DNA of 64,000 nucleotides from Streptomyces sp. NBC_00539 (GTDB lineage: Bacteria > Actinomycetota > Actinomycetes > Streptomycetales > Streptomycetaceae), in the NCBI RefSeq assembly GCF_036346105.1, contig NZ_CP107811.1, forward strand, positions 2,796,501 to 2,860,500, given 5' to 3'. Positions 1 to 64,000 of the stretch are shown one piece after another (within the stretch, counting starts at the first letter, position 1; every line of letters starts with the position of its first letter). The position numbers and the translations under genes were made by a program. The notes under the pieces are model-generated. The model was not told the DNA's origin. It saw only the letters and a list, made by a program, of their open reading frames with translations, and ran no database searches.

Positions 1-2
1 GA

Positions 3-884
3 TCGGTGTCGGACGACGACCGCTACGCGGGCGAGCCGGTCTACATCGGCGAGGGCCTCGTCGCGGTGCTGCGCAACAAGGCCGAGGGCCCCGAGGCCTG
101 GATCCGCGCCGTGGGCCCGGACTGGAAGCCGGGCGACGACTACATGGTCCGCGTGGTGGCGGTGGTGGACCGCACGCACCCGGCCCTGACGGCCGACGGG
201 CTGCAGCTCAAGCTCACCAAGGCGGACACGGCCGCCCCGGTGCTCGTCGTCACCACGGACGGGGTGGCCAAGTCCTACCCGCTGCCGAAGGGCAGGACCG
301 GCCCGGTGTGCGGGACCGAGGCCAAGCAGGTCGCCCTCGGCGGGGCCTTGCTCGCCGACGTGTCGATGTCCACCGCGGGCCCGGAGGTCACCATCCGGAC
401 GGACGTCACCGACAACTGGCGCCACCTGGACCGCACCTTCCCCGCGCTGCCCGCGTCCGACGGCATCATCGCCCGCATCGTCAACCCGAGCGGCGCCGCG
501 CCCACCTTCGAGTGGAAGGCCCAGGGCGGTGACACGCCGCTCGGCCACACCTCCTTCCCGGCCCTGCCCAAGGGCTGCAAGCCGGACTACAAGGTCACGG
601 AGGACCGGGGCGCCGACGAGCCCGCTCCGAAGCCCACCCCGTCCACCACCGCCACGGCCGCCGCCAAGCCGGCCACCCCGGTCAGCGTCAAGCCGGTGGC
701 CGACGTGAAGCCGCAGACGGGTGCGCAGACCTCCGTCGTGCCCCAGGGCGGGGTCGCCGCCGGGGCCGAGATCGCCGCCGAGGACACCGGCAGCACCACC
801 ACGGCGGCCCTCGGCGCCGGGCTGGCAGCCGTCCTGGCCGCGATCGGGGCCGCCTTCCTGATCCGCCGCCGCGCCCAGCGCTGA
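3..884 (+). CDS. C-terminal part of a secreted, membrane- or wall-anchored protein (5' end outside window)
   Basis: The reading frame is open to the left edge, so only the last 290 or so residues are present; no real start is visible. The mature part is followed by a Pro/Ala/Thr-rich linker (about residues 205-255), then a hydrophobic helix and the tail IRRRAQR, the usual layout of a sortase substrate or tail-anchored surface protein. Just before the helix is AAEDTGS, which looks like a degenerate LAxTG sorting signal. A class F sortase gene follows 82 bp downstream on the same strand. No domain was recognised in the folded part, so the function is unknown. Confidence 0.7.
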   Translation, partial: SVSDDDRYAGEPVYIGEGLVAVLRNKAEGPEAWIRAVGPDWKPGDDYMVRVVAVVDRTHPALTADGLQLKLTKADTAAPVLVVTTDGVAKSYPLPKGRTGPVCGTEAKQVALGGALLADVSMSTAGPEVTIRTDVTDNWRHLDRTFPALPASDGIIARIVNPSGAAPTFEWKAQGGDTPLGHTSFPALPKGCKPDYKVTEDRGADEPAPKPTPSTTATAAAKPATPVSVKPVADVKPQTGAQTSVVPQGGVAAGAEIAAEDTGSTTTAALGAGLAAVLAAIGAAFLIRRRAQR

Positions 885-966
885 CGCGCACGGCACGTCC
901 CTCCTCGTCCTGCCTCCGGCGGGCCACCTCGCGGTGGCCCGCCGGCCCTCGTTTCCCGGAGCCCCC

Positions 967-1572
967 ATGACCCGCCGCGTCCGCCCGCTCCTGGCCGCCG
1001 CGCTCCTCGCCGCCGCCCTGACCGGCTGCGGCGGCGCCACCACCGCCGCTTCCGTCCCCGCCGCGCCGCCCGCCGTCACCCCCACGACCGCTCCCGCCGC
1101 TCCGGCGACGGCCGCACCCCTGCCCGCCTCCACGCCCGTACGCGTACGCATCCCCTCCGCCGGGGTGGACGCCTCCCCCGTGCTGCGGCTGGGCCTCGCC
1201 GCCGACGGCACCGTCGAGGTGCCCCCGGTCTCCGACGGGGACAAGATCGGCTGGTACACCAAGGGCGTCACCCCCGGCGAAACCGGTCCGGCCGTGCTGA
1301 TCGGGCACTTCGACACGGCCCGCGGGCCCGGCGTGCTCAAGGACGTCTCGCGCGTCCGCACCGGCGACGAGGTCAGCGTCACCCGGGCCGACGGCAGCAC
1401 CGCGGTCTTCCGGGTGCGCGAACTGGAACAGGTGGACAAGAAGACGTTCCCCACCGCCAAGGTGTACGGGGACACCACCCGCCCGGAGCTGCGCGTCATC
1501 ACCTGCGGCGGCGAGCTCACCGACGGCCACCGGCCCGACAACATCATCCTGTACGCCGATCTCGTCGGCTGA
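967..1572 (+). CDS. class F sortase (lipoprotein)
   Basis: A 201-residue protein with a lipoprotein signal peptide (lipobox LTGC, Cys21), a low-complexity Ala/Pro/Thr linker to about residue 55, and a C-terminal sortase barrel. Catalytic candidates are His114 in IGHFD, Cys180 in VITCGG and Arg189 in GHRPDN, which match the His-Cys-Arg triad of class F sortases. The ATG at 967 was chosen because it places the signal peptide at the N-terminus; an in-frame start 33 bp upstream only adds a non-signal extension. Class F sortases are small actinobacterial enzymes with poorly defined substrates. The surface protein just upstream is an obvious candidate partner, by inference only. Confidence 0.85.
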   Translation: MTRRVRPLLAAALLAAALTGCGGATTAASVPAAPPAVTPTTAPAAPATAAPLPASTPVRVRIPSAGVDASPVLRLGLAADGTVEVPPVSDGDKIGWYTKGVTPGETGPAVLIGHFDTARGPGVLKDVSRVRTGDEVSVTRADGSTAVFRVRELEQVDKKTFPTAKVYGDTTRPELRVITCGGELTDGHRPDNIILYADLVG

Positions 1573-1597
1573 GACGGCGTGAGGCAGAATCGGGCGC

Positions 1598-2227
1598 ATG
1601 AGCAGCCAGCAGCCCGCCGACGGTCCGGTCTACGCCGATCGCGTCTACCGCTCGTCCCCGGCCGTCGTGACCGGGGTACTGACCCTCGCGCTGATCGTGT
1701 GGCTGTGCGGGGACGCCGTCGTGTTCGGGGACGGCAGCACGCGCTGGATCGGCCTGGCCGTCGCGCTGTGCGCCGTGCCGCTGACCGTCGCGTTCACCAT
1801 CCGGCCGGCCGTCTTCGCCAACGACGACCGGATGCGGGTCCGCAACCCCTTCCGGGTCATCGAGCTGCCCTGGGCCTCCGTGGACGTGGTGCGCGCCGGG
1901 TACTCGGCGGAGGTACTGGCCGAGGGCGAGAAGTACCAGCTGTGGTCGGTCCCGGTGTCCCTGCGGGAGCGCAAGAAGGCGCAGCGCCGGCAGGGCCGGG
2001 GCGTCGGGGCGGCCACCGGGGCGGCGCAGCCGGCGTCGGGCGCGGCCGCCCAGGGCCCGCCGCGCGCCCTCGCCGACAAGGTCGTGGACGAGCTGCAGGA
2101 GCTGGCCGAACGCGGAGCGGCGCGCGAGGGTGCCCAGGGCCCGGTGAAGGTGCGGTGGTCGTACGAGGTCATCGCACCGGCCGCGGCGGGCGCGGTGCTG
2201 CTGATCGTGCTGCTGGCGCTGCGGTAG
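1598..2227 (+). CDS. PH-domain-containing membrane protein
   Basis: A 209-residue protein with two N-terminal membrane helices (about residues 22-42 and 48-68), a bacterial PH-like segment (about 70-125, with the pattern RNPFRVIELPWASV typical of these domains), a basic Ala/Gln-rich cytoplasmic region, and a final membrane helix at the C-terminus (about 188-208). Bacterial PH-domain membrane proteins are common in Streptomyces but their molecular role is not established. It follows the sortase gene by 25 bp and abuts the VanZ-like frame, so the genes may be co-transcribed. Confidence 0.75.
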   Translation: MSSQQPADGPVYADRVYRSSPAVVTGVLTLALIVWLCGDAVVFGDGSTRWIGLAVALCAVPLTVAFTIRPAVFANDDRMRVRNPFRVIELPWASVDVVRAGYSAEVLAEGEKYQLWSVPVSLRERKKAQRRQGRGVGAATGAAQPASGAAAQGPPRALADKVVDELQELAERGAAREGAQGPVKVRWSYEVIAPAAAGAVLLIVLLALR

Positions 2228-2290
2228 GTGGGTCCCGTCACACCGGAGCGGAGCGGAACCGCGGCCACCGGGGGCTGCGTCCTCCCAGGT

Positions 2291-2851
2291 GTGCAGCGTC
2301 ATGAGGCAGGCGACAACGCCGCCACAGCCATCCACCTCCGGCTCCGGTTCCTCGGCGGGGCCCTGCTGGCCGCCCACCTCCTCCTCGTCGGCTGGCTGAC
2401 CTTGCGGCCGCTGGACGTGCCCTGGGCGGCGGCCGCGAACCTGACACCGCTGGAGGGCATCCGGGCCGATCTGTCCTACGGGCCCCTGGAGGCGGCCCGG
2501 CGGATCGGCGGGGGGCTCGCCCTGTTGGCACCGCTCGGGGTGCTGCTGCCGCTGGCCGGCGGGCGGCTCGCCCGGTCACCGCTGGCGGCGTGGTCCTCGC
2601 TCGCCCGTGCGGGAGCCGCGGCCGCGCTGATCTCGCTGAGCATCGCGATGCTCCAGAGCGGGGTGCCGGGGCAGGTCGTCGACGTCGACTCGGTGCTGCT
2701 GAACACCGCCGGGGTGCTGCTGGTGCACGCGGCGGTGGTGCCGGCCCTGAGGGCCAGGCTGCGGCGCTCTCAGGGGCCCACCCCGAGAATTACCAGGGTC
2801 GACGTGAGCCCCTGGACCGAGGTCCTTTCGGCGGTTCCCCGCGAGTATTGA
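2291..2851 (+). CDS. VanZ family membrane protein
   Basis: About 186 residues with four hydrophobic segments and the VanZ pattern: an N-terminal helix ending in LTLRP, a P-x-GVLLPL segment, and the terminal signature VPGQVVDVDSVLLNTAG. VanZ-like proteins are small membrane proteins linked to low-level teicoplanin resistance in enterococci; the Streptomyces members have no assigned role. The start is uncertain. The frame is open to a GTG at 2228, but the GTG at 2291 (VQRHEAGD) gives the length and N-terminus I expect for the family. It continues the same-strand run from the PH-domain gene. Confidence 0.75.
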   Translation: MQRHEAGDNAATAIHLRLRFLGGALLAAHLLLVGWLTLRPLDVPWAAAANLTPLEGIRADLSYGPLEAARRIGGGLALLAPLGVLLPLAGGRLARSPLAAWSSLARAGAAAALISLSIAMLQSGVPGQVVDVDSVLLNTAGVLLVHAAVVPALRARLRRSQGPTPRITRVDVSPWTEVLSAVPREY

Positions 2852-2893
2852 GGCATCGCAAGAAAGCGGTTCCCGGATACGAGGAGAAACCCC

Positions 2894-3106
2894 ATGAGCG
2901 CGATTACCCGCCCCCGTGACGGACGGATGATCGGTGGTGTCTGCGCCGGTCTCGCGCGACGCTTCGGAATGCGGACACGGACGATGCGGATCATCTTCGT
3001 CCTGTCGTGCCTGCTGCCCGGCCCGCAGTTCCTGATCTACCTGGCGCTGTGGCTGCTGCTGCCCAACGACAAGCAGGGCGCGGGCTCGGCGCAGACCGCC
3101 TGGTAG
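2894..3106 (+). CDS. PspC-domain small membrane protein
   Basis: A 70-residue protein that is a PspC domain on its own: a cytoplasmic start (ITRPRDGRMIGGVCAGLARRFG), then one long hydrophobic segment containing LIYLALWLLLP. The ATG at 2894 is preceded by AGGAG at good spacing. PspC domains belong to envelope-stress (phage-shock) regulators and membrane adaptor proteins; this stand-alone form may sense or modify membrane state, but nothing here proves a partner. It is the last gene of the rightward run and is convergent with the lipoprotein gene that follows. Confidence 0.85.
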   Translation: MSAITRPRDGRMIGGVCAGLARRFGMRTRTMRIIFVLSCLLPGPQFLIYLALWLLLPNDKQGAGSAQTAW

Positions 3107-3132
3107 CCGGCGCCCGGCAGCCGCGCGTCCGC

Positions 3133-3909
3133 TCAGCCCGCCTTGCGGACCTTTTCGAGCTGCTTGTCGGCCACCTCTTGCGGCAGCTGCGCCTTCTTCG
3201 CGGCATCGGCCACGTTGAGGGCCATCAGCCGCACGACGGTGGCGCCCTGGCGCACGACGACGAGGTGGACCTGCGCCGAGACGCCCCCGGCGACGGCGGT
3301 GGTGGTCCAGCTGACGTTCTCGTCGCCACCGGTCTTGTACGCGACGGGTTTCACGTCGCGGTAGCTGCCGGTCTGCTTCTGGACGGTGGCGGAGAAGCCC
3401 GTACCGCATTCGGCGACGGCGTCGCGCAGCCGGTCCATCAGCCGCTTGGCGTCGGCTTCGGCGTAGGAGCTGACCGAGGCGGAGATCGCGAGGCCGACTT
3501 GCTTCTGCGAGCCGAGGCCCCGGTTGACGGTTTCCCGCGCGGCCGGGTCGGGCTTGTCGCCCATGACGTCGGCGAGGGGCTGGCAGGCCTTCCGGTCGGC
3601 CTGGGGCTGGCCGGAGGGGGCGTTGGGGTTCTTGCCCTGCGCGGAGATCTGGTAGCCGTCGAGGTCGCCCGGTTCCAGGGCGGAGCGCTCCAGCCTGCTC
3701 GCTGCGGCCTTGGGGGAGGCCGGGGCGGCGGAGCCGGCGGGGGGCGTGGCCGTGGCGCGCGGCGCTGCGGAGCCCTTCGCGTCGGGTGCCCCGCCGGATC
3801 CGTCCGCGGCGCCGCCGCATCCCGTGGCGGCGAGGAGCAGGGAGGGGAGCAGGGCGGCGCTCGCCGTCCACGTCCGCGTCCGTGCCGTGAACCGTGCCTT
3901 CATGCGCAT
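3133..3909 (-). CDS. putative lipoprotein of unknown function
   Basis: About 258 residues starting with a lipoprotein signal (lipobox AATGC), then an Ala/Pro/Ser/Gly-rich spacer, then a folded domain of about 180 residues with the segment SALEPGDLDGYQI, typical of Streptomyces secreted lipoproteins that probably bind a ligand or another protein. The ATG at 3909 was preferred because it places the signal peptide at the N-terminus; a second ATG two codons later is equally possible. The frame stays open to 4161 but that extension is arginine-rich shadow sequence. No catalytic motif was seen. Confidence 0.75.
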   Translation of the reverse strand: MRMKARFTARTRTWTASAALLPSLLLAATGCGGAADGSGGAPDAKGSAAPRATATPPAGSAAPASPKAAASRLERSALEPGDLDGYQISAQGKNPNAPSGQPQADRKACQPLADVMGDKPDPAARETVNRGLGSQKQVGLAISASVSSYAEADAKRLMDRLRDAVAECGTGFSATVQKQTGSYRDVKPVAYKTGGDENVSWTTTAVAGGVSAQVHLVVVRQGATVVRLMALNVADAAKKAQLPQEVADKQLEKVRKAG

Positions 3910-4063
3910 GACCGAGACCCCAAACACTGTGCTCCGGCGGGCAGTTGCCGGTGATCGTGGCACACCGCGCGACGTGGCGCACACCTGGTCGAAAGGGTGT
4001 GCGCCACGGGTCCGCGCGTGCGGATGACGCGTGCGGATCACGCGTGCGGGCAGGGCCTGCGCG

Positions 4064-4327
4064 TCAGCTGCCGAGGTTGCTGAGCGGCACGCCGCCGAGG
4101 AGGCTGGTGACCGTACCGAGCGCCTCGCCCGGGTCGCTCGCGTCCCGGCCTTCCTTGGCACCCATGTGCTGCTGGCTGGTGAGCCCCTGGACGGCGCCGG
4201 TGGCGGTGCCCAGCGCGTCGGTCAGACCGACGGCCGGGACGGCGGCGGAGGCGGAACCGGCGGCGACGGCGGCGAAGGCGGCACCCAGGGCGGCGGCACC
4301 GAGCGTCTTGGCAGCTGACTTCTTCAT
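4064..4327 (-). CDS. small secreted protein
   Basis: An 87-residue product with a clear Sec signal peptide (KK, hydrophobic Ala-rich core, cleavage after SASA), leaving a mature peptide of about 60 residues rich in Gly, Thr and Leu (LGTATGAVQGLT, LGTVTSLLGGVPL). AAGGA lies 8 nt before the ATG at 4327, which is better than the TTG one codon upstream. There are no cysteines and no enzyme motifs. The pattern resembles small exported Streptomyces proteins of unknown role. Confidence 0.75.
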   Translation of the reverse strand: MKKSAAKTLGAAALGAAFAAVAAGSASAAVPAVGLTDALGTATGAVQGLTSQQHMGAKEGRDASDPGEALGTVTSLLGGVPLSNLGS

Positions 4328-4415
4328 CAAAATCGTCCTTGCGACGGGGAATTGAGCGGCTCCGCAAACTAGTCACTTCAAACCCCGGCCTGCAAACATC
4401 CTTAAATATGAGGAA

Positions 4416-4443
4416 GCGTCCGGGAATAACTCTTCCCGGACGC
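4416..4443 (-). terminator. hairpin downstream of add
   Basis: A perfect 10-bp inverted repeat, GCGTCCGGGA / TCCCGGACGC, with an 8-nt loop, lies 23 bp beyond the add stop codon on the minus strand. There is no long T-run, as is usual for Streptomyces terminators. Confidence 0.7.
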
Positions 4444-4465
4444 CCCACTCATGTCATGCCACGGC

Positions 4466-5614
4466 CTAAGCCGAGACGGATCCGCTGGTGGAAGCGGTCT
4501 GACGGAAGAGCCACTCGGACTTGAGCTCCGCATAGCCCGGCTTGATCACGTCGTTGATCATCGCCAGTCGTTCATCGAAAGGAATGAACGCGGACTTCAT
4601 CGCATTGACGGTGAACCACTGCATGTCTTCCAGCGTGTAACCGAAAGTCTCGACCAGGTGCTCGAACTCGCGGCTCATGCTGGTACCGCTCATCAGCCGG
4701 TTGTCGGTGTTGACGGTCAGCCGGAAGTGCAGTTTGCGCAGCAGGCCGATCGGGTGCTCGGCGTACGAGGCGGCGGCGGCCGTCTGCAGGTTCGAGGTCG
4801 GGCACATCTCCAGGGGGATGCGCTTGTCCCGGACGTAGGACGCCAGACGGCCGAGCTTCACGGAGCCGTCGGCGGAGACCTCGATGTCGTCGATGATCTT
4901 CACGCCGTGACCCAGGCGGTCGGCGCCGCACCACTGCAGGGCCTGCCAGATCGACGGCAGGCCGAAGGCCTCGCCCGCGTGGATCGTGAAGTGGTTGTTC
5001 TCGCGCTTGAGGTACTCGAAGGCGTCGAGGTGGCGGGTGGGGGGGAACCCGGCCTCGGCGCCGGCGATGTCGAAGCCGACCACGCCGTTGTCGCGGTAGC
5101 GGTTGGCCAGCTCGGCGATCTCCAGGGCGCGGGCCGCGTGGCGCATCGCGGTCAGCAGGGCCCCGATGCGGATGCGGTGGCCGTTCGCCTTGGCGCGGCG
5201 CTCTCCCTCGCGGAAGCCGTCGTTCACCGCCTCGACGACCTCTTCGAGGGTCAGGCCGGCTTCCAGGTGCTGCTCGGGGGCGTAGCGGATCTCGGCGTAC
5301 ACGACGCCGTCCTCGGCCAGGTCCTCGGCGCACTCGGCGGCCACGCGGAAGAGCGCCGCCTTCGTCTGCATGACGGCGCAGGTGTGCGCGAACGTCTCCA
5401 GGTAGCGCGGCAGGGAGCCGGAGTCGGCGGCTTCCCGGAACCAGACGCCCAGCTTGTCGGCGTCGTTCTCGGGGAGGTTCTCGTAGCCGACCTCGCGGGC
5501 CAGCTCGATGATGGTCCCGGGGCGCAGGCCACCGTCGAGGTGGTCGTGGAGGAGCACCTTGGGGGCACGGCGGATCTGATCCGGGGTGGGCAGGTTCGGG
5601 GTGTCGCTCGTCAT
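4466..5614 (-). CDS. add: adenosine deaminase
   Basis: A 382-residue TIM-barrel deaminase that converts adenosine or deoxyadenosine to inosine. Metal and active-site motifs are in order: HDHLDGG near residue 23, HAGEAFG near 215, HGVKIID near 240 and NTDNRLM near 305. The last motif has Asn where animal and enteric enzymes have a second Asp (NTDD). The ATG at 5614 fits the family N-terminus. A CTACGCGCGTAG palindrome lies 16 bp upstream, shared with the deoA, ATPase and bmp genes 8-14 kb away, which ties the gene to the nucleoside salvage regulon although it is not in that operon. Confidence 0.95.
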
Positions 5615-5630
5615 CTGGGCACTCTAGCTC

Positions 5631-5642
5631 CTACGCGCGTAG
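5631..5642. promoter_or_regulatory. CTACGCGCGTAG operator, add copy
   Basis: A perfect 12-bp palindrome immediately upstream of add. The same sequence, or a one-base variant, precedes deoA, the nucleoside ABC ATPase gene and bmp. The repressor or activator is not identifiable from this window. Confidence 0.75.
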
Positions 5643-5728
5643 AGCGCGGGCTCGGCGTGAGCCGTCGATACGTAACAGTGACCGTACGGAGGGGTGGCGT
5701 ACACCTGTCGGTCTGAGACTGTTCCGCC

Positions 5729-6442
5729 ATGGCACAGCATGCGCCGCCGGCGCGCGGTGCCCGCCTCGGGCGGGCGGCCGGCGCGAACGGCTCGGTCTCG
5801 ACGGTCAGTGGTGTGGTGCTCCTGCTTCCCGGGGGGTCCAGATTCTCCCCCGGTCCGGTGCGTCCGCTCGCGCGGGCGCTGGCCCGGGCGGGCGGGGCGC
5901 ACGGCCTGGCCGCGCACCCGGTGCTGCACGGGACGGGCGCCCGCGAGGACGACGCCCGGTGGGCGGCGGACGAGGCGGTACGCAGGTACGGGGACGTGCC
6001 GGTCTGCCTGGCGGGGTACGACGCCGGCGGCCTGGCGGCCCTGCGGGCGGCCGGGCACGGGGCAGTGCAGGCGGTGCTGGCGCTGGCCCCCTCCACCGAC
6101 GCGACGACGGACTCCCCGGAGCCGGTGAAGCAGCTGGCGGGGCGGCAGGTGCTGATCGTGCACGGGACCAACGACGGGCGCTGCGATCCGGAGTCGTCCT
6201 TCCTGCTGGCGGCGCGGGCGAAGAAGGCGAATCGTTCCACGTGCCGGTTCGAGGTGCATTCCGACGGGCACGGGCTGCGCGAGCACCAGGCGGAAGTGGT
6301 CGCCCTCGGGGTGGACTTCGTTCTGGGCGCGATGTTCTCGGGGCGGTACTCGCGGCCGGTGACGGACGCGCTCGCCGCGCCTCCGCCGCTGGGGCTGCGA
6401 ATGCCGCTGGCCTCGGGTTTCGGGCGCTCGCTGCGGGGCTGA
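5729..6442 (+). CDS. alpha/beta-hydrolase-fold protein with atypical nucleophile
   Basis: A 237-residue protein with the order expected of an alpha/beta hydrolase: the strand VVLLLPGG, a nucleophile-elbow position AGYDAGG (near residue 96), the acid segment VLIVHGTNDGRCDP (near 145), and a histidine segment HSDGHGLREH (near 182). The elbow has Asp instead of Ser (GxDxG), as in haloalkane and haloacetate dehalogenases, so the enzyme may not be an esterase or may be inactive. It is divergent from add; their promoters share the 5615-5728 gap that holds the add operator. Confidence 0.7.
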   Translation: MAQHAPPARGARLGRAAGANGSVSTVSGVVLLLPGGSRFSPGPVRPLARALARAGGAHGLAAHPVLHGTGAREDDARWAADEAVRRYGDVPVCLAGYDAGGLAALRAAGHGAVQAVLALAPSTDATTDSPEPVKQLAGRQVLIVHGTNDGRCDPESSFLLAARAKKANRSTCRFEVHSDGHGLREHQAEVVALGVDFVLGAMFSGRYSRPVTDALAAPPPLGLRMPLASGFGRSLRG

Positions 6443-6534
6443 GCCACCCGGCCCCCAGCGCCGTCCGCGGGTAAAGTGGGAAATGGACTCGGGTGGTTGT
6501 CCTCGGGGGTTTCTTCCACGGGAGGTGACCGGGC

Positions 6535-6903
6535 ATGGCCCAGATCCTGCGCAAGAACTTCGACGACGCGGACGAGACGCGTCCGTTCGAGGGCGGCATG
6601 GGCCGGCTGGACGTGATCCAGGCGGAGGGCGGGGCCATCGGCCGCGCGGTCTTCGAGCCCGGCTGGCGCTGGTCGGAGCACATCAAGCCGCTGGCCGGCA
6701 CGGACAGCTGCCAGGCCGCGCACACCGGGTACGTGGTGAGCGGCCGGATGAAGGTCGTCATGGACGACGGCGCGAGCGAGGAGTACGGCCCCGGGGACCT
6801 CATGCAGATCGCGCCCGGGCACGACGCCTGGGTCGTGGGCGACGAGCGGGTGGTCGCCGTCGACTGGACGGGCTTCGGGGACTACGCGAAGTCGTCCGGC
6901 TGA
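6535..6903 (+). CDS. cupin-domain protein
   Basis: A 122-residue single-domain cupin. Segments corresponding to cupin motif 1 (SEHIKPL ... HTGYVVSGRM) and motif 2 (YGPGDLMQIAPGHDAWV) are visible. Candidate metal ligands are the two histidines of motif 1 and His in PGHDAW. A strong GGAGGT ribosome site precedes the ATG at 6535. Such small cupins often bind metal or a small carbohydrate or act as sensors. The substrate cannot be told from sequence. Confidence 0.8.
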   Translation: MAQILRKNFDDADETRPFEGGMGRLDVIQAEGGAIGRAVFEPGWRWSEHIKPLAGTDSCQAAHTGYVVSGRMKVVMDDGASEEYGPGDLMQIAPGHDAWVVGDERVVAVDWTGFGDYAKSSG

Positions 6904-7150
6904 GGCGCCTCCCCCACGACGGGCGACGCGCCGGACGCGACCGAGCCCGCCGATCCGCCCCCTCACGGTCGGAGGGCTGCGGCCCGTCCGGCGCGCCTTC
7001 CGCTGCTCTCCCCTGCGGCCCTTCCCCCTCGGGCCGCACCCCACTGTGCCGGTCCGGCATACGTCCCAGGGCCCCGGCCAGGCATCGTCTTGCCGCCTTG
7101 CGGGAATACGAGGGGTTTACAAATCCTCACCTACAGGGAGAAATTGGTCC

Positions 7151-8225
7151 ATGCCGGCCGACGACCTCGAAGCGAGCGCCCGGGGCGACGGACTGAGCCC
7201 CGCCGCGCGGCGCCTGTACGCGTACGCCGTGGAGCGGCGCGACTTCGCGGCCGAGGAAGCCGCCGCTGCCCTGGGTGCGCGCGCCGGTACCGCCCTGACC
7301 GAGCTGGCCGCCGCCCACCTGCTCCAACGGGCTGCGGGTCCGGGCGCGGAGCGGTGGAGCGCGGTGGCGCCCCGGGCGGCCGCGGCCCGGGCCCTGGCCC
7401 CCTTGGCGCTGCTCGTCCGGGAGACGCACGACGAGATGGACCGGCTGCGCGGGCGGCTGGAGGAGCTGGTCCCGGCCTACGAGGCGGGGGCCGCGCAGCG
7501 GGACCCGGGCCGGCTCGGGGCACCTGGAGCTGGTGACCGACCTCGGGGCGGTACGGGGGCTGATCGCCGAGCTCGTTGCGGACGCCGAGTGCGAGTTGCT
7601 GACCTCGCAGCCCGGCGGGGGACGACCCCCGGAGTCACTGGAGGAGGCGATCGGGCGGGACGAGGCGCTGCTGGCGCGCGGGGTGCGGATGCGGACCGTC
7701 TACCAGCACACGGCCCGCTACTCGCGCCCGACGGCGGCCTACGTGGAGCGGGTGACGGCGCTGGGCGCGCAGGTCCGCACCCTGGGCGACGGGCTGATGC
7801 GGATGCTGGTCTTCGACGGCCACACGGGGCTGATGGAGGTGCCGGACCGCAGCGGGGCGGCGCTGGTGGTGCGCGAGCCGAACGTCGTGCACTTCATGAA
7901 GGCGGCGTTCGAACGGTCCTGGGTCGCGGCGGAGCCCTTCCCCGTGACGGTGGGTCCGGACGCGGCCCGTTCGCTGACGGACGAGCTGCGGCAGACGATC
8001 GTACGGCTGCTGGCGGAGGGGCTGGAGGACAAGGTGATCGCGCGCCGGCTCGGCATGTCGGAGCGGACCTGCCAACGGCACATCGCCGGGATCATGCGGG
8101 CGGTCGGGGCCAAGTCGCGCTTCCAGGCGGGGTACTTGCTGTCGGCCGAGCCCCGGGCGGGCGCGGGCGCCCCGCTCACGGCTCGGGAAGCAGCCGGCCC
8201 CTGCGGGACATCAGGAACCGCTTGA
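7151..8225 (+). pseudogene. LuxR-type HTH regulator interrupted by a +1 frameshift
   Basis: Two frames together make one regulator of about 350 residues. The first half begins at the ATG at 7151 (PADDLEASARGDG), has a winged-helix-like N-terminal segment and reads to RDPGRLG. The second half continues from HLELVTDLGAVRG in the next frame and ends in a LuxR-type HTH (LAEGLEDKVIARRLGMSERT). The join lies at the G-run 7517-7520. With three Gs instead of four the reading is continuous (RDPGRLG-HLEL). The downstream half could restart at the GTG at 7533, giving a protein lacking the N-terminal domain. The 3' end overlaps the LysR gene on the other strand. Either a true inactivating mutation or a sequencing error. 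Confidence 0.75.
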
Positions 8226-9102
8226 ACTCCGCCACCGGCGGCGTGTCGGGGTGTCCGTCGAGCCAGGCGACGCCGATCTCGCGGACCGCGCGGGGCGCCG
8301 TCACCGTCAGCTCCACCACACCGGGCCGGGCCACGGCGGGCGGCGGCAGCAGGGCCACGCCGAGACCGGCCGCGACGAGACCGCGCAGGGTTTCCGCCTC
8401 CTCGCCCTCGAAGGCGACCCGCGGGGTGAACCCGGCTTCCGCGCACAGGTCGTCGGTGATGCGGCGCAGCCCGTAGCCGGGCTCCAGCGTGACGAAGGTT
8501 TCCTCGGCGGCCTCGGCGAGGCGGATGCGCTTGCGTCCCGCGAGGCGGTGGTCGTCGGGCACGACCAGGCGCAGCCGCTGTTCGTCGAGCCGGCGGGCCA
8601 CCAGGTCGGGGGCGTCGGGGAGCGGGGAGGTCAGGCAGAGGTCGAGTTCCCCGGCCCGCAGCCGCTCCAGCATCGCCTCGCCGTAGTTCTGGACGAGGGA
8701 GAACCGGATCCTGGGGTGGTGGGCGCGGAAGGCGCGGATCAGGCCGGGCACGGTCTCGGAACCCAGGGTGTGCAGGAAGCCGAAGGCGACCTTGCCGGAG
8801 GCCGGGTCGGCGTCCTGCTGCACGGATTCGGCGGCGCGGGCGATCTCGCCGAGCGCCCGCTGGGCGGAGGCGAGGAAGGTGCGCCCGGCGGTGGTGAGGG
8901 CGACGGTGCGGCCCTTGCGGGCGAACAGCGTGACGGCCAGGTCCTGTTCGAGGCGGACCATGGCCCGGGACAGGGTGGACTGCGGCACGCCCAGTTCGTG
9001 CGCGGCGCGGGTGACGTGCTCGTGCCGGGCGACCGCGACGAAGTAGGCGAGCCGGGGGGCCAGCAGACTTGTCACGGGGATGTCTTCTTCGTAACGACTC
9101 AT
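8176..9102 (-). CDS. LysR family transcriptional regulator
   Basis: A 308-residue LysR-type regulator: an N-terminal winged HTH (LAYFVAVARHEHVTRAAHEL, LGVPQSTLSRAMVRLEQDL) followed by a two-lobed co-inducer domain (VAFGFLHTLGSETVPGLI onward). The ATG at 9102 was preferred over the ATG at 9108 because the GAGGT site is then 8 nt away rather than 2-3. It is divergent from an MFS exporter gene with about 100 bp between, the classic arrangement in which the LysR protein controls the transporter and itself. Confidence 0.9.
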   Translation of the reverse strand: MSRYEEDIPVTSLLAPRLAYFVAVARHEHVTRAAHELGVPQSTLSRAMVRLEQDLAVTLFARKGRTVALTTAGRTFLASAQRALGEIARAAESVQQDADPASGKVAFGFLHTLGSETVPGLIRAFRAHHPRIRFSLVQNYGEAMLERLRAGELDLCLTSPLPDAPDLVARRLDEQRLRLVVPDDHRLAGRKRIRLAEAAEETFVTLEPGYGLRRITDDLCAEAGFTPRVAFEGEEAETLRGLVAAGLGVALLPPPAVARPGVVELTVTAPRAVREIGVAWLDGHPDTPPVAEFKRFLMSRRGRLLPEP

Positions 9103-9142
9103 TGACATGCACCTCTCTGAGCTGTGTTGATGCATGAGTGGA

Positions 9143-9195
9143 TCGATTATCGCGAATCTGTGCATTGGACGCATGAAACGGCCCGGGTCTACGGT
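9143..9195 (+). promoter_or_regulatory. LysR-type boxes and probable leaderless MFS promoter
   Basis: Two T-N11-A dyads occur in the divergent gap: TCGATTATCGCGA (9143-9155) and TGCATTGGACGCA (9161-9173). TTGGAC (9165-9170) and TACGGT (9190-9195) could be -35 and -10 elements with a 19-bp spacer. The -10 then lies 6 nt before the MFS ATG at 9202, which has no ribosome site, suggesting a leaderless transcript. Confidence 0.45.
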
Positions 9196-9201
9196 CGGTA
9201 C

Positions 9202-10482
9202 ATGCCTCCCGCTCATACCGGGGCACCCGCCATCCCGGGTGCCTCCACCCCGTCGTCCCCCGCACCGCAGCCCCTCTCGCCCGGCCGCCCCGGCCACCGC
9301 CGGATGAGCTTCGCGCTCTTCGCCGCGGGACTGGCGACCTTCGCCCTCCTCTACTCCACGCAGGCGCTGCTGCCCGCGATCTCCGGTGACTTCGGCGTGA
9401 CGGCCGGTCAGGCGAGCTGGACGGTGTCCGCCGCCACCGGCGCGCTCGCGCTGTTCGTCCTGCCGCTCAGCGCCCTGTCCGAGCGGTTCGGGCGGACCCG
9501 GATGATGACCTGCGCGATGGCCCTGGCCGTCGGGGTAGGCCTGCTCGTCCCGTTCGCCCCGAGCCTGGAGTGGCTGGTGGCGCTGCGCGCGGTCCAGGGC
9601 GCGGCGATCGCCGGCATCCCCGCCTCCGCGATGGCGTACCTCGCCGAGGAGGTCCGGCCCAAGGCGCTGGTCGGCGCGATCGGCCTGTTCGTGGCGGGCA
9701 ACTCGATCGGCGGGATGAGCGGCCGGATCGTCACCGGCTGGGCGGCGCAGCTGTGGGGCTGGCGGGCCGGGCTGCTGACGGTCGGACTGATGGCGCTGGG
9801 CTGCGCGGTGGCGTTCGCGGTGCTGCTGCCCCGGGCGCGGTTCTTCCGGCCGGCGTCGCTGAACCCGCGCGCGGTGGGACGTACCGTCGCCGGGCACCTG
9901 CGCGATCCGCTGCTGCTGCGGCTGTACGGGATCGGCGCGCTGTTCATGACGGTGTTCGGGGCGGTGTACACGGTCATCGGGTACCGCCTGGTGGACGAGC
10001 CGTTCTCGCTGGGGCAGGGCGTCGTCGGGTCGGTGTTCCTGGTCTACCTGGTCGGTACGGTCTCCTCGGCGGCCGCGGGGCAGTTGGTGGCCCGGATAGG
10101 CCGGCGCGGCGCGCTGTACCTGGCGGTGACCACGACCGCGCTCGGGCTGCTGCTCTCGCTGGCGGACGCGCTGGCCGCCGTGCTGGCGGGCCTGGTGCTG
10201 ATCACGGCCGGGTTCTTCGCGGGCCACGCGGTGGCCTCCGCGGCGGTGAGCCGGACCGCCACGTCGGGGCGTGCGCAGGCGTCGGCGCTCTACCAGTCGG
10301 CGTACTACCTCGGTTCGAGCGCGGGCGGCACCCTCGGCGCGCTGGCCTACCACGCCTCCGGGTGGGCGGCCACGGTCGGGATCGCGCTGGTGGCGGTGGT
10401 GGGCGTCGCGTCGATCACCCTGTACGGGTCGCGCGTGGCGCGCGCCGAGCGCCGCCTGACCTCCCTGGCCGCGATGCGCTGA
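9202..10482 (+). CDS. MFS transporter
   Basis: About 426 residues with 12 predicted membrane helices and the MFS motif between helices 2 and 3 (SERFGRTRMM). A Pro/Ala-rich N-terminal tail of about 35 residues precedes the first helix. The ATG at 9202 was chosen from the promoter arrangement; further in-frame starts upstream would place a tryptophan-rich segment in front. The sequence resembles the arabinose-efflux/Bcr type, usually exporters of drugs or metabolites. Control by the divergent LysR protein is likely but unproven. Confidence 0.88.
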   Translation: MPPAHTGAPAIPGASTPSSPAPQPLSPGRPGHRRMSFALFAAGLATFALLYSTQALLPAISGDFGVTAGQASWTVSAATGALALFVLPLSALSERFGRTRMMTCAMALAVGVGLLVPFAPSLEWLVALRAVQGAAIAGIPASAMAYLAEEVRPKALVGAIGLFVAGNSIGGMSGRIVTGWAAQLWGWRAGLLTVGLMALGCAVAFAVLLPRARFFRPASLNPRAVGRTVAGHLRDPLLLRLYGIGALFMTVFGAVYTVIGYRLVDEPFSLGQGVVGSVFLVYLVGTVSSAAAGQLVARIGRRGALYLAVTTTALGLLLSLADALAAVLAGLVLITAGFFAGHAVASAAVSRTATSGRAQASALYQSAYYLGSSAGGTLGALAYHASGWAATVGIALVAVVGVASITLYGSRVARAERRLTSLAAMR

Positions 10483-10632
10483 TACGACGTGCGATGCGCC
10501 GATACGACGGCGTGCCCACGCGCCCGTACGACATCGGTACGAGGTGATTTACGAAAGCCCGGAGCCCATCACGCTCCGGGCTCCGGCACGTTCGGCCCCC
10601 GGGCGGGGAAGGGATGCGGTGGGGAGGCGCAT

Positions 10633-11349
10633 GTGGAATCCACACGGAACCGACGGACGCGTACGAGGGGCCGGGCGGCGGCACTGGTGGCCGCGGCGGT
10701 GGCCCTGGCGGCGCCGCTGCTGGTCGTCGGGGGCGGGACGGCGCGGGCCGCTTCCTGCACCGCGACCACCGGGCCCTACCAGCGGCAGGTCGAGCAGTTC
10801 CTGGGGCGGCCGGTGGACGGCGTGCAGTCGGCGGCCGACTGCACGGCCATCAGGTCGTTCCAGGCGACGTACGGCATCACCCCGGCCGCGGGGTACGCCG
10901 GGCCGCTGACCTGGCAGACGATGAGCGTGATGCTGGCGCAGCGGGCGGCCGGCACCACCCCCAACCGGGACGGCTCGTGCCCGGTCGACCTGGGGCGGAT
11001 CGCCTGCGTGGACCTGACGCGCCAGCTGAGCTGGGTGCAGGACGGCGGGAAACTGGTCTACGGCCCGGTGCCGGTGCGCACGGGCAAGGACGGGACCGAG
11101 ACCCGGACCGGTCACAAGAAGATCTACTACCGCGACATCGACTTCTGGTCGACGCTCTACGACGTGGCGATGCCGTACGCGCAGTTCTTCGACGGCGGCA
11201 TCGCCTTCCACTCCGTCGAGAAGAGCATGTGGAGCCCGCCCGGCTCCGGCGGCTGCGTCAACATGCGCCCGGCGGACGCCAAGGCCTACTGGAACCTGCT
11301 CCGCAACGGGGACGACGTCTACGTGTACGGGCGCAAGCCCGGCACCTGA
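10633..11349 (+). CDS. L,D-transpeptidase with peptidoglycan-binding domain, secreted
   Basis: A 238-residue exported protein: signal peptide (residues 1-40, ending TARAA), a peptidoglycan-binding segment (about 45-100), and a YkuD catalytic domain with His193 in AFHSVEK and the nucleophile Cys208 in GSGGCVNM. It makes 3-3 crosslinks or attaches proteins in peptidoglycan outside the membrane. The start is the GTG at 10633, 5 nt after GGGAGG; the ATG two bases earlier is out of frame. A second YkuD protein is encoded at 30849. Confidence 0.88.
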   Translation: MESTRNRRTRTRGRAAALVAAAVALAAPLLVVGGGTARAASCTATTGPYQRQVEQFLGRPVDGVQSAADCTAIRSFQATYGITPAAGYAGPLTWQTMSVMLAQRAAGTTPNRDGSCPVDLGRIACVDLTRQLSWVQDGGKLVYGPVPVRTGKDGTETRTGHKKIYYRDIDFWSTLYDVAMPYAQFFDGGIAFHSVEKSMWSPPGSGGCVNMRPADAKAYWNLLRNGDDVYVYGRKPGT

Positions 11350-11465
11350 GCGTCCCCCCGGGCGGCACCCGAACCGTTCCCCGCGCGGCGCCGGACGGCC
11401 GGGCTGCCGTTGTCAGACACCTCCGGTAGTTTTCGACGTAGTGGAACTACTGGGGGACGGCAGCC

Positions 11466-12473
11466 ATGAGTGACCTCGCGACCAGCCCGGATCTCGATTC
11501 GGCGATGGACCGCTACCGGGTCGAGCTCACCGGTTACTGCTACCGGATGCTCGGCTCGTCCTTCGACGCCGAGGACGCGGTGCAGGACACGTACCTGCGC
11601 GCCTGGCGCGCCTACGACAAGTTCGAGGGCCGCTCCTCGCTGCGGTCCTGGCTGTACCGGATCGCCACCAACGTCTGCCTGGACCTGCTGAACGCCGGGA
11701 ACAAGCGCGCCCGGCCGATGGACCTCGGCGCGCCGCAGCACCAGGCGTCGGCCGTGCTGAGCGAGCGGCCCGAGGTGACGTGGCTGGAGCCGGTGCCGGA
11801 CGGACGGGTGCTGCCGCAGACCGCCGATCCGGCCGAGGCGGCGCTGGCGAAGGAGTCCGTCCGGCTCGCCTTCGTGGCCGCGCTCCAGCACCTGCCGGCG
11901 AAGCAGCGGGCCGTGCTGATCCTGCGCGAGGTGCTGGCCTGGAAGGCGGACGAGGTCGCGACGCTGCTGGACACGACGGTGGCGTCGGTCAACAGCGCCC
12001 TCCAGCGGGCGCGGGCCACCCTCGCCGGCCGGGGGATCCGGGCGAGCGATCCGGCGGACCCTTTGGACGCGGACCAGGCGAAGCTGCTGGAGCGGTACCT
12101 GAGTGCCTTCGAGGCGTACGACATCTCCCGGCTGACCGCCCTGCTGCACGAGGACGCGGTGCTGTCGATGCCTCCGTTCGACCTGTGGCTCCAGGGGCAC
12201 GCGGACATCGCCGCGTGGCACCTGAACCAGGGCATCGGCTGCAAGGGGTCCCGGCTCGTCCCGACGACGGCGAACGGCATGCCGGCCTTCGGCCAGTACC
12301 GCCCGCGGGAGGACGGCCGGCCGGGGCACGAGCCGTGGGCGCTCCAGGTGCTGGAGATATCAGAGGGGAAGATCGTCGGCCTGAACGCCTTCCTGGACAC
12401 CGCCCGGTGGTTCCCGCTGTTCGGGCTCCCCGAGCAGCTCGACGAGTCCTACGAGGTCCAGCAGGGCGCGTAG
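11466..12473 (+). CDS. ECF sigma factor with C-terminal SnoaL-like domain
   Basis: A 335-residue sigma-70 family factor. Region 2 is at about residues 20-75 (RMLGSSFDAEDAVQDTYLRA), region 4 at about 145-190 (LPAKQRAVLILREVLAWKA), and the last 120 residues form a SnoaL/NTF2-like domain (LLERYLSAFEAYDISRLTAL). ECF factors with such a tail usually lack a classical membrane anti-sigma factor and are thought to be controlled through the tail itself. The 3' end overlaps the convergent STAS gene by 114 bp. Confidence 0.9.
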   Translation: MSDLATSPDLDSAMDRYRVELTGYCYRMLGSSFDAEDAVQDTYLRAWRAYDKFEGRSSLRSWLYRIATNVCLDLLNAGNKRARPMDLGAPQHQASAVLSERPEVTWLEPVPDGRVLPQTADPAEAALAKESVRLAFVAALQHLPAKQRAVLILREVLAWKADEVATLLDTTVASVNSALQRARATLAGRGIRASDPADPLDADQAKLLERYLSAFEAYDISRLTALLHEDAVLSMPPFDLWLQGHADIAAWHLNQGIGCKGSRLVPTTANGMPAFGQYRPREDGRPGHEPWALQVLEISEGKIVGLNAFLDTARWFPLFGLPEQLDESYEVQQGA

Positions 12474-12728
12474 CTGCGGCGCGGCCCCGGCCAGGCTGAG
12501 GCGGACCCCGGCACGGCGGGCGGCGAGCGCCAGGCGGGCGAGCCCGTCCACCTCGGCGAGCCCGGTGGCGGTGAGCGCCCCGGCTGCGCACACCACCCAC
12601 AGGGGGCGGGGGCCGTCGCGGCACAGAGCGTCGAGCCGCCCGGCGTCCTCGGGCGTCACGCCGGGGCCGGGCAGCACCAGTCTTCTGATCTCCACGAGGG
12701 GTTGACCGGGCCACGCCCCCGAACTCAT
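12360..12728 (-). CDS. STAS-domain protein (anti-anti-sigma-like)
   Basis: A 122-residue protein with a STAS fold pattern: strand VEIRRLVLPGPG, a central segment PLWVVCAAGALTATGLAEVDGLARL, and RRAGVRLSLAGAAPQLRALLDLVGL. In SpoIIAA-type proteins a Ser or Thr after the central strand is phosphorylated; here the matching position is near ALTATG, so a Thr may serve. The last 38 codons lie antisense to the sigma gene's 3' end, so the true functional end may be shorter. It may regulate a sigma factor; a link to the overlapping one is only positional. Confidence 0.65.
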   Translation of the reverse strand: MSSGAWPGQPLVEIRRLVLPGPGVTPEDAGRLDALCRDGPRPLWVVCAAGALTATGLAEVDGLARLALAARRAGVRLSLAGAAPQLRALLDLVGLVELLGEPEQREPPGGVQEGVQADDLPL

Positions 12729-12821
12729 CGGTACCGGCCCGTCGGCCGGGCGGACAGCCGTCGGCGCGGCTCCGGACGGGGAGCCGCGCCGACGGGGTTC
12801 AGTGCCCTTTCCGGGTGCCGG

Positions 12822-14099
12822 TCAGGCGATGCGGTCCAGCACGATCGGGTTCGCGGTGAAGGCGGTGCCCGCCGGGGCGATGTCGTAGGAGCCTTCCAGG
12901 GCGGCCAGCGCGTACTCGAACTTCTCCGGGGTGTCGGTGTGCAGGGTCATCAGGGCCTGTCCCGCGGTGACCGTCTCGCCCGGCTTCGCGTGGAGCTCGA
13001 TGCCCGCACCCGCCTGGACGGGGTCCTCCTTGCGGGCGCGGCCAGCGCCCAGGCGCCAGGCGCCGACGCCCACCGCGTAGGCGTCCAGCCGGGTCAGGAC
13101 ACCGGAGGCGGGGGCGGTGACGACGTGGTGCTCGCGGGCGACGGGCAGGGTGGCGTCGGGGTCGCCGCCCTGGGCCGCGATCATCCGGCGCCACACGTCC
13201 ATGGCGGAGCCGTCGGCGAGGGCCTTCGCCGGGTCGGCGTCCTTGATGCCCGCCGCGTCCAGCATCTCCCGGGCCAGGGCCAGGGTCAGCTCCACGACGT
13301 CGGCGGGACCGCCGCCGGCGAGGACCTCGACCGACTCACGGACCTCCAGCGCGTTGCCTGCGGTCAGGCCGAGCGGGGTGGACATGTCGGTGAGCAGGGC
13401 GATCGTCTTGACGCCGCTGTCGGTGCCGAGGGCGACCATGGTGGAGGCGAGCTCGCGCGCGTCCTCGATGTTCTTCATGAAGGCGCCGGAGCCGACCTTC
13501 ACGTCCAGGACCAGCGAACCGGTGCCCTCCGCGATCTTCTTCGACATGATCGAGGAGGCGATCAGCGGGATCGCCTCGACCGTGCCGGTCACGTCGCGCA
13601 GCGCGTACAGCTTCTTGTCGGCGGGGGCCAGGCCGTCGCCCGCCGCGCAGATGACCGCGCCGGTGGTGTCGAGGACGTTCAGCATCTCCTCGTTGGAGAG
13701 CAGCGCCCGCCAGCCGGGGATGGACTCCAGCTTGTCCAGGGTTCCGCCGGTGTGGCCGAGACCCCGGCCGGAGAGCTGCGGCACGGCAGCGCCGCAGGCG
13801 GCGACGAGCGGGGCCAGGGGCAGGGTGATCTTGTCGCCGACGCCGCCCGTGGAGTGCTTGTCGGCGGTCGGGCGGGAGAGCGAGTCGAAGTTCATCCGCT
13901 CGCCGGAGGCGATCATCGCGGCGGTCCAGCGGGCGATCTCGGCCCGGTTCATGCCGTTCAGCAGGATGGCCATCGCCAGCGCCGACATCTGCTCGTCGGC
14001 CACGACTCCGCGCGTGTACGCGTCGATGACCCAGTCGATCTGTTCGGGGCTCAGTTCGCCGCGGTCGCGCTTGGTGCGGATGACGGAGATGACGTCCAT
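12822..14099 (-). CDS. deoA: thymidine phosphorylase
   Basis: A 425-residue pyrimidine nucleoside phosphorylase that splits thymidine or deoxyuridine with phosphate to base plus deoxyribose 1-phosphate. The signature GRGLGHTGGTLDKLESIPG lies near residue 115 and the phosphate-binding KHSTGGVGDK near 80; the C-terminal all-beta domain is complete. The ATG at 14099 is 13 bp from an operator half-palindrome. It is the last gene of the leftward salvage cluster, separated from cdd by a hairpin and the operator, so it probably has its own regulated promoter. Confidence 0.95.
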   Translation of the reverse strand: MDVISVIRTKRDRGELSPEQIDWVIDAYTRGVVADEQMSALAMAILLNGMNRAEIARWTAAMIASGERMNFDSLSRPTADKHSTGGVGDKITLPLAPLVAACGAAVPQLSGRGLGHTGGTLDKLESIPGWRALLSNEEMLNVLDTTGAVICAAGDGLAPADKKLYALRDVTGTVEAIPLIASSIMSKKIAEGTGSLVLDVKVGSGAFMKNIEDARELASTMVALGTDSGVKTIALLTDMSTPLGLTAGNALEVRESVEVLAGGGPADVVELTLALAREMLDAAGIKDADPAKALADGSAMDVWRRMIAAQGGDPDATLPVAREHHVVTAPASGVLTRLDAYAVGVGAWRLGAGRARKEDPVQAGAGIELHAKPGETVTAGQALMTLHTDTPEKFEYALAALEGSYDIAPAGTAFTANPIVLDRIA

Positions 14100-14112
14100 G
14101 GAGTGCTTCCTT

Positions 14113-14124
14113 CTACGCGCATAG
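14113..14124. promoter_or_regulatory. CTACGCGCATAG operator, deoA copy
   Basis: This copy differs from the CTACGCGCGTAG palindrome by one base (CAT for CGT in the second half). It lies just upstream of the deoA start on the minus strand, at the same kind of distance as the add copy. Confidence 0.65.
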
Positions 14125-14156
14125 AGAGAGGTGGGGAGGATGTGACGGAAGAAAGA

Positions 14157-14193
14157 CGACGGTCCTCCGCCCGGGAGGGGCGAAGGACCGTCG
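14157..14193 (-). terminator. hairpin between cdd and deoA
   Basis: A 16-bp stem with one mismatch (CGACGGTCC... / ...GGACCGTCG) around a 5-nt loop lies just after the cdd stop and before the deoA operator. It could terminate or attenuate the transporter-cdd transcript so that deoA depends on its own promoter. Confidence 0.6.
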
Positions 14194-14199
14194 CTGCGG

Positions 14200-14598
14200 C
14201 TATCTCAGGTGGTCGGGCCCGAAGGCCTGCGGGAGCATCGCCGCGAGCGGCAGGACGCCTTCCGGCGTCTCCACCTGGAGTTCGGGGCCGCCGAACTCGA
14301 AGAGCAGCTGCCGGCAGCGGCCGCACGGGACCAGGATCTCGCCCTTGCCGTCCACGCAGGTGAAGTGCGTGAGCCGGCCGCCGCCGGTGGCCTGGAGGGC
14401 GGACACCAGCCCGCACTCGGCGCACAGGCCCAGCCCGTAGCTGGCGTTCTCCACGTTGCAGCCGACGACCGTACGGCCGTCGTCGACCAGGGCGGCCACG
14501 CCGACCGGGAAGCCCGAGTACGGGGCGTACGCCCGTGCCATCGCCTCCCGGGCGGCCGTCCGCAGGGCCTCCCAGTCCACCGTGGCGTGCGGGCTCAC
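14200..14598 (-). CDS. cdd: cytidine deaminase
   Basis: A 132-residue homotetrameric-type zinc deaminase converting cytidine or deoxycytidine to uridine or deoxyuridine. Zinc ligands and the catalytic Glu are visible in CAECG (near residue 53) and PCGRC (near 90), the three-cysteine version. Substrate contacts NVENASYG lie near 44. It starts with GTG, overlapping the upstream permease stop by 4 nt (GTGA), which indicates translational coupling with the nucleoside importer. Confidence 0.95.
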   Translation of the reverse strand: MSPHATVDWEALRTAAREAMARAYAPYSGFPVGVAALVDDGRTVVGCNVENASYGLGLCAECGLVSALQATGGGRLTHFTCVDGKGEILVPCGRCRQLLFEFGGPELQVETPEGVLPLAAMLPQAFGPDHLR

Positions 14599-15860
14599 TT
14601 GCCCTGGCCCTTGCGGTACGGCAGGCCGTCCGCCTTCGGCATCCGCAGCCGCTGCGCCGACAGGGCGAGCACGAGCAGCGTCGTGACGTACGGGGCGGCG
14701 TCCACGAACTGGCTCGGGACGGCGTCGGTGAGCGCGTACCAGAGGAAGAGGCCGGCGGCGCAGGCGGCGGCGATGCCCGCCTGTACGTGCTTCTTCTTGT
14801 ACAGCTGCCAGGCGACGACGAGCACGAGCAGGATCGCCAGGAGCAGGAGCATGGCGTGGACGTTCTCGGAGCCGCCGCGCAGCCGGAGGCTGTAGGTGAA
14901 GCCGAAGAGGCCCGAGCCGAGGGCCATGCCGCCCGGCATCCAGTTGCCGAAGATCATCGCGGCGAGACCGATGTAGCCGCGGCCGCCGGTCTGGCCCTCC
15001 TGGTAGATGCCGGTGGAGACGATCGCGAGGAACGCGCCGCCGAGACCGGCCATCGCGCCGGAGACGACGACGGCGATGTACTTGTACTTGTAGACGTTGA
15101 CGCCGAGGGACTCGGCGGCGATCGGGTTCTCACCGCAGGAGCGCAGGCGCAGACCGAAGGAGGTCCGCCACAGGACCCACCAGGTGGCCGGGACCAGCAG
15201 GACCGCGACCACGGTCAGCAGCGAGAGGTTGGTGACCAGCCCGCCGAGGATCCCGGCGATGTCCGAGAGCAGGAACCAGTGCTTGCCCTGGAGGGTGGAC
15301 AGCCAGTGCGAGAGCCCCGGGATGGTGATCTCGGTGATCGGCTCGATGCGCGGGGACTGCTTGGAGGAACCGCCCGGGACCGTGTCGAAGGTGAAGTTCG
15401 ACAGGTACTGGGTGAAGCCGACCGCCAGGATGTTCACGGCCACACCGGAGACGATGTGGTTGACGTTGAACGTCACGGTGATGATCGCGTGCAGCAGGCC
15501 GCCGATGGCGCCGCCGACGATGCCCATGAGGACACCGGTCCACGGACCCCACTGGTAGCCGGCCCAGGCGCCGAACCAGGTGCCCAGGATCATCATGCCT
15601 TCGAGGCCGATGTTGACCACGCCCGCGCGCTCGGCCCACAGACCGCCGAGGCCCGCGAGGGCGATCGGCACGGCGAGCTGGAGGGCGCCGGAGACCTGAC
15701 CGACGGAGGTCAGGTCGTCGGCTCCGGAAATGATCCGGACCAGGGAGATCAGGGCGATTCCGCCCGCGATCATCAGCAGGATCCAGGGCAGGGTGAGCTT
15801 GCGGCGGCCGCCGCCCTTCTTGGGCGCGGCGCTCGTCGCGGAAACGGTGCTGGTGCTCAC
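14595..15860 (-). CDS. nucleoside ABC transporter permease (second)
   Basis: About 421 residues with eight to ten membrane helices and the branched-chain/ribose-type permease signature (GVVNIGLEGMMILGTWFGAW, then SLGVNVYKYKY, the cytoplasmic loop that contacts the ATPase). An extra pair of helices at the C-terminus is typical of the nucleoside-importer member. Gene order ATPase, permease, permease, cdd with 4-nt overlaps marks one operon. The paired BMP lipoprotein and salvage enzymes point to nucleosides as substrate. Confidence 0.9.
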   Translation of the reverse strand: MSTSTVSATSAAPKKGGGRRKLTLPWILLMIAGGIALISLVRIISGADDLTSVGQVSGALQLAVPIALAGLGGLWAERAGVVNIGLEGMMILGTWFGAWAGYQWGPWTGVLMGIVGGAIGGLLHAIITVTFNVNHIVSGVAVNILAVGFTQYLSNFTFDTVPGGSSKQSPRIEPITEITIPGLSHWLSTLQGKHWFLLSDIAGILGGLVTNLSLLTVVAVLLVPATWWVLWRTSFGLRLRSCGENPIAAESLGVNVYKYKYIAVVVSGAMAGLGGAFLAIVSTGIYQEGQTGGRGYIGLAAMIFGNWMPGGMALGSGLFGFTYSLRLRGGSENVHAMLLLLAILLVLVVAWQLYKKKHVQAGIAAACAAGLFLWYALTDAVPSQFVDAAPYVTTLLVLALSAQRLRMPKADGLPYRKGQGK

Positions 15861-16972
15861 GCCGCGACCTCCTTGTTGTCGGTCTTGAGGGCGTGGCCGG
15901 CGGCCAGCTCTTCGCCGACCTTCTGCTGCTGGCGGCGGATGCCGTAGCGGCGGACGAGCTCGTAGCTGACGACGACGGCGATCACGATCAGGCCCTGCAG
16001 GATCGTGCCGATCTCCTTGGCGTAGCCGTTCTGGTCGAGACCGGCGGAGGCCTTGTCGATGAAGGCGATCAGGAGTGCCGAGAAGAAGATGCCGAGGGGG
16101 TTGTTCCGGCCGAGCAGGGCGATGGTGATGCCGGTGAAGCCGATGCCCAGCGGGAAGGACAGGTTGTAGGTGTGCGACTCGCCGAGCAGCAGCGGCATGC
16201 CCGTCAGGCCGGCGACCGCGCCGGAGATGAGCATCGACGTCATGATCATCTTCTTGGCGTCCACACCGGAGGCCTGGGCGGCGGTCTCACTGGCGCCCGT
16301 GGCGCGCAGGTCGAAGCCGAAGCGGGTCCGGTTCAGCACGAACCAGTAGACGATGCCGAGGGCGAAGGCCACGAAGGTGAAGCCGTAGATGTCGCCGCCG
16401 GACAGCGGGAGCGACGGGAACCAGCCCGACTCGGGGATGTCACCGGTGGTGAGGTCGTTGGAACCGGCCGGCTGGACGCCGAAGTTCTTCGGCAGGATCA
16501 GCCAGGCGATCAGCGAGGTCGCGATGGCGTTGAGCATGATCGTGGAGACGACCTCGCTCACGCCGCGGCGCGCCTTGAGGGCGCCCGCGATACCGGCCCA
16601 GAAGGCACCCGTGAGCATGGCGACGACCACGATCAGCAGGACGTGCAGCGGACCGGGCAGCGAGACCGCCGTGCCGACCACCGCGGAGATCATCGCCGCG
16701 AGGCGGTACTGGCCGTCGACGCCGATGTTGAAGAGGTTCATCCGGAAGCCGATGGCGACGGCCAGGGCTGCCAGGTAGTAAATGCCGGCCTGGTTGATGA
16801 TCAGGACCTGGATGTCCTCGTAACCGGCCTGTTCGATCATGATGCGCAGCGGGTCGATCGGGTCGACACCCGACGCGGCCAGCACGATCACGGTCAGCAC
16901 CAAGGCGCTGACCAGCGCGAGCACCGGTCCGGCGACCGAGAGCAGCAGCCGGTCCTTGTCGAGTTTCTTCAT
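15857..16972 (-). CDS. nucleoside ABC transporter permease (first)
   Basis: A 371-residue permease with about nine membrane helices. The conserved segments FRMNLFNIGVDGQYRLAAM and ATGASETAAQASGVDAKK mark the BPD_transp_2 family, as in BMP-type purine and pyrimidine nucleoside importers. It overlaps the ATPase stop by 4 nt and the second permease start by 4 nt, so the three transporter genes are translationally coupled. The ATG at 16972 gives a short cytoplasmic start (KKLDKDRLLL) followed by the first helix. Confidence 0.92.
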   Translation of the reverse strand: MKKLDKDRLLLSVAGPVLALVSALVLTVIVLAASGVDPIDPLRIMIEQAGYEDIQVLIINQAGIYYLAALAVAIGFRMNLFNIGVDGQYRLAAMISAVVGTAVSLPGPLHVLLIVVVAMLTGAFWAGIAGALKARRGVSEVVSTIMLNAIATSLIAWLILPKNFGVQPAGSNDLTTGDIPESGWFPSLPLSGGDIYGFTFVAFALGIVYWFVLNRTRFGFDLRATGASETAAQASGVDAKKMIMTSMLISGAVAGLTGMPLLLGESHTYNLSFPLGIGFTGITIALLGRNNPLGIFFSALLIAFIDKASAGLDQNGYAKEIGTILQGLIVIAVVVSYELVRRYGIRRQQQKVGEELAAGHALKTDNKEVAA

Positions 16973-18570
16973 CGGGCCTCGTCCTCCGTCGTGTCACCGT
17001 CGGCAGCGGCGGAGCCTTCAACGTGGTCGTTGTTCGCTTCCAGGTGCCCGGTGGCGGCACCCGTCATGGCGGTGCCCAGCTCCTCGGGCGTGATGGTCGC
17101 CGGATCGGCGTCCGCGACCAGGCGGCCGCGGTAGATGACGCGCAGGGTGTCGGACAGGCCGATCAGCTCGTCGAGGTCGGCGGAGATGAGCAGCACGGCC
17201 AGGCCCTCGCGCCGGGCCTCGCGGATGGCGTCCCAGATCTGCGCCTGCGCACCGACGTCCACACCGCGGGTGGGGTGGGCGGCGATGAGGAACTTGGGGT
17301 TGTGGCTCATCTCGCGGCCGACGATCAGCTTCTGCTGGTTGCCGCCGGACAGGGAGGCCGCGGTGACGTCGATGCCCGGGGTGCGGACGTCGTACTCGCG
17401 CACGATGCGCTCGGTGTCCTTGCGGGCGGCCTTGGGGTCGAGGACACCGCGCTTGGAGTTCGGCGCCTCGGTGACGTGGCCGAGGATGCGGTTCTCCCAC
17501 AGCGGGGACTCCAGCAGCAGGCCGTGCCGGTGGCGGTCCTCGGGGATGTAACCGATGCCTCCCTCGCGGCGCTTTCGCGTCGGGGTGGTGGAGATGTCCC
17601 GGCCGTCGAGGGTGATGACGCCGCCGTCGGGGATGCTCATGCCCATGAGGGCGTCGATGAGCTCCGTCTGGCCGTTGCCCTCCACACCGGCGATGCCGAG
17701 GACCTCGCCCTTGTGGATGGTGAAGTTGATGCCGGCGAGCACCTCGCGGACGATCCCGTCCGGGTCGACGGCGGCCAGCCGCAGGTCCTGGACCTGGAGC
17801 ATCGGCGTCTCGGTCACCGTGGACTCGCGGGTCTCCGGCGAGGGCAGCTCGCTGCCGACCATCAGCTCGGCGAGCTGCTTGGTGGTGGCGGTGCGGGGGT
17901 CGGCGGTGCCGACCGTGGTGCCGCGGCGGATGACGGTGATGTCGTCGGCGACCTTGAGCACCTCGCCCAGCTTGTGCGAGATGAAGATGACGGTCAGGCC
18001 CTCGGCCTTGAGCTCGCGCAGGTTGTCGAAGAGCGCGTCCACTTCCTGCGGCACGAGCACGGCGGTCGGCTCGTCGAGGATCAGTGTGCGGGCGCCGCGG
18101 TAGAGGACCTTGAGGATCTCCACGCGCTGGCGGTCGGCGACGCCGAGCTCCTCGACGAGGGCGTCGGGGCGGACCCCGAGACCGTACGCGTCGGAGATCT
18201 CCATGATCTTCTTGCGGGCCTTGCCGCCGATCCCGTACAGCTTCTCGCCGCCGAGGACGACGTTCTCCAGGACGGTGAGGTTGTCGGCGAGCATGAAGTG
18301 CTGGTGCACCATGCCGATGCCGCGGGCGATGGCGTCGCCCGGGTTGGCGAAGGAGACCTGCTCCCCGTCGACGGCGATGGTGCCCTCGTCCGGCTTCTGC
18401 ATGCCGTAGAGGATCTTCATCAGGGTCGACTTGCCGGCACCGTTCTCACCGATGAGGGCGTGGACCGTGCCCTTGCGGACGGTGATGTCGATGTCCTTGT
18501 TGGCGACGACGCCGGGGAAACGCTTGGTGATGCCGTGCAGTTCTACGGCGGGGGGGCTGGACGCGTTGAT
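16969..18570 (-). CDS. nucleoside ABC transporter ATPase, two nucleotide-binding domains, non-canonical start
   Basis: About 533 residues with two ATPase domains. Domain 1 has Walker A GENGAGKST (residues 41-49) and Walker B LILDEPTAV; domain 2 has a degenerate Walker A (GVEGNGQTEL) and signature LSGGNQQK, the usual layout for sugar and nucleoside importers. The first ATG (18420) lies after Walker A and cannot be the true start. Upstream the frame is open to a stop at the operator but contains no ATG, GTG or TTG. AAGGAG ends 8 nt before an ATC codon at 18570 (INASSPPAVEL), which I take as start; the GTC at 18573 is the alternative. A C7 homopolymer nearby could also hide an error. Confidence 0.85.
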   Translation of the reverse strand: MNASSPPAVELHGITKRFPGVVANKDIDITVRKGTVHALIGENGAGKSTLMKILYGMQKPDEGTIAVDGEQVSFANPGDAIARGIGMVHQHFMLADNLTVLENVVLGGEKLYGIGGKARKKIMEISDAYGLGVRPDALVEELGVADRQRVEILKVLYRGARTLILDEPTAVLVPQEVDALFDNLRELKAEGLTVIFISHKLGEVLKVADDITVIRRGTTVGTADPRTATTKQLAELMVGSELPSPETRESTVTETPMLQVQDLRLAAVDPDGIVREVLAGINFTIHKGEVLGIAGVEGNGQTELIDALMGMSIPDGGVITLDGRDISTTPTRKRREGGIGYIPEDRHRHGLLLESPLWENRILGHVTEAPNSKRGVLDPKAARKDTERIVREYDVRTPGIDVTAASLSGGNQQKLIVGREMSHNPKFLIAAHPTRGVDVGAQAQIWDAIREARREGLAVLLISADLDELIGLSDTLRVIYRGRLVADADPATITPEELGTAMTGAATGHLEANNDHVEGSAAADGDTTEDEAR

Positions 18571-18648
18571 GACGCACTCTCCTTGGCGCGAAGGAGCGGA
18601 AGGCAGGGGGACAGGGCGGGGAGAGAAGGTACCGCGTCCACGGTTCCT

Positions 18649-18660
18649 CTACGCGCGTAG
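18649..18660. promoter_or_regulatory. CTACGCGCGTAG operator, ATPase copy
   Basis: A perfect 12-bp palindrome in the gap between bmp and the ATPase gene, about 78 bp before the latter. It suggests a second regulated promoter inside the import cluster. Confidence 0.7.
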
Positions 18661-18707
18661 CACTGTCGGAAGTGAAAAGTCGTGACCAGGTGGCCACGTG
18701 ACGCGGG

Positions 18708-18748
18708 CCGGGGCCCGGATGACGGCAGAGCCGCTACCCGGACCCCGG
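18708..18748 (-). terminator. hairpin after bmp
   Basis: An 11-bp stem with one mismatch (CCGGGGCCCGG / CCGGACCCCGG) and a 19-nt loop follows the bmp stop on the minus strand. It has no T-run and may act as a partial terminator or mRNA-stabilising structure, giving more lipoprotein than ATPase. Confidence 0.45.
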
Positions 18749-18776
18749 AAAAACCGATCGGCGCTCAGGCCGTCCC

Positions 18777-19841
18777 TTACGGGGCGGTCTTGACGGTGAT
18801 CTTCTTGGCGATGATGTCGGCCTTGGCCTTCTCCACCGCGGCGGTGACGTCGGCCATCGCCTTGTACTGCGGGTTGGAGTCGGCCAGGGCGACTCCGTTC
18901 TTGTCCAGGCCGTAGCGGACCTCGCCGGACTCCGGCTTGCCGTCCTTGACCGACTTGATCAGGTCGAAGACCGAGAGGGACACGTCCTTGGTGACCGAGG
19001 TCAGGATGTGGTCCTTGTACTTGGCGAGACCGGGCTGGTTGTACTGGTCCGAGTCGACACCGATGGCCCACTTGCCGGCGGTGGCGGCGGCCTCGATGGC
19101 ACCCGAGCCCGCGAGGCCGGCGGCGGCGTAGACCACGTCGGCGCCACCGTCGAGCTGGCCCTTGGCGGCGGCCTTGCCGAGGTCGGGCTTGGCGAAGCCC
19201 GAGAAGTCCGGCGGCTGGGTCAGGTAGGTCGACAGCACCTTGGCGTTCGGGTTGGTGTCCTTGACGCCCTGCTCGAAGCCCGCCTGGAACTTCTTGATCA
19301 GCGGGACCTCGACACCGCCGATGAAGCCGACCGTGCCGGTCTTCGACGTCTTGGCGGCGGCGACGCCGGCCAGGTAGGAGCCCTGCTCCTCGTTGAAGAC
19401 CAGGTTCGCGATGTTCTTGTCGGTCTGCGAGGTGTCGTCGATGATGCCGAACGTGGTGTCCGGGAACTTCGCCGCGACCTTCTTGATGGCCGGCGCGTAG
19501 GAGAAACCGACGCCGATGACCGGGTTGTTGCCCTTGCGCGCGAGCTCGGTCAGGCGCTGGACCTTGTCGGCCTCGGACTCGCCCTCGGTGGGCTCCGCCT
19601 CGGCGGTCTTGATCTTGAGTTCGGTCTTCGCCTTCTCAAGACCGGCGTAAGCGGCGTCGTTGAACGACTGGTCGCCGCGGCCGCCGATGTCGTACGCGAT
19701 GGCGGCGCTGGCCTCCTTCGTCCCGGAGGAGGAGGCGGACGAACCGGCGTCCGACGACTTCTTTCCGCCACAGGCGGTGGCCGAGAGGGCCAGCGCCGCG
19801 GACGCGAGGCCCACGGTGGCGATCCTGGTGATCCGGCGCAA
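18777..19841 (-). CDS. BMP-family nucleoside-binding lipoprotein
   Basis: A 354-residue solute-binding lipoprotein (lipobox SATAC) of the BMP/PnrA family. Visible family features are the purine-binding start AIAYDIGGRGDQSFND, NPVIGVGFSYAP and the segment GTVGFIGGVEVPLIKKFQAG. It captures nucleosides outside the membrane for the ATPase and permeases encoded downstream. The start is TTG at 19841, 7 nt after AAGGAG. A TAACGCGCGTAG operator lies 61 bp upstream. Homologous clusters elsewhere may carry two bmp copies; only one is seen here. Confidence 0.93.
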   Translation of the reverse strand: MRRITRIATVGLASAALALSATACGGKKSSDAGSSASSSGTKEASAAIAYDIGGRGDQSFNDAAYAGLEKAKTELKIKTAEAEPTEGESEADKVQRLTELARKGNNPVIGVGFSYAPAIKKVAAKFPDTTFGIIDDTSQTDKNIANLVFNEEQGSYLAGVAAAKTSKTGTVGFIGGVEVPLIKKFQAGFEQGVKDTNPNAKVLSTYLTQPPDFSGFAKPDLGKAAAKGQLDGGADVVYAAAGLAGSGAIEAAATAGKWAIGVDSDQYNQPGLAKYKDHILTSVTKDVSLSVFDLIKSVKDGKPESGEVRYGLDKNGVALADSNPQYKAMADVTAAVEKAKADIIAKKITVKTAP

Positions 19842-19902
19842 GGGGAGGCTCCTTCAAAACCTGACCGAAGCGCCACGACCGGCGCTGGTTTCGCGGCGAT
19901 CG

Positions 19903-19914
19903 TAACGCGCGTAG
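19903..19914. promoter_or_regulatory. TAACGCGCGTAG operator, bmp copy
   Basis: One-base variant of CTACGCGCGTAG in the bmp leader region (minus strand reads CTACGCGCGTTA). Fourth member of the set. Confidence 0.65.
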
Positions 19915-19993
19915 ATGTCAGTTAAGAGCCCGTTCATGAGTCGTTATCGGATCGTCGCGAACCGGACAGTGACCGATTGGTAACCGGTCGAGC

Positions 19994-20022
19994 GTCCAGC
20001 CCTTGCGTATCAAGGGCTGGAC
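19994..20022 (-). terminator. terminator of the amidohydrolase gene
   Basis: A perfect 12-bp stem, GTCCAGCCCTTG / CAAGGGCTGGAC, with a 5-nt loop lies 48 bp past the amidohydrolase stop and upstream of the bmp promoter. Confidence 0.75.
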
Positions 20023-20070
20023 AGGTGCGCCGGGTGCCGCTCAGATGTTGTACAGATTTTGCCCTGGCTT

Positions 20071-21315
20071 TTACCTGGAGGGCTTGGCACGCCGCCCGTC
20101 GAGCAGTGCGGCGGCCGTGAAGAACTCCACGCCCACCGTGATCGCCGACTCGTCCACGTCGAAGTCGCCGCGGTGCAGGTCGCGCTTGGCCGGATCACCG
20201 GGCTTGTGCACCCCGAGGCGGGCCATGGCGCCCGGCACGTGCTCCAGGTACCAGGAGAAGTCCTCGCCGCCCAGGCTCTGCTCGGTGTCCTCGATCGCCT
20301 CCGGACCGCGGCGGGCCGCCATCGCCTCCCGCAGCAGCTCGGTGACCACCGGGTCGTTGACCACCGGCGGCACGCCCCGTACGTAGGTGATCTCGGACTT
20401 GGCCCCGTGCAGGGCCGCGACCTCGTCGATCGCCGCGTGGATCTGGTCGGGGGCCCCGTGCCAGGCGTTCAGGTCCAGGCACCGCACGGTTCCGGACAGC
20501 TCCGCGTGCATCGGGATGACGTTGCAGGCGTGCCCCGCCTCGATCCGGCCCCAGGTGACCGACATGCCCGAGCGGGCGTCCATCCGCCGGGCCAGCACGG
20601 CCGGTACGTCGACCGCGACGCGGGCGGCCGCCGTGACCAGGTCGGTGGTCAGGTGGGGGCGGGCGGTGTGGCCGCCGGGGCCCGCCAGGGTGACCTCCAG
20701 CCGGTCGCAGGCCGAGGTGATGGGGCCGGGGCGCAGCCCGATCTTCCCGGCGTCGACGCGGGGGTCGCAGTGCACGGCGATGATCTGGCCGACGCCGTCC
20801 AGCACCCCGTCCTCGATGGCGTCGCTCGCGCCGCCCGGCAGGACCTCCTCGGCGGGCTGGAACAGCAGCCGGACGGGACGCGGCAGCAGCCCCTGGCGGT
20901 CGAGCTCGGCGAGCACCAGGCCGGCGCCGAGCACGGTCACGGTGTGGACGTCGTGGCCGCAGGCGTGCGCCCGGTCGGGGACGGTCGAGCGGTAGGGGAC
21001 GTGGGTCTTGGTGTCCGGGATGGGCAGGGCGTCGATGTCCGCGCGCAGGGCCAGCACGGGCTCTACGCCGTCCCAGGTGCCGACGTCACAGATCAGGCCG
21101 GTGCCCGTGCTCAGCACCCGTGGGCGCAGGCCGGCTTTTTCCAGCCGGGCCTTGATCGCCGCCGTGGTGCGGAACTCCTGGTGCCCGAGCTCGGGATGCA
21201 TGTGCAGGTCCCGGCGGAAGGCGATCAGTTCGGCACGCAGGTGGTCCGGAAGCGTGCCGGGCAGCTCGGGCCGGTCGGGCGTGCCGGGCAGGGCGGTCTG
21301 GGACTCGCGGGACAT
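20071..21315 (-). CDS. M20 family amidohydrolase (metallopeptidase)
   Basis: About 414 residues of the M20D amidohydrolase family (hippurate hydrolase, IAA-amino-acid hydrolase type). Metal-binding motifs are ACGHDVHT near residue 110, FQPAEE near 145 and AVHCDP near 170. The N-terminus RRDLHMHPELGHQEF is family-typical. It should hydrolyse an N-acylated amino acid; the substrate is unknown. A GTG at 21327 four codons upstream is an equally possible start, and neither has a clear ribosome site. A stem-loop terminator separates it from bmp, so it is not part of the nucleoside cluster. Confidence 0.88.
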   Translation of the reverse strand: MSRESQTALPGTPDRPELPGTLPDHLRAELIAFRRDLHMHPELGHQEFRTTAAIKARLEKAGLRPRVLSTGTGLICDVGTWDGVEPVLALRADIDALPIPDTKTHVPYRSTVPDRAHACGHDVHTVTVLGAGLVLAELDRQGLLPRPVRLLFQPAEEVLPGGASDAIEDGVLDGVGQIIAVHCDPRVDAGKIGLRPGPITSACDRLEVTLAGPGGHTARPHLTTDLVTAAARVAVDVPAVLARRMDARSGMSVTWGRIEAGHACNVIPMHAELSGTVRCLDLNAWHGAPDQIHAAIDEVAALHGAKSEITYVRGVPPVVNDPVVTELLREAMAARRGPEAIEDTEQSLGGEDFSWYLEHVPGAMARLGVHKPGDPAKRDLHRGDFDVDESAITVGVEFFTAAALLDGRRAKPSR

Positions 21316-21452
21316 CAACTGGTTCACCCGTTGAAGGGTAGGCGCACGGATGGGTCAACTGGCCGGAGATCACAAAAAGTTCATGCCGTTAGGGGATAGA
21401 AACCCGGCCTCCGGACGCATGACCGGATGCGCCGGAGGGTAAACTCGCGCGC

Positions 21453-22637
21453 TCATCCGGCCGCAGGAGCCGCCTGAGCGGGGAGTCTGCGCACACCGCG
21501 GGCCGTGCCGGTGACCCCGGCGAGGAAGCCGCGGGCCCGGGGGGATGCGGCCGCCGTGAGCCAGCCCGGTTCGACGTCGCACACGGCGACGGTGACGCCG
21601 GTGCCGGCCAGGGCGTACGGCAGGGTGTGGACGACCGTGGACGGGAAGCTGACGATGGTCCGGCCCACCGGTCCCCGCCGGGCGATCAGCTCCAGGGGCA
21701 GGTCCGGCCGTACGATCTCCAGCCCGGCCGCCTCGCTCAGCGTCCGCAGCTTCTCCGGGGACTCCCGGCGGTGCGCGAAGTACCGCGTCGCGCCGTGCTC
21801 CCGGGTCAGCGCGCACACGGCGTCGAGGTAGCGGGCCGGGTCCACCACGCCGGTCTCCACGAGCGAGGTGCCGACCAGGTCGGTGCCCTTGGTCAGGCGG
21901 GGCGGGCCGAAGCGGGAGCGGGTCCAGGCGAAGTCGTTGACCTCCAGCTCCATCCCGGGCAGCGCGGTGACCGGCATCGAGGTGAACACCCGTACCCGGC
22001 GGCGCCCGCCCGGGGTGAGGCGGCGCCGCGCGGTCCCGGAGACCGGGGCGTACGCGAGCTCCCGCACCCGGGACGCGGTGCCGCCGCCGGTGCGGTGCCA
22101 GCGGCGCAGCCGTTCGCCGCGGCCGAGCTGCGCGACGAACTCCATGGTGGCGGTGCCGTCGTCGACGACGACCAGTTCGGCGGTGCGGGCCGCCGGGGCG
22201 AGCAGGAGCTGGACGAAGCGGGAGAAGGGGTCGCCGACCACGATCCGCTCGGCCCGGCGCACTTCCCCGGCGAGCGCCCTCACCGCCCGCAGCGGGGCCC
22301 CGGCGCCCCCGCGCGCCTCCTGCCACCGGACGGTGAACCCCTCGTCGCGGGCCAGGGCGGCGACGCGGCGCAACTGGCCGCGGGACATGGGGTCGGTGGG
22401 CGGCAGGACGGTGATCAGCGGAGTGCGGGACGGCCGGCCGGCCGCGTCGCGGGAGGCGGCGGTGGGCTGACGGGGCACGGCGCCGAGGAGCGGGGCGCGG
22501 CCGGGGCCGTTCTCGGCGTGGGCCCATTCCAGGACGTTGAGCAGCTGGACCGGGCTCTCCACGAAGGCCAGGGTCGGGGCGGGGGCGGCGGAGGGGGCGG
22601 GGGCGGAGGCTGAGGGGGCGGAGGCTGAGGGGGTCAC
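21453..22637 (-). CDS. sialyltransferase-like glycosyltransferase
   Basis: About 394 residues, beginning with a low-complexity Ser/Ala/Pro tail, then TLAFVESPVQLLNVLEW, a start reminiscent of bacterial polysialyltransferase-type enzymes. VVVDDGTATMEFV (near residue 170) matches the D/E-D/E-G motif of bacterial sialyltransferases. The start is the second of two adjacent GTGs because GAGGAG is then 6 nt away. It follows the NeuA-NeuB gene in the same direction, so it probably transfers the nonulosonic or Kdn-type sugar made by them to a wall polymer. Exact linkage is unknown. Confidence 0.65.
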   Translation of the reverse strand: MTPSASAPSASAPAPSAAPAPTLAFVESPVQLLNVLEWAHAENGPGRAPLLGAVPRQPTAASRDAAGRPSRTPLITVLPPTDPMSRGQLRRVAALARDEGFTVRWQEARGGAGAPLRAVRALAGEVRRAERIVVGDPFSRFVQLLLAPAARTAELVVVDDGTATMEFVAQLGRGERLRRWHRTGGGTASRVRELAYAPVSGTARRRLTPGGRRRVRVFTSMPVTALPGMELEVNDFAWTRSRFGPPRLTKGTDLVGTSLVETGVVDPARYLDAVCALTREHGATRYFAHRRESPEKLRTLSEAAGLEIVRPDLPLELIARRGPVGRTIVSFPSTVVHTLPYALAGTGVTVAVCDVEPGWLTAAASPRARGFLAGVTGTARGVRRLPAQAAPAAG

Positions 22638-22666
22638 CACGTACTCCTCGTCAGAGGCGGGCGGGG

Positions 22667-24538
22667 TCAGACGGCGGCGGGGACCTGGCCGGAGAAGCGG
22701 CGGAGCTTCTTCATCGGCGCCAGCTCGGAGTCGTAGACGCGCTTGACGCCGTCCCCGAGGGCGGTCTCGATGGTGCGGATGTCGCGGACCAGGCGGGCGA
22801 GGCCGCCTGGTTCCACGGAGGCGGCCTGGTCGGAGCCCCACATCGCCCGGTCGAGGGTGATGTGCCGCTCGACGAACGCGGCGCCGAGGGCGACGGCGGC
22901 CAGGGTGGTCTGCAGGCCCGTCTCGTGGCCGGAGTAGCCGATCGGGACGTTGGGGTACTCCTCCCGCAGGGTGTTGATCACCCGCAGGTTGAGCTCCTCC
23001 GCCTTGGCGGGGTACGTCGAAGTGGCGTGACAGAGCAGGATGTTGTCACTGCCGAGCACCTCGACGGCGTGCCGGATCTGCTTCGGGGTGGACATGCCGG
23101 TGGACAGCACGACGGTCCGGCCGGTGGCGCGCAGGGCGCGCAGCAGCTCGTCGTCCGTGAGGCAGGCGGAGGCCACCTTGTGGGCGGGAGGGTCGAACTT
23201 CTCCAGGAAGGCGAGGGCCTCGGTGTCCCAGGGGGAGGCGAACCAGTCGATGCCGCGCGCGGCGCAGTGCGCGTCGATGGCGCGGTAGCCGTCCTCGTCG
23301 AACTCGACGCGGTGGCGGTAGTCGATGTAGGTCATCCGGCCCCAGGGCGTGTCGCGCTCTATGTCCCACTGGTCGCGGGGGGTGCAGATCTCCGGGGTGC
23401 GCTTTTGGAACTTCACGGCGTCGCAGCTGGCGTCGGCGGCGGCGTCGATCAGGGCGAAGGCGTTGCCGAGGTCGCCGTTGTGGTTGATGCCGATCTCGCC
23501 GACGACGTAGACGGGCCGACCGGGGCCGGCGAGGCGCTCGCCGAAGCCGCGCAGACGGGTGGTGGAGCTCATGGCGGGTGACGTCCTTCGTACGGGGGGC
23601 GGGTTGTCGAGGGGGTCGAGGGGGGTGTCGAGCAGGGGGGCGAGGAGGCGGGCGCGGGCCAGGTCGTGGGGGTCGTCGACCTCCAGGACGCGCGCCGGAT
23701 CGGTGACGACGGGCCGGGTCCGCCCGAAGAAGCGGTGCCGGGCGACGCGGAAGCCGTCGGCGGCCATGGCGTAGGCGGCGCCGGTCTCCAGCAGGTCCTC
23801 GGGGCGGTCCTGGCGGCGGGGGCGGTAGGCGGCCTCGTGGTTGACGCCGGCTCCGCTGCCGTCGGGCCCCGCCCGCCAGAGGAAGCCGTGGAACGGGGCC
23901 ACGGTCAGGGCGGAGTCGGCGGCGCCGGAAGCGACGGCCGTGGCCACGGATTCGATGTCGGACGGGGTCAGGAAGGGGCTGGTGCACTGGACCAGGAGGA
24001 CCACGTCGACGGTGAGGGAGTGCAGCTCCTCGAAGGAGTCCAGCGCGTGGAGCAGGGCGGCTTCGCTGCTCGCGGTGTCCCCCGCGAGGGCGGCGGGCCG
24101 GCGCAGGGCGACCGCCCCGGCGGCCCGGGCGGCGGCGGCGACGGCCTCGGAGTCGGTGGAGACGAGCACGTCGGTGACGGCGGGGGCCGCCCGGCAGGCC
24201 CGCACGGCGCGGGCCACGAGCGGGATCCCCCCGACCTCGGCGAGGTTCTTGCCCGGCACCCCCTTGGACCCGCCCCGGGCCGGGATCACGGCGAGCACCC
24301 GGGGGGCGGGGGCGGCGTCCCCGGGCGCGGGCGGGGGCGCTGCGGCCACGGGTGCGGGCGCGTCGGGCCGCCGTCCGGCCACGGGCACGGGCGGGGGCGC
24401 TGCGGCCGCGGGCGCGTCGGGCCGCGGTCCGGCCACGGGCACGGGCGCGTCGGGCCGCCGTCCGGCCACGGGCGCGGGCGGGGGCGCTGCGGCCACGGGT
24501 GCGGGCGCGTCGGGCCGCGGTCCGGGGCGGCGGCTCAC
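22667..24538 (-). CDS. fused CMP-sugar synthetase (NeuA-like) and NeuB-type sugar acid synthase
   Basis: One uninterrupted frame of 623 codons. Residues 1-75 are a Pro/Ala/Arg repeat region. Residues about 79-310 are a cytidylyltransferase (VLAVIPARGGSKGVPGKN, LLVQCTSPF, RPRRQDRP). From residue 323 a complete NeuB-type aldolase follows (YVVGEIGINHNGDLGNAF, VKFQKRTPEICTP, YSGHETG). It would condense PEP with a hexose-type sugar and then activate the acid with CTP. GTG at 24538 overlaps the previous stop by 4 nt. An internal ATG at 23572 would start NeuB alone; in another frame a TGA overlaps that ATG, so homologues may be two genes. No HAD phosphatase domain follows the NeuA part, unlike longer Streptomyces homologues as I recall them. 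Confidence 0.8.
   Translation of the reverse strand: MSRRPGPRPDAPAPVAAAPPPAPVAGRRPDAPVPVAGPRPDAPAAAAPPPVPVAGRRPDAPAPVAAAPPPAPGDAAPAPRVLAVIPARGGSKGVPGKNLAEVGGIPLVARAVRACRAAPAVTDVLVSTDSEAVAAAARAAGAVALRRPAALAGDTASSEAALLHALDSFEELHSLTVDVVLLVQCTSPFLTPSDIESVATAVASGAADSALTVAPFHGFLWRAGPDGSGAGVNHEAAYRPRRQDRPEDLLETGAAYAMAADGFRVARHRFFGRTRPVVTDPARVLEVDDPHDLARARLLAPLLDTPLDPLDNPPPVRRTSPAMSSTTRLRGFGERLAGPGRPVYVVGEIGINHNGDLGNAFALIDAAADASCDAVKFQKRTPEICTPRDQWDIERDTPWGRMTYIDYRHRVEFDEDGYRAIDAHCAARGIDWFASPWDTEALAFLEKFDPPAHKVASACLTDDELLRALRATGRTVVLSTGMSTPKQIRHAVEVLGSDNILLCHATSTYPAKAEELNLRVINTLREEYPNVPIGYSGHETGLQTTLAAVALGAAFVERHITLDRAMWGSDQAASVEPGGLARLVRDIRTIETALGDGVKRVYDSELAPMKKLRRFSGQVPAAV
24329..24528. repeat. 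GC-rich tandem repeats in the NeuA N-terminus
   Basis: Four imperfect copies of a unit encoding G(P/R)RPDAPxPVA, alternating with AAPPPAP spacers, inside the first 70 codons of the NeuA-NeuB gene. The DNA arms are nearly identical, so the number of copies could vary by slippage. Confidence 0.8.
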
Positions 24539-25887
24539 AGCTCCCCCAGGCGGCGGATCACCGGGGCCACCCGCTGGACCCCGTGCCGGTACGCCCCCCG
24601 TGCGGCCTCGCGCAGCCGGCCCCGGAGCCAGCGGCCGGCCCGGGACTCCCCGGAGCCGCGCCGGACGGCGCCGGGCAGCGGGGTGCCGTCGGGGGCGAGG
24701 TGGTGGCGGGCCAGGATCCCGGGCAGGTAACCGGGCGCGGTGGCCCGTGTGTAGTACGGGGCGACGGGCGGGAGTTGCTCCCGGGCGAGCAGCTGCGCGA
24801 GCCGGGTCCGGGCGGCGGCGAAGGGCTCCCCGGCAGGGGACACGCCCTGCTGCGCGAGCCAGGCCGGGTCGGCAACCGGCAGGAACCCCTCGTCCAGCCG
24901 GTCCCAGGAGGCGAGGCAACCGGAGCCGAGGAAGTGGTGGTTGCCGAGCGCCTCGCGGATGCCGAGGTCGGTCAGCACGGCGGTCGGGACGCCCCGGTGC
25001 ATGGCTTCCAGGGCGGCGGTGGACGAGACCGTGACCAGCAGGTCGGCGCCGTCCAGTACGGCGCCCATGTTCCCGTACACCAGACGGCAGTTACGTGGCA
25101 GCCCGCCGGGCAGCCGCTCCGCCAGCCGCTGGTACGGGTGCTCCTCCAGGTGCGTGGTGTGCTCCCCGGGCCGGCTGCGCAGCTTGACCAGTACCTCCCG
25201 GCCGGGGTGGAGCCGGGCATGGGCGGCGGCCCGCGCGAGCAGGTACGTACGGTCGGCGCGGCTCTCGGGCACGGAGGGCTGCACGGCGAAGACGACGGTG
25301 CGTGCGGCGGCGCCCGGTTCGTGCGGGGCCCCTTCGAGGAAGGGCAGCGCGGTCTCGGTGACGGAGTCCGACACGGCCCCGGCCCCCTCGTACACGGCGC
25401 GGAAACGGGCGGCGTCGTAGGGGGAGTTCGCGAGGACCAGGTCGGCTCCGTGCCGCAGCAGCAGCCCGTCGGTGAGCTTCTCGTAGACCACGCCGACGTA
25501 ACCGGTGACGAGGACGGGGCGGGTGGCCGGCTCGGGCCACAGGGCGCGCACCCCGTGCAGGACGGCCTGGACGGCGCCGCCGACGAGGGCCAGGACGATC
25601 ACGTCGTAGCGCTCGGCGCCGCGCGCCCGCCCGATCTCGGCGAGGAACTCCGCGCAGGTCACCTCGGCCGGGCCGGCCGGGCCCGTCCCGATGCCGACCT
25701 CACCGAGCTGGCGTGCGGTCGGGGTGGCCCGGCCGCGCAGCAGGAATCCGGCGGGCCGGTGGTCGGGCGCGAGGCGCCGGGCGGTGAGCGCGCCCCATTT
25801 CCATCGCGTATCGGAATCGGCGAGTACGGCGATGCGGAGATCGCCACGATTACTGGTGGCTGGCACCCGGCAGAAGCTATTGCGCAT
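24535..25887 (-). CDS. putative glycosyltransferase, DUF6716-like
   Basis: About 450 residues, starting with RIAVLADSDTRWKWGALTA, a Rossmann-like start, with a later segment VTVSSTAALEAMHRGVPTAV that resembles the acceptor or nucleotide-sugar end of GT-B enzymes. I associate this with the DUF6716 group of putative glycosyltransferases near nonulosonic-acid genes. The ATG at 25887 is one choice; a GTG at 25914 is in frame. Its stop overlaps the NeuA-NeuB GTG. It is divergent from a GT2 gene. Confidence 0.6.
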   Translation of the reverse strand: MRNSFCRVPATSNRGDLRIAVLADSDTRWKWGALTARRLAPDHRPAGFLLRGRATPTARQLGEVGIGTGPAGPAEVTCAEFLAEIGRARGAERYDVIVLALVGGAVQAVLHGVRALWPEPATRPVLVTGYVGVVYEKLTDGLLLRHGADLVLANSPYDAARFRAVYEGAGAVSDSVTETALPFLEGAPHEPGAAARTVVFAVQPSVPESRADRTYLLARAAAHARLHPGREVLVKLRSRPGEHTTHLEEHPYQRLAERLPGGLPRNCRLVYGNMGAVLDGADLLVTVSSTAALEAMHRGVPTAVLTDLGIREALGNHHFLGSGCLASWDRLDEGFLPVADPAWLAQQGVSPAGEPFAAARTRLAQLLAREQLPPVAPYYTRATAPGYLPGILARHHLAPDGTPLPGAVRRGSGESRAGRWLRGRLREAARGAYRHGVQRVAPVIRRLGEL

Positions 25888-26042
25888 TTCCGCTGACCGG
25901 CCCAACGACCGCACAACAGCTGGTTAACAACCCGTCGACGTCATGCGAAAGCGCACGGGTTAACGCGACCGCCCGGCGTCGTTCACACGCAGTCCTCGTA
26001 CGGGCCATGGTGAATGCCGGGCGGCGTCCTAAGGTCACGCGG

Positions 26043-27020
26043 GTGCCCAAGCTCTCTGTCGTCGTGCCGTTCTACAACGTGCAGACATATGCGCCGGACG
26101 CCCTGCGGAGTCTCGAACTGAACGCCCGGGAGGATTTCGAGTTCCTCCTCGTGGACGACTGTTCGACGGACGGGACGGCCGCCCTGCTGGAGCGGGCGGC
26201 GGACCGGCTGCCCGGCGCCGTACTCCTCGCGCGGGAGGGGAACGGCGGTCTCGCCACGGCGCGCAACACCGGTCTGGACGCGGCGCGCGGGGAGTACCTC
26301 GCCTTCCTGGACGGCGACGACTGGCTCGCGCCGGGCCATCTGGCCCGCACCCTGGCCGCGGTCGAGGCGCTCGGCTGCGATTTCGTGCGGACCGACCACG
26401 TGCAGGTGACCGGCCGGGCGCGGAGCGTGCAGCGGGTGCCGTTCGGGCCGCAGGCAGTCGTGGCCGGCCCCCGCTCCGCGATCCTGCCCGCCTCGCGGGC
26501 GACGGCGGTCGACTATCCGTACGCCTGGGCGGGGATGTACCACCGGCGGCTGCTGGACCGGGGACTGCTGCATTTCACGGACGGGCTGCGGACGGCGGAG
26601 GACCGGCCGTGGATCTGGCGGCTGCACCGTGGGGCGAAATCCTTCGCCGCGATCGGGGAAGCCGGAATCTTCTACCGGCGCGGCATTTCCACCTCGCTGA
26701 CCCAGATCGGGGACGAGCGTCAGCTCGATTTCATTCGCGCATTCGATCAAGTCCTGTCGGATACCGCCACGGACCCGGAATCTGCACTGCTCCTGCCGAA
26801 AGCCGTTCGAACGTATTGCGCGATCATCGCCCATCAGATCGGATCCATCGAGAGGTTCGAACCGGCCGTGGCCCGAAAACTCCGCTCACTGAGCGCCGCC
26901 GCGCTGACGCGCATGCCCGGCGCGCTGCTGGACCAGGCGCTGGACTCGATGGACGCCGACCGCTCCGCCCTGCTGCGCCGGCTGCGCCGCCGCGCCACCC
27001 CTGCGGGGGCCGCCGCGTGA
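26043..27020 (+). CDS. family 2 glycosyltransferase
   Basis: About 325 residues with the GT2 GT-A fold: KLSVVVPFYNVQTYAPD at the N-terminus, LLVDDCSTDGT, the acceptor-loop segment NGGLATARNTGLDAARGEYLA, and the metal-binding FLDGDDW near residue 90. It adds a sugar from a nucleotide-sugar donor; donor and acceptor are unknown. GTG at 26043 lies 8 nt after AAGG and starts directly at the fold; ATG at 26007 is in frame upstream. It overlaps the next gene by 4 nt, so the two glycosyltransferases are coupled. Confidence 0.85.
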   Translation: MPKLSVVVPFYNVQTYAPDALRSLELNAREDFEFLLVDDCSTDGTAALLERAADRLPGAVLLAREGNGGLATARNTGLDAARGEYLAFLDGDDWLAPGHLARTLAAVEALGCDFVRTDHVQVTGRARSVQRVPFGPQAVVAGPRSAILPASRATAVDYPYAWAGMYHRRLLDRGLLHFTDGLRTAEDRPWIWRLHRGAKSFAAIGEAGIFYRRGISTSLTQIGDERQLDFIRAFDQVLSDTATDPESALLLPKAVRTYCAIIAHQIGSIERFEPAVARKLRSLSAAALTRMPGALLDQALDSMDADRSALLRRLRRRATPAGAAA

Positions 27021-28324
27021 GCGTCACCCAGGTCTTCCTCGCCTCCACCCCGTACGGGACGGCCACCCTCGCGGCGGCCCTCGACGCGAAACGCTTTCCG
27101 CCGGCCGGCCGCCGCATCCTGCTGACCAGCAACCACTCCCCCGCCCCCGAGGTCACCCCGGGGCTCACCGCCGTGCCGGGCTTCGCCGCGCTGCGCTCCC
27201 GTTTCGACGAGGTGATCGACTGGAACGCCGTCATCGCGCCGCAGCACCCGGGCGTCTGGGCGCCGCGCGAGGAGGACGTGCCGATGTGGGAGCGGCAGTT
27301 GCGCGCGCTGTGGGGGCTCGGGGAGGACCGGGTCGAGCTCGTCGTGGAGTCGCTGCAGGTCCCTCCCGCGCAGAGCCTGTGCCGACTGTTCCCCGGCGCC
27401 GCAGTCGACGTCTACGCCGACGGGCTGATGAGCTACGGTCCCACCCGCTTCCGGCTCGACCCGCAGATCGGGACGCGGGTGCGGCGGGTGCTGCACCTGG
27501 ACCTGGTGCCCGGGCTGGAGCCGCTGCTGCTGACGGAGTTCGGGGTCCCCGGGGAACTGGTGCCCACCGCCCACTTCTTGGAGGTGGTGGCCGAACTCGC
27601 GTCCTGCGCGCAGCCGGTGCCGGCCGTCGGCGGTGGCCCGGCACTGCTGCTCGGGCAGTACCTGTCGGCGCTGGAGCTGATGTCGGCGGCCGAGGAGGAG
27701 GAACTGCACGCGCAGATGGTGCGCGGCGCGTTCGCGCGGGGCCACCGGGAGCTGGTCTTCAAACCGCACCCGAGCGCCCCGGCGCGGTACTCGCTGCGGG
27801 CCGAGGTGGAGGCACGGCGGCTGGGGGCGCGGCTGACGGTGATCGGGGAGCCGGTACTGGCGGAGACGCTGTACGAGCGGCTGCGGCCGGCGCTGGTGGT
27901 GGGGTGCTTCTCGACGGCGCTGCTCACCGCGGCGACGCTGTACGGGATCCCGGTCGCGCGGACGGGGACGGAGGCCGTGCTGGCCCGCCTGGAGCCCTAC
28001 CAGAACAGCAACCGGATCCCGCTGACGCTGGTGGACGCGCTGCTGCCGGAGCTGTCCGGGGCCGCGTCCCCCGCCGTGGCGGACGTGGCCGCCCTGGTCG
28101 CGGCGGTCGGTTTCACGATGCAGCCGCGCGTCCTCGCGGCGCGGCGCGGGGAGGCACAGACGTACCTCTCGGGGTCGCTGACCCCGCGGACCCGGCGGTA
28201 CTTCACGCGCCGCCGTCTGACGGTGCTGGGGCTGCCGGGCGGTGTCCCGGCGCGGCTGGCCTTCCTGCCGCGCAACCCGCGGCTGCGCCGGGCGGCCCGC
28301 CGCGTGCTGCGCCGTCTGCGCTGA
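27017..28324 (+). CDS. polysialyltransferase-family glycosyltransferase
   Basis: A 435-residue protein that I assign to the bacterial alpha-2,8-polysialyltransferase-like family. VFLASTPYGTATLAAAL marks the start of the fold, YADGLMSYG fits the D/E-D/E-G site, FKPHPS (near residue 253) is the HP motif, and CFSTALLTAATLYG the conserved Ser/Thr site. The last 30 residues are strongly basic. It begins with GTG overlapping the GT2 stop. Together with the gene at 21453 this gives two candidate sialyltransferase-like enzymes for one polymer. Confidence 0.75.
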   Translation: MSVTQVFLASTPYGTATLAAALDAKRFPPAGRRILLTSNHSPAPEVTPGLTAVPGFAALRSRFDEVIDWNAVIAPQHPGVWAPREEDVPMWERQLRALWGLGEDRVELVVESLQVPPAQSLCRLFPGAAVDVYADGLMSYGPTRFRLDPQIGTRVRRVLHLDLVPGLEPLLLTEFGVPGELVPTAHFLEVVAELASCAQPVPAVGGGPALLLGQYLSALELMSAAEEEELHAQMVRGAFARGHRELVFKPHPSAPARYSLRAEVEARRLGARLTVIGEPVLAETLYERLRPALVVGCFSTALLTAATLYGIPVARTGTEAVLARLEPYQNSNRIPLTLVDALLPELSGAASPAVADVAALVAAVGFTMQPRVLAARRGEAQTYLSGSLTPRTRRYFTRRRLTVLGLPGGVPARLAFLPRNPRLRRAARRVLRRLR

Positions 28325-28381
28325 ACGGCGGGCGCGGCGACCGGCGCGCGGCGACCGGACCGTCGGCCCGTTGCCCGCCCG

Positions 28382-29026
28382 TCAGCCGGTGGCGAGCTTG
28401 GCGGCGAAGCCCAGGAAGAGGACGCCCGCCGCCGAGGTGGCCCCGGCCGAGAGCCGCTTGCGGCGGCGGAAGGCCGCCGACAGCCGGGTCCCGGTGAATA
28501 TCAGCGTCGACAGGTACAGGAAGCTCGCCAGCTGCGACAGCGCCCCCAGCAGCAGGAACGACAGCGCGGGGTAGGCGTACCCCGGGTCCACGAACTGCAC
28601 GAAGAACGAGAGCAGGAACAAGATCGCCTTCGGGTTGAACAGGCTCACCACCAGCGCCCGCCGGTACGGGCGCTCGCCCGGCACCTCCGGCTCGGCCAGG
28701 GCCTCCTCCTGCCGGGCCGCCCGGTCGCGCCACATGCCCCACGCGGCCCGCATCATGCCGAGCGCGAGCCACGCCAGGTATCCGGCCCCGAGGAACTTGA
28801 CCAGGGTGAACACCACCGGGCTGGCCTTGAGCAGCGCCCCGGCCCCGGCGGCGGTGAGGACCATGAGGACGGTGTCACCGGTGAACACCCCGCAGGCGGC
28901 CTTGTACCCCTCGCGGACCCCCTTGCGCGCGGCGACCGACAGCACGTAGAGGGAGTTCGGCCCCGGCAGGAGGACGATGAGGACGAGGCCGGCGAGATAG
29001 GTCGGCAGATCGGTGACACCCAGCAT
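28382..29026 (-). CDS. LysE family amino-acid exporter
   Basis: A 214-residue membrane protein with six hydrophobic helices and the LysE/RhtB signature LLPGPNSLYVLSVAARKG near residue 20, plus LFNPKAILFLLSFFVQFV near 130. LysE/RhtB members export basic or hydrophobic amino acids or homoserine lactones; the closest match by eye is the leucine-efflux (LeuE) type. Its substrate is unproven. The gene is single, between the convergent glycosyltransferase and the mutase on the same strand. Confidence 0.85.
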   Translation of the reverse strand: MLGVTDLPTYLAGLVLIVLLPGPNSLYVLSVAARKGVREGYKAACGVFTGDTVLMVLTAAGAGALLKASPVVFTLVKFLGAGYLAWLALGMMRAAWGMWRDRAARQEEALAEPEVPGERPYRRALVVSLFNPKAILFLLSFFVQFVDPGYAYPALSFLLLGALSQLASFLYLSTLIFTGTRLSAAFRRRKRLSAGATSAAGVLFLGFAAKLATG

Positions 29027-29097
29027 GGGAGGGAGTGTTTCACGCCGTCCGAACGCCCGGTATCCGTGGTGCGGCCCGTGGAAGCAAGGTCACAGGG

Positions 29098-30690
<1,593 letters not shown>

Positions 30691-30848
30691 GACCACTCCT
30701 CCGTGGTGGCGGCCGGCCGGGGGTCACCGCCCGGACCCCGCCGCGACGGGCGCTGGTCACAATGGCGCAACATCGCGGAGGCGTCCGCAACTGTCCACGC
30801 CCGTCACGCATCACCTACATACACAACGGAGAACAAACGGGGGACGCC

Positions 30849-31727
30849 ATGAACCGCCAGAGAGCCATAGTCCGCACGCTGGGAATCGCCACCGCCGTCG
30901 CGCTCGCCGCGACCGCTTGCGGGCCGCAGAAGTCGGGGGCCGCCGGTTCCCCGTCCTCGGCCGCATCCGCGCCCACGGCGGTCGCTTCACCCTCGGAGTC
31001 CGCCACCGACGACGGCAAGGCCGCCTCTCCGTCGGCGTCGGCCTCCTCTTCGACGTCCGCTTCCCCTTCCGCGTCGGCTCCGCAGTCGCCCGGCGTCAAG
31101 CCGATCATGGCCAACGGTGACGAGAGCGACCAGATCCGCGAACTCCAGGCACGGCTGCGCCAGCTCAAGCTGATGTCGGTGGCGCCGACCGGCTTCTACG
31201 GTTCGAAGACGACCGCGGCCGTCCGTACCTTCCAGTCCGGGCACGGCCTGGAGGCGACGGGCTCGGTGGACGCGGCGACCTGGAAGAAGATCGAGGGCGC
31301 CAGCAAGAAGCCGACCGAGGACGAACTCCGTCCGCCGACCACCAACGAGGTGGACGCCCCGGACCCGCGCTGCATGCACGGCCGGGTCATGTGCATCAGC
31401 AAGGAGAGCCGCACCCTCGCCTGGATGATCGACGGCAAGATCGTCTCCACGATGGACGTGCGCTTCGGGTCGGAGAACACGCCGACGCGCGAGGGCGAGT
31501 TCAAGGTGGAGTGGAAGGCCAAGGACTGGGTGTCGACGATCTACCACACGCCGATGCCCTACTCGATGTTCTTCAGCGAGGGCCAGGCGGTGCACTACTC
31601 GTCGGACTTCGCCGCCCGCGGTTACGCCGGGGCCTCGCACGGCTGTGTGAACGTTCGGGACAAGGGGAAGCTGTCGTCCCTGTTCGACCAGGTCCAGGTC
31701 GGCGACAAGGTCGTCGTCTACTGGTGA
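30849..31727 (+). CDS. L,D-transpeptidase lipoprotein with peptidoglycan-binding domain
   Basis: A 292-residue lipoprotein (lipobox ATAC, Cys24), Ser/Ala/Pro linker (25-85), peptidoglycan-binding domain (about 92-145, IRELQARLRQLKLMS) and YkuD domain with His249 and Cys266 in SHGCVN. It forms 3-3 peptidoglycan crosslinks at the outer face of the membrane. The ATG at 30849 was chosen because it starts the signal peptide, and GGGGGA precedes it. It differs from the gene at 10633 in being membrane-anchored and having the canonical SHGC motif. Confidence 0.9.
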   Translation: MNRQRAIVRTLGIATAVALAATACGPQKSGAAGSPSSAASAPTAVASPSESATDDGKAASPSASASSSTSASPSASAPQSPGVKPIMANGDESDQIRELQARLRQLKLMSVAPTGFYGSKTTAAVRTFQSGHGLEATGSVDAATWKKIEGASKKPTEDELRPPTTNEVDAPDPRCMHGRVMCISKESRTLAWMIDGKIVSTMDVRFGSENTPTREGEFKVEWKAKDWVSTIYHTPMPYSMFFSEGQAVHYSSDFAARGYAGASHGCVNVRDKGKLSSLFDQVQVGDKVVVYW

Positions 31728-31939
31728 GGACGGTGACCCGGGCCGGGACCGACCGCTTCGGCCGGGGTCTGCGTAGAGGGCGCGGGCGGGGCCGGGGGAA
31801 CGTGCCCCGCCCGCGCCGGTTGCGCAGAGCCCAGGGGTACGGGGGGAACCCCGGCTCATGCGCGGCCGATGACCAGTCGGCTCGTTATGTACTGCGCCGC
31901 CGGGTCGGAAAGTGTTACACCCGGGTGTGGCGGTGTCCG

Positions 31940-32962
31940 TCAGGCCGGCGTGCGGAAGCCCAGCGCCCCGCCCGGGAGCAGGGTCGGCGCCGGCAGGACG
32001 CCTCCCTTGTCACCGCCGGGGGTGCTCGCGCCGGGGCCGGCCGAGCCGCTCTTGGTGGTGCCGCCGGGCCCGTCGAGCAGGTCCGCGCAGTAGTGCGGGA
32101 TCTGCGCCACGGTCTTGGCGAGCTTGATCAGCTTCTCCCGCCGGTCGCCGGTGAGCCGGCCCGCGCGGTAGTCGCCGCACAGGTCCTTCCCCTGGAGCCG
32201 CAGCTCCCCGTCCTTCTTGTCCTTGTCCCTGTCGCCACCGTCGGTGGAGCTGCCGTCGGTGGCGCCGGACGTGCCGCCGGTGAAGTCGTTGCGGCCGCCG
32301 GAGCCGTCCGTGCCCGTGCCGGCGGTGCCGGTGCCCGCCGGGCCCGGGGTGGAGCCGGGGACGCCGGGGTCCTTGCGCCCCTCCGTGCCCGGGAGCCGCG
32401 AGGCGCCCGGGGAGGGTGCGGCGCCCTCGCGGTCCCGAAGCGGGGTCGGCTGCGGGCCGGGCGTGGGGGCCGTGACGTCGCCGGACGGTGTCGGATCCGC
32501 GTCGGCGCTGACCGAGACGGCCGGCCCCGGAGCAGCGGAATCGTGGGTGGAGCCGTCCAGCAGGCCGCTGGCCGCCGCCGCGAGGCCGCCGACCGCGACG
32601 CTCGCCAGTGCGGCCGCGAGACCGAAGCGCAGCGGGGCGGACCGGCGCCGCTGCGCGGGTGTCCGTACGAGCGGTGCGGGCGACAGGTCGATGAGGGGTT
32701 CGCGGGCGTCAGCCGCCGCGTGCGGATCCACGTCCGTGAGCCTCGCGGGGGCGGCGTGGAACGTGCGGAAGGCGGCCAGCGCGGCGGCCTCGCCGGGCAG
32801 CTCCCGCCCGGCGGGCGCCGGGGCCAGTGCCGCGAGGGCAGCGCGCAGCCGTGCGGCGTCGGCCCGGGCCTGCTCGTCGGCGTCCGGCCCGACCGGCGGT
32901 TCGCCGCGCAGCAGTCGTTCCGCCGCGGCTCTGTCCAGCCACCTGTTGCGCTCGTCGGCCAT
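31940..32962 (-). CDS. membrane partner of the ECF sigma factor (putative anti-sigma factor)
   Basis: About 340 residues: a cytoplasmic N-terminal part (1-105) that could bind a sigma factor, one membrane helix (about 106-128), a long extracellular Ser/Thr/Gly/Pro/Asp-rich stretch, and a conserved C-terminal block with two Cys (LCGDYRAGRLTGDRREKLIKLAKTV cut at both ends, near residues 270-310). The ATG at 32962 shares one base with the sigma stop (TGATG) and follows AAGGA by 6 nt. A sigma/anti-sigma pair is the natural reading; I saw no zinc-binding HxxxCxxC motif of ZAS anti-sigma factors. Confidence 0.65.
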   Translation of the reverse strand: MADERNRWLDRAAAERLLRGEPPVGPDADEQARADAARLRAALAALAPAPAGRELPGEAAALAAFRTFHAAPARLTDVDPHAAADAREPLIDLSPAPLVRTPAQRRRSAPLRFGLAAALASVAVGGLAAAASGLLDGSTHDSAAPGPAVSVSADADPTPSGDVTAPTPGPQPTPLRDREGAAPSPGASRLPGTEGRKDPGVPGSTPGPAGTGTAGTGTDGSGGRNDFTGGTSGATDGSSTDGGDRDKDKKDGELRLQGKDLCGDYRAGRLTGDRREKLIKLAKTVAQIPHYCADLLDGPGGTTKSGSAGPGASTPGGDKGGVLPAPTLLPGGALGFRTPA

Positions 32963-33744
32963 CACATGTCCTTCTGCGTCCGCCAACGTGAATGCGTCAC
33001 ACCGGTTTGTTCCACGAGGCCCGCGCCCCGGCCGCGCTGCGCCGGTACGGCGTCGAGATCGCGCACGCCCGCGCCGCTCCGTGGCGGGCTCCCGGCATTA
33101 TGACCGAAAGGGAGGGCCGCTCCGGTGTCCACCGCGTCCCGGCCGGCGCCGCCGTTCCCGTCCGCGGCGGCCGCGAGCTCCGTGCCCAGCAGTTCCGCCA
33201 GCTTCTTGAGTCCCCGATGGGCTGCGGTGCGTACGGCGCCGGGCCGCTTGCCGAGCGTCTCGGCGGCGCTCTTCGCGTCCAGGCCTACGACGACGCGCAG
33301 GACGACGGCCTCGGCCTGGTCCTGCGGCAGCTGCGCTATCAGCGCCATGGTCGAGCTGGTCGAGAGCGACTCCATCGCCGCGACCGCGGTGTCGCTGTCG
33401 GCGGCATGGCCGGTGAGTTCGCTGTCGTCCCCGCCGATGGCGGGGCGGCGGCCGCGCATGCGGATGTGGTCGAGGGCCCGGTTGCGGGCGATCCGGGCGG
33501 CCCAGCCCCGGAACCGGTCGGCGTCGCCGGTGAAGGAGTCGAGGTCGCGGGCGATCTGCAGCCAGGCCTCGGACGTGACGTCCTCCGCGTCGCCGTCGCC
33601 GACGAGCGTGCGTACGTATCCGAGCAGGCGCGGGTGCACGGCGCGGTACACAGTACGGAACGCGTTCTCGTCGCCGTCTTGTGCCGCGAGCACCGCGGCG
33701 GTCAGCTCCGCGTCGTCCCCCAGCAAAGTCCCCAACCCGTTCAC
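32962..33744 (-). CDS. ECF sigma factor
   Basis: About 260 residues. Region 2 is at about residues 20-85 (HPRLLGYVRTLVGDGDAEDV, then WLQIARDLDSFTG), region 4 at about 130-185 (LPQDQAEAVVLRVVVGLDAK, RPGAVRTAAHRGLKKL), followed by a long unconserved tail. GTG at 33744 was chosen because AGGA lies 4 nt upstream; a TTG at 33765 is in frame. It is translationally coupled to the membrane protein gene that follows. Its target promoters cannot be told here. Confidence 0.88.
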   Translation of the reverse strand: MNGLGTLLGDDAELTAAVLAAQDGDENAFRTVYRAVHPRLLGYVRTLVGDGDAEDVTSEAWLQIARDLDSFTGDADRFRGWAARIARNRALDHIRMRGRRPAIGGDDSELTGHAADSDTAVAAMESLSTSSTMALIAQLPQDQAEAVVLRVVVGLDAKSAAETLGKRPGAVRTAAHRGLKKLAELLGTELAAAADGNGGAGRDAVDTGAALPFGHNAGSPPRSGAGVRDLDAVPAQRGRGAGLVEQTGVTHSRWRTQKDM

Positions 33745-34055
33745 TGTCCTGTACGTGTGGCGCAAATCCGCACGTTACGGCTTTCAAGTACGTCTCGTCC
33801 ACGCGTTGTACAACCAGCAACCAACCCTGTGCGGAGCGGGGTGTGACAGAAAACGCATCCGGGGCGCTGACATGAGTACGGGCTTGTCGCACGAGCCCGT
33901 GTCGGACGGCGACCGGGGCCTCTCCTGTGGGGGGTGGCGGCCTCGGTCGTCTTCCCCTGTTCGTCCTGGTCATGCATGCCAGGCGTCATCCTTTCGGCTC
34001 ACTTCCGGGTGAAATCCGCGAATCGGCACGCCACACGGTGCCCGGCATCGCTAGC
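33745..34055. other. intergenic region between divergent sigma and OHCU-like genes
   Basis: About 310 bp without a supported gene. It holds a perfect 10-bp palindrome, GTTGTACAAC (33805-33814), and presumably the two divergent promoters. No terminator, riboswitch or tRNA was seen. A frame on the plus strand continues through it but is arginine/histidine-rich and looks non-coding. Confidence 0.5.
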
Positions 34056-34751
34056 GTGGCGGTACACCCGCGCCGCGCCCCGAGGAGCCCCCCGCTGTCC
34101 AGCCACTTTCCGGCACAGGCCAAAGGGAGCACCTCCTTGGGGGCCCCTCCCGGAGGGAGCCCGGGGGAGAAGTCTCGGGGAAGCTCCGGCGTTCCGGTAC
34201 CCACAAGCGACCACGGCTCGGGGCTCGCCCGGTTCAACTCCCTGCCGCACGACACGGCCCAGACGGCCCTGCTGCACTGCTGCGGCAGCGGGCGCTGGGC
34301 CCACCGGCTGGCCACCCACCGCCCCTACCCCGACCGCGCCGCGCTGCTGGCGGCGGCGGACGAGGCCTCGTACGACCTCTCGCAGAGCGACCTGACGGGC
34401 GCGCTGGCCCGCGAGTGCTCGGCGGAACTGGGGCACGGCGCGCCGTACGCCGCGCTCCTCGCGCTGGACGCGGCGCGGGCGGAGTACGAACGGACCTTCG
34501 GCCACGCCTTCGTGATCTGCCTGGACGGGCATCCGCCGGAGGAGCGGGCGGACGTGCTGCTGGCCGCGATCCGGCGGCGGATGGCCCACGAGACGGACGA
34601 GGAGCGGGCGATCTCGGCGGACGAGCTGCGGCGCCTCGCGCAGGCCCGGCTCGTGCGGCTGCTGGACCGGCTGCCGGCCCTCATGACCGGGCCGGTCCCG
34701 CCCGACGGTCCGCCGGCGGCTGATTTCGGGCTATTTGCCCCTGTGGGATAG
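34056..34751 (+). CDS. OHCU-decarboxylase-like protein
   Basis: About 231 residues. The fold of 2-oxo-4-hydroxy-4-carboxy-5-ureidoimidazoline decarboxylase (allantoin formation from urate) is suggested by LARFNSLPHDTAQTALLHCC, WAHRLATHRPYPD and the C-terminal YERTFGHAFVICLDGHPPEE. The HPxIG/E region that carries the catalytic His and Glu in true enzymes is not visible, so the activity may be lost. The start is uncertain: GTG 34056 was used, ATG 33972 is upstream, and a CTG at 34095 sits 7 nt after GAGGAG. An N-terminal segment (34125-34195) is a Gly/Ser/Pro-rich insert. It precedes sdhC on the same strand. Confidence 0.6.
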   Translation: MAVHPRRAPRSPPLSSHFPAQAKGSTSLGAPPGGSPGEKSRGSSGVPVPTSDHGSGLARFNSLPHDTAQTALLHCCGSGRWAHRLATHRPYPDRAALLAAADEASYDLSQSDLTGALARECSAELGHGAPYAALLALDAARAEYERTFGHAFVICLDGHPPEERADVLLAAIRRRMAHETDEERAISADELRRLAQARLVRLLDRLPALMTGPVPPDGPPAADFGLFAPVG

Positions 34752-34903
34752 CCCGTCCGTGCCTGTTTGATCACACCGATGGACCCGGCGCAAGGGAACC
34801 GACAAAGCGTCGCTACGATGTCCGGGGCCGGTGGACCGTACCCGGCCGGGCCCGACCGACAAAGAAGCCGGCTGGCCCCCGCCCCGCTTCCGGAGGGTTT
34901 TCC

Positions 34904-35284
34904 GTGCCGGCTGGAACGTTGTACCGCGGCCGGGAAGGAATGTGGTCCTGGGTGGCTCATCGAGTCACCGGCGTCCTCATCTTCTTCTTCCTGTTCGTAC
35001 ACGTCCTCGACACCGCTCTCGTCCGCGTCTCCCCCGAGGCGTACGACGATGTCGTGGCTACCTATAAGACTCCGATCGTCGCGCTGCTGGAGTACGGCCT
35101 AGTGGCCGCCATCCTCTTCCACGCGCTCAACGGTCTGCGTGTGATCGCCGTGGACTTCTGGTCCAAGGGCCCCCGTTACCAGAAGACGATGTTCTGGTGG
35201 GTCGGGGGCATCTGGATCGTGCTGATGGCCGGAGCTGTTTACCCGGTCCTGCACCACGCCTACCTCGAACTGTTCGGGAAGTGA
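34904..35284 (+). CDS. sdhC: succinate dehydrogenase cytochrome b subunit
   Basis: A 126-residue subunit with three membrane helices. RGREGMWSWVAHRVTGVLI begins the quinone-binding site and LFHALNGLR contains a heme-ligand candidate histidine. With SdhD it anchors the SdhAB dimer to the membrane and passes electrons to menaquinone. The GTG at 34904 follows GGAGG by 7 nt. First gene of the sdhCDAB operon; 5 bp to sdhD. Confidence 0.95.
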   Translation: MPAGTLYRGREGMWSWVAHRVTGVLIFFFLFVHVLDTALVRVSPEAYDDVVATYKTPIVALLEYGLVAAILFHALNGLRVIAVDFWSKGPRYQKTMFWWVGGIWIVLMAGAVYPVLHHAYLELFGK

Positions 35285-35289
35285 CACGC

Positions 35290-35772
35290 ATGTCTTCTGA
35301 CACTTCTTCCGCCCAGGCCATCGGCGCCGTAGAGGGCGTCTCCCTCTACGACGTCGAGAACCCGGCGCCGTACATCGAGGCCCCGCGCAAGCGCACCGGC
35401 AAGACGCCGCGCTCGACCCGCGGCAACTTCGAGATGGCCGCGTGGCTCTTCATGCGCCTGTCGGGCATCGTCCTGGTGGTGCTGGTCATCGGCCACCTGC
35501 TCATCCAGCTGGTGCTGGACGGCGGCGTCACCAAGATCGGTTTCGCCTTCGTGGCGGGCCGCTGGGCGTCCCCGTTCTGGCAGGTCTGGGACCTGCTGAT
35601 GCTGTGGCTGGCCATGCTGCACGGCTCCAACGGTCTGCGTACGGTCATCAACGACTACGCGGAACGCCCGGGCACGCGGCTGTGGCTGAAGGGCCTGCTC
35701 TACACCGCCACGGTGTTCACCATCCTTCTGGGCACGCTGGTGATCTTCACCTTCGACCCGAACATCCGCTAG
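35290..35772 (+). CDS. sdhD: succinate dehydrogenase membrane anchor subunit
   Basis: A 160-residue subunit: a hydrophilic N-terminus of about 45 residues, then three membrane helices. LAMLHGSNGLRTVINDY in the second or third helix holds the other heme-ligand candidate His, in the same H-x-x-NGLR pattern as SdhC. The ATG at 35290 lies 5 bp after the sdhC stop. It belongs to complex II and ends 24 bp before sdhA. Confidence 0.94.
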   Translation: MSSDTSSAQAIGAVEGVSLYDVENPAPYIEAPRKRTGKTPRSTRGNFEMAAWLFMRLSGIVLVVLVIGHLLIQLVLDGGVTKIGFAFVAGRWASPFWQVWDLLMLWLAMLHGSNGLRTVINDYAERPGTRLWLKGLLYTATVFTILLGTLVIFTFDPNIR

Positions 35773-35796
35773 GCACGGGCTGAGGCGAATCGACTC

Positions 35797-37551
35797 ATGA
35801 AGATCCACAAGTACGACACCGTCATCGTCGGCGCCGGTGGCGCCGGCATGCGCGCCGCCATCGAGGCGACGAAGCGCAGCCGCACCGCCGTGCTGACGAA
35901 GCTCTACCCCACCCGCTCCCACACGGGCGCCGCGCAGGGCGGCATGGCCGCCGCGCTCGCCAACGTGGAGGACGACAACTGGGAGTGGCACACCTTCGAC
36001 ACGGTCAAGGGCGGTGACTACCTGGTCGACCAGGACGCCGCCGAGATCCTGGCGAAGGAGGCCATCGACGCGGTCCTCGACCTGGAGAAGATGGGCCTGC
36101 CGTTCAACCGCACCCCGGACGGCACCATCGACCAGCGCCGCTTCGGCGGCCACTCCCGCAACCACGGCGAGGCGCCGGTCCGCCGGTCCTGCTACGCCGC
36201 GGACCGCACCGGACACATGATCCTCCAGACGCTGTACCAGAACTGCGTCAAGGAGGGCGTGGAGTTCTTCAACGAGTTCTACGTCCTGGACCAGCTCCTG
36301 GTCGAGGAGGACGGCGTCAAGAAGTCGGCCGGCGTGGTCGCGTACGAGCTCGCCACCGGCGAGATCCACGTGTTCCAGGCGAAGTCCGTCATCTACGCCT
36401 CCGGCGGCACCGGCAAGTTCTTCAAGGTGACCTCCAACGCGCACACCCTCACGGGTGACGGCCAGGCGGCCTGCTACCGCCGCGGCCTGCCGCTGGAGGA
36501 CATGGAGTTCTTCCAGTTCCACCCGACGGGCATCTGGCGCATGGGCATCCTGCTGACGGAGGGCGCCCGTGGTGAGGGCGGCATCCTCCGCAACAAGGAC
36601 GGCGAGCGCTTCATGGAGAAGTACGCGCCGGTCATGAAGGACCTCGCGTCCCGTGACGTCGTCTCGCGCTCCATCTACACCGAGATCCGCGAGGGCCGCG
36701 GCTGCGGTCCGGCCGGTGACCACGTGTACCTGGACCTGACGCACCTGCCGCCGGAGCAGCTCGACGCGAAGCTCCCGGACATCACCGAGTTCGCGCGTAC
36801 GTACCTTGGCATCGAGCCGTACACGGACCCGATCCCGATCCAGCCCACCGCGCACTACGCCATGGGCGGCATCCCGACCAACGTCGAGGGTGAGGTCCTG
36901 GCGGACAACACCACCGTCGTCCCGGGCCTGTACGCGGCCGGCGAGGTCGCCTGTGTCTCCGTGCACGGCGCGAACCGTCTGGGCACCAACTCGCTGCTGG
37001 ACATCAACGTCTTCGGCAAGCGCTCGGGCATCGCCGCGGCCGAGTACGCGCACGAGAACGACTACGTCGAGCTGCCCGAGAACCCGGCGCAGCAGGTCAT
37101 CGACCTGGTCGAGCGGCTGCGTTCCTCCACGGGCAACGAGCGGGTCGCGGACCTGCGCCTGGAGCTCCAGGAGACGATGGACGCGTGCGTGATGGTGTTC
37201 CGTACGGAGCAGACCATCAAGACCGCGGTCGAGAAGATCGCGGAACTGCGCGAGCGCTACAAGAACGTGTCCGTCCAGGACAAGGGCAAGCGCTTCAACA
37301 CGGACCTGCTGGAAGCCATCGAGCTGGGCAACCTGCTCGACCTGGCTGAGGTCATGGCCGTGTCCGCGCTGGCGCGCAAGGAGTCCCGCGGCGGTCACTA
37401 CCGCGAGGACTACCCGAACCGCGACGACGTCAACTTCATGCGCCACACCATGGCGTACCGCGAGGTCGGCGACGACGGTAAGGACAGCGTCCGGCTGGAC
37501 TACAAGCCCGTCGTCGTCACCCGCTACCAGCCGATGGAGCGTAAGTACTGA
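35797..37551 (+). CDS. sdhA: succinate dehydrogenase flavoprotein subunit
   Basis: A 584-residue FAD-binding catalytic subunit. The dinucleotide motif VIVGAGGAGMRA is at residues 9-20, His42 in RSHTGAAQGG should carry the covalent FAD, and the substrate and active-site segments (FHPTGIWRMGILLTEGARGEGG, SVHGANRLGTNSLLD) are intact. It oxidises succinate to fumarate in the TCA cycle. The stop shares one base with the sdhB start (TGATG). Confidence 0.97.
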   Translation: MKIHKYDTVIVGAGGAGMRAAIEATKRSRTAVLTKLYPTRSHTGAAQGGMAAALANVEDDNWEWHTFDTVKGGDYLVDQDAAEILAKEAIDAVLDLEKMGLPFNRTPDGTIDQRRFGGHSRNHGEAPVRRSCYAADRTGHMILQTLYQNCVKEGVEFFNEFYVLDQLLVEEDGVKKSAGVVAYELATGEIHVFQAKSVIYASGGTGKFFKVTSNAHTLTGDGQAACYRRGLPLEDMEFFQFHPTGIWRMGILLTEGARGEGGILRNKDGERFMEKYAPVMKDLASRDVVSRSIYTEIREGRGCGPAGDHVYLDLTHLPPEQLDAKLPDITEFARTYLGIEPYTDPIPIQPTAHYAMGGIPTNVEGEVLADNTTVVPGLYAAGEVACVSVHGANRLGTNSLLDINVFGKRSGIAAAEYAHENDYVELPENPAQQVIDLVERLRSSTGNERVADLRLELQETMDACVMVFRTEQTIKTAVEKIAELRERYKNVSVQDKGKRFNTDLLEAIELGNLLDLAEVMAVSALARKESRGGHYREDYPNRDDVNFMRHTMAYREVGDDGKDSVRLDYKPVVVTRYQPMERKY

Positions 37552-38318
37552 TGGCCACCCCGACCCTGTCCAAGACGGACGCGATGGAGGCCGCGGCCGC
37601 GGCCTCGCCCTTCATCACGGTCACGTTCCGGATCCGCCGCTTCAACCCCGAGATCTCGGACGAGGCGCAGTGGCAGGACTTCCAGATCGAGATCGACCCG
37701 AAGGAGCGCGTGCTCGACGGTCTCCACAAGATCAAGTGGGACCTCGACGGCACGCTGACCTTCCGCCGCTCGTGCGCGCACGGCATCTGCGGCTCCGACG
37801 CGATGCGGATCAACGGCAAGAACAGGCTCGCCTGCAAGACGCTGATCAAGGACATCAACCCGGAGAAGCCCATCACCGTCGAGGCCATCAAGGGCCTCAC
37901 GGTGATGAAGGACCTCGTGGTCGACATGGAGCCCTTCTTCCAGGCCTACCGCGACGTCATGCCGTTCCTGGTGACGACGGGCAACGAGCCGACGCGCGAG
38001 CGCCTGCAGTCCGCCGAGGACCGCGAGCGCTTCGACGACACCACCAAGTGCATCCTGTGCGCCGCGTGCACGTCCTCGTGCCCGGTGTTCTGGAACGACG
38101 GCCAGTACTTCGGCCCGGCGGCGATCGTCAACGCGCACCGCTTCATCTTCGACTCGCGTGACGAGGCCGGCGAGCAGCGGCTGGAGATCCTGAACGACAA
38201 GGACGGCGTGTGGCGCTGCCGCACGACCTTCAACTGCACCGACGCGTGCCCGCGTGGCATCGAGGTCACGAAGGCCATCCAGGAAGTCAAGCGGGCGCTG
38301 ATCACCCGCCGCTTCTGA
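37551..38318 (+). CDS. sdhB: succinate dehydrogenase iron-sulfur subunit
   Basis: A 255-residue subunit with three Fe-S cluster sites in order: a 2Fe-2S site with Cys75, Cys80, Asp83 and Cys95 (SCAHGICGSDAM), then the 4Fe-4S and 3Fe-4S sites in CILCAACTSSCP and CRTTFNCTDACPRG. Asp replaces the third Cys of the plant-type site, as in E. coli SdhB. It moves electrons from SdhA to SdhCD. Translation is coupled to sdhA, and a terminator follows. Confidence 0.97.
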   Translation: MATPTLSKTDAMEAAAAASPFITVTFRIRRFNPEISDEAQWQDFQIEIDPKERVLDGLHKIKWDLDGTLTFRRSCAHGICGSDAMRINGKNRLACKTLIKDINPEKPITVEAIKGLTVMKDLVVDMEPFFQAYRDVMPFLVTTGNEPTRERLQSAEDRERFDDTTKCILCAACTSSCPVFWNDGQYFGPAAIVNAHRFIFDSRDEAGEQRLEILNDKDGVWRCRTTFNCTDACPRGIEVTKAIQEVKRALITRRF

Positions 38319-38374
38319 TCCTTTGACGCGCCGGACTCCGTCCGGCGGTCCCGGCTGAGACCGCCGGCCGTCTG

Positions 38375-38406
38375 AGGCCCGTGCCCCCTTGAGGGGGTGC
38401 GGGCCT
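38375..38406 (+). terminator. sdhCDAB terminator
   Basis: A 14-bp stem with two G-T pairs (AGGCCCGTGCCCCC / GGGGGTGCGGGCCT) and a TTGA loop, followed by TT. A second dyad, GGCGGTC / GACCGCC, lies 30 bp upstream. Confidence 0.85.
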
Positions 38407-38498
38407 TTGCCGTTGCCGAAGCGAGGGCGTGGACGGCCCCTCGGTGGGCCCGTCGTAGTGCTGCCGCATTCCGCCTCGAACCGCACCCTCCACCACCC

Positions 38499-38556
38499 TT
38501 GAACCTGTTCAAAAAGAGGACTAGAGTCAGCGACGTCAGCAGTTGAACACGTTCAA
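38499..38556 (+). promoter_or_regulatory. promoter with two TTGAAC-N2-GTTCAA operators
   Basis: TTGAAC (38499-38504) and TAGAGT (38522-38527) form -35 and -10 elements with a 17-bp spacer. The -35 is the left half of the palindrome TTGAACCTGTTCAA (38499-38512), and a second palindrome TTGAACACGTTCAA (38543-38556) sits just past the predicted start of transcription. This is a textbook repressor layout; the TetR gene at 39417, third in the operon, is the obvious candidate. Confidence 0.7.
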
Positions 38557-38568
38557 AGGGGCTGGGCC

Positions 38569-38973
38569 ATGGATCTCACCGTGGTTGCGTACGTCATCTA
38601 CCTGGTCATCAGCATCGGGCTCACCGTCTGGGTCGCCCGGACCCTGACGCGCAACGGGCGGGTCTTCATCGCCGATGTGCTCCAGGGCAACGAGAAGCTC
38701 GCCGACGCCGTGAACCACCTGCTGGTCGTCGGGTTCTACCTGGTGAACATCGGCTTCGTGACCCTCTACCTGCGCTCGGCCGACACCATCCAGGAGGCCC
38801 GGGGGCTGTTCGAGGCGCTCTCGGTGAAGCTCGGCGTCGTCCTGCTCGTGCTCGGCGTGATGCACCTCGGCAACGTGTGGGTGCTCAACAAGATGCGCCG
38901 CCGCGGCATCATGGAGCGCCAGCAGACCCCGCCGGTCGCCCCCCAGGGGTGGACCGCCCCGGCCGGGGCCTGA
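38569..38973 (+). CDS. small membrane protein, first gene of a TetR-linked operon
   Basis: A 134-residue protein with three membrane helices (about 4-22, 48-66, 85-104) and a Pro-rich C-terminal tail. Conserved-looking features are TLTRNGRVFIADVLQGNEKLADAVNHL cut to its core NEKLADAVNHLL. No enzymatic motif was seen and I do not recognise the family by name. It lies directly behind the operator pair and 6 bp before the DCC-family gene, so it is the first target of that regulator. Confidence 0.75.
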   Translation: MDLTVVAYVIYLVISIGLTVWVARTLTRNGRVFIADVLQGNEKLADAVNHLLVVGFYLVNIGFVTLYLRSADTIQEARGLFEALSVKLGVVLLVLGVMHLGNVWVLNKMRRRGIMERQQTPPVAPQGWTAPAGA

Positions 38974-38979
38974 GCCCCC

Positions 38980-39405
38980 GTGGCCGGCGCGACCGCACCG
39001 ATCCGGCACCTGACCGTGCTCTACGACGCGCACTGCCCGCTGTGCGTGCACATCCGGCACTGGCTCCTCGGACAGCGGTGGCTCGTGCCGCTGCGGCTGG
39101 TCCCCGCCGGATCGTACGGGGCCCGGCAGCGGTTCCCCGGCCTGGACCACGCGGCGACGCTGCGCCGGATCACCGTGGTCGGGGACACCGGCCAGATCTG
39201 GACCGGCACCGACGCCTTCATCGTGTGCCTGTGGGCCCTGGCCGAGCACCGGCCGAGGGCCAACTGGCTGGCCACCCCCGCGGGCCGCCCCTTCGCCCGC
39301 GCCGCCATGTACACCGCCTCCGCCTGGCGGGCCGCGGTCCGTACCAACGGCGGTGCGGGGGCGGAAGAACCGGCCTGTGACGACCACTGCGCCGTACCCC
39401 GATAG
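38980..39405 (+). CDS. DCC family (DUF393) thiol-disulfide oxidoreductase-like protein
   Basis: A 141-residue protein with the DUF393 thioredoxin-like start LTVLYDAHCPLCVHIRHWL; the family's DxxCxxC motif is intact (Cys near 19 and 22). The rest (AWRAAVRT...) fits the family. A C-terminal Cys pair (ACDDHC) is extra. It starts with GTG at 38980, 6 bp after the preceding stop, and is followed by tetR at 12 bp. Possible redox role at the membrane, uncertain. Confidence 0.75.
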   Translation: MAGATAPIRHLTVLYDAHCPLCVHIRHWLLGQRWLVPLRLVPAGSYGARQRFPGLDHAATLRRITVVGDTGQIWTGTDAFIVCLWALAEHRPRANWLATPAGRPFARAAMYTASAWRAAVRTNGGAGAEEPACDDHCAVPR

Positions 39406-39416
39406 GGTCGTACACC

Positions 39417-40151
39417 GTGACCGACCAGAAGGCTCCGAAGAGCGAACAGACCCGCACCCTCATCCTCGAAACCGCCCTCCGCCTGTTCCAGGAGCGCGGG
39501 TTCGACAAGACGACGATGCGGGTCATCGCCAAGGAGGCGGGGGTCTCGGTCGGCAACGCGTACTACTACTTCGCTTCGAAGGAACACCTGGTCCAGGGGT
39601 TCTACGACCGGATCGGCGCCGCCCACCAGGCGGCGGTCCGGCCGATCCTGGACAACGAGAGCGACTTGCAGAAGCGGCTGGCGGGCGTCCTGACCAGCTG
39701 GCTGGACATCGCGGCCCCGTACCACGAGTTCGCCTCGCAGTTCTTCAAGAACGCCGCCGACCCGGAGAGCCCGCTCAGCCCCTTCTCGCCCGAATCGGAA
39801 CCCGCGCGCAAGGCGGCGATCGACATGCACCGCGAGGTGCTGGCGGGCGCGAAGACGAAGGTACCGGAGGAACTGGCCGACGTACTGCCCGAGCTGATGT
39901 GGCTCTCGCAGATGGGGCTGGTCCTGTACTGGGTCTTCGACCGCTCACCGGACAGCGAGAAGACCCGCCGGCTCGCCGAGCGCGGCGCGCAGCTCACGAC
40001 GCGGGGCATCGTCCTCGCCCGGTTCCGGGTGCTGCGGCCGCTGGTGCGCGAGGTGCACGAACTGTTCGCGGACTTCCTGCCGGGCATGGCCCAGACCGCG
40101 GTCTCCCGCAAGAAGCGCGCCTCCGACCCGTATCCGGAGGAGACGTCCTAG
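39417..40151 (+). CDS. TetR family transcriptional regulator
   Basis: A 244-residue regulator with an N-terminal TetR HTH (ETALRLFQERGFDKTTMRVI, AGVSVGNAYYYFASKEHLV) and a C-terminal ligand/dimer domain. GTG at 39417 is the start. As third gene of the operon it probably represses its own transcription through the TTGAAC-N2-GTTCAA sites at 38499-38556. The motif fits the consensus TnnAACnnGTTnnA that I recall for mycobacterial KstR, but no lipid genes lie nearby. Confidence 0.9.
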   Translation: MTDQKAPKSEQTRTLILETALRLFQERGFDKTTMRVIAKEAGVSVGNAYYYFASKEHLVQGFYDRIGAAHQAAVRPILDNESDLQKRLAGVLTSWLDIAAPYHEFASQFFKNAADPESPLSPFSPESEPARKAAIDMHREVLAGAKTKVPEELADVLPELMWLSQMGLVLYWVFDRSPDSEKTRRLAERGAQLTTRGIVLARFRVLRPLVREVHELFADFLPGMAQTAVSRKKRASDPYPEETS

Positions 40152-40193
40152 TCCGCGGGAGTCACGGTCCGCGGGAGTCCTGGTCCGCGGGAG
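40151..40193. repeat. three 16-bp-spaced GTCCGCGGGAG repeats
   Basis: GTCCGCGGGAG occurs at 40151-40161, 40167-40177 and 40183-40193 in the gap between the convergent tetR and solute-binding-protein genes; the first copy includes the final base of the tetR stop. Function unknown. Confidence 0.7.
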
Positions 40194-40201
40194 ACGGCAG
40201 G

Positions 40202-40218
40202 GACGGCCTGAGGCCGTC
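40202..40218. terminator. terminator between convergent genes
   Basis: A 7-bp stem, GACGGCC / GGCCGTC, with a TGA loop followed by TCTTCC on the plus strand. It can serve both tetR and the solute-binding protein gene. Confidence 0.65.
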
Positions 40219-40223
40219 TCTTC

Positions 40224-41780
40224 CTAGAGCCAGTTGAGTTCCGACAGGCGCCACACGCCCGTCCCGTCGGACAGGTACTGCGCTCCCCCGACGGCCTCGC
40301 GGGACATCACGTAGTCCTTCTTCTGCCAGATCGGCAGGATCGGGACCTGCTGCGAGACCAGCTTCTGGAGCTCGCGGAAGTCGGGGGCCGCCTCGCCCCG
40401 GGTCGAGTGGCCGCGGGTGCGGGCGATCAGGTCGTCCACGGCCTTGTCGGAGTAGCCGTTGTTCATGCTGGAGCCGGTGGCGACGAGCGGCGCGAGGAAG
40501 TTGTCCGCGTCCGGGAAGTCGGCGATCCACCCCAGGGTGTAGGCGTCGAACTCGCCGGCCGCGTACTGCTTCTGGTAGTCCTGGAACGTGGCGACCGTCT
40601 TGATCTTCAACTGGAACAGGCCGGTCGCCGACAGCTGCTTGGCGATCGCGTCGGCCTCCTGCACGTTGGCGCCCCGCTCGTTGACACCCAGGGTCAGCGA
40701 GACGGGCGTGGTGATCCCGGCGTCCTTGAGGATCTTCTTCGCCGCCGCCTCGTCGGGCTTGGGGTAGGTGTCGAAGAACGGCGTGCTGTGCCCGGCGACT
40801 CCGGCCGGCACGAGCGAGTAGAGCGGGGTGACCGTGCCCTTGTGGATGTCGGCGGCCAGCTTGGAGCGGTCCAGCAGGGCGGCGATGGCCTGGCGCACGG
40901 CGGGCCGGGCGGTGGCCGATCCGGGCCGCACGTTGAAGATCATGATGCGGGTCTCGGTACCGCCGGAGACCTGGTAGCGGGTGTCCTGCAGGCCGGGGCC
41001 GAGGCCGGCGAGCACCTCGGGCGGCATGTCGCGGTGGGCGACGTCGATCTTCCGGTCCGTCCAGGCCTTGTTGAGTTCCGCGGAGCCCTTGAAGTACTTG
41101 ACGGTGACGCCCGCGAGGGCCGGCTTGGCCTGGCCCTTGTACGTCGGGTTGGGCCTCAGCTCGGCGCTCGCGCCGGCCTCGTAGCCGGCGAGGGTGAAGG
41201 GGCCCGAGCCGTCGACCTTGTCCCCCTCGCGCAGGGCCTTGGCCGGGTACGCGTCCTTGTCGACGATCGAGGCCGCGCCCGTCGCGATCTTGAAGGGGAA
41301 GGTGGCGTCGGGAGCCTTGAGGGTGAAGGTGACGGTGCCGCCGTCGGCCTTGACCGACGCCAGGGTGTCGAAGAGCGAGGCCGGACCCTGGTCGGCGTTG
41401 ATCGCCTTGATCCGGTCGAAGGAGTACTTGACGTCCTCGGCGGTGACGGCACGCCCGTTGGAGAACTTCACCTCCGGACGGAGGCGGCACTGGTACGTGG
41501 TGAGCTGCTGCCCGACGAACGCGCAGTCGGAGGCCGCGTCCGGTACCGGCGTGTCCGAGCCGGGCTTGATGGTCAGCAGCGACTGGTAGACGTTGCTGAA
41601 CAGGGCCCAGGACCCCGCGTCGTACGCCCCGGCCGGGTCGAGGCTGGAGACCGAATCGCTGGTGCCGACCCTGATCGCGCCGCGGCCTTCGCCGTCGGGC
41701 AGGAGCTGCCAGGCCGCGATGCCCGCGGCCGCCGCGAGGACGAGACCGGCCGCAATGACCCCAGGTCTGACAGACCCCAT
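40224..41780 (-). CDS. family 5 ABC substrate-binding protein (peptide type), orphan
   Basis: About 518 residues of the SBP_bac_5 family: N-terminal hydrophobic anchor (about 8-28), then SVSSLDPAGAYDAGSWALFSNVYQ cut to SSLDPAGAYDAG, and the family segment RPEVKFSNGRAVTAEDVKYS. Such proteins bind oligopeptides, opines, nickel or heme. There is no lipobox cysteine, so it may be held by an uncleaved helix. The ATG at 41780 was chosen. No permease or ATPase gene is nearby, so it must share components from elsewhere or act alone. Confidence 0.83.
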   Translation of the reverse strand: MGSVRPGVIAAGLVLAAAAGIAAWQLLPDGEGRGAIRVGTSDSVSSLDPAGAYDAGSWALFSNVYQSLLTIKPGSDTPVPDAASDCAFVGQQLTTYQCRLRPEVKFSNGRAVTAEDVKYSFDRIKAINADQGPASLFDTLASVKADGGTVTFTLKAPDATFPFKIATGAASIVDKDAYPAKALREGDKVDGSGPFTLAGYEAGASAELRPNPTYKGQAKPALAGVTVKYFKGSAELNKAWTDRKIDVAHRDMPPEVLAGLGPGLQDTRYQVSGGTETRIMIFNVRPGSATARPAVRQAIAALLDRSKLAADIHKGTVTPLYSLVPAGVAGHSTPFFDTYPKPDEAAAKKILKDAGITTPVSLTLGVNERGANVQEADAIAKQLSATGLFQLKIKTVATFQDYQKQYAAGEFDAYTLGWIADFPDADNFLAPLVATGSSMNNGYSDKAVDDLIARTRGHSTRGEAAPDFRELQKLVSQQVPILPIWQKKDYVMSREAVGGAQYLSDGTGVWRLSELNWL

Positions 41781-41868
41781 CCTCTGACCCCGCAATTCAC
41801 GTTAGGCGCACCGATTATCGGTCAGCCAATCACGGAATATCAGCCACCGGAAGGCCCGCGATGCCTGC

Positions 41869-43134
41869 TCAAGCCTGGTATGAGGCGAGTTCGACCACAG
41901 TGATGTCCGACGGAGCGCCCACCCGGACGGGCGGTCCCCAGGCACCCGCTCCGCGCGACACGTACAGCTGTGTGTCCCCGTAGCGTTCGAGTCCGGCGAC
42001 GGTGGGGTTGGCGAGTTCGGCGATGTAGTTGCCCGGCCAGAGCTGGCCCCCGTGGGTGTGGCCGGAGAGCTGGAGGTCGACGCCGTGCCGGACGGCGTCG
42101 TGGATGACGATCGGCTGGTGGGCCAGGAGCACGGCGGTCCGGCTGCGGTCGCGGTCGCCGAGGGCCGCCTGGAAGTCGGGGCCGTGGCCCTCGCCCTCCC
42201 CCTGGACGTCGTTGACCCCGGCGAGGTCGAAGTACGGCAGGGCGCGGCGGGCGTTCTCCAGCGGCTGGAGGCCGAGCTCGCGCACGTGGTCGATCCACTG
42301 CTGCGCGCCGGAGAAGTACTCGTGGTTGCCGGTGACGAAGAAGGAGCCGTGCCGGGCCCTGAGTCCGCGCAGCGGTTCGGCGGCCGGGCCGAGGTCGTGC
42401 ACGTTGCCGTCCACGAGGTCGCCGACGACGGCGATGAGGTCGGGCTGGGTGCGGTTGACGGTCTCCACGATGCGGGCGGTGTGCGCCCGGCCGAGGATCG
42501 GGCCGAGGTGGACGTCGCTGACGACCGCGATCCGGAAGCCGTGCGCCGCGCGGGGCAGCCGGGCGAGGGGCACCTGCACGCGCTTGACGCGCGGGCCGCG
42601 CAGCACCCCGTACGTCCCGGCGCCGACGGTGGCGAGGGCCGCGGCCGCCGCGGCCCCGCCGACGGTACGGGCGACGAACCGCCGCCGGGTGAAGTCGACG
42701 GGGGCGGGAGCGGGGGCGGCCTCCGGCCCGGACCCCGGCGGGGACGACGGCTCCGGCCCGGGCTCCGGGGACACGGCGGCCGGTACGGGCGCCGGCACCG
42801 GCGCGGGCGTACGCGCCGCGGTCCGGCGCAGCCACAGCCGGCGCACCGGCTCGGCCACCAGCATCGCCATCGTCAGGTACAGCAGCACCGCCAGCCACAT
42901 GAACCCCGGCCAGGCCACCGCGCGCTGGAGCCAGAACGGCGCCCCCGCGTGCCCCGCCACCAGCGCCGTGACCGCGAGCACCGGCAGGGCGAAGGCGAGC
43001 ACGGTCCCCGCCCTGCGCGCGGGACCACCCGGTCGGGTGGTGTCACGGACCAGCCGGGCCCACAGCCACCGGTGCACCAGGGCCAACAGGAGCAGCACCG
43101 CGAGCGCGACCACCGCGAGGACGAATACGGTCAT
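41869..43134 (-). CDS. metallophosphoesterase membrane protein
   Basis: A 421-residue protein with three to four membrane helices in the first 105 residues, a Pro/Ala/Glu-rich linker (110-145), a further hydrophobic stretch preceded by TRRRFVART (about 148-175, possibly a Tat-like motif), and a calcineurin-type phosphoesterase domain. Metal sites are AVVSDVHLG, VGDLVDG, VTGNHEY and SGHTHGGQ. The ATG overlaps the stop of the SCO4848-like gene by 4 nt (ATGA), so the genes are coupled. The substrate is unknown. Confidence 0.88.
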   Translation of the reverse strand: MTVFVLAVVALAVLLLLALVHRWLWARLVRDTTRPGGPARRAGTVLAFALPVLAVTALVAGHAGAPFWLQRAVAWPGFMWLAVLLYLTMAMLVAEPVRRLWLRRTAARTPAPVPAPVPAAVSPEPGPEPSSPPGSGPEAAPAPAPVDFTRRRFVARTVGGAAAAAALATVGAGTYGVLRGPRVKRVQVPLARLPRAAHGFRIAVVSDVHLGPILGRAHTARIVETVNRTQPDLIAVVGDLVDGNVHDLGPAAEPLRGLRARHGSFFVTGNHEYFSGAQQWIDHVRELGLQPLENARRALPYFDLAGVNDVQGEGEGHGPDFQAALGDRDRSRTAVLLAHQPIVIHDAVRHGVDLQLSGHTHGGQLWPGNYIAELANPTVAGLERYGDTQLYVSRGAGAWGPPVRVGAPSDITVVELASYQA

Positions 43135-43376
43135 CGTGACTCACGCCGCAGCGCCCGCACACCACGCAACCCGATCACCCCAACGGCCGTCCCCAGGAGA
43201 AAGGACGTGACCGCGAGGAGAAGGTGGACCCAGAAGTACGCCGTAGGGTCCCCGGCCGCGTCGAAGGACAGGCCGCTTCCGTTCTTCCACAGATTCCGGA
43301 CGAAGGTCACCCAGATGAACCAGCTCCACACTCCGAAGGCGAGCAGGAACCAGGAGGCGGCGCGGCTGAGTTTCAT
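43131..43376 (-). CDS. SCO4848-like small membrane protein
   Basis: An 81-residue protein with two membrane helices: KLSRAASWFLLAFGVWSWFIW and HLLLAVTSFLLGTAVGVIG, joined by a loop RNLWKNGSGLSFDAAGDPTAYF. This pattern is the streptomycete family named after SCO4848. The ATG at 43376 is preferred; the frame is open much further upstream but that is shadow sequence of the D,D-carboxypeptidase gene. It is divergent from that gene and coupled to the metallophosphoesterase. No function is known. Confidence 0.8.
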   Translation of the reverse strand: MKLSRAASWFLLAFGVWSWFIWVTFVRNLWKNGSGLSFDAAGDPTAYFWVHLLLAVTSFLLGTAVGVIGLRGVRALRRESR

Positions 43377-43497
43377 GCCCTCAGTATCGGTTTCCTCGCC
43401 CGTACCGACGCGCCGGGGTGGGCTGTACCGGCGTCGGATGCGGCGGGTTGACCTCCGCGCGGCTGCCGTCAGCCCATCGGGATGTACTTTCACCTGC

Positions 43498-44757
43498 GTG
43501 TCTGCCAAGAAGACCGCCCTGACGGTCCTTTCCGCCGCACTCCTGGTCCCCGCGATGCTCTCGGCGCCCGCACACGCCCGCCCGGCGGTTCCGTCGGCGC
43601 CGCCGGCGGACGGGAAGGGCAAGCTTCCCAGGTCCGCCGCACCGCCCTCGTCGATGTCCAGCGTCGGCGGCGCCGCGCTGGGGCAGCCCGGCACCCAGGT
43701 GAACCTGCTGCCCGGGGCCCCGGCCCTGCCGGCGAACCTCACGGGGCGGTCCTGGATCGTGGCGGACGCCGACACCGGCGAGGTGCTGGCCGCGCACAAC
43801 GCGCACTGGCGGCTCCCGCCGGCCTCCACGATGAAGATGCTGTTCGCGGACACGGTGCTGCCGACCCTGCCCAAGGACCAGGTGCACAAGGTGACCGAGG
43901 AGGAGATGGCCGACGTCGGCGCGGGCAGCAGTCTGGTCGGGGTCAAGGAGGACGCCGAGTACACCGTCCACGACCTGTGGCTCGGGGTCTTCCTCCGTTC
44001 GGGCAACGACGCGGTGCACGTGCTGTCGGCGATGAACGGCGGCATCGAGAAGACCGTCAAGGACATGCAGGCGCACGCCGAGGAGCTCCAGGCCCTCGAC
44101 ACCCACGTGGTCTCCCCCGACGGGTACGACGCCCCCGGCCAGGTGTCGAGCGCCTACGACCTGACCCTCATCGCCCGCTCCGGGCTCCAGAAGAAGGACT
44201 TCCGGGAGTACTGCGGCACTGCGAGCGCGCAGTTCCCCGGTGGCCGGCAGCTGGGCAAGGCGCGCGACTCCTTCGAGATCCAGAACACCAACCGGCTGAT
44301 GACCGGCGCGGGCGGCATCTCCCCCTACAAGGGCATCGCCGGGGTGAAGAACGGCAACACCAGCATGGCCGGTTCCACCTTCACCGGCGTGGCGAAGCGC
44401 GGCGAGAAGAGCCTGCTGGTCACGGTGATGGACCCGGGCGCCGGTGGGATCAACTCGGTGTACGAGGAGACCGCAGAACTCTTCGACTGGGGCTTCTCGG
44501 CGGTCGGGAAGGTCAAGCCGGTCGGTGAGCTGGTGCCGCCGAAGAGTGCGGACACCAAGTCGAAGGGGGCGCCCGCCCTGTCGCACGAGCAGAGCCGGGC
44601 GGCGGCCGGCGGTGACCCGGGCGACAGCGGGCTCGGTACCGCGCTGGGCATCGCGGGCGGGGCGCTGGCCGCGCTGGCGGGCGGCGCGTTCGCCTTCAAC
44701 CGGCGGTGGCCGCTCGGCCGGCGCGGGCGCCGGCCGGCGGACGAGGAGCTGTTGTAG
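43498..44757 (+). CDS. D-alanyl-D-alanine carboxypeptidase
   Basis: A 419-residue S11-type penicillin-binding protein. A signal peptide (1-28, ending AHA) is followed by a linker, then the catalytic domain: Ser110-Thr-Met-Lys113 (nucleophile), Ser168-Gly-Asn170, and Lys284-Asn-Gly286 where most family members have KTG. The C-terminus is a membrane helix plus basic tail (FAFNRRWPLGRRGRR), so the enzyme faces outward while tail-anchored. It trims pentapeptides in peptidoglycan. GTG at 43498 is the start; the frame continues far upstream without coding character. Confidence 0.92.
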   Translation: MSAKKTALTVLSAALLVPAMLSAPAHARPAVPSAPPADGKGKLPRSAAPPSSMSSVGGAALGQPGTQVNLLPGAPALPANLTGRSWIVADADTGEVLAAHNAHWRLPPASTMKMLFADTVLPTLPKDQVHKVTEEEMADVGAGSSLVGVKEDAEYTVHDLWLGVFLRSGNDAVHVLSAMNGGIEKTVKDMQAHAEELQALDTHVVSPDGYDAPGQVSSAYDLTLIARSGLQKKDFREYCGTASAQFPGGRQLGKARDSFEIQNTNRLMTGAGGISPYKGIAGVKNGNTSMAGSTFTGVAKRGEKSLLVTVMDPGAGGINSVYEETAELFDWGFSAVGKVKPVGELVPPKSADTKSKGAPALSHEQSRAAAGGDPGDSGLGTALGIAGGALAALAGGAFAFNRRWPLGRRGRRPADEELL

Positions 44758-44791
44758 GGACGGGGAGCCGGTATAGGGACGGGGAGCCGGT
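44755..44791. repeat. 18-bp direct repeat after the carboxypeptidase gene
   Basis: TAGGGACGGGGAGCCGGT occurs at 44755-44772 (covering the stop codon) and again at 44774-44791, with degenerate GGGGCTGGTGGGGG copies further on to about 44833. Simple-repeat origin is likely. Confidence 0.7.
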
Positions 44792-44843
44792 GTCGGGGAC
44801 GAGGGGCTGGTGGGGGAACGGGGCTGGTGGGGGCCTTCGGCCC

Positions 44844-45749
44844 TCAGGCCCGCTCGGCCACGGGCGCCTCGTGCGTGTCGCCCGGCTGCTCGGCGCGGTC
44901 GTCGTCCCGGGTGGCCGTCCAGGCGGCGCAGAACAGCAGCAGCTTCGCCGTGAAGTTGATCCAGAGCAGCAGGGCGATCGGCACGCCGAAGGCCCCGTAC
45001 ATGCTCTTCCCGGCGACCTCCCGGATGTAGCCGCTGAGCAGCAGTTTCAGCAGCTCGAAACCGGCCGCGCCGATGAGGGCCGCCTGGATCAGGCGCCCGC
45101 GCGGCGGGTGGACCCCGGGGAGCAGGGTCAGGAGGTAGAGCAGCAGCAGGAAGGCGGCCAGGACGCTGACGAGGAAGGCGCCCGTACGCAGGACCACGCC
45201 GCCCGCGCCGTGCCGGGGGACGCCGAGCACGTCGCCGAACTTGCCGACCGCGCTGGAACCGATGATCGAGGCGGTGGCCGAGGCCAGGCCGGCGCCGCCG
45301 AGGCCGAGCAGTACCAGCGCGTCCTTGCCCTTGCGGACGACGGGATTGCCCTGGTCCTCGTCGTCCTTCCGCCAGACGGCGCGCAGGCAGTCGCGCATCG
45401 AGCCGACCCAGCCGATGCCGGTGAAGAGCAGCAGGCCGCCCGCCACGAGGCCGACGGTGCCCGCGTTGGCGACGAGTCCGTTGAGGTCGAGCTGGTCGGA
45501 GATGCCGGGGACCTGGTGGGCCAGGTTCTGCTGGAGGCGGTCCAGCTGCTCCTGGCTGAGGAGTGCCGCGCCGATGGCGGCGGCCACCGTGATCAGCGGG
45601 AACAGTGCGAGGAAGCTGATGAAAGTGATCGCCGCTGCGAGCCGGGTCCAGTGGACGCGGTCGAGCCGCTCGTACGAGTGCCAGGCGTGCGTACGCATCA
45701 GGGCGGCCGCCAGCGGCCCGATCACCGGGATCTTCGTCAGCCAGTCCAT
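44844..45749 (-). CDS. YihY/BrkB family membrane protein
   Basis: A 301-residue membrane protein with about six helices and the YihY/BrkB (Pfam Virul_fac_BrkB) pattern: RLAAAITFISFLALFPLI near residue 38, ALLLWINFTAKLLLFCAAWTA near 265, and a charged C-terminus. The family was named after a Bordetella serum-resistance factor; the Streptomyces members have no shown role. It stands alone, with about 170 bp on the 5' side lacking a supported gene. Confidence 0.85.
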   Translation of the reverse strand: MDWLTKIPVIGPLAAALMRTHAWHSYERLDRVHWTRLAAAITFISFLALFPLITVAAAIGAALLSQEQLDRLQQNLAHQVPGISDQLDLNGLVANAGTVGLVAGGLLLFTGIGWVGSMRDCLRAVWRKDDEDQGNPVVRKGKDALVLLGLGGAGLASATASIIGSSAVGKFGDVLGVPRHGAGGVVLRTGAFLVSVLAAFLLLLYLLTLLPGVHPPRGRLIQAALIGAAGFELLKLLLSGYIREVAGKSMYGAFGVPIALLLWINFTAKLLLFCAAWTATRDDDRAEQPGDTHEAPVAERA

Positions 45750-45915
45750 GGGGTCACCGTAAATGGGATGCCGGAAATAGCCGGATTTGCACCGCTAGGG
45801 GACTACGGTCGTCGATTGTGACTTTTCGCCAAGCGCACTCGATGGGACGGCCGTTTCACGCCCTGGTCCTACGGAGGCTCAGGTTCCGCACCTTCCAGGC
45901 CCTGCGGCCCCTCCG

Positions 45916-46509
45916 TCAGGAGCGCCGTATGGCCGCCCCGGCCGCCTCGTTCGCCGGACCCGACTGCGCCGGGAGGCCCGCCGGGCCGGGGCCGAAAGGG
46001 TACTCGCGCAGCTTCCGCCAGACGCCGTCCGAGCCCTGCTCGTAGAGCGCGAAGCCTTCGCACAGCCACTCGGCGCAGTAGTCGGCGAGCGTACTGAACG
46101 CCACGTCCATCGCTTCCTCGGAGATCCCGTGGGCGACGGTGACGTGCGGGTGGTACGGGAACGCCAGCTCGCGCTCCAGCGGCCCCTCGGGGTCGCGGAG
46201 CCGGCCCTGGAGGAGGGTGCAGCCGGAGCCGCCCTCCACCACCTTGACGAAGACGACCGGCGAGAGCGGGCGGAAGGTTCCCGTGCCCTCCAGCCGCATC
46301 GCGAAGGCGCGGAAGCCCGCCGCGACCTCGGCGAGGTGGGCCCGGATCGCCGGGAGCCGGTCGGCGGCGACCTCGGTGGGCGGGACGAGGGTGACGTGCG
46401 TGGGGATGCCGTGCGCGGCGGCGTCCCCGAAGCCCGCGCGCAGCTCCTGGAGGCGGCTGCCGTACGGCTCCGGGACCGCGATCGAAACGCCGAGCGTTAC
46501 GGTCCCCAC
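45916..46509 (-). CDS. 2'-5' RNA ligase family (2H phosphoesterase) protein
   Basis: A 197-residue protein with both HxT/S motifs of the 2H family: THVTLVPP near residue 37 and HPHVTVAHG near 120, which form the catalytic pair. The family includes RNA ligases and cyclic phosphodiesterases; the specific reaction cannot be told. It is followed by a long unstructured C-terminus (FGPGPAGLPAQSG). The ATG at 46509 is supported by a short upstream purine-rich run. Confidence 0.8.
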   Translation of the reverse strand: MGTVTLGVSIAVPEPYGSRLQELRAGFGDAAAHGIPTHVTLVPPTEVAADRLPAIRAHLAEVAAGFRAFAMRLEGTGTFRPLSPVVFVKVVEGGSGCTLLQGRLRDPEGPLERELAFPYHPHVTVAHGISEEAMDVAFSTLADYCAEWLCEGFALYEQGSDGVWRKLREYPFGPGPAGLPAQSGPANEAAGAAIRRS

Positions 46510-46607
46510 GTGTGTCTCCTCCGTCTGTCGCTTCTGTCTGTCCCCGATGGGGTGGTGCCGCCTCAGTGTGGCGCCACCACCCCCCGGACCGCCAGGGCTC
46601 TCGTCGG

Positions 46608-47633
<1,026 letters not shown>

Positions 47634-47852
47634 TCAGGTGCGGGGGCGGGCTCGGGCCCGCCGCTGGCCGGAACCTTCCGGGTCGCGACCCCTGCCCCGC
47701 CGAGCCGGCCCCGGTACCGACCGGTAGCGCCCCGACCGGATCCCGCCCCGGCCGAGCGACCGCTTTCCGCTGGTCGTGCGGGCTGGGACGGGACCGCGGG
47801 GCGCCCGCACCACACAGCCCCGCCGGCCCCACCCGGCCCCGCCGGCGCTTGA

Positions 47853-47925
47853 GGCGCGGGTCCGGGCGGAGCCCGGTGCCCGGCGGAGCCGGGTTCCCAG
47901 GGGGCTCCGCCCCGGACCCCGCGCC
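47853..47925. repeat. imperfect long inverted repeat between glyA and trpS
   Basis: Arms at 47853-47874 and 47902-47925 pair with two single-base bulges (GGCGCGGGTCCGGG... / ...CCCGGACCCCGCGCC), with a G/C-rich loop. Similar CGG-rich intergenic dyads are widely scattered in Streptomyces genomes. It occupies most of the 334-bp gap; nothing else there looks like a gene. Confidence 0.65.
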
Positions 47926-47955
47926 TGCCCCGCGCGGCGGGGCTGGTTCGCCGCG

Positions 47956-49224
47956 TCAGGAGAGGGGGAGCCCCGGGGCCGGGAAGGCGGCCATGAGGTC
48001 CGAGACCTCCGCGCGGATCGCGGTCAGCGTCCGCTCGTCCGCGGAACCGGCCGCGTCGACCGCCCGCGCGATCCAGTCCGCCACCACCGGCATGTGCTCC
48101 ACCGACAGCCCCCGCGACGTCAGCGACGGCGTCCCGATCCGGATCCCCGACGGGTCGAACGGCTTGCGCGGGTCGAACGGCACCGTGTTGTAGTTCACCA
48201 CGATCCCCGCCCGGTCCAGCGCCTTCGCCGCCACCTTCCCCGGCACCCCCCGCGAGGTCAGGTCCATCAGGATCAGGTGGTTGTCCGTACCCCCGGACAC
48301 CAGGTCGAACCCCCGCTCCAGCAACGACGCGGCCAGCGCCTTCGCGTTGGCGACGACCGCGTGCGCGTACGTGACGAAGGCCGGCTGCGCCGCCTCGTGC
48401 AGGGCCACCGCGATGCCCGCCGTCGTCTGGTTGTGCGGGCCGCCCTGGAGGCCCGGGAAGACCGCCTTGTCGATGGCCTTCGCGTGCTCCTCCCGGCACA
48501 TCAGCATCGCGCCGCGCGGACCCCGCAGGGTCTTGTGGGTGGTCGTGGAGATGACGTCCACGTGACCCGCCGGGCTCGGGTGCGCCCCGCCCGCGATCAG
48601 GCCCGCGATGTGCGCCACGTCCGCGACCAGGAGGGCGCCCGCCTCCTTGGCGATCGACGCGAAGGCCGCGAAGTCGATCGTGCGCGGGAGCGCGGTACCG
48701 CCGCAGAACATGATCTTCGGCCGCTCGGCGAGGGCGAGGTCGCGGACCGCGTCGTAGTCGACGAGCCCGGTGTCGGCGCGGACCCCGTACTGCACGCCCC
48801 GGAACCAGGAGCCCGTCGCCGAGACGCCCCAGCCGTGCGTGAGGTGCCCGCCCATCGGCAGCGCCATGCCCATCACCGTGTCGCCCGGCCGGGCGAAGGC
48901 CAGGTACACGGCCAGGTTCGCCGGGGAACCGGAGTACGGCTGCACGTTCGCGTGGTCGACGCCGAACAGGCCCTTGGCCCGCTCGACGGCGAGGGCCTCG
49001 ACGCGATCGATGTTCTGCTGGCCCTCGTAGTAACGGCGGCCCGGGTAGCCCTCGCTGTACTTGTTCTGCAGGACGGTGCCGGAGGCCTCCAGCACCGCCG
49101 CCGACACGTAGTTCTCGCTCGGGATGAGGCGGAGCGTCTGCGCCTGGAGGGTTTCCTCGGCCGCGACGAACGACGCCAGCTCGGGGTCGGTCGCGGAAAG
49201 GGCGGGATGGCGGCGCGCTGTCAT
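47956..49224 (-). CDS. glyA: serine hydroxymethyltransferase
   Basis: A 422-residue PLP enzyme converting serine plus tetrahydrofolate to glycine and methylene-THF, a main source of one-carbon units. The PLP lysine is in STTTHKTLRGPRG (near residue 230), and LIPSENYVS near 35 is the usual glycine/folate-site start. The ATG at 49224 follows a GGAGG-like site. A ZTP riboswitch lies upstream. folD, purH and purN, encoded 11-15 kb away, use or supply the same cofactor. Confidence 0.96.
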   Translation of the reverse strand: MTARRHPALSATDPELASFVAAEETLQAQTLRLIPSENYVSAAVLEASGTVLQNKYSEGYPGRRYYEGQQNIDRVEALAVERAKGLFGVDHANVQPYSGSPANLAVYLAFARPGDTVMGMALPMGGHLTHGWGVSATGSWFRGVQYGVRADTGLVDYDAVRDLALAERPKIMFCGGTALPRTIDFAAFASIAKEAGALLVADVAHIAGLIAGGAHPSPAGHVDVISTTTHKTLRGPRGAMLMCREEHAKAIDKAVFPGLQGGPHNQTTAGIAVALHEAAQPAFVTYAHAVVANAKALAASLLERGFDLVSGGTDNHLILMDLTSRGVPGKVAAKALDRAGIVVNYNTVPFDPRKPFDPSGIRIGTPSLTSRGLSVEHMPVVADWIARAVDAAGSADERTLTAIRAEVSDLMAAFPAPGLPLS

Positions 49225-49263
49225 GGCGGTCCTCCGGGGTCGATGTCTGGTCTCGTCCCCGCG

Positions 49264-49352
49264 AGGCCCAGGCGAGCGGCCCTGTGTGCGGTCCTGCCCG
49301 CACGACTCCCCCGGAGTCGTTTCCCCGTGCGCCAGTCGCCGTGCGTACGGCC
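49264..49352 (-). ncRNA. ZTP (pfl) riboswitch in the glyA leader
   Basis: Reading the minus strand, GGCGACTGGCGCACGGGGAA, a stem CGACTCCGGGGGAGTCG and the end CCGCTCGCCTGGGCC match the core of the pfl/ZTP riboswitch (GACUGGCG ... GGGGGAG ... CCGCCUGGGC). The element ends about 40 nt before glyA. ZTP rises when 10-formyl-THF runs short, so it would raise glyA expression then. Confidence 0.85.
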
Positions 49353-49406
49353 CACCTTAGCGGGCACGCCACGAGAAAGGTTTCTCCGTCCGGTATACGA
49401 GCGAAC

Positions 49407-49475
49407 ATGGAAAGTGACGCCACCCTCGTCGACTGCCTGACGGACGATCGGAGACCCCGTGTCGAAGACTGCTGA
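49407..49475 (+). CDS. possible 22-codon leader ORF overlapping rocD
   Basis: ATG 49407 to TGA 49475 encodes a 22-residue peptide (MESDATLVDCL...) in a different frame from rocD, overlapping its GTG by 17 nt. TATACG lies 7 nt before the ATG, so the mRNA could begin at the ATG. Whether it is translated is unknown. Confidence 0.3.
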   Translation: MESDATLVDCLTDDRRPRVEDC

Positions 49476-50664
49476 TGCCATCCGCTCCGCCGACGCGCAC
49501 AGCGCGCACAACTACCACCCGCTCCCGATCGTCGTCTCGTCGGCGCAGGGCGCGTGGATGACCGACGTGGAGGGCCGCAGGTACCTCGACATGCTCGCCG
49601 GCTACTCGGCGCTCAACTTCGGCCACGGCAACCGCCGTCTGATCGACGCCGCCCGCGCGCAGCTGGAGCGGGTCACCCTCACCTCCCGCGCCTTCCACCA
49701 CGACCGCTTCGCGGACTTCTGCACCGAACTCGCCGCCCTGTGCGGCAAGGAGATGGTGCTGCCGATGAACACGGGTGCGGAGGCCGTGGAGACGGCGGTC
49801 AAGACCGCCCGCAAGTGGGGGTACGAGGTCAAGGGCGTCCCGGACGGACATGCCAAGATCGTCGTGGCGGCCGACAACTTCCACGGCCGGACCACCACCA
49901 TCGTGTCCTTCTCGACGGACCACGAGGCCCGCGACCACTTCGGGCCGTACACCCCCGGGTTCGAGATCGTGCCGTACGGGGACCTCACCGCGCTCTCCCA
50001 CGCCCTGACCTCGAACACCGTGGCCGTGCTGCTGGAGCCGGTCCAGGGCGAGGCGGGCGTCCTCGTCCCGCCGGCCGGCTACCTCCAGGGCGTACGGGAA
50101 CTCACGCGCGAGCGGAACGTCCTGTTCATGGCGGACGAGATCCAGTCGGGCCTCGGCCGTACCGGCGAGACCTTCGCGTGCGCGCACGAGGGGGTCGTGC
50201 CGGACGTGTACATCCTCGGCAAGGCGCTGGGCGGCGGCGTGGTCCCCGTCTCCGCCGTGGTCGCCGACCGGGACGTGCTGGGGGTGTTCCGGCCCGGCGA
50301 GCACGGGTCCACCTTCGGCGGGAACCCGCTGGCCTGTGCCGTCGCCCTGGAGGTGATCGCGATGCTGCGGACCGGCGAGTACCAGCAGCGCGCCACCGAG
50401 CTCGGCGACCACCTGCACCGGGAGCTGAACCTGCTGGTGGGCAGTGGCGCCGTGACCGCCGTACGGGGCCGCGGCCTGTGGGCGGGCGTCGACATCGACC
50501 CGGCGCGCGGCACGGGCCGGGAGATCTCCGAGAAGCTGATGGAGCTGGGGGTGCTGGTGAAGGACACCCACGGATCGACCATCCGGATCGCCCCTCCGCT
50601 GGTGATCAGCAAGGAGGACCTGGACTGGGGCCTGGACCGGCTGCGGACGGTGCTGGCCGTCTGA
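49459..50664 (+). CDS. rocD: ornithine aminotransferase
   Basis: A 401-residue class III aminotransferase converting ornithine and 2-oxoglutarate to glutamate-5-semialdehyde and glutamate. The PLP lysine is in YILGKALGGGVVPVSA, and the aspartate motif in FMADEIQSGLGRTG lies just before it. LLEPVQGEAGV near residue 190 is family-typical. GTG at 49459 is preceded by CGGAGA. It is divergent from glyA; a leader ORF may overlap its start. The length is normal for RocD. Confidence 0.93.
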   Translation: MSKTADAIRSADAHSAHNYHPLPIVVSSAQGAWMTDVEGRRYLDMLAGYSALNFGHGNRRLIDAARAQLERVTLTSRAFHHDRFADFCTELAALCGKEMVLPMNTGAEAVETAVKTARKWGYEVKGVPDGHAKIVVAADNFHGRTTTIVSFSTDHEARDHFGPYTPGFEIVPYGDLTALSHALTSNTVAVLLEPVQGEAGVLVPPAGYLQGVRELTRERNVLFMADEIQSGLGRTGETFACAHEGVVPDVYILGKALGGGVVPVSAVVADRDVLGVFRPGEHGSTFGGNPLACAVALEVIAMLRTGEYQQRATELGDHLHRELNLLVGSGAVTAVRGRGLWAGVDIDPARGTGREISEKLMELGVLVKDTHGSTIRIAPPLVISKEDLDWGLDRLRTVLAV

Positions 50665-50683
50665 CGGGACCCGTCCGAGGGGC

Positions 50684-51874
50684 CTAGAGGATGACGTGGG
50701 GCAGGAAGCGGGCGTACTCGTCCGTGACCGGCCCCGCCGATTCCCGGATGCCCAGTCCCGCCGCCTCCTCCTCGACGACCCACGCGCCGAGCACCACCCG
50801 GTTGCCGTCGAAGTCCGGCAGCGGGGCCAGGGCCTGGAAGACGTACGTCTCGTCCTCCTCCGGCGCGAACGGCTCCCCGCCCACCGGGTGCAGGGTGACG
50901 CCCGCGCCCTCGCGGCCCAGCAGCGGCTTGGCCGCGAACCCGGTGGTTCCCGCGAGCTCGCGCGGCCCGTCGAGATAGGCGGGCAGCAGGTTGGGATGCT
51001 CGGGGAAGAGCTCCCACAGGATCGCCAGCAGCGCCTTGTTGGCGAGCAGCATCTTCCACAGGGGCTCGATCCAGCAGGTGCTGCCGGAGCCGCCGCCGTG
51101 GTCGTACGTGGCGAGGACCTGCGGGCCGAACGCGTCCTCGGCCAGCCACTCCCACGGGTAGAGCTTGAAGCAGCTGCGGATGAACCGCAGCCTGTCGTCG
51201 ACGAACCGGCCGGACAGGCTGTCCCAGCCGATCTGTTCCACGGACAGGGCGTGCGTGGCCAGACCGGCCTGCTCGGCGGTCTCCTGGAGGTAGGCGACCG
51301 TCATCAGGTCCTCGCCGAGCTCATCGGTCTCGGAGTGCGCGAAGTGGACGGGCCCGGGGGGCAGCAGTTCCGCCTGCCGGCGCCACGCTTCGACGAGGCG
51401 CTCGTGCAGCGAGTTCCACTGGTCGGCGCCGGGGAAGCGTTCCTCCATCCAGAACCACTGCGGGCTCGCCGCCTCGACCAGGGAGGTGGGGGTGTCCGCG
51501 TTGTACTCCAGCAGCTTGGCCGGGGCGCCGCAGTCGTCGTAGCGCAGGTCGAAACGGCCGTAGAGGGACGGCTGTTCGGCGCGGCGCCGCCAGGACTCGG
51601 CGATGCGGGCGGCGAGTTCGGCATCGTTGATGCCGAGGTCCGCGAAACGGTTCTGCTCGACGATGTGGGCGGCCGCGGCGAGGCACATGGCGTGCAGCTC
51701 CTCGACCACGTTCTCCAGCGCCTCGACCTCGGGGAGCGAGAAGGAGTAGTACGCGCTCTCGTCCCAGTAGGGGCGCAGGGAGTCGTCGGGGTAGCGGGTC
51801 AGGGGGTAGATCAGGCCCTGCTCCTCGACGGTCTTCTGCCAGTCGGGGCGGGGCTCGATGGTGTGCCGCTTCAC
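50684..51874 (-). CDS. glutathionylspermidine synthase family protein (YgiC-like)
   Basis: A 396-residue ATP-grasp protein. YADTPTSL-type segment (LLEYNADTPTSLVEA), FAHSETDELGEDLMTVAYL, and the late ATP/Mg part FAAKPLLGREGAGVTL fit the YgiC/YjfC group. GTG at 51874 was chosen (VKRHTIEPRPDW). It lies 12 bp after a small lipoprotein gene of the YgiB kind, the same pairing as E. coli ygiB-ygiC. It is convergent with rocD. YgiC-type proteins have not been shown to make glutathionylspermidine, so the true product is open. Confidence 0.82.
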   Translation of the reverse strand: MKRHTIEPRPDWQKTVEEQGLIYPLTRYPDDSLRPYWDESAYYSFSLPEVEALENVVEELHAMCLAAAAHIVEQNRFADLGINDAELAARIAESWRRRAEQPSLYGRFDLRYDDCGAPAKLLEYNADTPTSLVEAASPQWFWMEERFPGADQWNSLHERLVEAWRRQAELLPPGPVHFAHSETDELGEDLMTVAYLQETAEQAGLATHALSVEQIGWDSLSGRFVDDRLRFIRSCFKLYPWEWLAEDAFGPQVLATYDHGGGSGSTCWIEPLWKMLLANKALLAILWELFPEHPNLLPAYLDGPRELAGTTGFAAKPLLGREGAGVTLHPVGGEPFAPEEDETYVFQALAPLPDFDGNRVVLGAWVVEEEAAGLGIRESAGPVTDEYARFLPHVIL

Positions 51875-51885
51875 GGGGGCCTTCC

Positions 51886-52182
51886 TCAGCCGCCGCTGGA
51901 GCTGCCGTGGCCGCCGATGCCGCCGCGGGTGACGGCGGACTTGTCGAAGCTGCCGCCCTTGACCCTGCCGCTGCTGGTGGTGCCGCCGTAGTAGTACGCG
52001 CCGCGGCCGCCGCTGCTGCACTCCTTCTCGTTCAGCTTCTGCAGGGTGGCGCGGTCGGCGCAGCGCTTGTCGGGCTCGCTGCTGCCGCACGCCACGAGGG
52101 TGGCGGCGAGCAGTCCCATGCCGCCGAGGGCGACGGCGCCCGAGCGCATGCGGCGCCGGGTCGTGGTGTCGGTGGTGTCCAT
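51886..52182 (-). CDS. small lipoprotein (YgiB-like)
   Basis: A 98-residue lipoprotein: twin-Arg start TRRRMRSGAVALGG, hydrophobic core, lipobox LVAC, then a mature part with CADRATLQKLNEKEC and a Gly/Ser/Tyr-rich tail (YYYGGTTSSG). Its location right before the YgiC-like gene and its Cys pattern match DUF1190/YgiB. Possibly an envelope partner of the ATP-grasp protein. ATG at 52182. Confidence 0.72.
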   Translation of the reverse strand: MDTTDTTTRRRMRSGAVALGGMGLLAATLVACGSSEPDKRCADRATLQKLNEKECSSGGRGAYYYGGTTSSGRVKGGSFDKSAVTRGGIGGHGSSSGG

Positions 52183-52296
52183 GTACGGGTTCGCTCCCCC
52201 TGGGTTGCGTTGCCCGACAGCCTAGAGCGGTGGGGCGGGGGGATGGAATCCGGCCGTCGTCACACCCTTGTCACGACGGTGACCTACAGTCTGTTC

Positions 52297-53109
52297 GTGC
52301 TGATTGGGATGGTTTGCGCGCTGGGGGCGGCGGTCTGTTTCGGAACGGCGTCGGTCTTGCAGGCGGTGGCCGCGCGGGCGGCGGAGCCGGGCACGGGGTC
52401 GGGGGTGGACGCGGCCCTGCTGCTGCGGGCGGTGCGGCAGTGGCGGTACCTGGCGGGGCTGGGCCTGGACGCGATCGGGTTCGTCCTCCAGATCGTGGCG
52501 CTGCGGCACATTCCCATCTACGTCGTGGGGGCCGCCCTCGCGGCGAGCCTGGCGGTGACGGCGGTGGTCGCGGCGCGGCTGCTGCGGGTACGGCTGAGCC
52601 GGGCGGAGTGGGGGGCCGTCGCGGTGGTGTGCGGGGGGCTCGTGATGCTGGGGCTGGCCTCCGGCGAGGAGGGCGCGCAGACGGGGCCGCCCTGGCTGGG
52701 GCCGGCGCTGCTGGTCGTGGCGGCGCTGGTGCTGCTCGCCGGGGCGGCTGCGGGCCGTCTCCCCGGGCGCGCCCGGGCCCTCGCGCTGGGCCTGGCGGCG
52801 GGGACCGGCTTCGGGGTGGTGGAGGTGGCGGTCCGCCTCATCGACGGCCCGGACCTCTCGAACCCGGCGCTGTACGCCCTGCTGTTGGGCGGGGGCGCGG
52901 CGTTCCTGCTGCTCACGTCGGCGCTCCAGCGGGGTTCGGTGACGGCGGCGACGGCGGGGATGGTCCTGGGCGAGACGGTCGGCCCGGCGGTGGTGGGCGT
53001 GGCCTGGCTCGGGGACCGCACCCGGGAGGGCCTGACGTGGCTGGCCGTCCTCGGCTTCGCGGTGGCGGTCGCGGGATCGCTGGCGCTGGCCCGCTTCGGC
53101 GAACCGTGA
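52297..53109 (+). CDS. multi-pass membrane protein (DMT-like)
   Basis: About 270 residues with nine or ten hydrophobic helices; ALGAAVCFGTASVLQAVAAR near the start and LRHIPIYVVGAALAAS are typical of DMT-type integral proteins. TACAGT (52285-52290) lies 6 nt before the GTG at 52297, suggesting a leaderless start; ATG 52309 is the alternative. No transport substrate can be named. It is divergent from the YgiB-like gene. Confidence 0.7.
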   Translation: MLIGMVCALGAAVCFGTASVLQAVAARAAEPGTGSGVDAALLLRAVRQWRYLAGLGLDAIGFVLQIVALRHIPIYVVGAALAASLAVTAVVAARLLRVRLSRAEWGAVAVVCGGLVMLGLASGEEGAQTGPPWLGPALLVVAALVLLAGAAAGRLPGRARALALGLAAGTGFGVVEVAVRLIDGPDLSNPALYALLLGGGAAFLLLTSALQRGSVTAATAGMVLGETVGPAVVGVAWLGDRTREGLTWLAVLGFAVAVAGSLALARFGEP

Positions 53110-53201
53110 CGCGGGCCGGGTACCCGGCCGGTGACCGAGGGGGGTGCCGGGTGCCCGACCGGTGACCGCAGGAGTCAGCCGAACCCGGCGCCCGCCGGCA
53201 C

Positions 53202-54614
53202 CTACGGGAGGGCCGCCAGGAGGGCCGACAGGGTCGGCGACCACGCGCTGTCCGGCGGGTTGCCGTAGCCGACCACCACCGCCTCACGCGGCGGCAGGTC
53301 CGAAAGGGGGTGGCGGAAGGCCGACAGGCCCTCCAGGGCGAGGCCCTGCCCGGCCGCCGCCTGGAGCACCGGCCGCTCCATGCCCCGCGCGAGGTCCAGG
53401 ACCACGTGCAGCCCCGCCGCGATGCCGGCGACCCCCGTCACCGACGCCCTGGCGGAAACCGCCTCGACCACCGCGTCCCGGCGCCTGCGGTACCGCGTGC
53501 GCATCCCCCGCACGTGCCGGTCGTACGCCCCGGACCGGATGAACTCGGCCAGCGTCAGCTGCTCCACCGCGCCGGAGGTCCAGTCGGTGTGGCCCTTGGC
53601 CGCGAGCACCTCCTCCAGCAGCGCTTGCGGCACCACCATCCACCCCATCCGCAGCCCCGGCGCCAGGGACTTGCTCGCCGTCCCCAGGTAGACCACGCGG
53701 TCCGGGTCCAGCCCCTGGAGCGCGCCGACCGGCTGGCGGTCGTAGCGGAACTCCCCGTCGTAGTCGTCCTCCAGGATCAGGCCGCCCGTGGTACGCGCCC
53801 AGTCGACCGCCGCCGTCCGCCGCTCCGGCGTCAGCGCGACCCCCGTCGGGAATTGGTGCGCCGGGGTGAGCAGTACCGCGCCCACCGCCTTGCCGGGCAG
53901 TTCGTCCGTCCGCGCCCCGGCTGCGTCCAGCCGCAGCGGGTGCGTCCGCAGCCCGGCCCCCGTGAGCAGTTCCCGGTGTACGCCGAGGCCGTACCCCTCC
54001 ACCGCCACGTCCCGTACCCGCCGCCCCCGCAGCACCTTCGACAGCAGCATCAGCCCGTGCGCGAACCCCGCGCACAGCACGATGCGCCCGGGGTCCGCGT
54101 AGACGCCGCGCGCCCGCGCCAGGTACCCGGCCAGCGCCTCGCGCAGCTCCACCCGGCCCCGTGCGTCCACCGCGTACCCGAGCGCCTCGTTCGGGGCGCC
54201 CACGAGCGCCCGTCGGGTCGCCGCCGCCCAGGCCGCGCGGGGGAAGCCGCCCAGGTCCGGCGAGCCGGAGATCAGGCTGTACGCGGGCCCCCGGTGCACG
54301 GGGGGACGTACCCGGGCGGCGGGCGCAGCAGCGGTGCGGCGCGGTCTGGCCCGCTCCGCGACCCGGGTGCCGGAGCCCTGGCGGGCCGTCAGCCAGCCCT
54401 CGGCCACGAGTTCCGCGTACGCCTCCGCGACCGTGTTGCGGGCGATGGCCAGGTCCGCCGCGAGGGAGCGCGAGGACGGCAGCCGGGTCCCGGGCGCCAG
54501 CCGCCCGCTGCGCGCCGCCTCGCGCAGGGCCTCGGCCAGCCCGGCCCGCAGACCCCTTCCGGTGGCGAGGTCGAGGTGCAGGTCGGCGCCGAAAGTGGCC
54601 CAGGATTCCGTCAT
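53202..54614 (-). CDS. MocR-type regulator (GntR HTH plus aminotransferase domain)
   Basis: A 470-residue fusion: GntR winged HTH (about 10-80, LREAARSGRLAPGTRLPSSR, LAIARNTVAEAYAEL) followed by an aspartate-aminotransferase-fold domain (about 110-470) with the PLP lysine in GTASKSLAPGLRMGW and a conserved LEDDYDGEFRY. MocR proteins use PLP as a signal. The ATG at 54614 was chosen so that the HTH is N-terminal; the longer frame starts before the divergent gene. It is divergent from a carboxymuconolactone-decarboxylase-like gene with an inverted repeat between. Confidence 0.9.
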   Translation of the reverse strand: MTESWATFGADLHLDLATGRGLRAGLAEALREAARSGRLAPGTRLPSSRSLAADLAIARNTVAEAYAELVAEGWLTARQGSGTRVAERARPRRTAAAPAARVRPPVHRGPAYSLISGSPDLGGFPRAAWAAATRRALVGAPNEALGYAVDARGRVELREALAGYLARARGVYADPGRIVLCAGFAHGLMLLSKVLRGRRVRDVAVEGYGLGVHRELLTGAGLRTHPLRLDAAGARTDELPGKAVGAVLLTPAHQFPTGVALTPERRTAAVDWARTTGGLILEDDYDGEFRYDRQPVGALQGLDPDRVVYLGTASKSLAPGLRMGWMVVPQALLEEVLAAKGHTDWTSGAVEQLTLAEFIRSGAYDRHVRGMRTRYRRRRDAVVEAVSARASVTGVAGIAAGLHVVLDLARGMERPVLQAAAGQGLALEGLSAFRHPLSDLPPREAVVVGYGNPPDSAWSPTLSALLAALP

Positions 54615-54622
54615 GGATGTGG

Positions 54623-54654
54623 ACCATATCGGCGGGCTGCCCGCCTCATACGGT
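54623..54654. promoter_or_regulatory. dyad between MocR and AhpD-like genes
   Basis: ACCATAT (54623-54629) and ATACGGT (54648-54654) are an inverted repeat with one mismatch, enclosing the hairpin-forming GGCGGGC/GCCCGCC. It lies in the 46-bp gap and could be the MocR binding site controlling both directions. Confidence 0.5.
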
Positions 54655-54660
54655 GGGGGC

Positions 54661-55161
54661 ATGACGACGAACGAAGCCACCGGATACGCCCCCGAAGAGC
54701 CCGCCCGCCTGAACTGGTACAAGCACGCCCCCGAGGTCTACAAGGCGATGGTCGCCCTGGAGATCGCGTCCAAGAAGGACCTCGACCCGGTCCTGGTGGA
54801 GCTGGTCAAGACCCGTGCCTCGCAGCTCAACAACTGCGCCTTCTGCCTGGACATGCACACCAAGGACGCCCTGGCGGCCGGCGAGCGCGTCGAGCGCCTC
54901 GTCCAGCTCTCCGCCTGGCGCGAGTCCCGGCACTTCTACACCGAGAAGGAGCTGGCGGCGCTCGCACTGACGGACTCGGTGACCGTCCTCACGGACGGTT
55001 TCGTTCCCGACGAGGTCTACGCGGCCGCCGCCGGGCACTTCGAGGACACCGAGCTGGTCCAGCTGATCGCCGTGATCACGACGATCAACGCCTGGAACCG
55101 GTTCGGCGTCACCTGCCGGCTGGTCCCGGGCCACTACAAGCCGGGCTCCATGGGGCACTGA
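54661..55161 (+). CDS. carboxymuconolactone decarboxylase family (AhpD-like) protein
   Basis: A 166-residue protein of the CMD/AhpD family: VELVKTRASQLNNCAFCLDM HTKD with the redox CxxC (Cys near residues 60 and 63) and the neighbouring His and Glu. AhpD-like proteins reduce peroxidases or act on hydroperoxides. The ATG at 54661 is preferred since the MocR promoter dyad lies just upstream. Control by the adjacent MocR protein is likely. Confidence 0.88.
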   Translation: MTTNEATGYAPEEPARLNWYKHAPEVYKAMVALEIASKKDLDPVLVELVKTRASQLNNCAFCLDMHTKDALAAGERVERLVQLSAWRESRHFYTEKELAALALTDSVTVLTDGFVPDEVYAAAAGHFEDTELVQLIAVITTINAWNRFGVTCRLVPGHYKPGSMGH

Positions 55162-55190
55162 ACCCCAACCGGCGGGTACCGGCGCTCGCC

Positions 55191-56192
55191 TCAGCCGCCC
55201 GGCCGGAAGGCTTCCAGCGCCGCCGTGTGGTGGCGGAGGGTGACCGTCCAGTCGGCGGCCGGGCCGGCGGTCAGGACGGCCCACTTGGCGCCGTCCTGGG
55301 TGCGCGAGACGCGCTCCACGCCCCGGCGCCGCCCGTGGGACTCCACGCTGTCGTACTCGTAGACCAGTTCCGCGGCGTCCGCGGAGCCCGGCACCTGTCC
55401 GACGCGGATCTCCTCGTAGCCCGAGGTGCGGGCGCGCAGGTCGGTGGAGGCGCCTTGGACGGCCCCGAGCGGGCTGAGATCCGCTTCGCTGACGCGGAAG
55501 ACCTGGAGCAGGGAAGTCCGGTCGGGTGAGCGGTAGAAGACGCCGCTCTCGGCCTCCTCCCGAAGCCAGCCGGTGGGCACGGCGAGGGTGAACCCCTTGG
55601 GATCCCGGACCGTCTCGTGCGCCGCGTCCGCACTGGGGCCGCTGCTCGCGGACGGGCTCCCGGAGGGGCTCCCGGACGACGAGCCGAGCGGCGACCGCGA
55701 CCCGGACGCGCCGCCGTCCGCCGGGGCGCTCGACGCCGACGCCCCCGCGTGCGGTGACGGCTGACCGGAGCCGCGCTCGACGAACCAGACGGCGGCCGCC
55801 CCGATCGCGAGGGCGGCCACCGCGATGCCGGCCGTGGTCGGCGTCAGCCACCGCCCGCCCGGCCCCCCGGGGCGCGGGGGCCCCGGCGGTACGGGCGGCG
55901 GTGGCGGCGGGCCCGGCAGCAGGTGCGGGTCGTACGGGGGCGGCACCGAAGGCAGGCCCCCCTCGTGCACCGGCGGCCGGCTCCCGTCGTAGGCCTGCGG
56001 GGGGCTCCCGTCGTAAGCCTGCGGTGCGGTCGGCGCCAGCGGGTCGTACGCCGGCGGTGCCTGCGGCGTCGCGGCGGGGGCGGAAGCGGGGCCCGGGGCC
56101 GGGGTACCGGCGGGGGCGCCGGCCGGGGCGTCCCACACCCAGCGCTGCGTGCGCGCGTCCCAGCGGGGTGCACCCTGCGGCTGCGGGGCCAC
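55191..56192 (-). CDS. membrane protein with Pro-rich N-terminus
   Basis: A 333-residue protein. Residues 1-110 are Pro/Ala/Gln/Tyr-rich and cytoplasmic (repeats such as PQAYDGS), one membrane helix lies at about 118-137, a Ser/Gly/Pro linker follows, and the extracellular domain from about residue 195 (DPKGFTLAVPTGWLREE) resembles the substrate-binding-like C-terminal domains of Streptomyces kinase-associated proteins. It is the third gene in a three-gene operon; the ATG at 56192 is 3 bp after the preceding stop. Confidence 0.7.
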   Translation of the reverse strand: MAPQPQGAPRWDARTQRWVWDAPAGAPAGTPAPGPASAPAATPQAPPAYDPLAPTAPQAYDGSPPQAYDGSRPPVHEGGLPSVPPPYDPHLLPGPPPPPPVPPGPPRPGGPGGRWLTPTTAGIAVAALAIGAAAVWFVERGSGQPSPHAGASASSAPADGGASGSRSPLGSSSGSPSGSPSASSGPSADAAHETVRDPKGFTLAVPTGWLREEAESGVFYRSPDRTSLLQVFRVSEADLSPLGAVQGASTDLRARTSGYEEIRVGQVPGSADAAELVYEYDSVESHGRRRGVERVSRTQDGAKWAVLTAGPAADWTVTLRHHTAALEAFRPGG

Positions 56193-56195
56193 GGC

Positions 56196-56597
56196 TCAGC
56201 CCCCCAGCGTGATCAGCAGCTCGCCCAGCGCGGTCGCCGCACAGACCGACTCCACCAGCGGGGCCCAGCGCTCCAGCGCCCCGCGCAGCCGGGCGGCGAG
56301 CCCGGGCCGGATCTCCCGCGCCGTCTCCAGCTCCTCGGCGGCCCCGTCCAGTTCGGCGTCCAGCGCCGACCGGTCCTCGCCCCGGGGCAGCCGTACGAGG
56401 GCGGCGCGCAGCTCCAGTACGGCGTCGAGCAGCACCTGCGGCGTGGGCGCCTCGGCGCCGGCGCCCCCGTGCCGGACGGTGTTCGTGTTGTTGCTGCCGC
56501 CGATGCTGAACGCGCTGCCGGTGATGTCGCCGAGCGTCACGGACGGCTCCGCCGGGCCCCCGCCCGTCGTGCCCGCACTGTTCCCGTCAGTTGCCAC
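56196..56597 (-). CDS. small protein with N-terminal GSAFSIGGSNNTNT motif
   Basis: A 133-residue protein. Residues 1-26 are Gly/Pro/Thr-rich, residues 27-40 read GSAFSIGGSNNTNT, and the rest is a helical domain (LLDAVLELRAALVRLP, then LDGAAEELETAREI). The motif is nearly identical to that at the C-terminus of the preceding gene product. The start overlaps that gene's stop by 11 nt. No known domain was recognised. Related Gly/Asn-rich motifs in other bacteria seed amyloid-like contacts, but I have only sequence resemblance. Confidence 0.7.
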   Translation of the reverse strand: MATDGNSAGTTGGGPAEPSVTLGDITGSAFSIGGSNNTNTVRHGGAGAEAPTPQVLLDAVLELRAALVRLPRGEDRSALDAELDGAAEELETAREIRPGLAARLRGALERWAPLVESVCAATALGELLITLGG

Positions 56598-56677
56598 CGC
56601 TGCTCCCCTTGCCCCTGCCGCTGTTGTGGTGACCGGTGTTGGTGTTGTTGCTGCCGCCGACGCTGAACGCGCTGCCG
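56481..56677. repeat. duplicated 40-bp segment encoding the shared motif
   Basis: Segments 56481-56520 and 56638-56677 match at 38 of 40 bases by eye and encode the same peptide motif in two neighbouring genes, 157 bp apart. Nucleotide similarity at this level suggests recent duplication or strong constraint. Confidence 0.85.
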
Positions 56678-58317
56678 TTCACCGACTGGATGAACACCCC
56701 GCCCTCGGCGACGTTGACGGCGCGCTTCGCGAACTCCTCGGTGTGCCAGCCCGCTTCGTGCAAGGCGACGATAACGCCGCCGACCACACGGTCCTGAACC
56801 GTTTTCAGGAAGCGGTCCAGGTCCATCAGGTGGAACAGCGACCCGTTGTCCTCGGAGGCGAGTTCGCGCACCGACAGGCGCGGCCCCTCGGGCCGGGCGC
56901 CGCCGTGGCCGCCGGTCACGATCCGCCACCAGCTCGCGAGGCCACGGCCCAGGGTGGTGACGGAGGCCGCGATGGAGCCCGGGGTCTGCCGCAGGGCCGC
57001 GACCGCCTTCCCGAAGCCGTTGTTGTTGCGGTAGCGCTGGGCGTCGGCGTCCGCGTTGTGGAAGGCGACGTCCACGGGGAGCAGCACGTGCGGCGCCACT
57101 TCCAGCATCATCATGCCGCCCTGGGTGTGGACCCGTACGAAGACGGTGACGACGAGGTTCTCGTCCCAGCCGCCCACCCGCACGCGCAGGAAGTGCCTGC
57201 GGCGCTCGCCGCCCTCCTCGACGGCTGCGGCCCGCTGCTCCGCGTACTGGGCGTGGATGGCCTGGGCCGCGTCCCGGTGCGGCAGCCCGTTGGCGGGCAG
57301 GAACACGCACTCGTCGACGACGAGTTCCCGCAGCCGGTCACCGACGGCCGCCTCGGCCTCCAGGGAGCCGTGCGGCGAGGGCACCCGCAGCCGCTCCAGC
57401 AGCGGCGCGATCTTGGAGATGAGGTGGGCGTTGGTGACCGGCGTCGGCTTGCGGTCGGGGCCGAGGTCCTCGCGCGGGCGCAGTTCGACGGAGAGCTGCC
57501 AGGGCCGGTAGGCGTCACCGGCGCCGCAGAACGGGTCGTTGACGTCGTACATGATCACCGGCGCGTGCTGCTCGGCCCGGATACGGGCGCGCACGCGATG
57601 GAAGCGCACACCCGGGGCCGCTTCGGCCGGGTCGCCGGCGTGGTCGGCGTAGCGGCGCTCGTTGAGGTCGGTGGCGATGGTCCGGTAGACGTGGCCGCGC
57701 TGGAGGCCCACGACGACGACCACGGCGGCGAAGACGACGGGCACCCACCAGAAGACGGCGGTGGCCGCCGCGGTGTTCCCGAAGGACGGGGTGAAGAACA
57801 GGGCGCCGGGGCCGCCCGAGTCGCCGAGCATGCTCATCAGGGCGAATCCGCCGAAGGCGAGGAAGAGCAGGGTGAAGGCGAGCACCACGAAGACGTAGAC
57901 GCGCAGGATCACGGCCAGCGCCCGCAGCAGCGGCGTGCCCCGGCCGCGCAGCCAGTCGGCGAAGCTCAGCAGGAGGAACGGGACGAGCAGCAGCATGAGC
58001 GCGCCACCGGTGAGGAGGGAGCCGACGAACCAGGCTCCGAGCACCCCGGCCGCCCAGCCGAGTTCGGCGCGGCGCGCGCGCAGCGCGTGGGCGAGCACCC
58101 GGGAGGCGTCGAAGCCGTAGGAGGGGGCGACGATGCGCTCTTCGTGGACGTAGAGCTCGTCGATGACCCGGTCGCGGAATCCGGCGTCGAGGTACGTACC
58201 CGCGCAGAGGAACCGGCCGGCCTCGCTGAGCGAGGGGTGTACCGGCGGGCGGCCGGCGCGGGGATCGCCCCAGCCGGCCGGACCGGTCGACTGGTGGGGA
58301 ATCGGGGTCTCGGTCAC
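56587..58317 (-). CDS. multi-pass membrane protein with C-terminal GSAFSVGGSNNTNT motif
   Basis: A 576-residue protein. An N-terminal cytoplasmic part (1-85), four hydrophobic helices (about 86-205), and a large cytoplasmic region with RPWQLSVELRPREDLG and the distinctive KAVAALRQTPGSIAASVT. The C-terminal 30 residues are GSAFSVGGSNNTNT (548-561) plus a Gly/Ser/His tail. It is first in a three-gene operon. I cannot name a known family. The layout, a membrane-bound sensor-like body with a motif tail, suggests signalling to the motif-bearing protein encoded next. Confidence 0.75.
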   Translation of the reverse strand: MTETPIPHQSTGPAGWGDPRAGRPPVHPSLSEAGRFLCAGTYLDAGFRDRVIDELYVHEERIVAPSYGFDASRVLAHALRARRAELGWAAGVLGAWFVGSLLTGGALMLLLVPFLLLSFADWLRGRGTPLLRALAVILRVYVFVVLAFTLLFLAFGGFALMSMLGDSGGPGALFFTPSFGNTAAATAVFWWVPVVFAAVVVVVGLQRGHVYRTIATDLNERRYADHAGDPAEAAPGVRFHRVRARIRAEQHAPVIMYDVNDPFCGAGDAYRPWQLSVELRPREDLGPDRKPTPVTNAHLISKIAPLLERLRVPSPHGSLEAEAAVGDRLRELVVDECVFLPANGLPHRDAAQAIHAQYAEQRAAAVEEGGERRRHFLRVRVGGWDENLVVTVFVRVHTQGGMMMLEVAPHVLLPVDVAFHNADADAQRYRNNNGFGKAVAALRQTPGSIAASVTTLGRGLASWWRIVTGGHGGARPEGPRLSVRELASEDNGSLFHLMDLDRFLKTVQDRVVGGVIVALHEAGWHTEEFAKRAVNVAEGGVFIQSVNGSAFSVGGSNNTNTGHHNSGRGKGSSGGN

Positions 58318-58367
58318 CGACCGACCTTAGGTTCCCCCTACATCACGCGATAGGCCGAATCGCGCCA

Positions 58368-58399
58368 AAACGCCCCGACCAGGTTTGGCCGGGGCGTTT
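58368..58399 (-). terminator. mdh terminator
   Basis: A perfect 10-bp stem, AAACGCCCCG / CGGGGCGTTT, with a 12-nt loop; read on the minus strand it is followed by a T-run. It lies 56 bp past the mdh stop. Confidence 0.85.
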
Positions 58400-58454
58400 C
58401 GTCGTTCGTATTGGTTCGAACGGGCCTGACCGGTCAGCGGTCCGGCCCGGCCGG

Positions 58455-59552
<1,098 letters not shown>

Positions 59553-59665
59553 CTATCCGACCCCGGGGGCGGCTAACCCACAGGCCCGTGTGGTGCGTGG
59601 CACACGGACCCGGATGTTCGAAGGCCGGACGGCCGCCCGGGCCCCGAATCCACCCCGCCGCGCGG

Positions 59666-60115
59666 CTAGCGGACCGTGAAGCGGACCGCCGTCTCCAGGA
59701 ACGGGACGTGCAGCGGCGGCTTGGGTTCCATCACCAGCGCGAGCAGGGTGATGGCCACGCCGAGCACCCCGTAGGTCAGCAGGTCCGTGAACCGGGAGCG
59801 GACGGCGAGCATCCCCACCGACGGCAGCACGCGCCGCATCACGGCGGCCGCGATCAGGGCGATCCCGATGATCAGGCAGCCCACCCGCGGGTGGCCCGTC
59901 GCCGTCGTCAGCAGCCCGGCCGCGGTGGCGGCGAGGACGCTGAGCATCGGCCACTGCCGTGCGGGCGCCGGGGCGTCCCCCGGAGCGGCCCGGCCGCCGC
60001 CCTCGGGCCGGGCGGTGTCCCGGGTGACGGAAGGGAACCGGCGGGACTTGGGGGCCTCGGCAGGCCCCTGGTCCCCCTCGCCCCCGGCCGGGCCGGTGGT
60101 GTGCTCAACCCGCAC
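59666..60115 (-). CDS. DUF3017-like membrane protein
   Basis: A 149-residue protein with a basic N-terminal segment of about 55 residues, then three hydrophobic helices ([45 protein letters not shown]) typical of DUF3017. The start is GTG at 60115, 11 nt inside the folD end; an upstream in-frame ATG at 60145 is possible. It is coupled to folD in many Streptomyces, as I recall. No function is assigned. Confidence 0.75.
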
Positions 60116-60965
60116 TGGTGGTCCGTTCCGCCGCCTCGACGACATTGACGAGCAGCTGGGCGCGGGTCATCGGGCCGACGCCGCCGGGGTTCGGGGACAG
60201 CCAGCCCGCCACCTCCGCGACCCCCGGGTGCACGTCGCCGACGATCTTCCCGCTCTCGTCGCGGCTGACGCCGACGTCGAGCACCGCCGCGCCCGGCTTC
60301 ACGTCCTCCGGCTTGACCAGGTGCGGGACCCCGGCGGCCGCGACGATGACGTCCGCCTGCCGCAGCAGGCGCGGCAGGTCGCGGGTACCGGTGTGGCACA
60401 GGGTGACCGTGGCGTTCTCGGACTTGCGGGTCAGGAGCAGCCCGATGGAGCGCCCGACGGTGACGCCGCGGCCCAGGACGACGACGTGGGCGCCGTTGAT
60501 CTCCACGCCGTGGTGACGCAGCAGCGCCACGATCCCGTACGGGGTGCAGGGCAGCGGGCCGGGCTCGTTGAGCACCAGCCGGCCCAGGGACATGGGGTGC
60601 AGTCCGTCGGCGTCCTTGAGCGGATCCATCAGCTCCAGGACGCGGTTGGTGTCGATGCCCTTGGGGAGCGGGAGTTGCACGATGTAACCCGTGCACTCCG
60701 GGTTCTCGTTGAGTTCCCGGACGACCGCCTCGATGTCCTCCTGGGAGGCGGTGGCCGGGAGTTCGCGCTGGATGGAGGCGATGCCGACCTCCGCGCAGTC
60801 CTTGTGCTTGCCGTTGACGTACCAGCGGCTGCCCGGATCGTCACCGACCAGCAGGGTGCCGAGGCCGGGGGTGACACCCCGGGCTTTCAGCGCCGACACG
60901 CGGGCGGTCAGTTCGGACTTGATCGCGGCTGCGGTGGCCTTGCCATCGAGAATCTGGGCGGTCAT
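60105..60965 (-). CDS. folD: methylenetetrahydrofolate dehydrogenase/cyclohydrolase
   Basis: A 286-residue bifunctional enzyme: [16 protein letters not shown] with the catalytic Lys near residue 55 and the NADP-binding [18 protein letters not shown] near 160; also [11 protein letters not shown] and MTRAQLLVN near the end. It interconverts methylene-, methenyl- and formyl-THF, feeding the 10-formyl-THF used by PurH and PurN. The ATG at 60965 is the start. The DUF3017-like gene overlaps the end. Confidence 0.96.
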
Positions 60966-61244
60966 GCCCCCATCCTCCCGGATGGAGCGGCCCCGGTTCC
61001 ACTCAAGGCCCCCGGCGGGCGTCCGGCGGGCGTCCGGCGGCGTCCCGGACCCTCTTGGTCATTTCATTGCACTTGCACAACAAGTCCCGACCGCTGTGCG
61101 AACCGGCTGGACAATCCCCCTGCGCCGGGACCACGATGACGGGCAATGAGTGCCGCGGGCAGTGCCGGGGGGTGACCGCAAAACGCAGTGTTTCCTCCGA
61201 AAGTGCCGTGCGTCCCCGCACTTCCACGGAGGAACAACCCAAAG

Positions 61245-62000
61245 ATGAGCTTCGGCGACCCGAACAACCCGTACGGACAGCAGCAGCAGCCGCCGCAGGG
61301 CCAGCCCGGCTACGGTTACCCGCAGCAGGCCCCCCAGGGCATTCCGCCGCAGGGCGTCCCCCCGCAGGGCCAGCCCGGTTACGGCTACCCGCAGCAGCCG
61401 GGCCAGCCGCCCTACGGTGCGATGCCCCCGGCCCCCGGCACGCTCCAGGCGAACAACGGCTACATCAACGTGGCCGGCCTCGGCACCGTCGAGGTGGCGA
61501 CGATGGGCCGCCGCTTCGGCGCCCGTCTGATCGACGGCCTGGTCATCGGTGTCCTGTACTCGATCCTCAGCGCGATCGGTGTCGCGAGCGCCTTCGGCGC
61601 GTCGAAGAGCATCCAGGACTGCACCGGCCTGGACTACGCGTCTTCCGCGTACCAGAGCTGCGTCAACGACCAGGCCGAGGCCGCCGGCGGCATCATCGCC
61701 ACCTTCTTCGGCGTGATCCTCGTCTTCTTCGTCGCCACCCTGCTCTACGAATGGCTGATGATCGCGTTCGTGGGCGCGACGGTCGGCAAGCTGGCCCTGG
61801 GCCTGAAGGTCGTCAAGGAGAACACCGGCCAGGTCCCCGGCATCGGCGGCGGCTTCATCCGCTGGATCATCCCGATGGTCGGCGCGTTCCTCTGCGGCAT
61901 CGGCCAGATCCTGGTCTACCTCTCCCCCTTCTTCGACAACTCCGGCAAGCTGCAGGGCTGGCACGACCGTGCCGCCGGCACGATCGTCGTGAAGAAGTAA
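61245..62000 (+). CDS. RDD family membrane protein with Gln/Pro-rich N-terminus
   Basis: A 251-residue protein. Residues 1-65 are a Gln/Pro/Gly/Tyr tail with QGQPGYGYPQQ twice, followed by RDD-domain helices (RRFGARLIDGLVIGVLYSI, then a second set near LMIAFVGATVGKLALGLKV) and the family-typical end WHDRAAGTIVV. RDD proteins are thought to transport small compounds or stabilise membranes. The ATG at 61245 was chosen (GGAGGA before). It lies in front of the convergent purH gene with a strong shared terminator. Confidence 0.85.
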   Translation: MSFGDPNNPYGQQQQPPQGQPGYGYPQQAPQGIPPQGVPPQGQPGYGYPQQPGQPPYGAMPPAPGTLQANNGYINVAGLGTVEVATMGRRFGARLIDGLVIGVLYSILSAIGVASAFGASKSIQDCTGLDYASSAYQSCVNDQAEAAGGIIATFFGVILVFFVATLLYEWLMIAFVGATVGKLALGLKVVKENTGQVPGIGGGFIRWIIPMVGAFLCGIGQILVYLSPFFDNSGKLQGWHDRAAGTIVVKK

Positions 62001-62017
62001 GCGGTACCGCTCGCAAG

Positions 62018-62063
62018 ACGGCGAAGGCCGCGCTCCCCGGACGGGGGGCGCGGCCTTCGCCGT
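62018..62063. terminator. bidirectional terminator between RDD gene and purH
   Basis: A 21-bp stem with one G-T pair (ACGGCGAAGGCCGCGC... / ...GCGCGGCCTTCGCCGT) and a 4-nt loop lies between the convergent genes and can end transcription from both. Confidence 0.9.
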
Positions 62064-62076
62064 GTGCGGGGTGCGA

Positions 62077-63672
62077 TCAGTGGAAGAAGTGACGGGTACC
62101 GGTGAAGTACATGGTCACGCCGGCCGCCTTCGCGGCCTCGATGACCAGCTCGTCACGGACCGAACCGCCCGGCTGCACGACGGCCTTGATGCCGGCCGCC
62201 GTCAGGATCTCCAGCCCGTCCGGGAACGGGAAGAAGGCGTCGGAGGCCGCGTACGAGCCCTGCGCGCGCTCGGCGCCGGCCCGCTCGACCGCGAGCTTCG
62301 CGGAGTCGACCCGGTTGACCTGGCCCATGCCGACGCCGACCGAGGCGCCGTCCTTGGCCAGCAGGATCGCGTTGGACTTGACGGCCCGGCAGGCCTTCCA
62401 GGCGAAGGCGAGCTCGGCGAGCTCCTCGGCGGAGAGGGGCTCGCCGGTCGCGAGGGTCCAGTTCCGCGGGTCGTCGCCCTCAGCCTGGAACAGGTCGCTC
62501 TGCTGGAGCAGCGCGCCGCCGGAGACGGGCTTGAGGTCACCCGGCTGGTGCGGGGTGCCGTCGACCTTCAAGACGCGGATGTTCTTCTTCTTGGCCAGGA
62601 CCTCGACCGCGCCGTCCTCGTAGCCGGGGGCGGCGATGACCTCGGTGAAGATCTCCGCGACCTGCTCGGCGAGCTCGACGGTCACCGGGCGGTTGACGGC
62701 GATGACGCCGCCGAACGCGGAGAGCGGGTCACAGGCGTGCGCCTTGCGGTGGGCGGCGGCGACGTCCGCGCCGACGGCGATCCCGCACGGGTTGGCGTGC
62801 TTGATGATCGCGACGCAGGGCTCTTCGTGGTCGTAGGCGGCGCGGCGGGCCGCCTCGGTGTCCACGTAGTTGTTGAAGGACATCTCCTTGCCGTGCAGCT
62901 GCTCGGCGTTGGCGATCCCGCCCGGCTGACCGTCCGTGTAGAGGGCGGCCGCCTGGTGGGGGTTCTCGCCGTAACGGAGGGTGGACTTGCGCTGCCAGGC
63001 ACCGGCCAGGAACTCGGGCAGGACGGCCTCGGGCTCGGGCGCGTAGCCGTTCGTGAACCAGGAGGCGACGGCCACGTCGTAGGCGGCGGTGTGCTGGAAG
63101 GCCTCGGCCGCGAGCCGCTTGCGGGCGGTCAGGTCGAAGCCGCCGCCCCGGGCTGCGGTCAGGACGTCGGCGTAGCGCTCGGGGCTGGTCACGACGGCGA
63201 CCGAGGGGTGGTTCTTGGCGGCTGCGCGGACCATCGAGGGGCCGCCGATGTCGATCTGCTCGACGCACTCGTCGGGCGTGGCACCGGACTGCACGGTGGC
63301 GAGGAAGGGGTAGAGGTTGACGACGACCAGGTCGAAGGGCTCCACGCCCAGCTCGGCCAGCTGGCGCCGGTGGTCCTCCAGGCGCAGGTCGGCGAGGATG
63401 CCCGCGTGCACGCGGGGGTGCAGGGTCTTGACCCGGCCGTCCAGGCACTCGGGGAAGCCGGTCAGCTCCTCGACCTTGGTGACGGGCACCCCGGCCGCGG
63501 CGATCTTGGAGGCGGTGGAGCCGGTGGAGACGAGCGCGACGCCCGCCTCGTGCAGGCCGCGGGCCAGCTCTTCCAGTCCCGTCTTGTCGTAGACGCTGAT
63601 CAGCGCACGACGGATCGGCCGCTGGGTCGTGGTCGGGTCGTTGCTGCTGTCTGCGGTCTCTACGGCGGTCAC
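62077..63672 (-). CDS. purH: bifunctional AICAR transformylase/IMP cyclohydrolase
   Basis: A 531-residue enzyme for the last two steps of IMP synthesis. The N-terminal IMP cyclohydrolase domain has [20 protein letters not shown] and the C-terminal transformylase domain contains [11 protein letters not shown] and [12 protein letters not shown]. It uses 10-formyl-THF from folD. GTG at 63672 overlaps the purN stop by 4 nt. Confidence 0.97.
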
Positions 63673-64000
63673 TGGATTGTTACCTTTCGTCCCTCAATGC
63701 GGTAGCCGTGCCGGGCCAGGCGCCCCACGACGTCGACGAGCAGCGTGCGCTCGACTTCCTTGATGCGCTCATGGAGAGCGGCTTCGTCTTCCCCGTCCCG
63801 GATCTCGACGACACCCTGGGCGATGATGGGGCCGGTGTCCACGCCGCTGTCCACGAAATGGACGGTGCAGCCGGTGAACTTGGCGCCGTAGGCGAGGGCG
63901 TCGCGGACGCCGTGCGCGCCCGGGAAGGCGGGCAGCAGGGCGGGGTGGGTGTTGATGAACCGGCCGCCGAAGCGGTCCAGGAACTCCGGCCCGACGATCT
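63669..64000 (-). CDS. purN: phosphoribosylglycinamide formyltransferase (C-terminal part)
   Basis: The gene is cut at the right edge; the last 110 codons are present. [21 protein letters not shown] holds the conserved histidine and [16 protein letters not shown] the catalytic Asp, both diagnostic of GAR transformylase, which uses 10-formyl-THF. It overlaps purH by 4 nt (GTGA), the standard purNH order. The start lies outside the window. Confidence 0.95.

What the first reader, a model, noticed from the sequence alone, without database searches (positions are those of the whole stretch)
56481..58317. Two adjacent genes carry the same amyloid/RHIM-like motif at opposite ends of their products
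Seen: GSAFSVGGSNNTNT at residues 548-561 near the C-terminus of a 576-residue membrane protein, and GSAFSIGGSNNTNT at residues 27-40 of the 133-residue protein encoded directly after it with an 11-nt overlap. Their DNA matches at 38 of 40 positions. Known: RHIM motifs and bacterial amyloid signalling sequences share a core of a hydrophobic residue, one spacer, hydrophobic, Gly, then Asn-rich residues, and often occur once in a sensor and once in a neighbouring effector. Inference: the membrane protein may pass a signal to the small protein by motif co-assembly; the third gene, a single-pass protein, may be part of the unit. I know of no description of this trio.
Basis: partly seen in the sequence, partly recalled or inferred. 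Interest (0 to 1): 0.8.

Follow-up and report, generated by a model that had tools for sequence, protein, structure and literature searches.

The report
Matched assembly tags wiring receptor to partner
Two neighbouring Streptomyces genes, a membrane protein and a small helical protein, end and begin with the same short tag, and in relatives the tag changes in both genes together, even where the small partner is replaced by a TIR or phosphorylase protein, which suggests a receptor-to-partner signalling route like amyloid immune signalling but without the usual NLR receptor.

Summary
A 576-aa membrane protein (A) ends, and the overlapping 133-aa gene (B) begins, with GSAFS(V/I)GGSNNTNT. In 79 of 80 Streptomyces loci fetched by homology to A alone, a form of the tag and a B gene are both present; the exception, L075, lacks both. 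The tags co-vary: cognate identity 0.67 against 0.42 for mismatched pairs (0 of 20,000 permutations), while synonymous codons match little above background, so gene conversion is unlikely. More divergent receptors carry quite different tags and the next gene mostly carries the same different tag: among 15 receptors under 45% identical the cognate partner scores best in 14. The partner is usually a small, mostly DUF5955-like protein, but in some clades a TIR domain (PF10137) or PNP_UDP phosphorylase, both immune effector domains elsewhere. AlphaFold leaves both tags disordered beside folded domains. Best reading: an NLR-free receptor family that recruits its partner by matched-tag, probably cross-beta, co-assembly. 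It resembles bacterial amyloid signalling (BASS), but receptor, tag sequences and orientation differ. A few receptors have tag-like tails and no partner. Amyloid formation, trigger, B's activity and biological role are untested. RHIM membership is not supported.

The parts
56587..58317 (-). A: membrane receptor-like protein, 576 aa; hydrophobic segments about 91-125, 127-166, 182-210; large domain about 240-536; tag on a disordered tail (542-576)
   Evidence: no Pfam or NCBIfam family at E<=1
56635..56676 (-). receptor-side tag GSAFSVGGSNNTNT, residues 548-561 of A
   Evidence: the column of core Gly G554 is invariant in an alignment of 40 (one of the 40, L075, has no tag, so its aligned Gly is incidental); pLDDT under 50
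56196..56597 (-). B: 133-aa protein, disordered N-terminus with tag, then four-helix bundle 53-132, distantly like DUF5955 through its relatives
56478..56519 (-). partner-side tag GSAFSIGGSNNTNT, residues 27-40 of B
   Evidence: the core Gly (G33) is one of 5 invariant columns in 47 B sequences
55191..56192 (-). C: 333 aa, single hydrophobic segment 116-141, N-terminal RWDxxTQRW signature; likely part of the unit at this locus, role unknown

Best explanation
A is a membrane-anchored receptor and B its dedicated downstream partner. Each carries one copy of a locus-specific tag on an unfolded arm: the C-terminal tail of A and the N-terminal arm of B. When A senses its trigger and clusters (inferred), its tails nucleate a cross-beta stack which B's tags join by templating (inferred), concentrating and activating the helical domain of B. 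In homologous pairs the same receptor type recruits a TIR domain or a PNP_UDP phosphorylase instead, so the general logic is membrane receptor, matched sticky tag, interchangeable output domain, with the tag sequence setting which partner answers. Shown here: pairing, matching, co-variation, interchange of output domains, disorder of the tags in models. Inferred: physical co-assembly, cross-beta nature, signal direction, a cell-death or defence outcome.
For: Tag in A and gene B in 79 of 80 loci; L075 lacks both. Cognate tag identity 0.674 against 0.420 off-diagonal, n=78; 0.583 against 0.364 with 12 representatives under 60% A identity; 0 of 20,000 permutations. Holds inside tag classes: 7, 0 and 339 of 20,000. 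Synonymous codon identity 0.794 in pairs against 0.762 between. Of 146 pairs entered, 15 receptor representatives under 45% identity: cognate best for 14 of 15 each way, the same with a selection-matched control. Composition-shuffle control: 128 of 146 pairs exceed all 200 shuffles. Three further loci found with a receptor query only, 3 of 3 with a matching tag (scores 55, 116, 83). Partners PF10137 TIR (7 of 7 TIR-like ones tested) and PF01048 PNP_UDP (2 of 2 tested). Tags lie in low-confidence tails next to folded domains. By a loose pattern, 13 of 22 GG-type partners have two or more tag copies, while 20 of 22 receptors have one and 2 none, like HET-s r1/r2 with one r0 in its NLR (passage of PMC8086366).
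Against: No experiment; no amyloid predictor was run and no Pfam family matched the tags. Own partner is not always best at finer grain, where many pairs share a tag class: 29 of 126, 27 of 62, 20 of 30 first ranks, tail to partner. In the shuffle control 7 of 146 pairs are reached by 1-2 of 200 shuffles and 11 by 3 or more; one of these, L152, is no match at all because its receptor is cut short. Receptors with a tag-like tail and no partner found in the held stretch: L120, L208, L224, perhaps L220. mdh lies in 70 of 80 loci, a stable chromosomal place rather than a defence island. B has no known effector activity and no hydrophobic segment over the threshold used. PADLOC finds nothing in A, B or C. 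In the phylum sample only 11 of 396 genomes, 4 of 236 genera, matched a TIR-type receptor at E<=1e-8.
Confidence: 0.57

Rival explanations
1. The tags are small beta-docking or beta-roll segments that hold A and B in a stable one-to-one complex, without propagation or signalling; A-B-C is a constitutive envelope or transport complex.
For: mdh lies in 70 of 80 loci, so the place is stable; C, a single-pass protein, is found in 66 of 80 loci; tags of the GGAVAAGERASA type look by eye like beta-roll repeats (recalled comparison).
Against: Homologous receptors use the same device with TIR and PNP_UDP partners, domains of switchable effectors; both tags are predicted disordered; tags differ widely between receptor branches yet match within pairs.
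Confidence: 0.25
2. The two tags are a local duplication kept alike by gene conversion between nearby repeats, with no joint function.
For: The two copies start 157 nt apart across one gene junction, and their DNA differs at only 2 of 39 nt in the window.
Against: Synonymous codon identity within pairs is little above that between genomes, 0.794 against 0.762; A-type and B-type residue differences persist across species; the core Gly column is invariant in both alignments; tag and B are absent together in L075.
Confidence: 0.05
3. B is an adaptor or inhibitor rather than an effector: the tag lets B hold A off, or bridge A to a further protein such as C. (Not exclusive with matched-tag co-assembly; it concerns B's role only.)
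Against: In TIR and PNP pairs the tag is on the enzyme-domain protein itself.
Confidence: 0.35

Closest known systems
Bacterial amyloid signalling sequences (BASS1-10) with NLR and Bell proteins (Dyrka et al. 2020, not read; described in PMC7889193 and PMC8086366, passages read)
   Same: Adjacent or overlapping genes share a short motif at protein ends; filamentous actinobacteria; motifs occur with small helical domains and, less often, TIR.
   Different: Receptor here is a membrane protein with no NTPase domain found; the motif is on the receptor's C-terminus and the partner's N-terminus (BASS: NLR N-terminus, Bell C-terminus); tag peptides matched no Pfam family. BASS profiles themselves were not available to test.
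RHIM, fungal PP and BASS3
   Same: The window tag has the general hydrophobic-x-hydrophobic-G-x-x-N layout.
   Different: No Pfam match; F-S-V/I-G instead of the I/V-Q-I/V-G core (recalled); related pairs use quite different tags.
Fungal GDQN motif (PMC12261475) and PNP_UDP-linked PUASM (PMC9815663), passages read
   Same: The GDHNTVT form of the tag in other Streptomyces resembles G-D-Q-N-x-V-S by eye; PNP_UDP partners also appear in this bacterial family.
   Different: Fungal, NLR-linked; similarity by eye only.
HET-s / NWD2
   Same: Receptor with one motif copy, effector with two (GG-type class here).
   Different: No sequence relation shown; the receptor here is not an NLR.
DUF5955 (PF19380)
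   Same: 28 of 47 B sequences match weakly, best E 0.0018; one partner, L159, passes the cut-off.
   Different: The window B itself has no match; two ordinary DUF5955 proteins read (L250, L259) show no such tag in the stretch printed.

Membership tests
NLR-associated bacterial amyloid signalling (BASS) | same motif in two adjacent genes, co-varying | tested here: met
NLR-associated bacterial amyloid signalling (BASS) | one partner is an NLR (NB-ARC or NACHT NTPase) | tested here: not met
   no Pfam family in A; 40 sequences give 7 scattered weak families, none an NTPase; 8 distant receptors likewise
NLR-associated bacterial amyloid signalling (BASS) | motif N-terminal on the receptor and C-terminal on the effector | tested here: not met
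   reversed here: C-terminus of A, N-terminus of B
NLR-associated bacterial amyloid signalling (BASS) | partner is a known effector domain (Bell, TIR, CHAT) | tested here: inconclusive
   TIR PF10137 and PNP_UDP PF01048 in related pairs; the window B is a helical bundle of unknown activity
NLR-associated bacterial amyloid signalling (BASS) | match to a BASS profile | not tested
   no BASS profiles in the libraries at hand
NLR-associated bacterial amyloid signalling (BASS) | motif forms seedable amyloid | not testable with these tools
   needs peptides and fibril assays
RHIM | match of the tag to a Pfam family | tested here: not met
   10 tag peptides, 0 families at E<=10; HMMER's filters can miss short motifs
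RHIM | core I/V-Q-I/V/L/C-G (recalled) | tested here: not met
   F-S-V-G in A, F-S-I-G in B
DUF5955 (PF19380) | score over the curated cut-off | tested here: not met
   window B has no match; 28 of 47 B sequences match weakly; own genome has none over the cut-off
known or candidate anti-phage systems in PADLOC | match of A, B or C to a model | tested here: not met
   none for A, B, C at E<=0.1; the TIR partner L151 and PNP partner L156 do match PDC and effector models
pediocin-type bacteriocin immunity proteins | shared four-helix fold well above background | tested here: inconclusive
START / Bet v 1 ligand-binding fold (for A) | shared fold of A residues about 260-525 | tested here: inconclusive

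The most novel reading that the evidence does not exclude
Streptomyces and some other actinobacteria hold an NLR-free amyloid-signalling network: one membrane receptor family, wired to interchangeable outputs (helical bundle, TIR domain, nucleoside phosphorylase) by mutually exclusive sticky barcodes on unfolded tails, so that several insulated pairs could run in one hypha. It would answer the published question whether signalling amyloids exist outside NLR pathways in bacteria.
Probability: 0.42. Interest if true: 0.9.

Novelty: new variant of a known kind. Interest (0 to 1): 0.8.

Why it matters
A 2021 review (PMC7889193, passage) asks whether bacteria and fungi have signalling amyloids that do not depend on NLRs. 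These pairs are natural test material: dozens of receptor-partner pairs with many natural tag variants, partners of known enzyme class (TIR, PNP_UDP), and non-cognate pairs as built-in controls. If the tags assemble, they would also be a set of natural, possibly orthogonal assembly tags, and give a first handle on conserved Streptomyces genes of unknown function beside mdh.

Tried and rejected
Gene conversion as the cause of tag matching: tested by synonymous codons and disfavoured (79 pairs, L076 left out). Chance and composition: disfavoured. RHIM membership: no profile match. A third tag-bearing protein in the own genome: none at E<=1 by a B-protein search. A second A-like protein of the own genome (L245, reverse frame 4200-6017, 605 aa) shows no tag at its C-terminus, and I noticed no small tagged partner in the frame list (no tail-to-neighbour alignment was run for it). 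Reciprocal search from DUF5955: found in 87 of 101 genomes; of 13 loci whose plus strand was printed, I could read the DUF5955 frame in L250 and L259, without the tag in the stretch printed. Fold comparison of A gave only weak START/Bet v 1-like rows; of B, bacteriocin-immunity-like bundles within the range of common arrangement. Receptors without partner: six tails were compared with every frame of their loci; no convincing partner was seen (the highest scores, 62 and 57 for L135 and L220, are low-complexity matches by eye). Plasmid collection: 4 records match a TIR-type receptor; 3 were read.

Dropped before counts: one search left out L075 (no B) and L079, L080 (receptor frame broken), and entered L076 one residue out of register, which lowers the observed identity. 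It kept L152, whose receptor frame is only 148 aa, so its 'tail' is not a tail. The regions fetched were chosen by me from the listed matches, for variety, not at random. Partners of the 34 loci were chosen by eye from the listed downstream frames; those of 34 loci by best score among the downstream candidates; one search repeats the test for 15 representatives with the same choice allowed to mismatched loci. In one search only the first 60 residues of each partner were shuffled, so a second tag copy further on (as in L216, L234) stays and raises the background.

Full report
WHAT IS THERE. On the minus strand of the window, A (58317-56587), B (56597-56196, overlapping A by 11 nt) and C (56192-55191, 3 nt after B) follow a frame that I take for mdh (58455-59489; name recalled). 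A ends with GSAFSVGGSNNTNT (residues 548-561) and B has GSAFSIGGSNNTNT at 27-40. At E<=1, A matches no Pfam or NCBIfam family, B only two chance-level Pfam families (E 0.21 and 0.28), and C two NCBIfam models below their cut-offs, NF041528 (E 0.00013) and TIGR03931, type VII secretion-associated (E 0.0081). No PADLOC model matches A, B or C at E<=0.1.

CONSERVATION AND CO-VARIATION. Eighty loci (the best 80 of 85) were fetched by homology to A, all titled Streptomyces. A form of the tag stands near A's C-terminus in 79 of 80 (in L076 about 100 residues before the end; L079 and L080 have a broken receptor frame, but the tail is readable; in L074 it is degenerate). B follows in 79 of 80. The exception for both is L075, with no tag and no B; a C-like start follows its A. 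The tag takes several forms (SAFSVGGSNNTNT, GAVGIGDHNTIT, GNVTLGNHNTVT, SAVNFGANGTANN and others), and the form tends to match between A and B. If the two copies evolved independently, A of one genome should be no closer to its own B than to another's. It is: identity 0.674 against 0.420 (78 pairs), 0.583 against 0.364 with 12 representatives under 60% A identity, 0 of 20,000 permutations at each of six thresholds. Inside each tag class the excess remains: 7 of 20,000 (window class, 18 distinct pairs), 0 of 20,000 (46 pairs), 339 of 20,000 (7 pairs). The core Gly column is invariant in both alignments, though L075 in the first has no tag.

NOT GENE CONVERSION. At codons with the same residue, A and B of one genome use the same codon in 559 of 704 cases (0.794); between genomes it is 0.762, and pooled usage predicts 532.6 (79 pairs). 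Protein-level matching is strong and DNA-level matching only a little above background, as selection on the peptide would give.

THE WIDER FAMILY. P0002 finds matches in 183 of 199 genomes of the genus at E<=0.001, many of them weak or partial. I read 40 loci chosen from these and 38 more chosen. Outside the genus the family is thin in my samples: a TIR-type receptor matched 11 of 396 genomes of the phylum, 4 of 236 genera, and a PNP-type receptor 91 of 198 genomes of the order, 3 of 6 genera. Divergent receptors carry different tags, and the next gene mostly repeats them (receptor, then partner): GGAVASGERASAKH and GGAVAAGERASAED (L121); GDDNRVYANNNRGTMYAHN and GDDNRVYANDNRGTLYAHN (L219); NNSFVHGDNNTTNSGTQ and NNSFVTGNNNTTNSGTQ (L151); NNTISNNAVGDSAQV and GNTISNNAVGDHARV (L211). 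Of 146 pairs entered, the 15 representatives under 45% receptor identity have mean tail-to-partner score 83.7 on the diagonal and 35.8 off it; the cognate is best for 14 of 15 in each direction. At finer grain, where many pairs share a tag class, the own partner ranks first in 20 of 30, 27 of 62 and 29 of 126 (tail to partner), while the mean excess stays (0 of 20,000 each). With the same choice of candidate frames allowed to mismatched loci, the 15 give 14 of 15; the miss, L212, prefers L140. Against composition shuffles of the partner's first 60 residues, 128 of 146 pairs exceed all 200, 7 are reached by 1-2 and 11 by 3 or more. Three loci from the plasmid collection, found with a receptor query only, have a matching tag in 3 of 3 (scores 55, 116, 83), one a Nonomuraea record of 11.9 Mb and one a mobilizable Streptomyces plasmid. 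Fourteen of the 79 loci counted (one is the stray of 10 bases, one, L138, is of the main family) also hold mdh, so the same chromosomal place can hold pairs with quite different tags.

PARTNER DOMAINS CHANGE, TAG MATCHING STAYS. By sequence signature the 146 partners are 123 small proteins, 19 TIR-like and 4 PNP-like. Pfam was run on part of them: 7 of 7 TIR-like partners match PF10137, the CAP12/Pycsar TIR domain, at E 2e-25 to 1e-27, and 2 of 2 PNP-like match PF01048 at E 5e-15 and 2e-15. Of the small ones outside the main family, 11 were run: L159 passes the DUF5955 cut-off, five others match it below the cut-off (L128, L144, L206, L219, L225), and five have no such match (L121, L158, L207, L215, L236). 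In a tree of 31 receptors the five TIR-paired and the two PNP-paired each form a clade (100/100), with weak deep forks. TIR and PNP domains are named as effectors of bacterial or fungal immune systems in passages of PMC8195603 and PMC12881547.

C. In 73 of 73 loci with enough sequence a frame after B carries a loose WDxxTQxW-like signature; the same pattern occurs in 199 of 2751 frames overall, these included. By tblastn at E<=1e-6, C is found in 66 of 80 loci and in 15 of the 79 others, none of them a TIR or PNP locus, so it belongs to this branch rather than to the general device.

EXCEPTIONS. Of 158 loci with a receptor match (80+40+38; L244 probably repeats L075), a tagged or B-type partner was entered or seen in 147. 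No partner was found in L075/L244 (no tag either), L135 and L136 (degenerate tails), and L120, L208, L220, L224 (tag-like tails); L134, L139 and L152 are cut or broken. Orphan tails do exist and count against strict obligatory pairing.

HOW IT LIKELY WORKS. The pattern is that of receptor-effector pairs joined by amyloid signalling motifs: short, unfolded, matched, co-varying, on facing gene ends, with exchangeable output domains. In 13 of 22 GG-type pairs picked by a loose pattern the partner holds two or more copies; 20 of the 22 receptors hold one and 2 none, as in HET-s r1/r2 with NWD2 r0 (PMC8086366 passage). I infer that clustering of A at the membrane nucleates a cross-beta stack that recruits B. 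B's own activity is unknown; that it is an effector is inferred from TIR and PNP standing in the same place. The trigger is unknown; the START-like lead would suit a lipid or small ligand, but is weak.

AGAINST KNOWN KINDS. BASS systems join an NLR N-terminus to a Bell C-terminus (PMC7889193 and PMC8086366 passages). Here no NTPase domain is found, the ends are reversed and the tags match no Pfam family; BASS profiles were not at hand. It works like BASS, but is not a member by those tests. RHIM is not supported. The GDHNTVT form resembles the fungal GDQN motif by eye (PMC12261475 passage). I found no paper on these genes: searches cover only openly licensed papers, I saw listings and passages, and the key BASS paper (Dyrka 2020) was not read.

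VERDICT.

Noticed in passing
L014:5032-5541: The B protein of Streptomyces bambusae SK60 has a collagen-like GPx-repeat insert between its helices (one of 47 B sequences matches Pfam Collagen, E 0.00039).
   Followed up: no
L245, reverse strand frame 4200-6017 (own genome C1 near 5,661,000): A second A-like protein of the same genome without a tag at its C-terminus; the weak hits in many other Streptomyces genomes may be the same tagless sister family, which I did not check.
   Followed up: partly
L248: Nonomuraea pair in which receptor tail and partner share a (S/T)N(F/Y)GNAPG-type repeat in several copies.
   Followed up: partly
L249 (S. griseorubiginosus plasmid NZ_CP107767.1): A pair with a matching tag on a mobilizable plasmid, just after an AAA family ATPase and an ATP-dependent endonuclease gene.
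   Followed up: no
L152:3680-4482: Receptor frame cut at 148 aa while a tagged small partner follows; the locus holds mdh.
   Followed up: no
window 55191-56192 (-): C: single-pass protein with RWDxxTQRW start and weak matches to NF041528 and TIGR03931 below cut-off; role in the unit unknown.
   Followed up: partly
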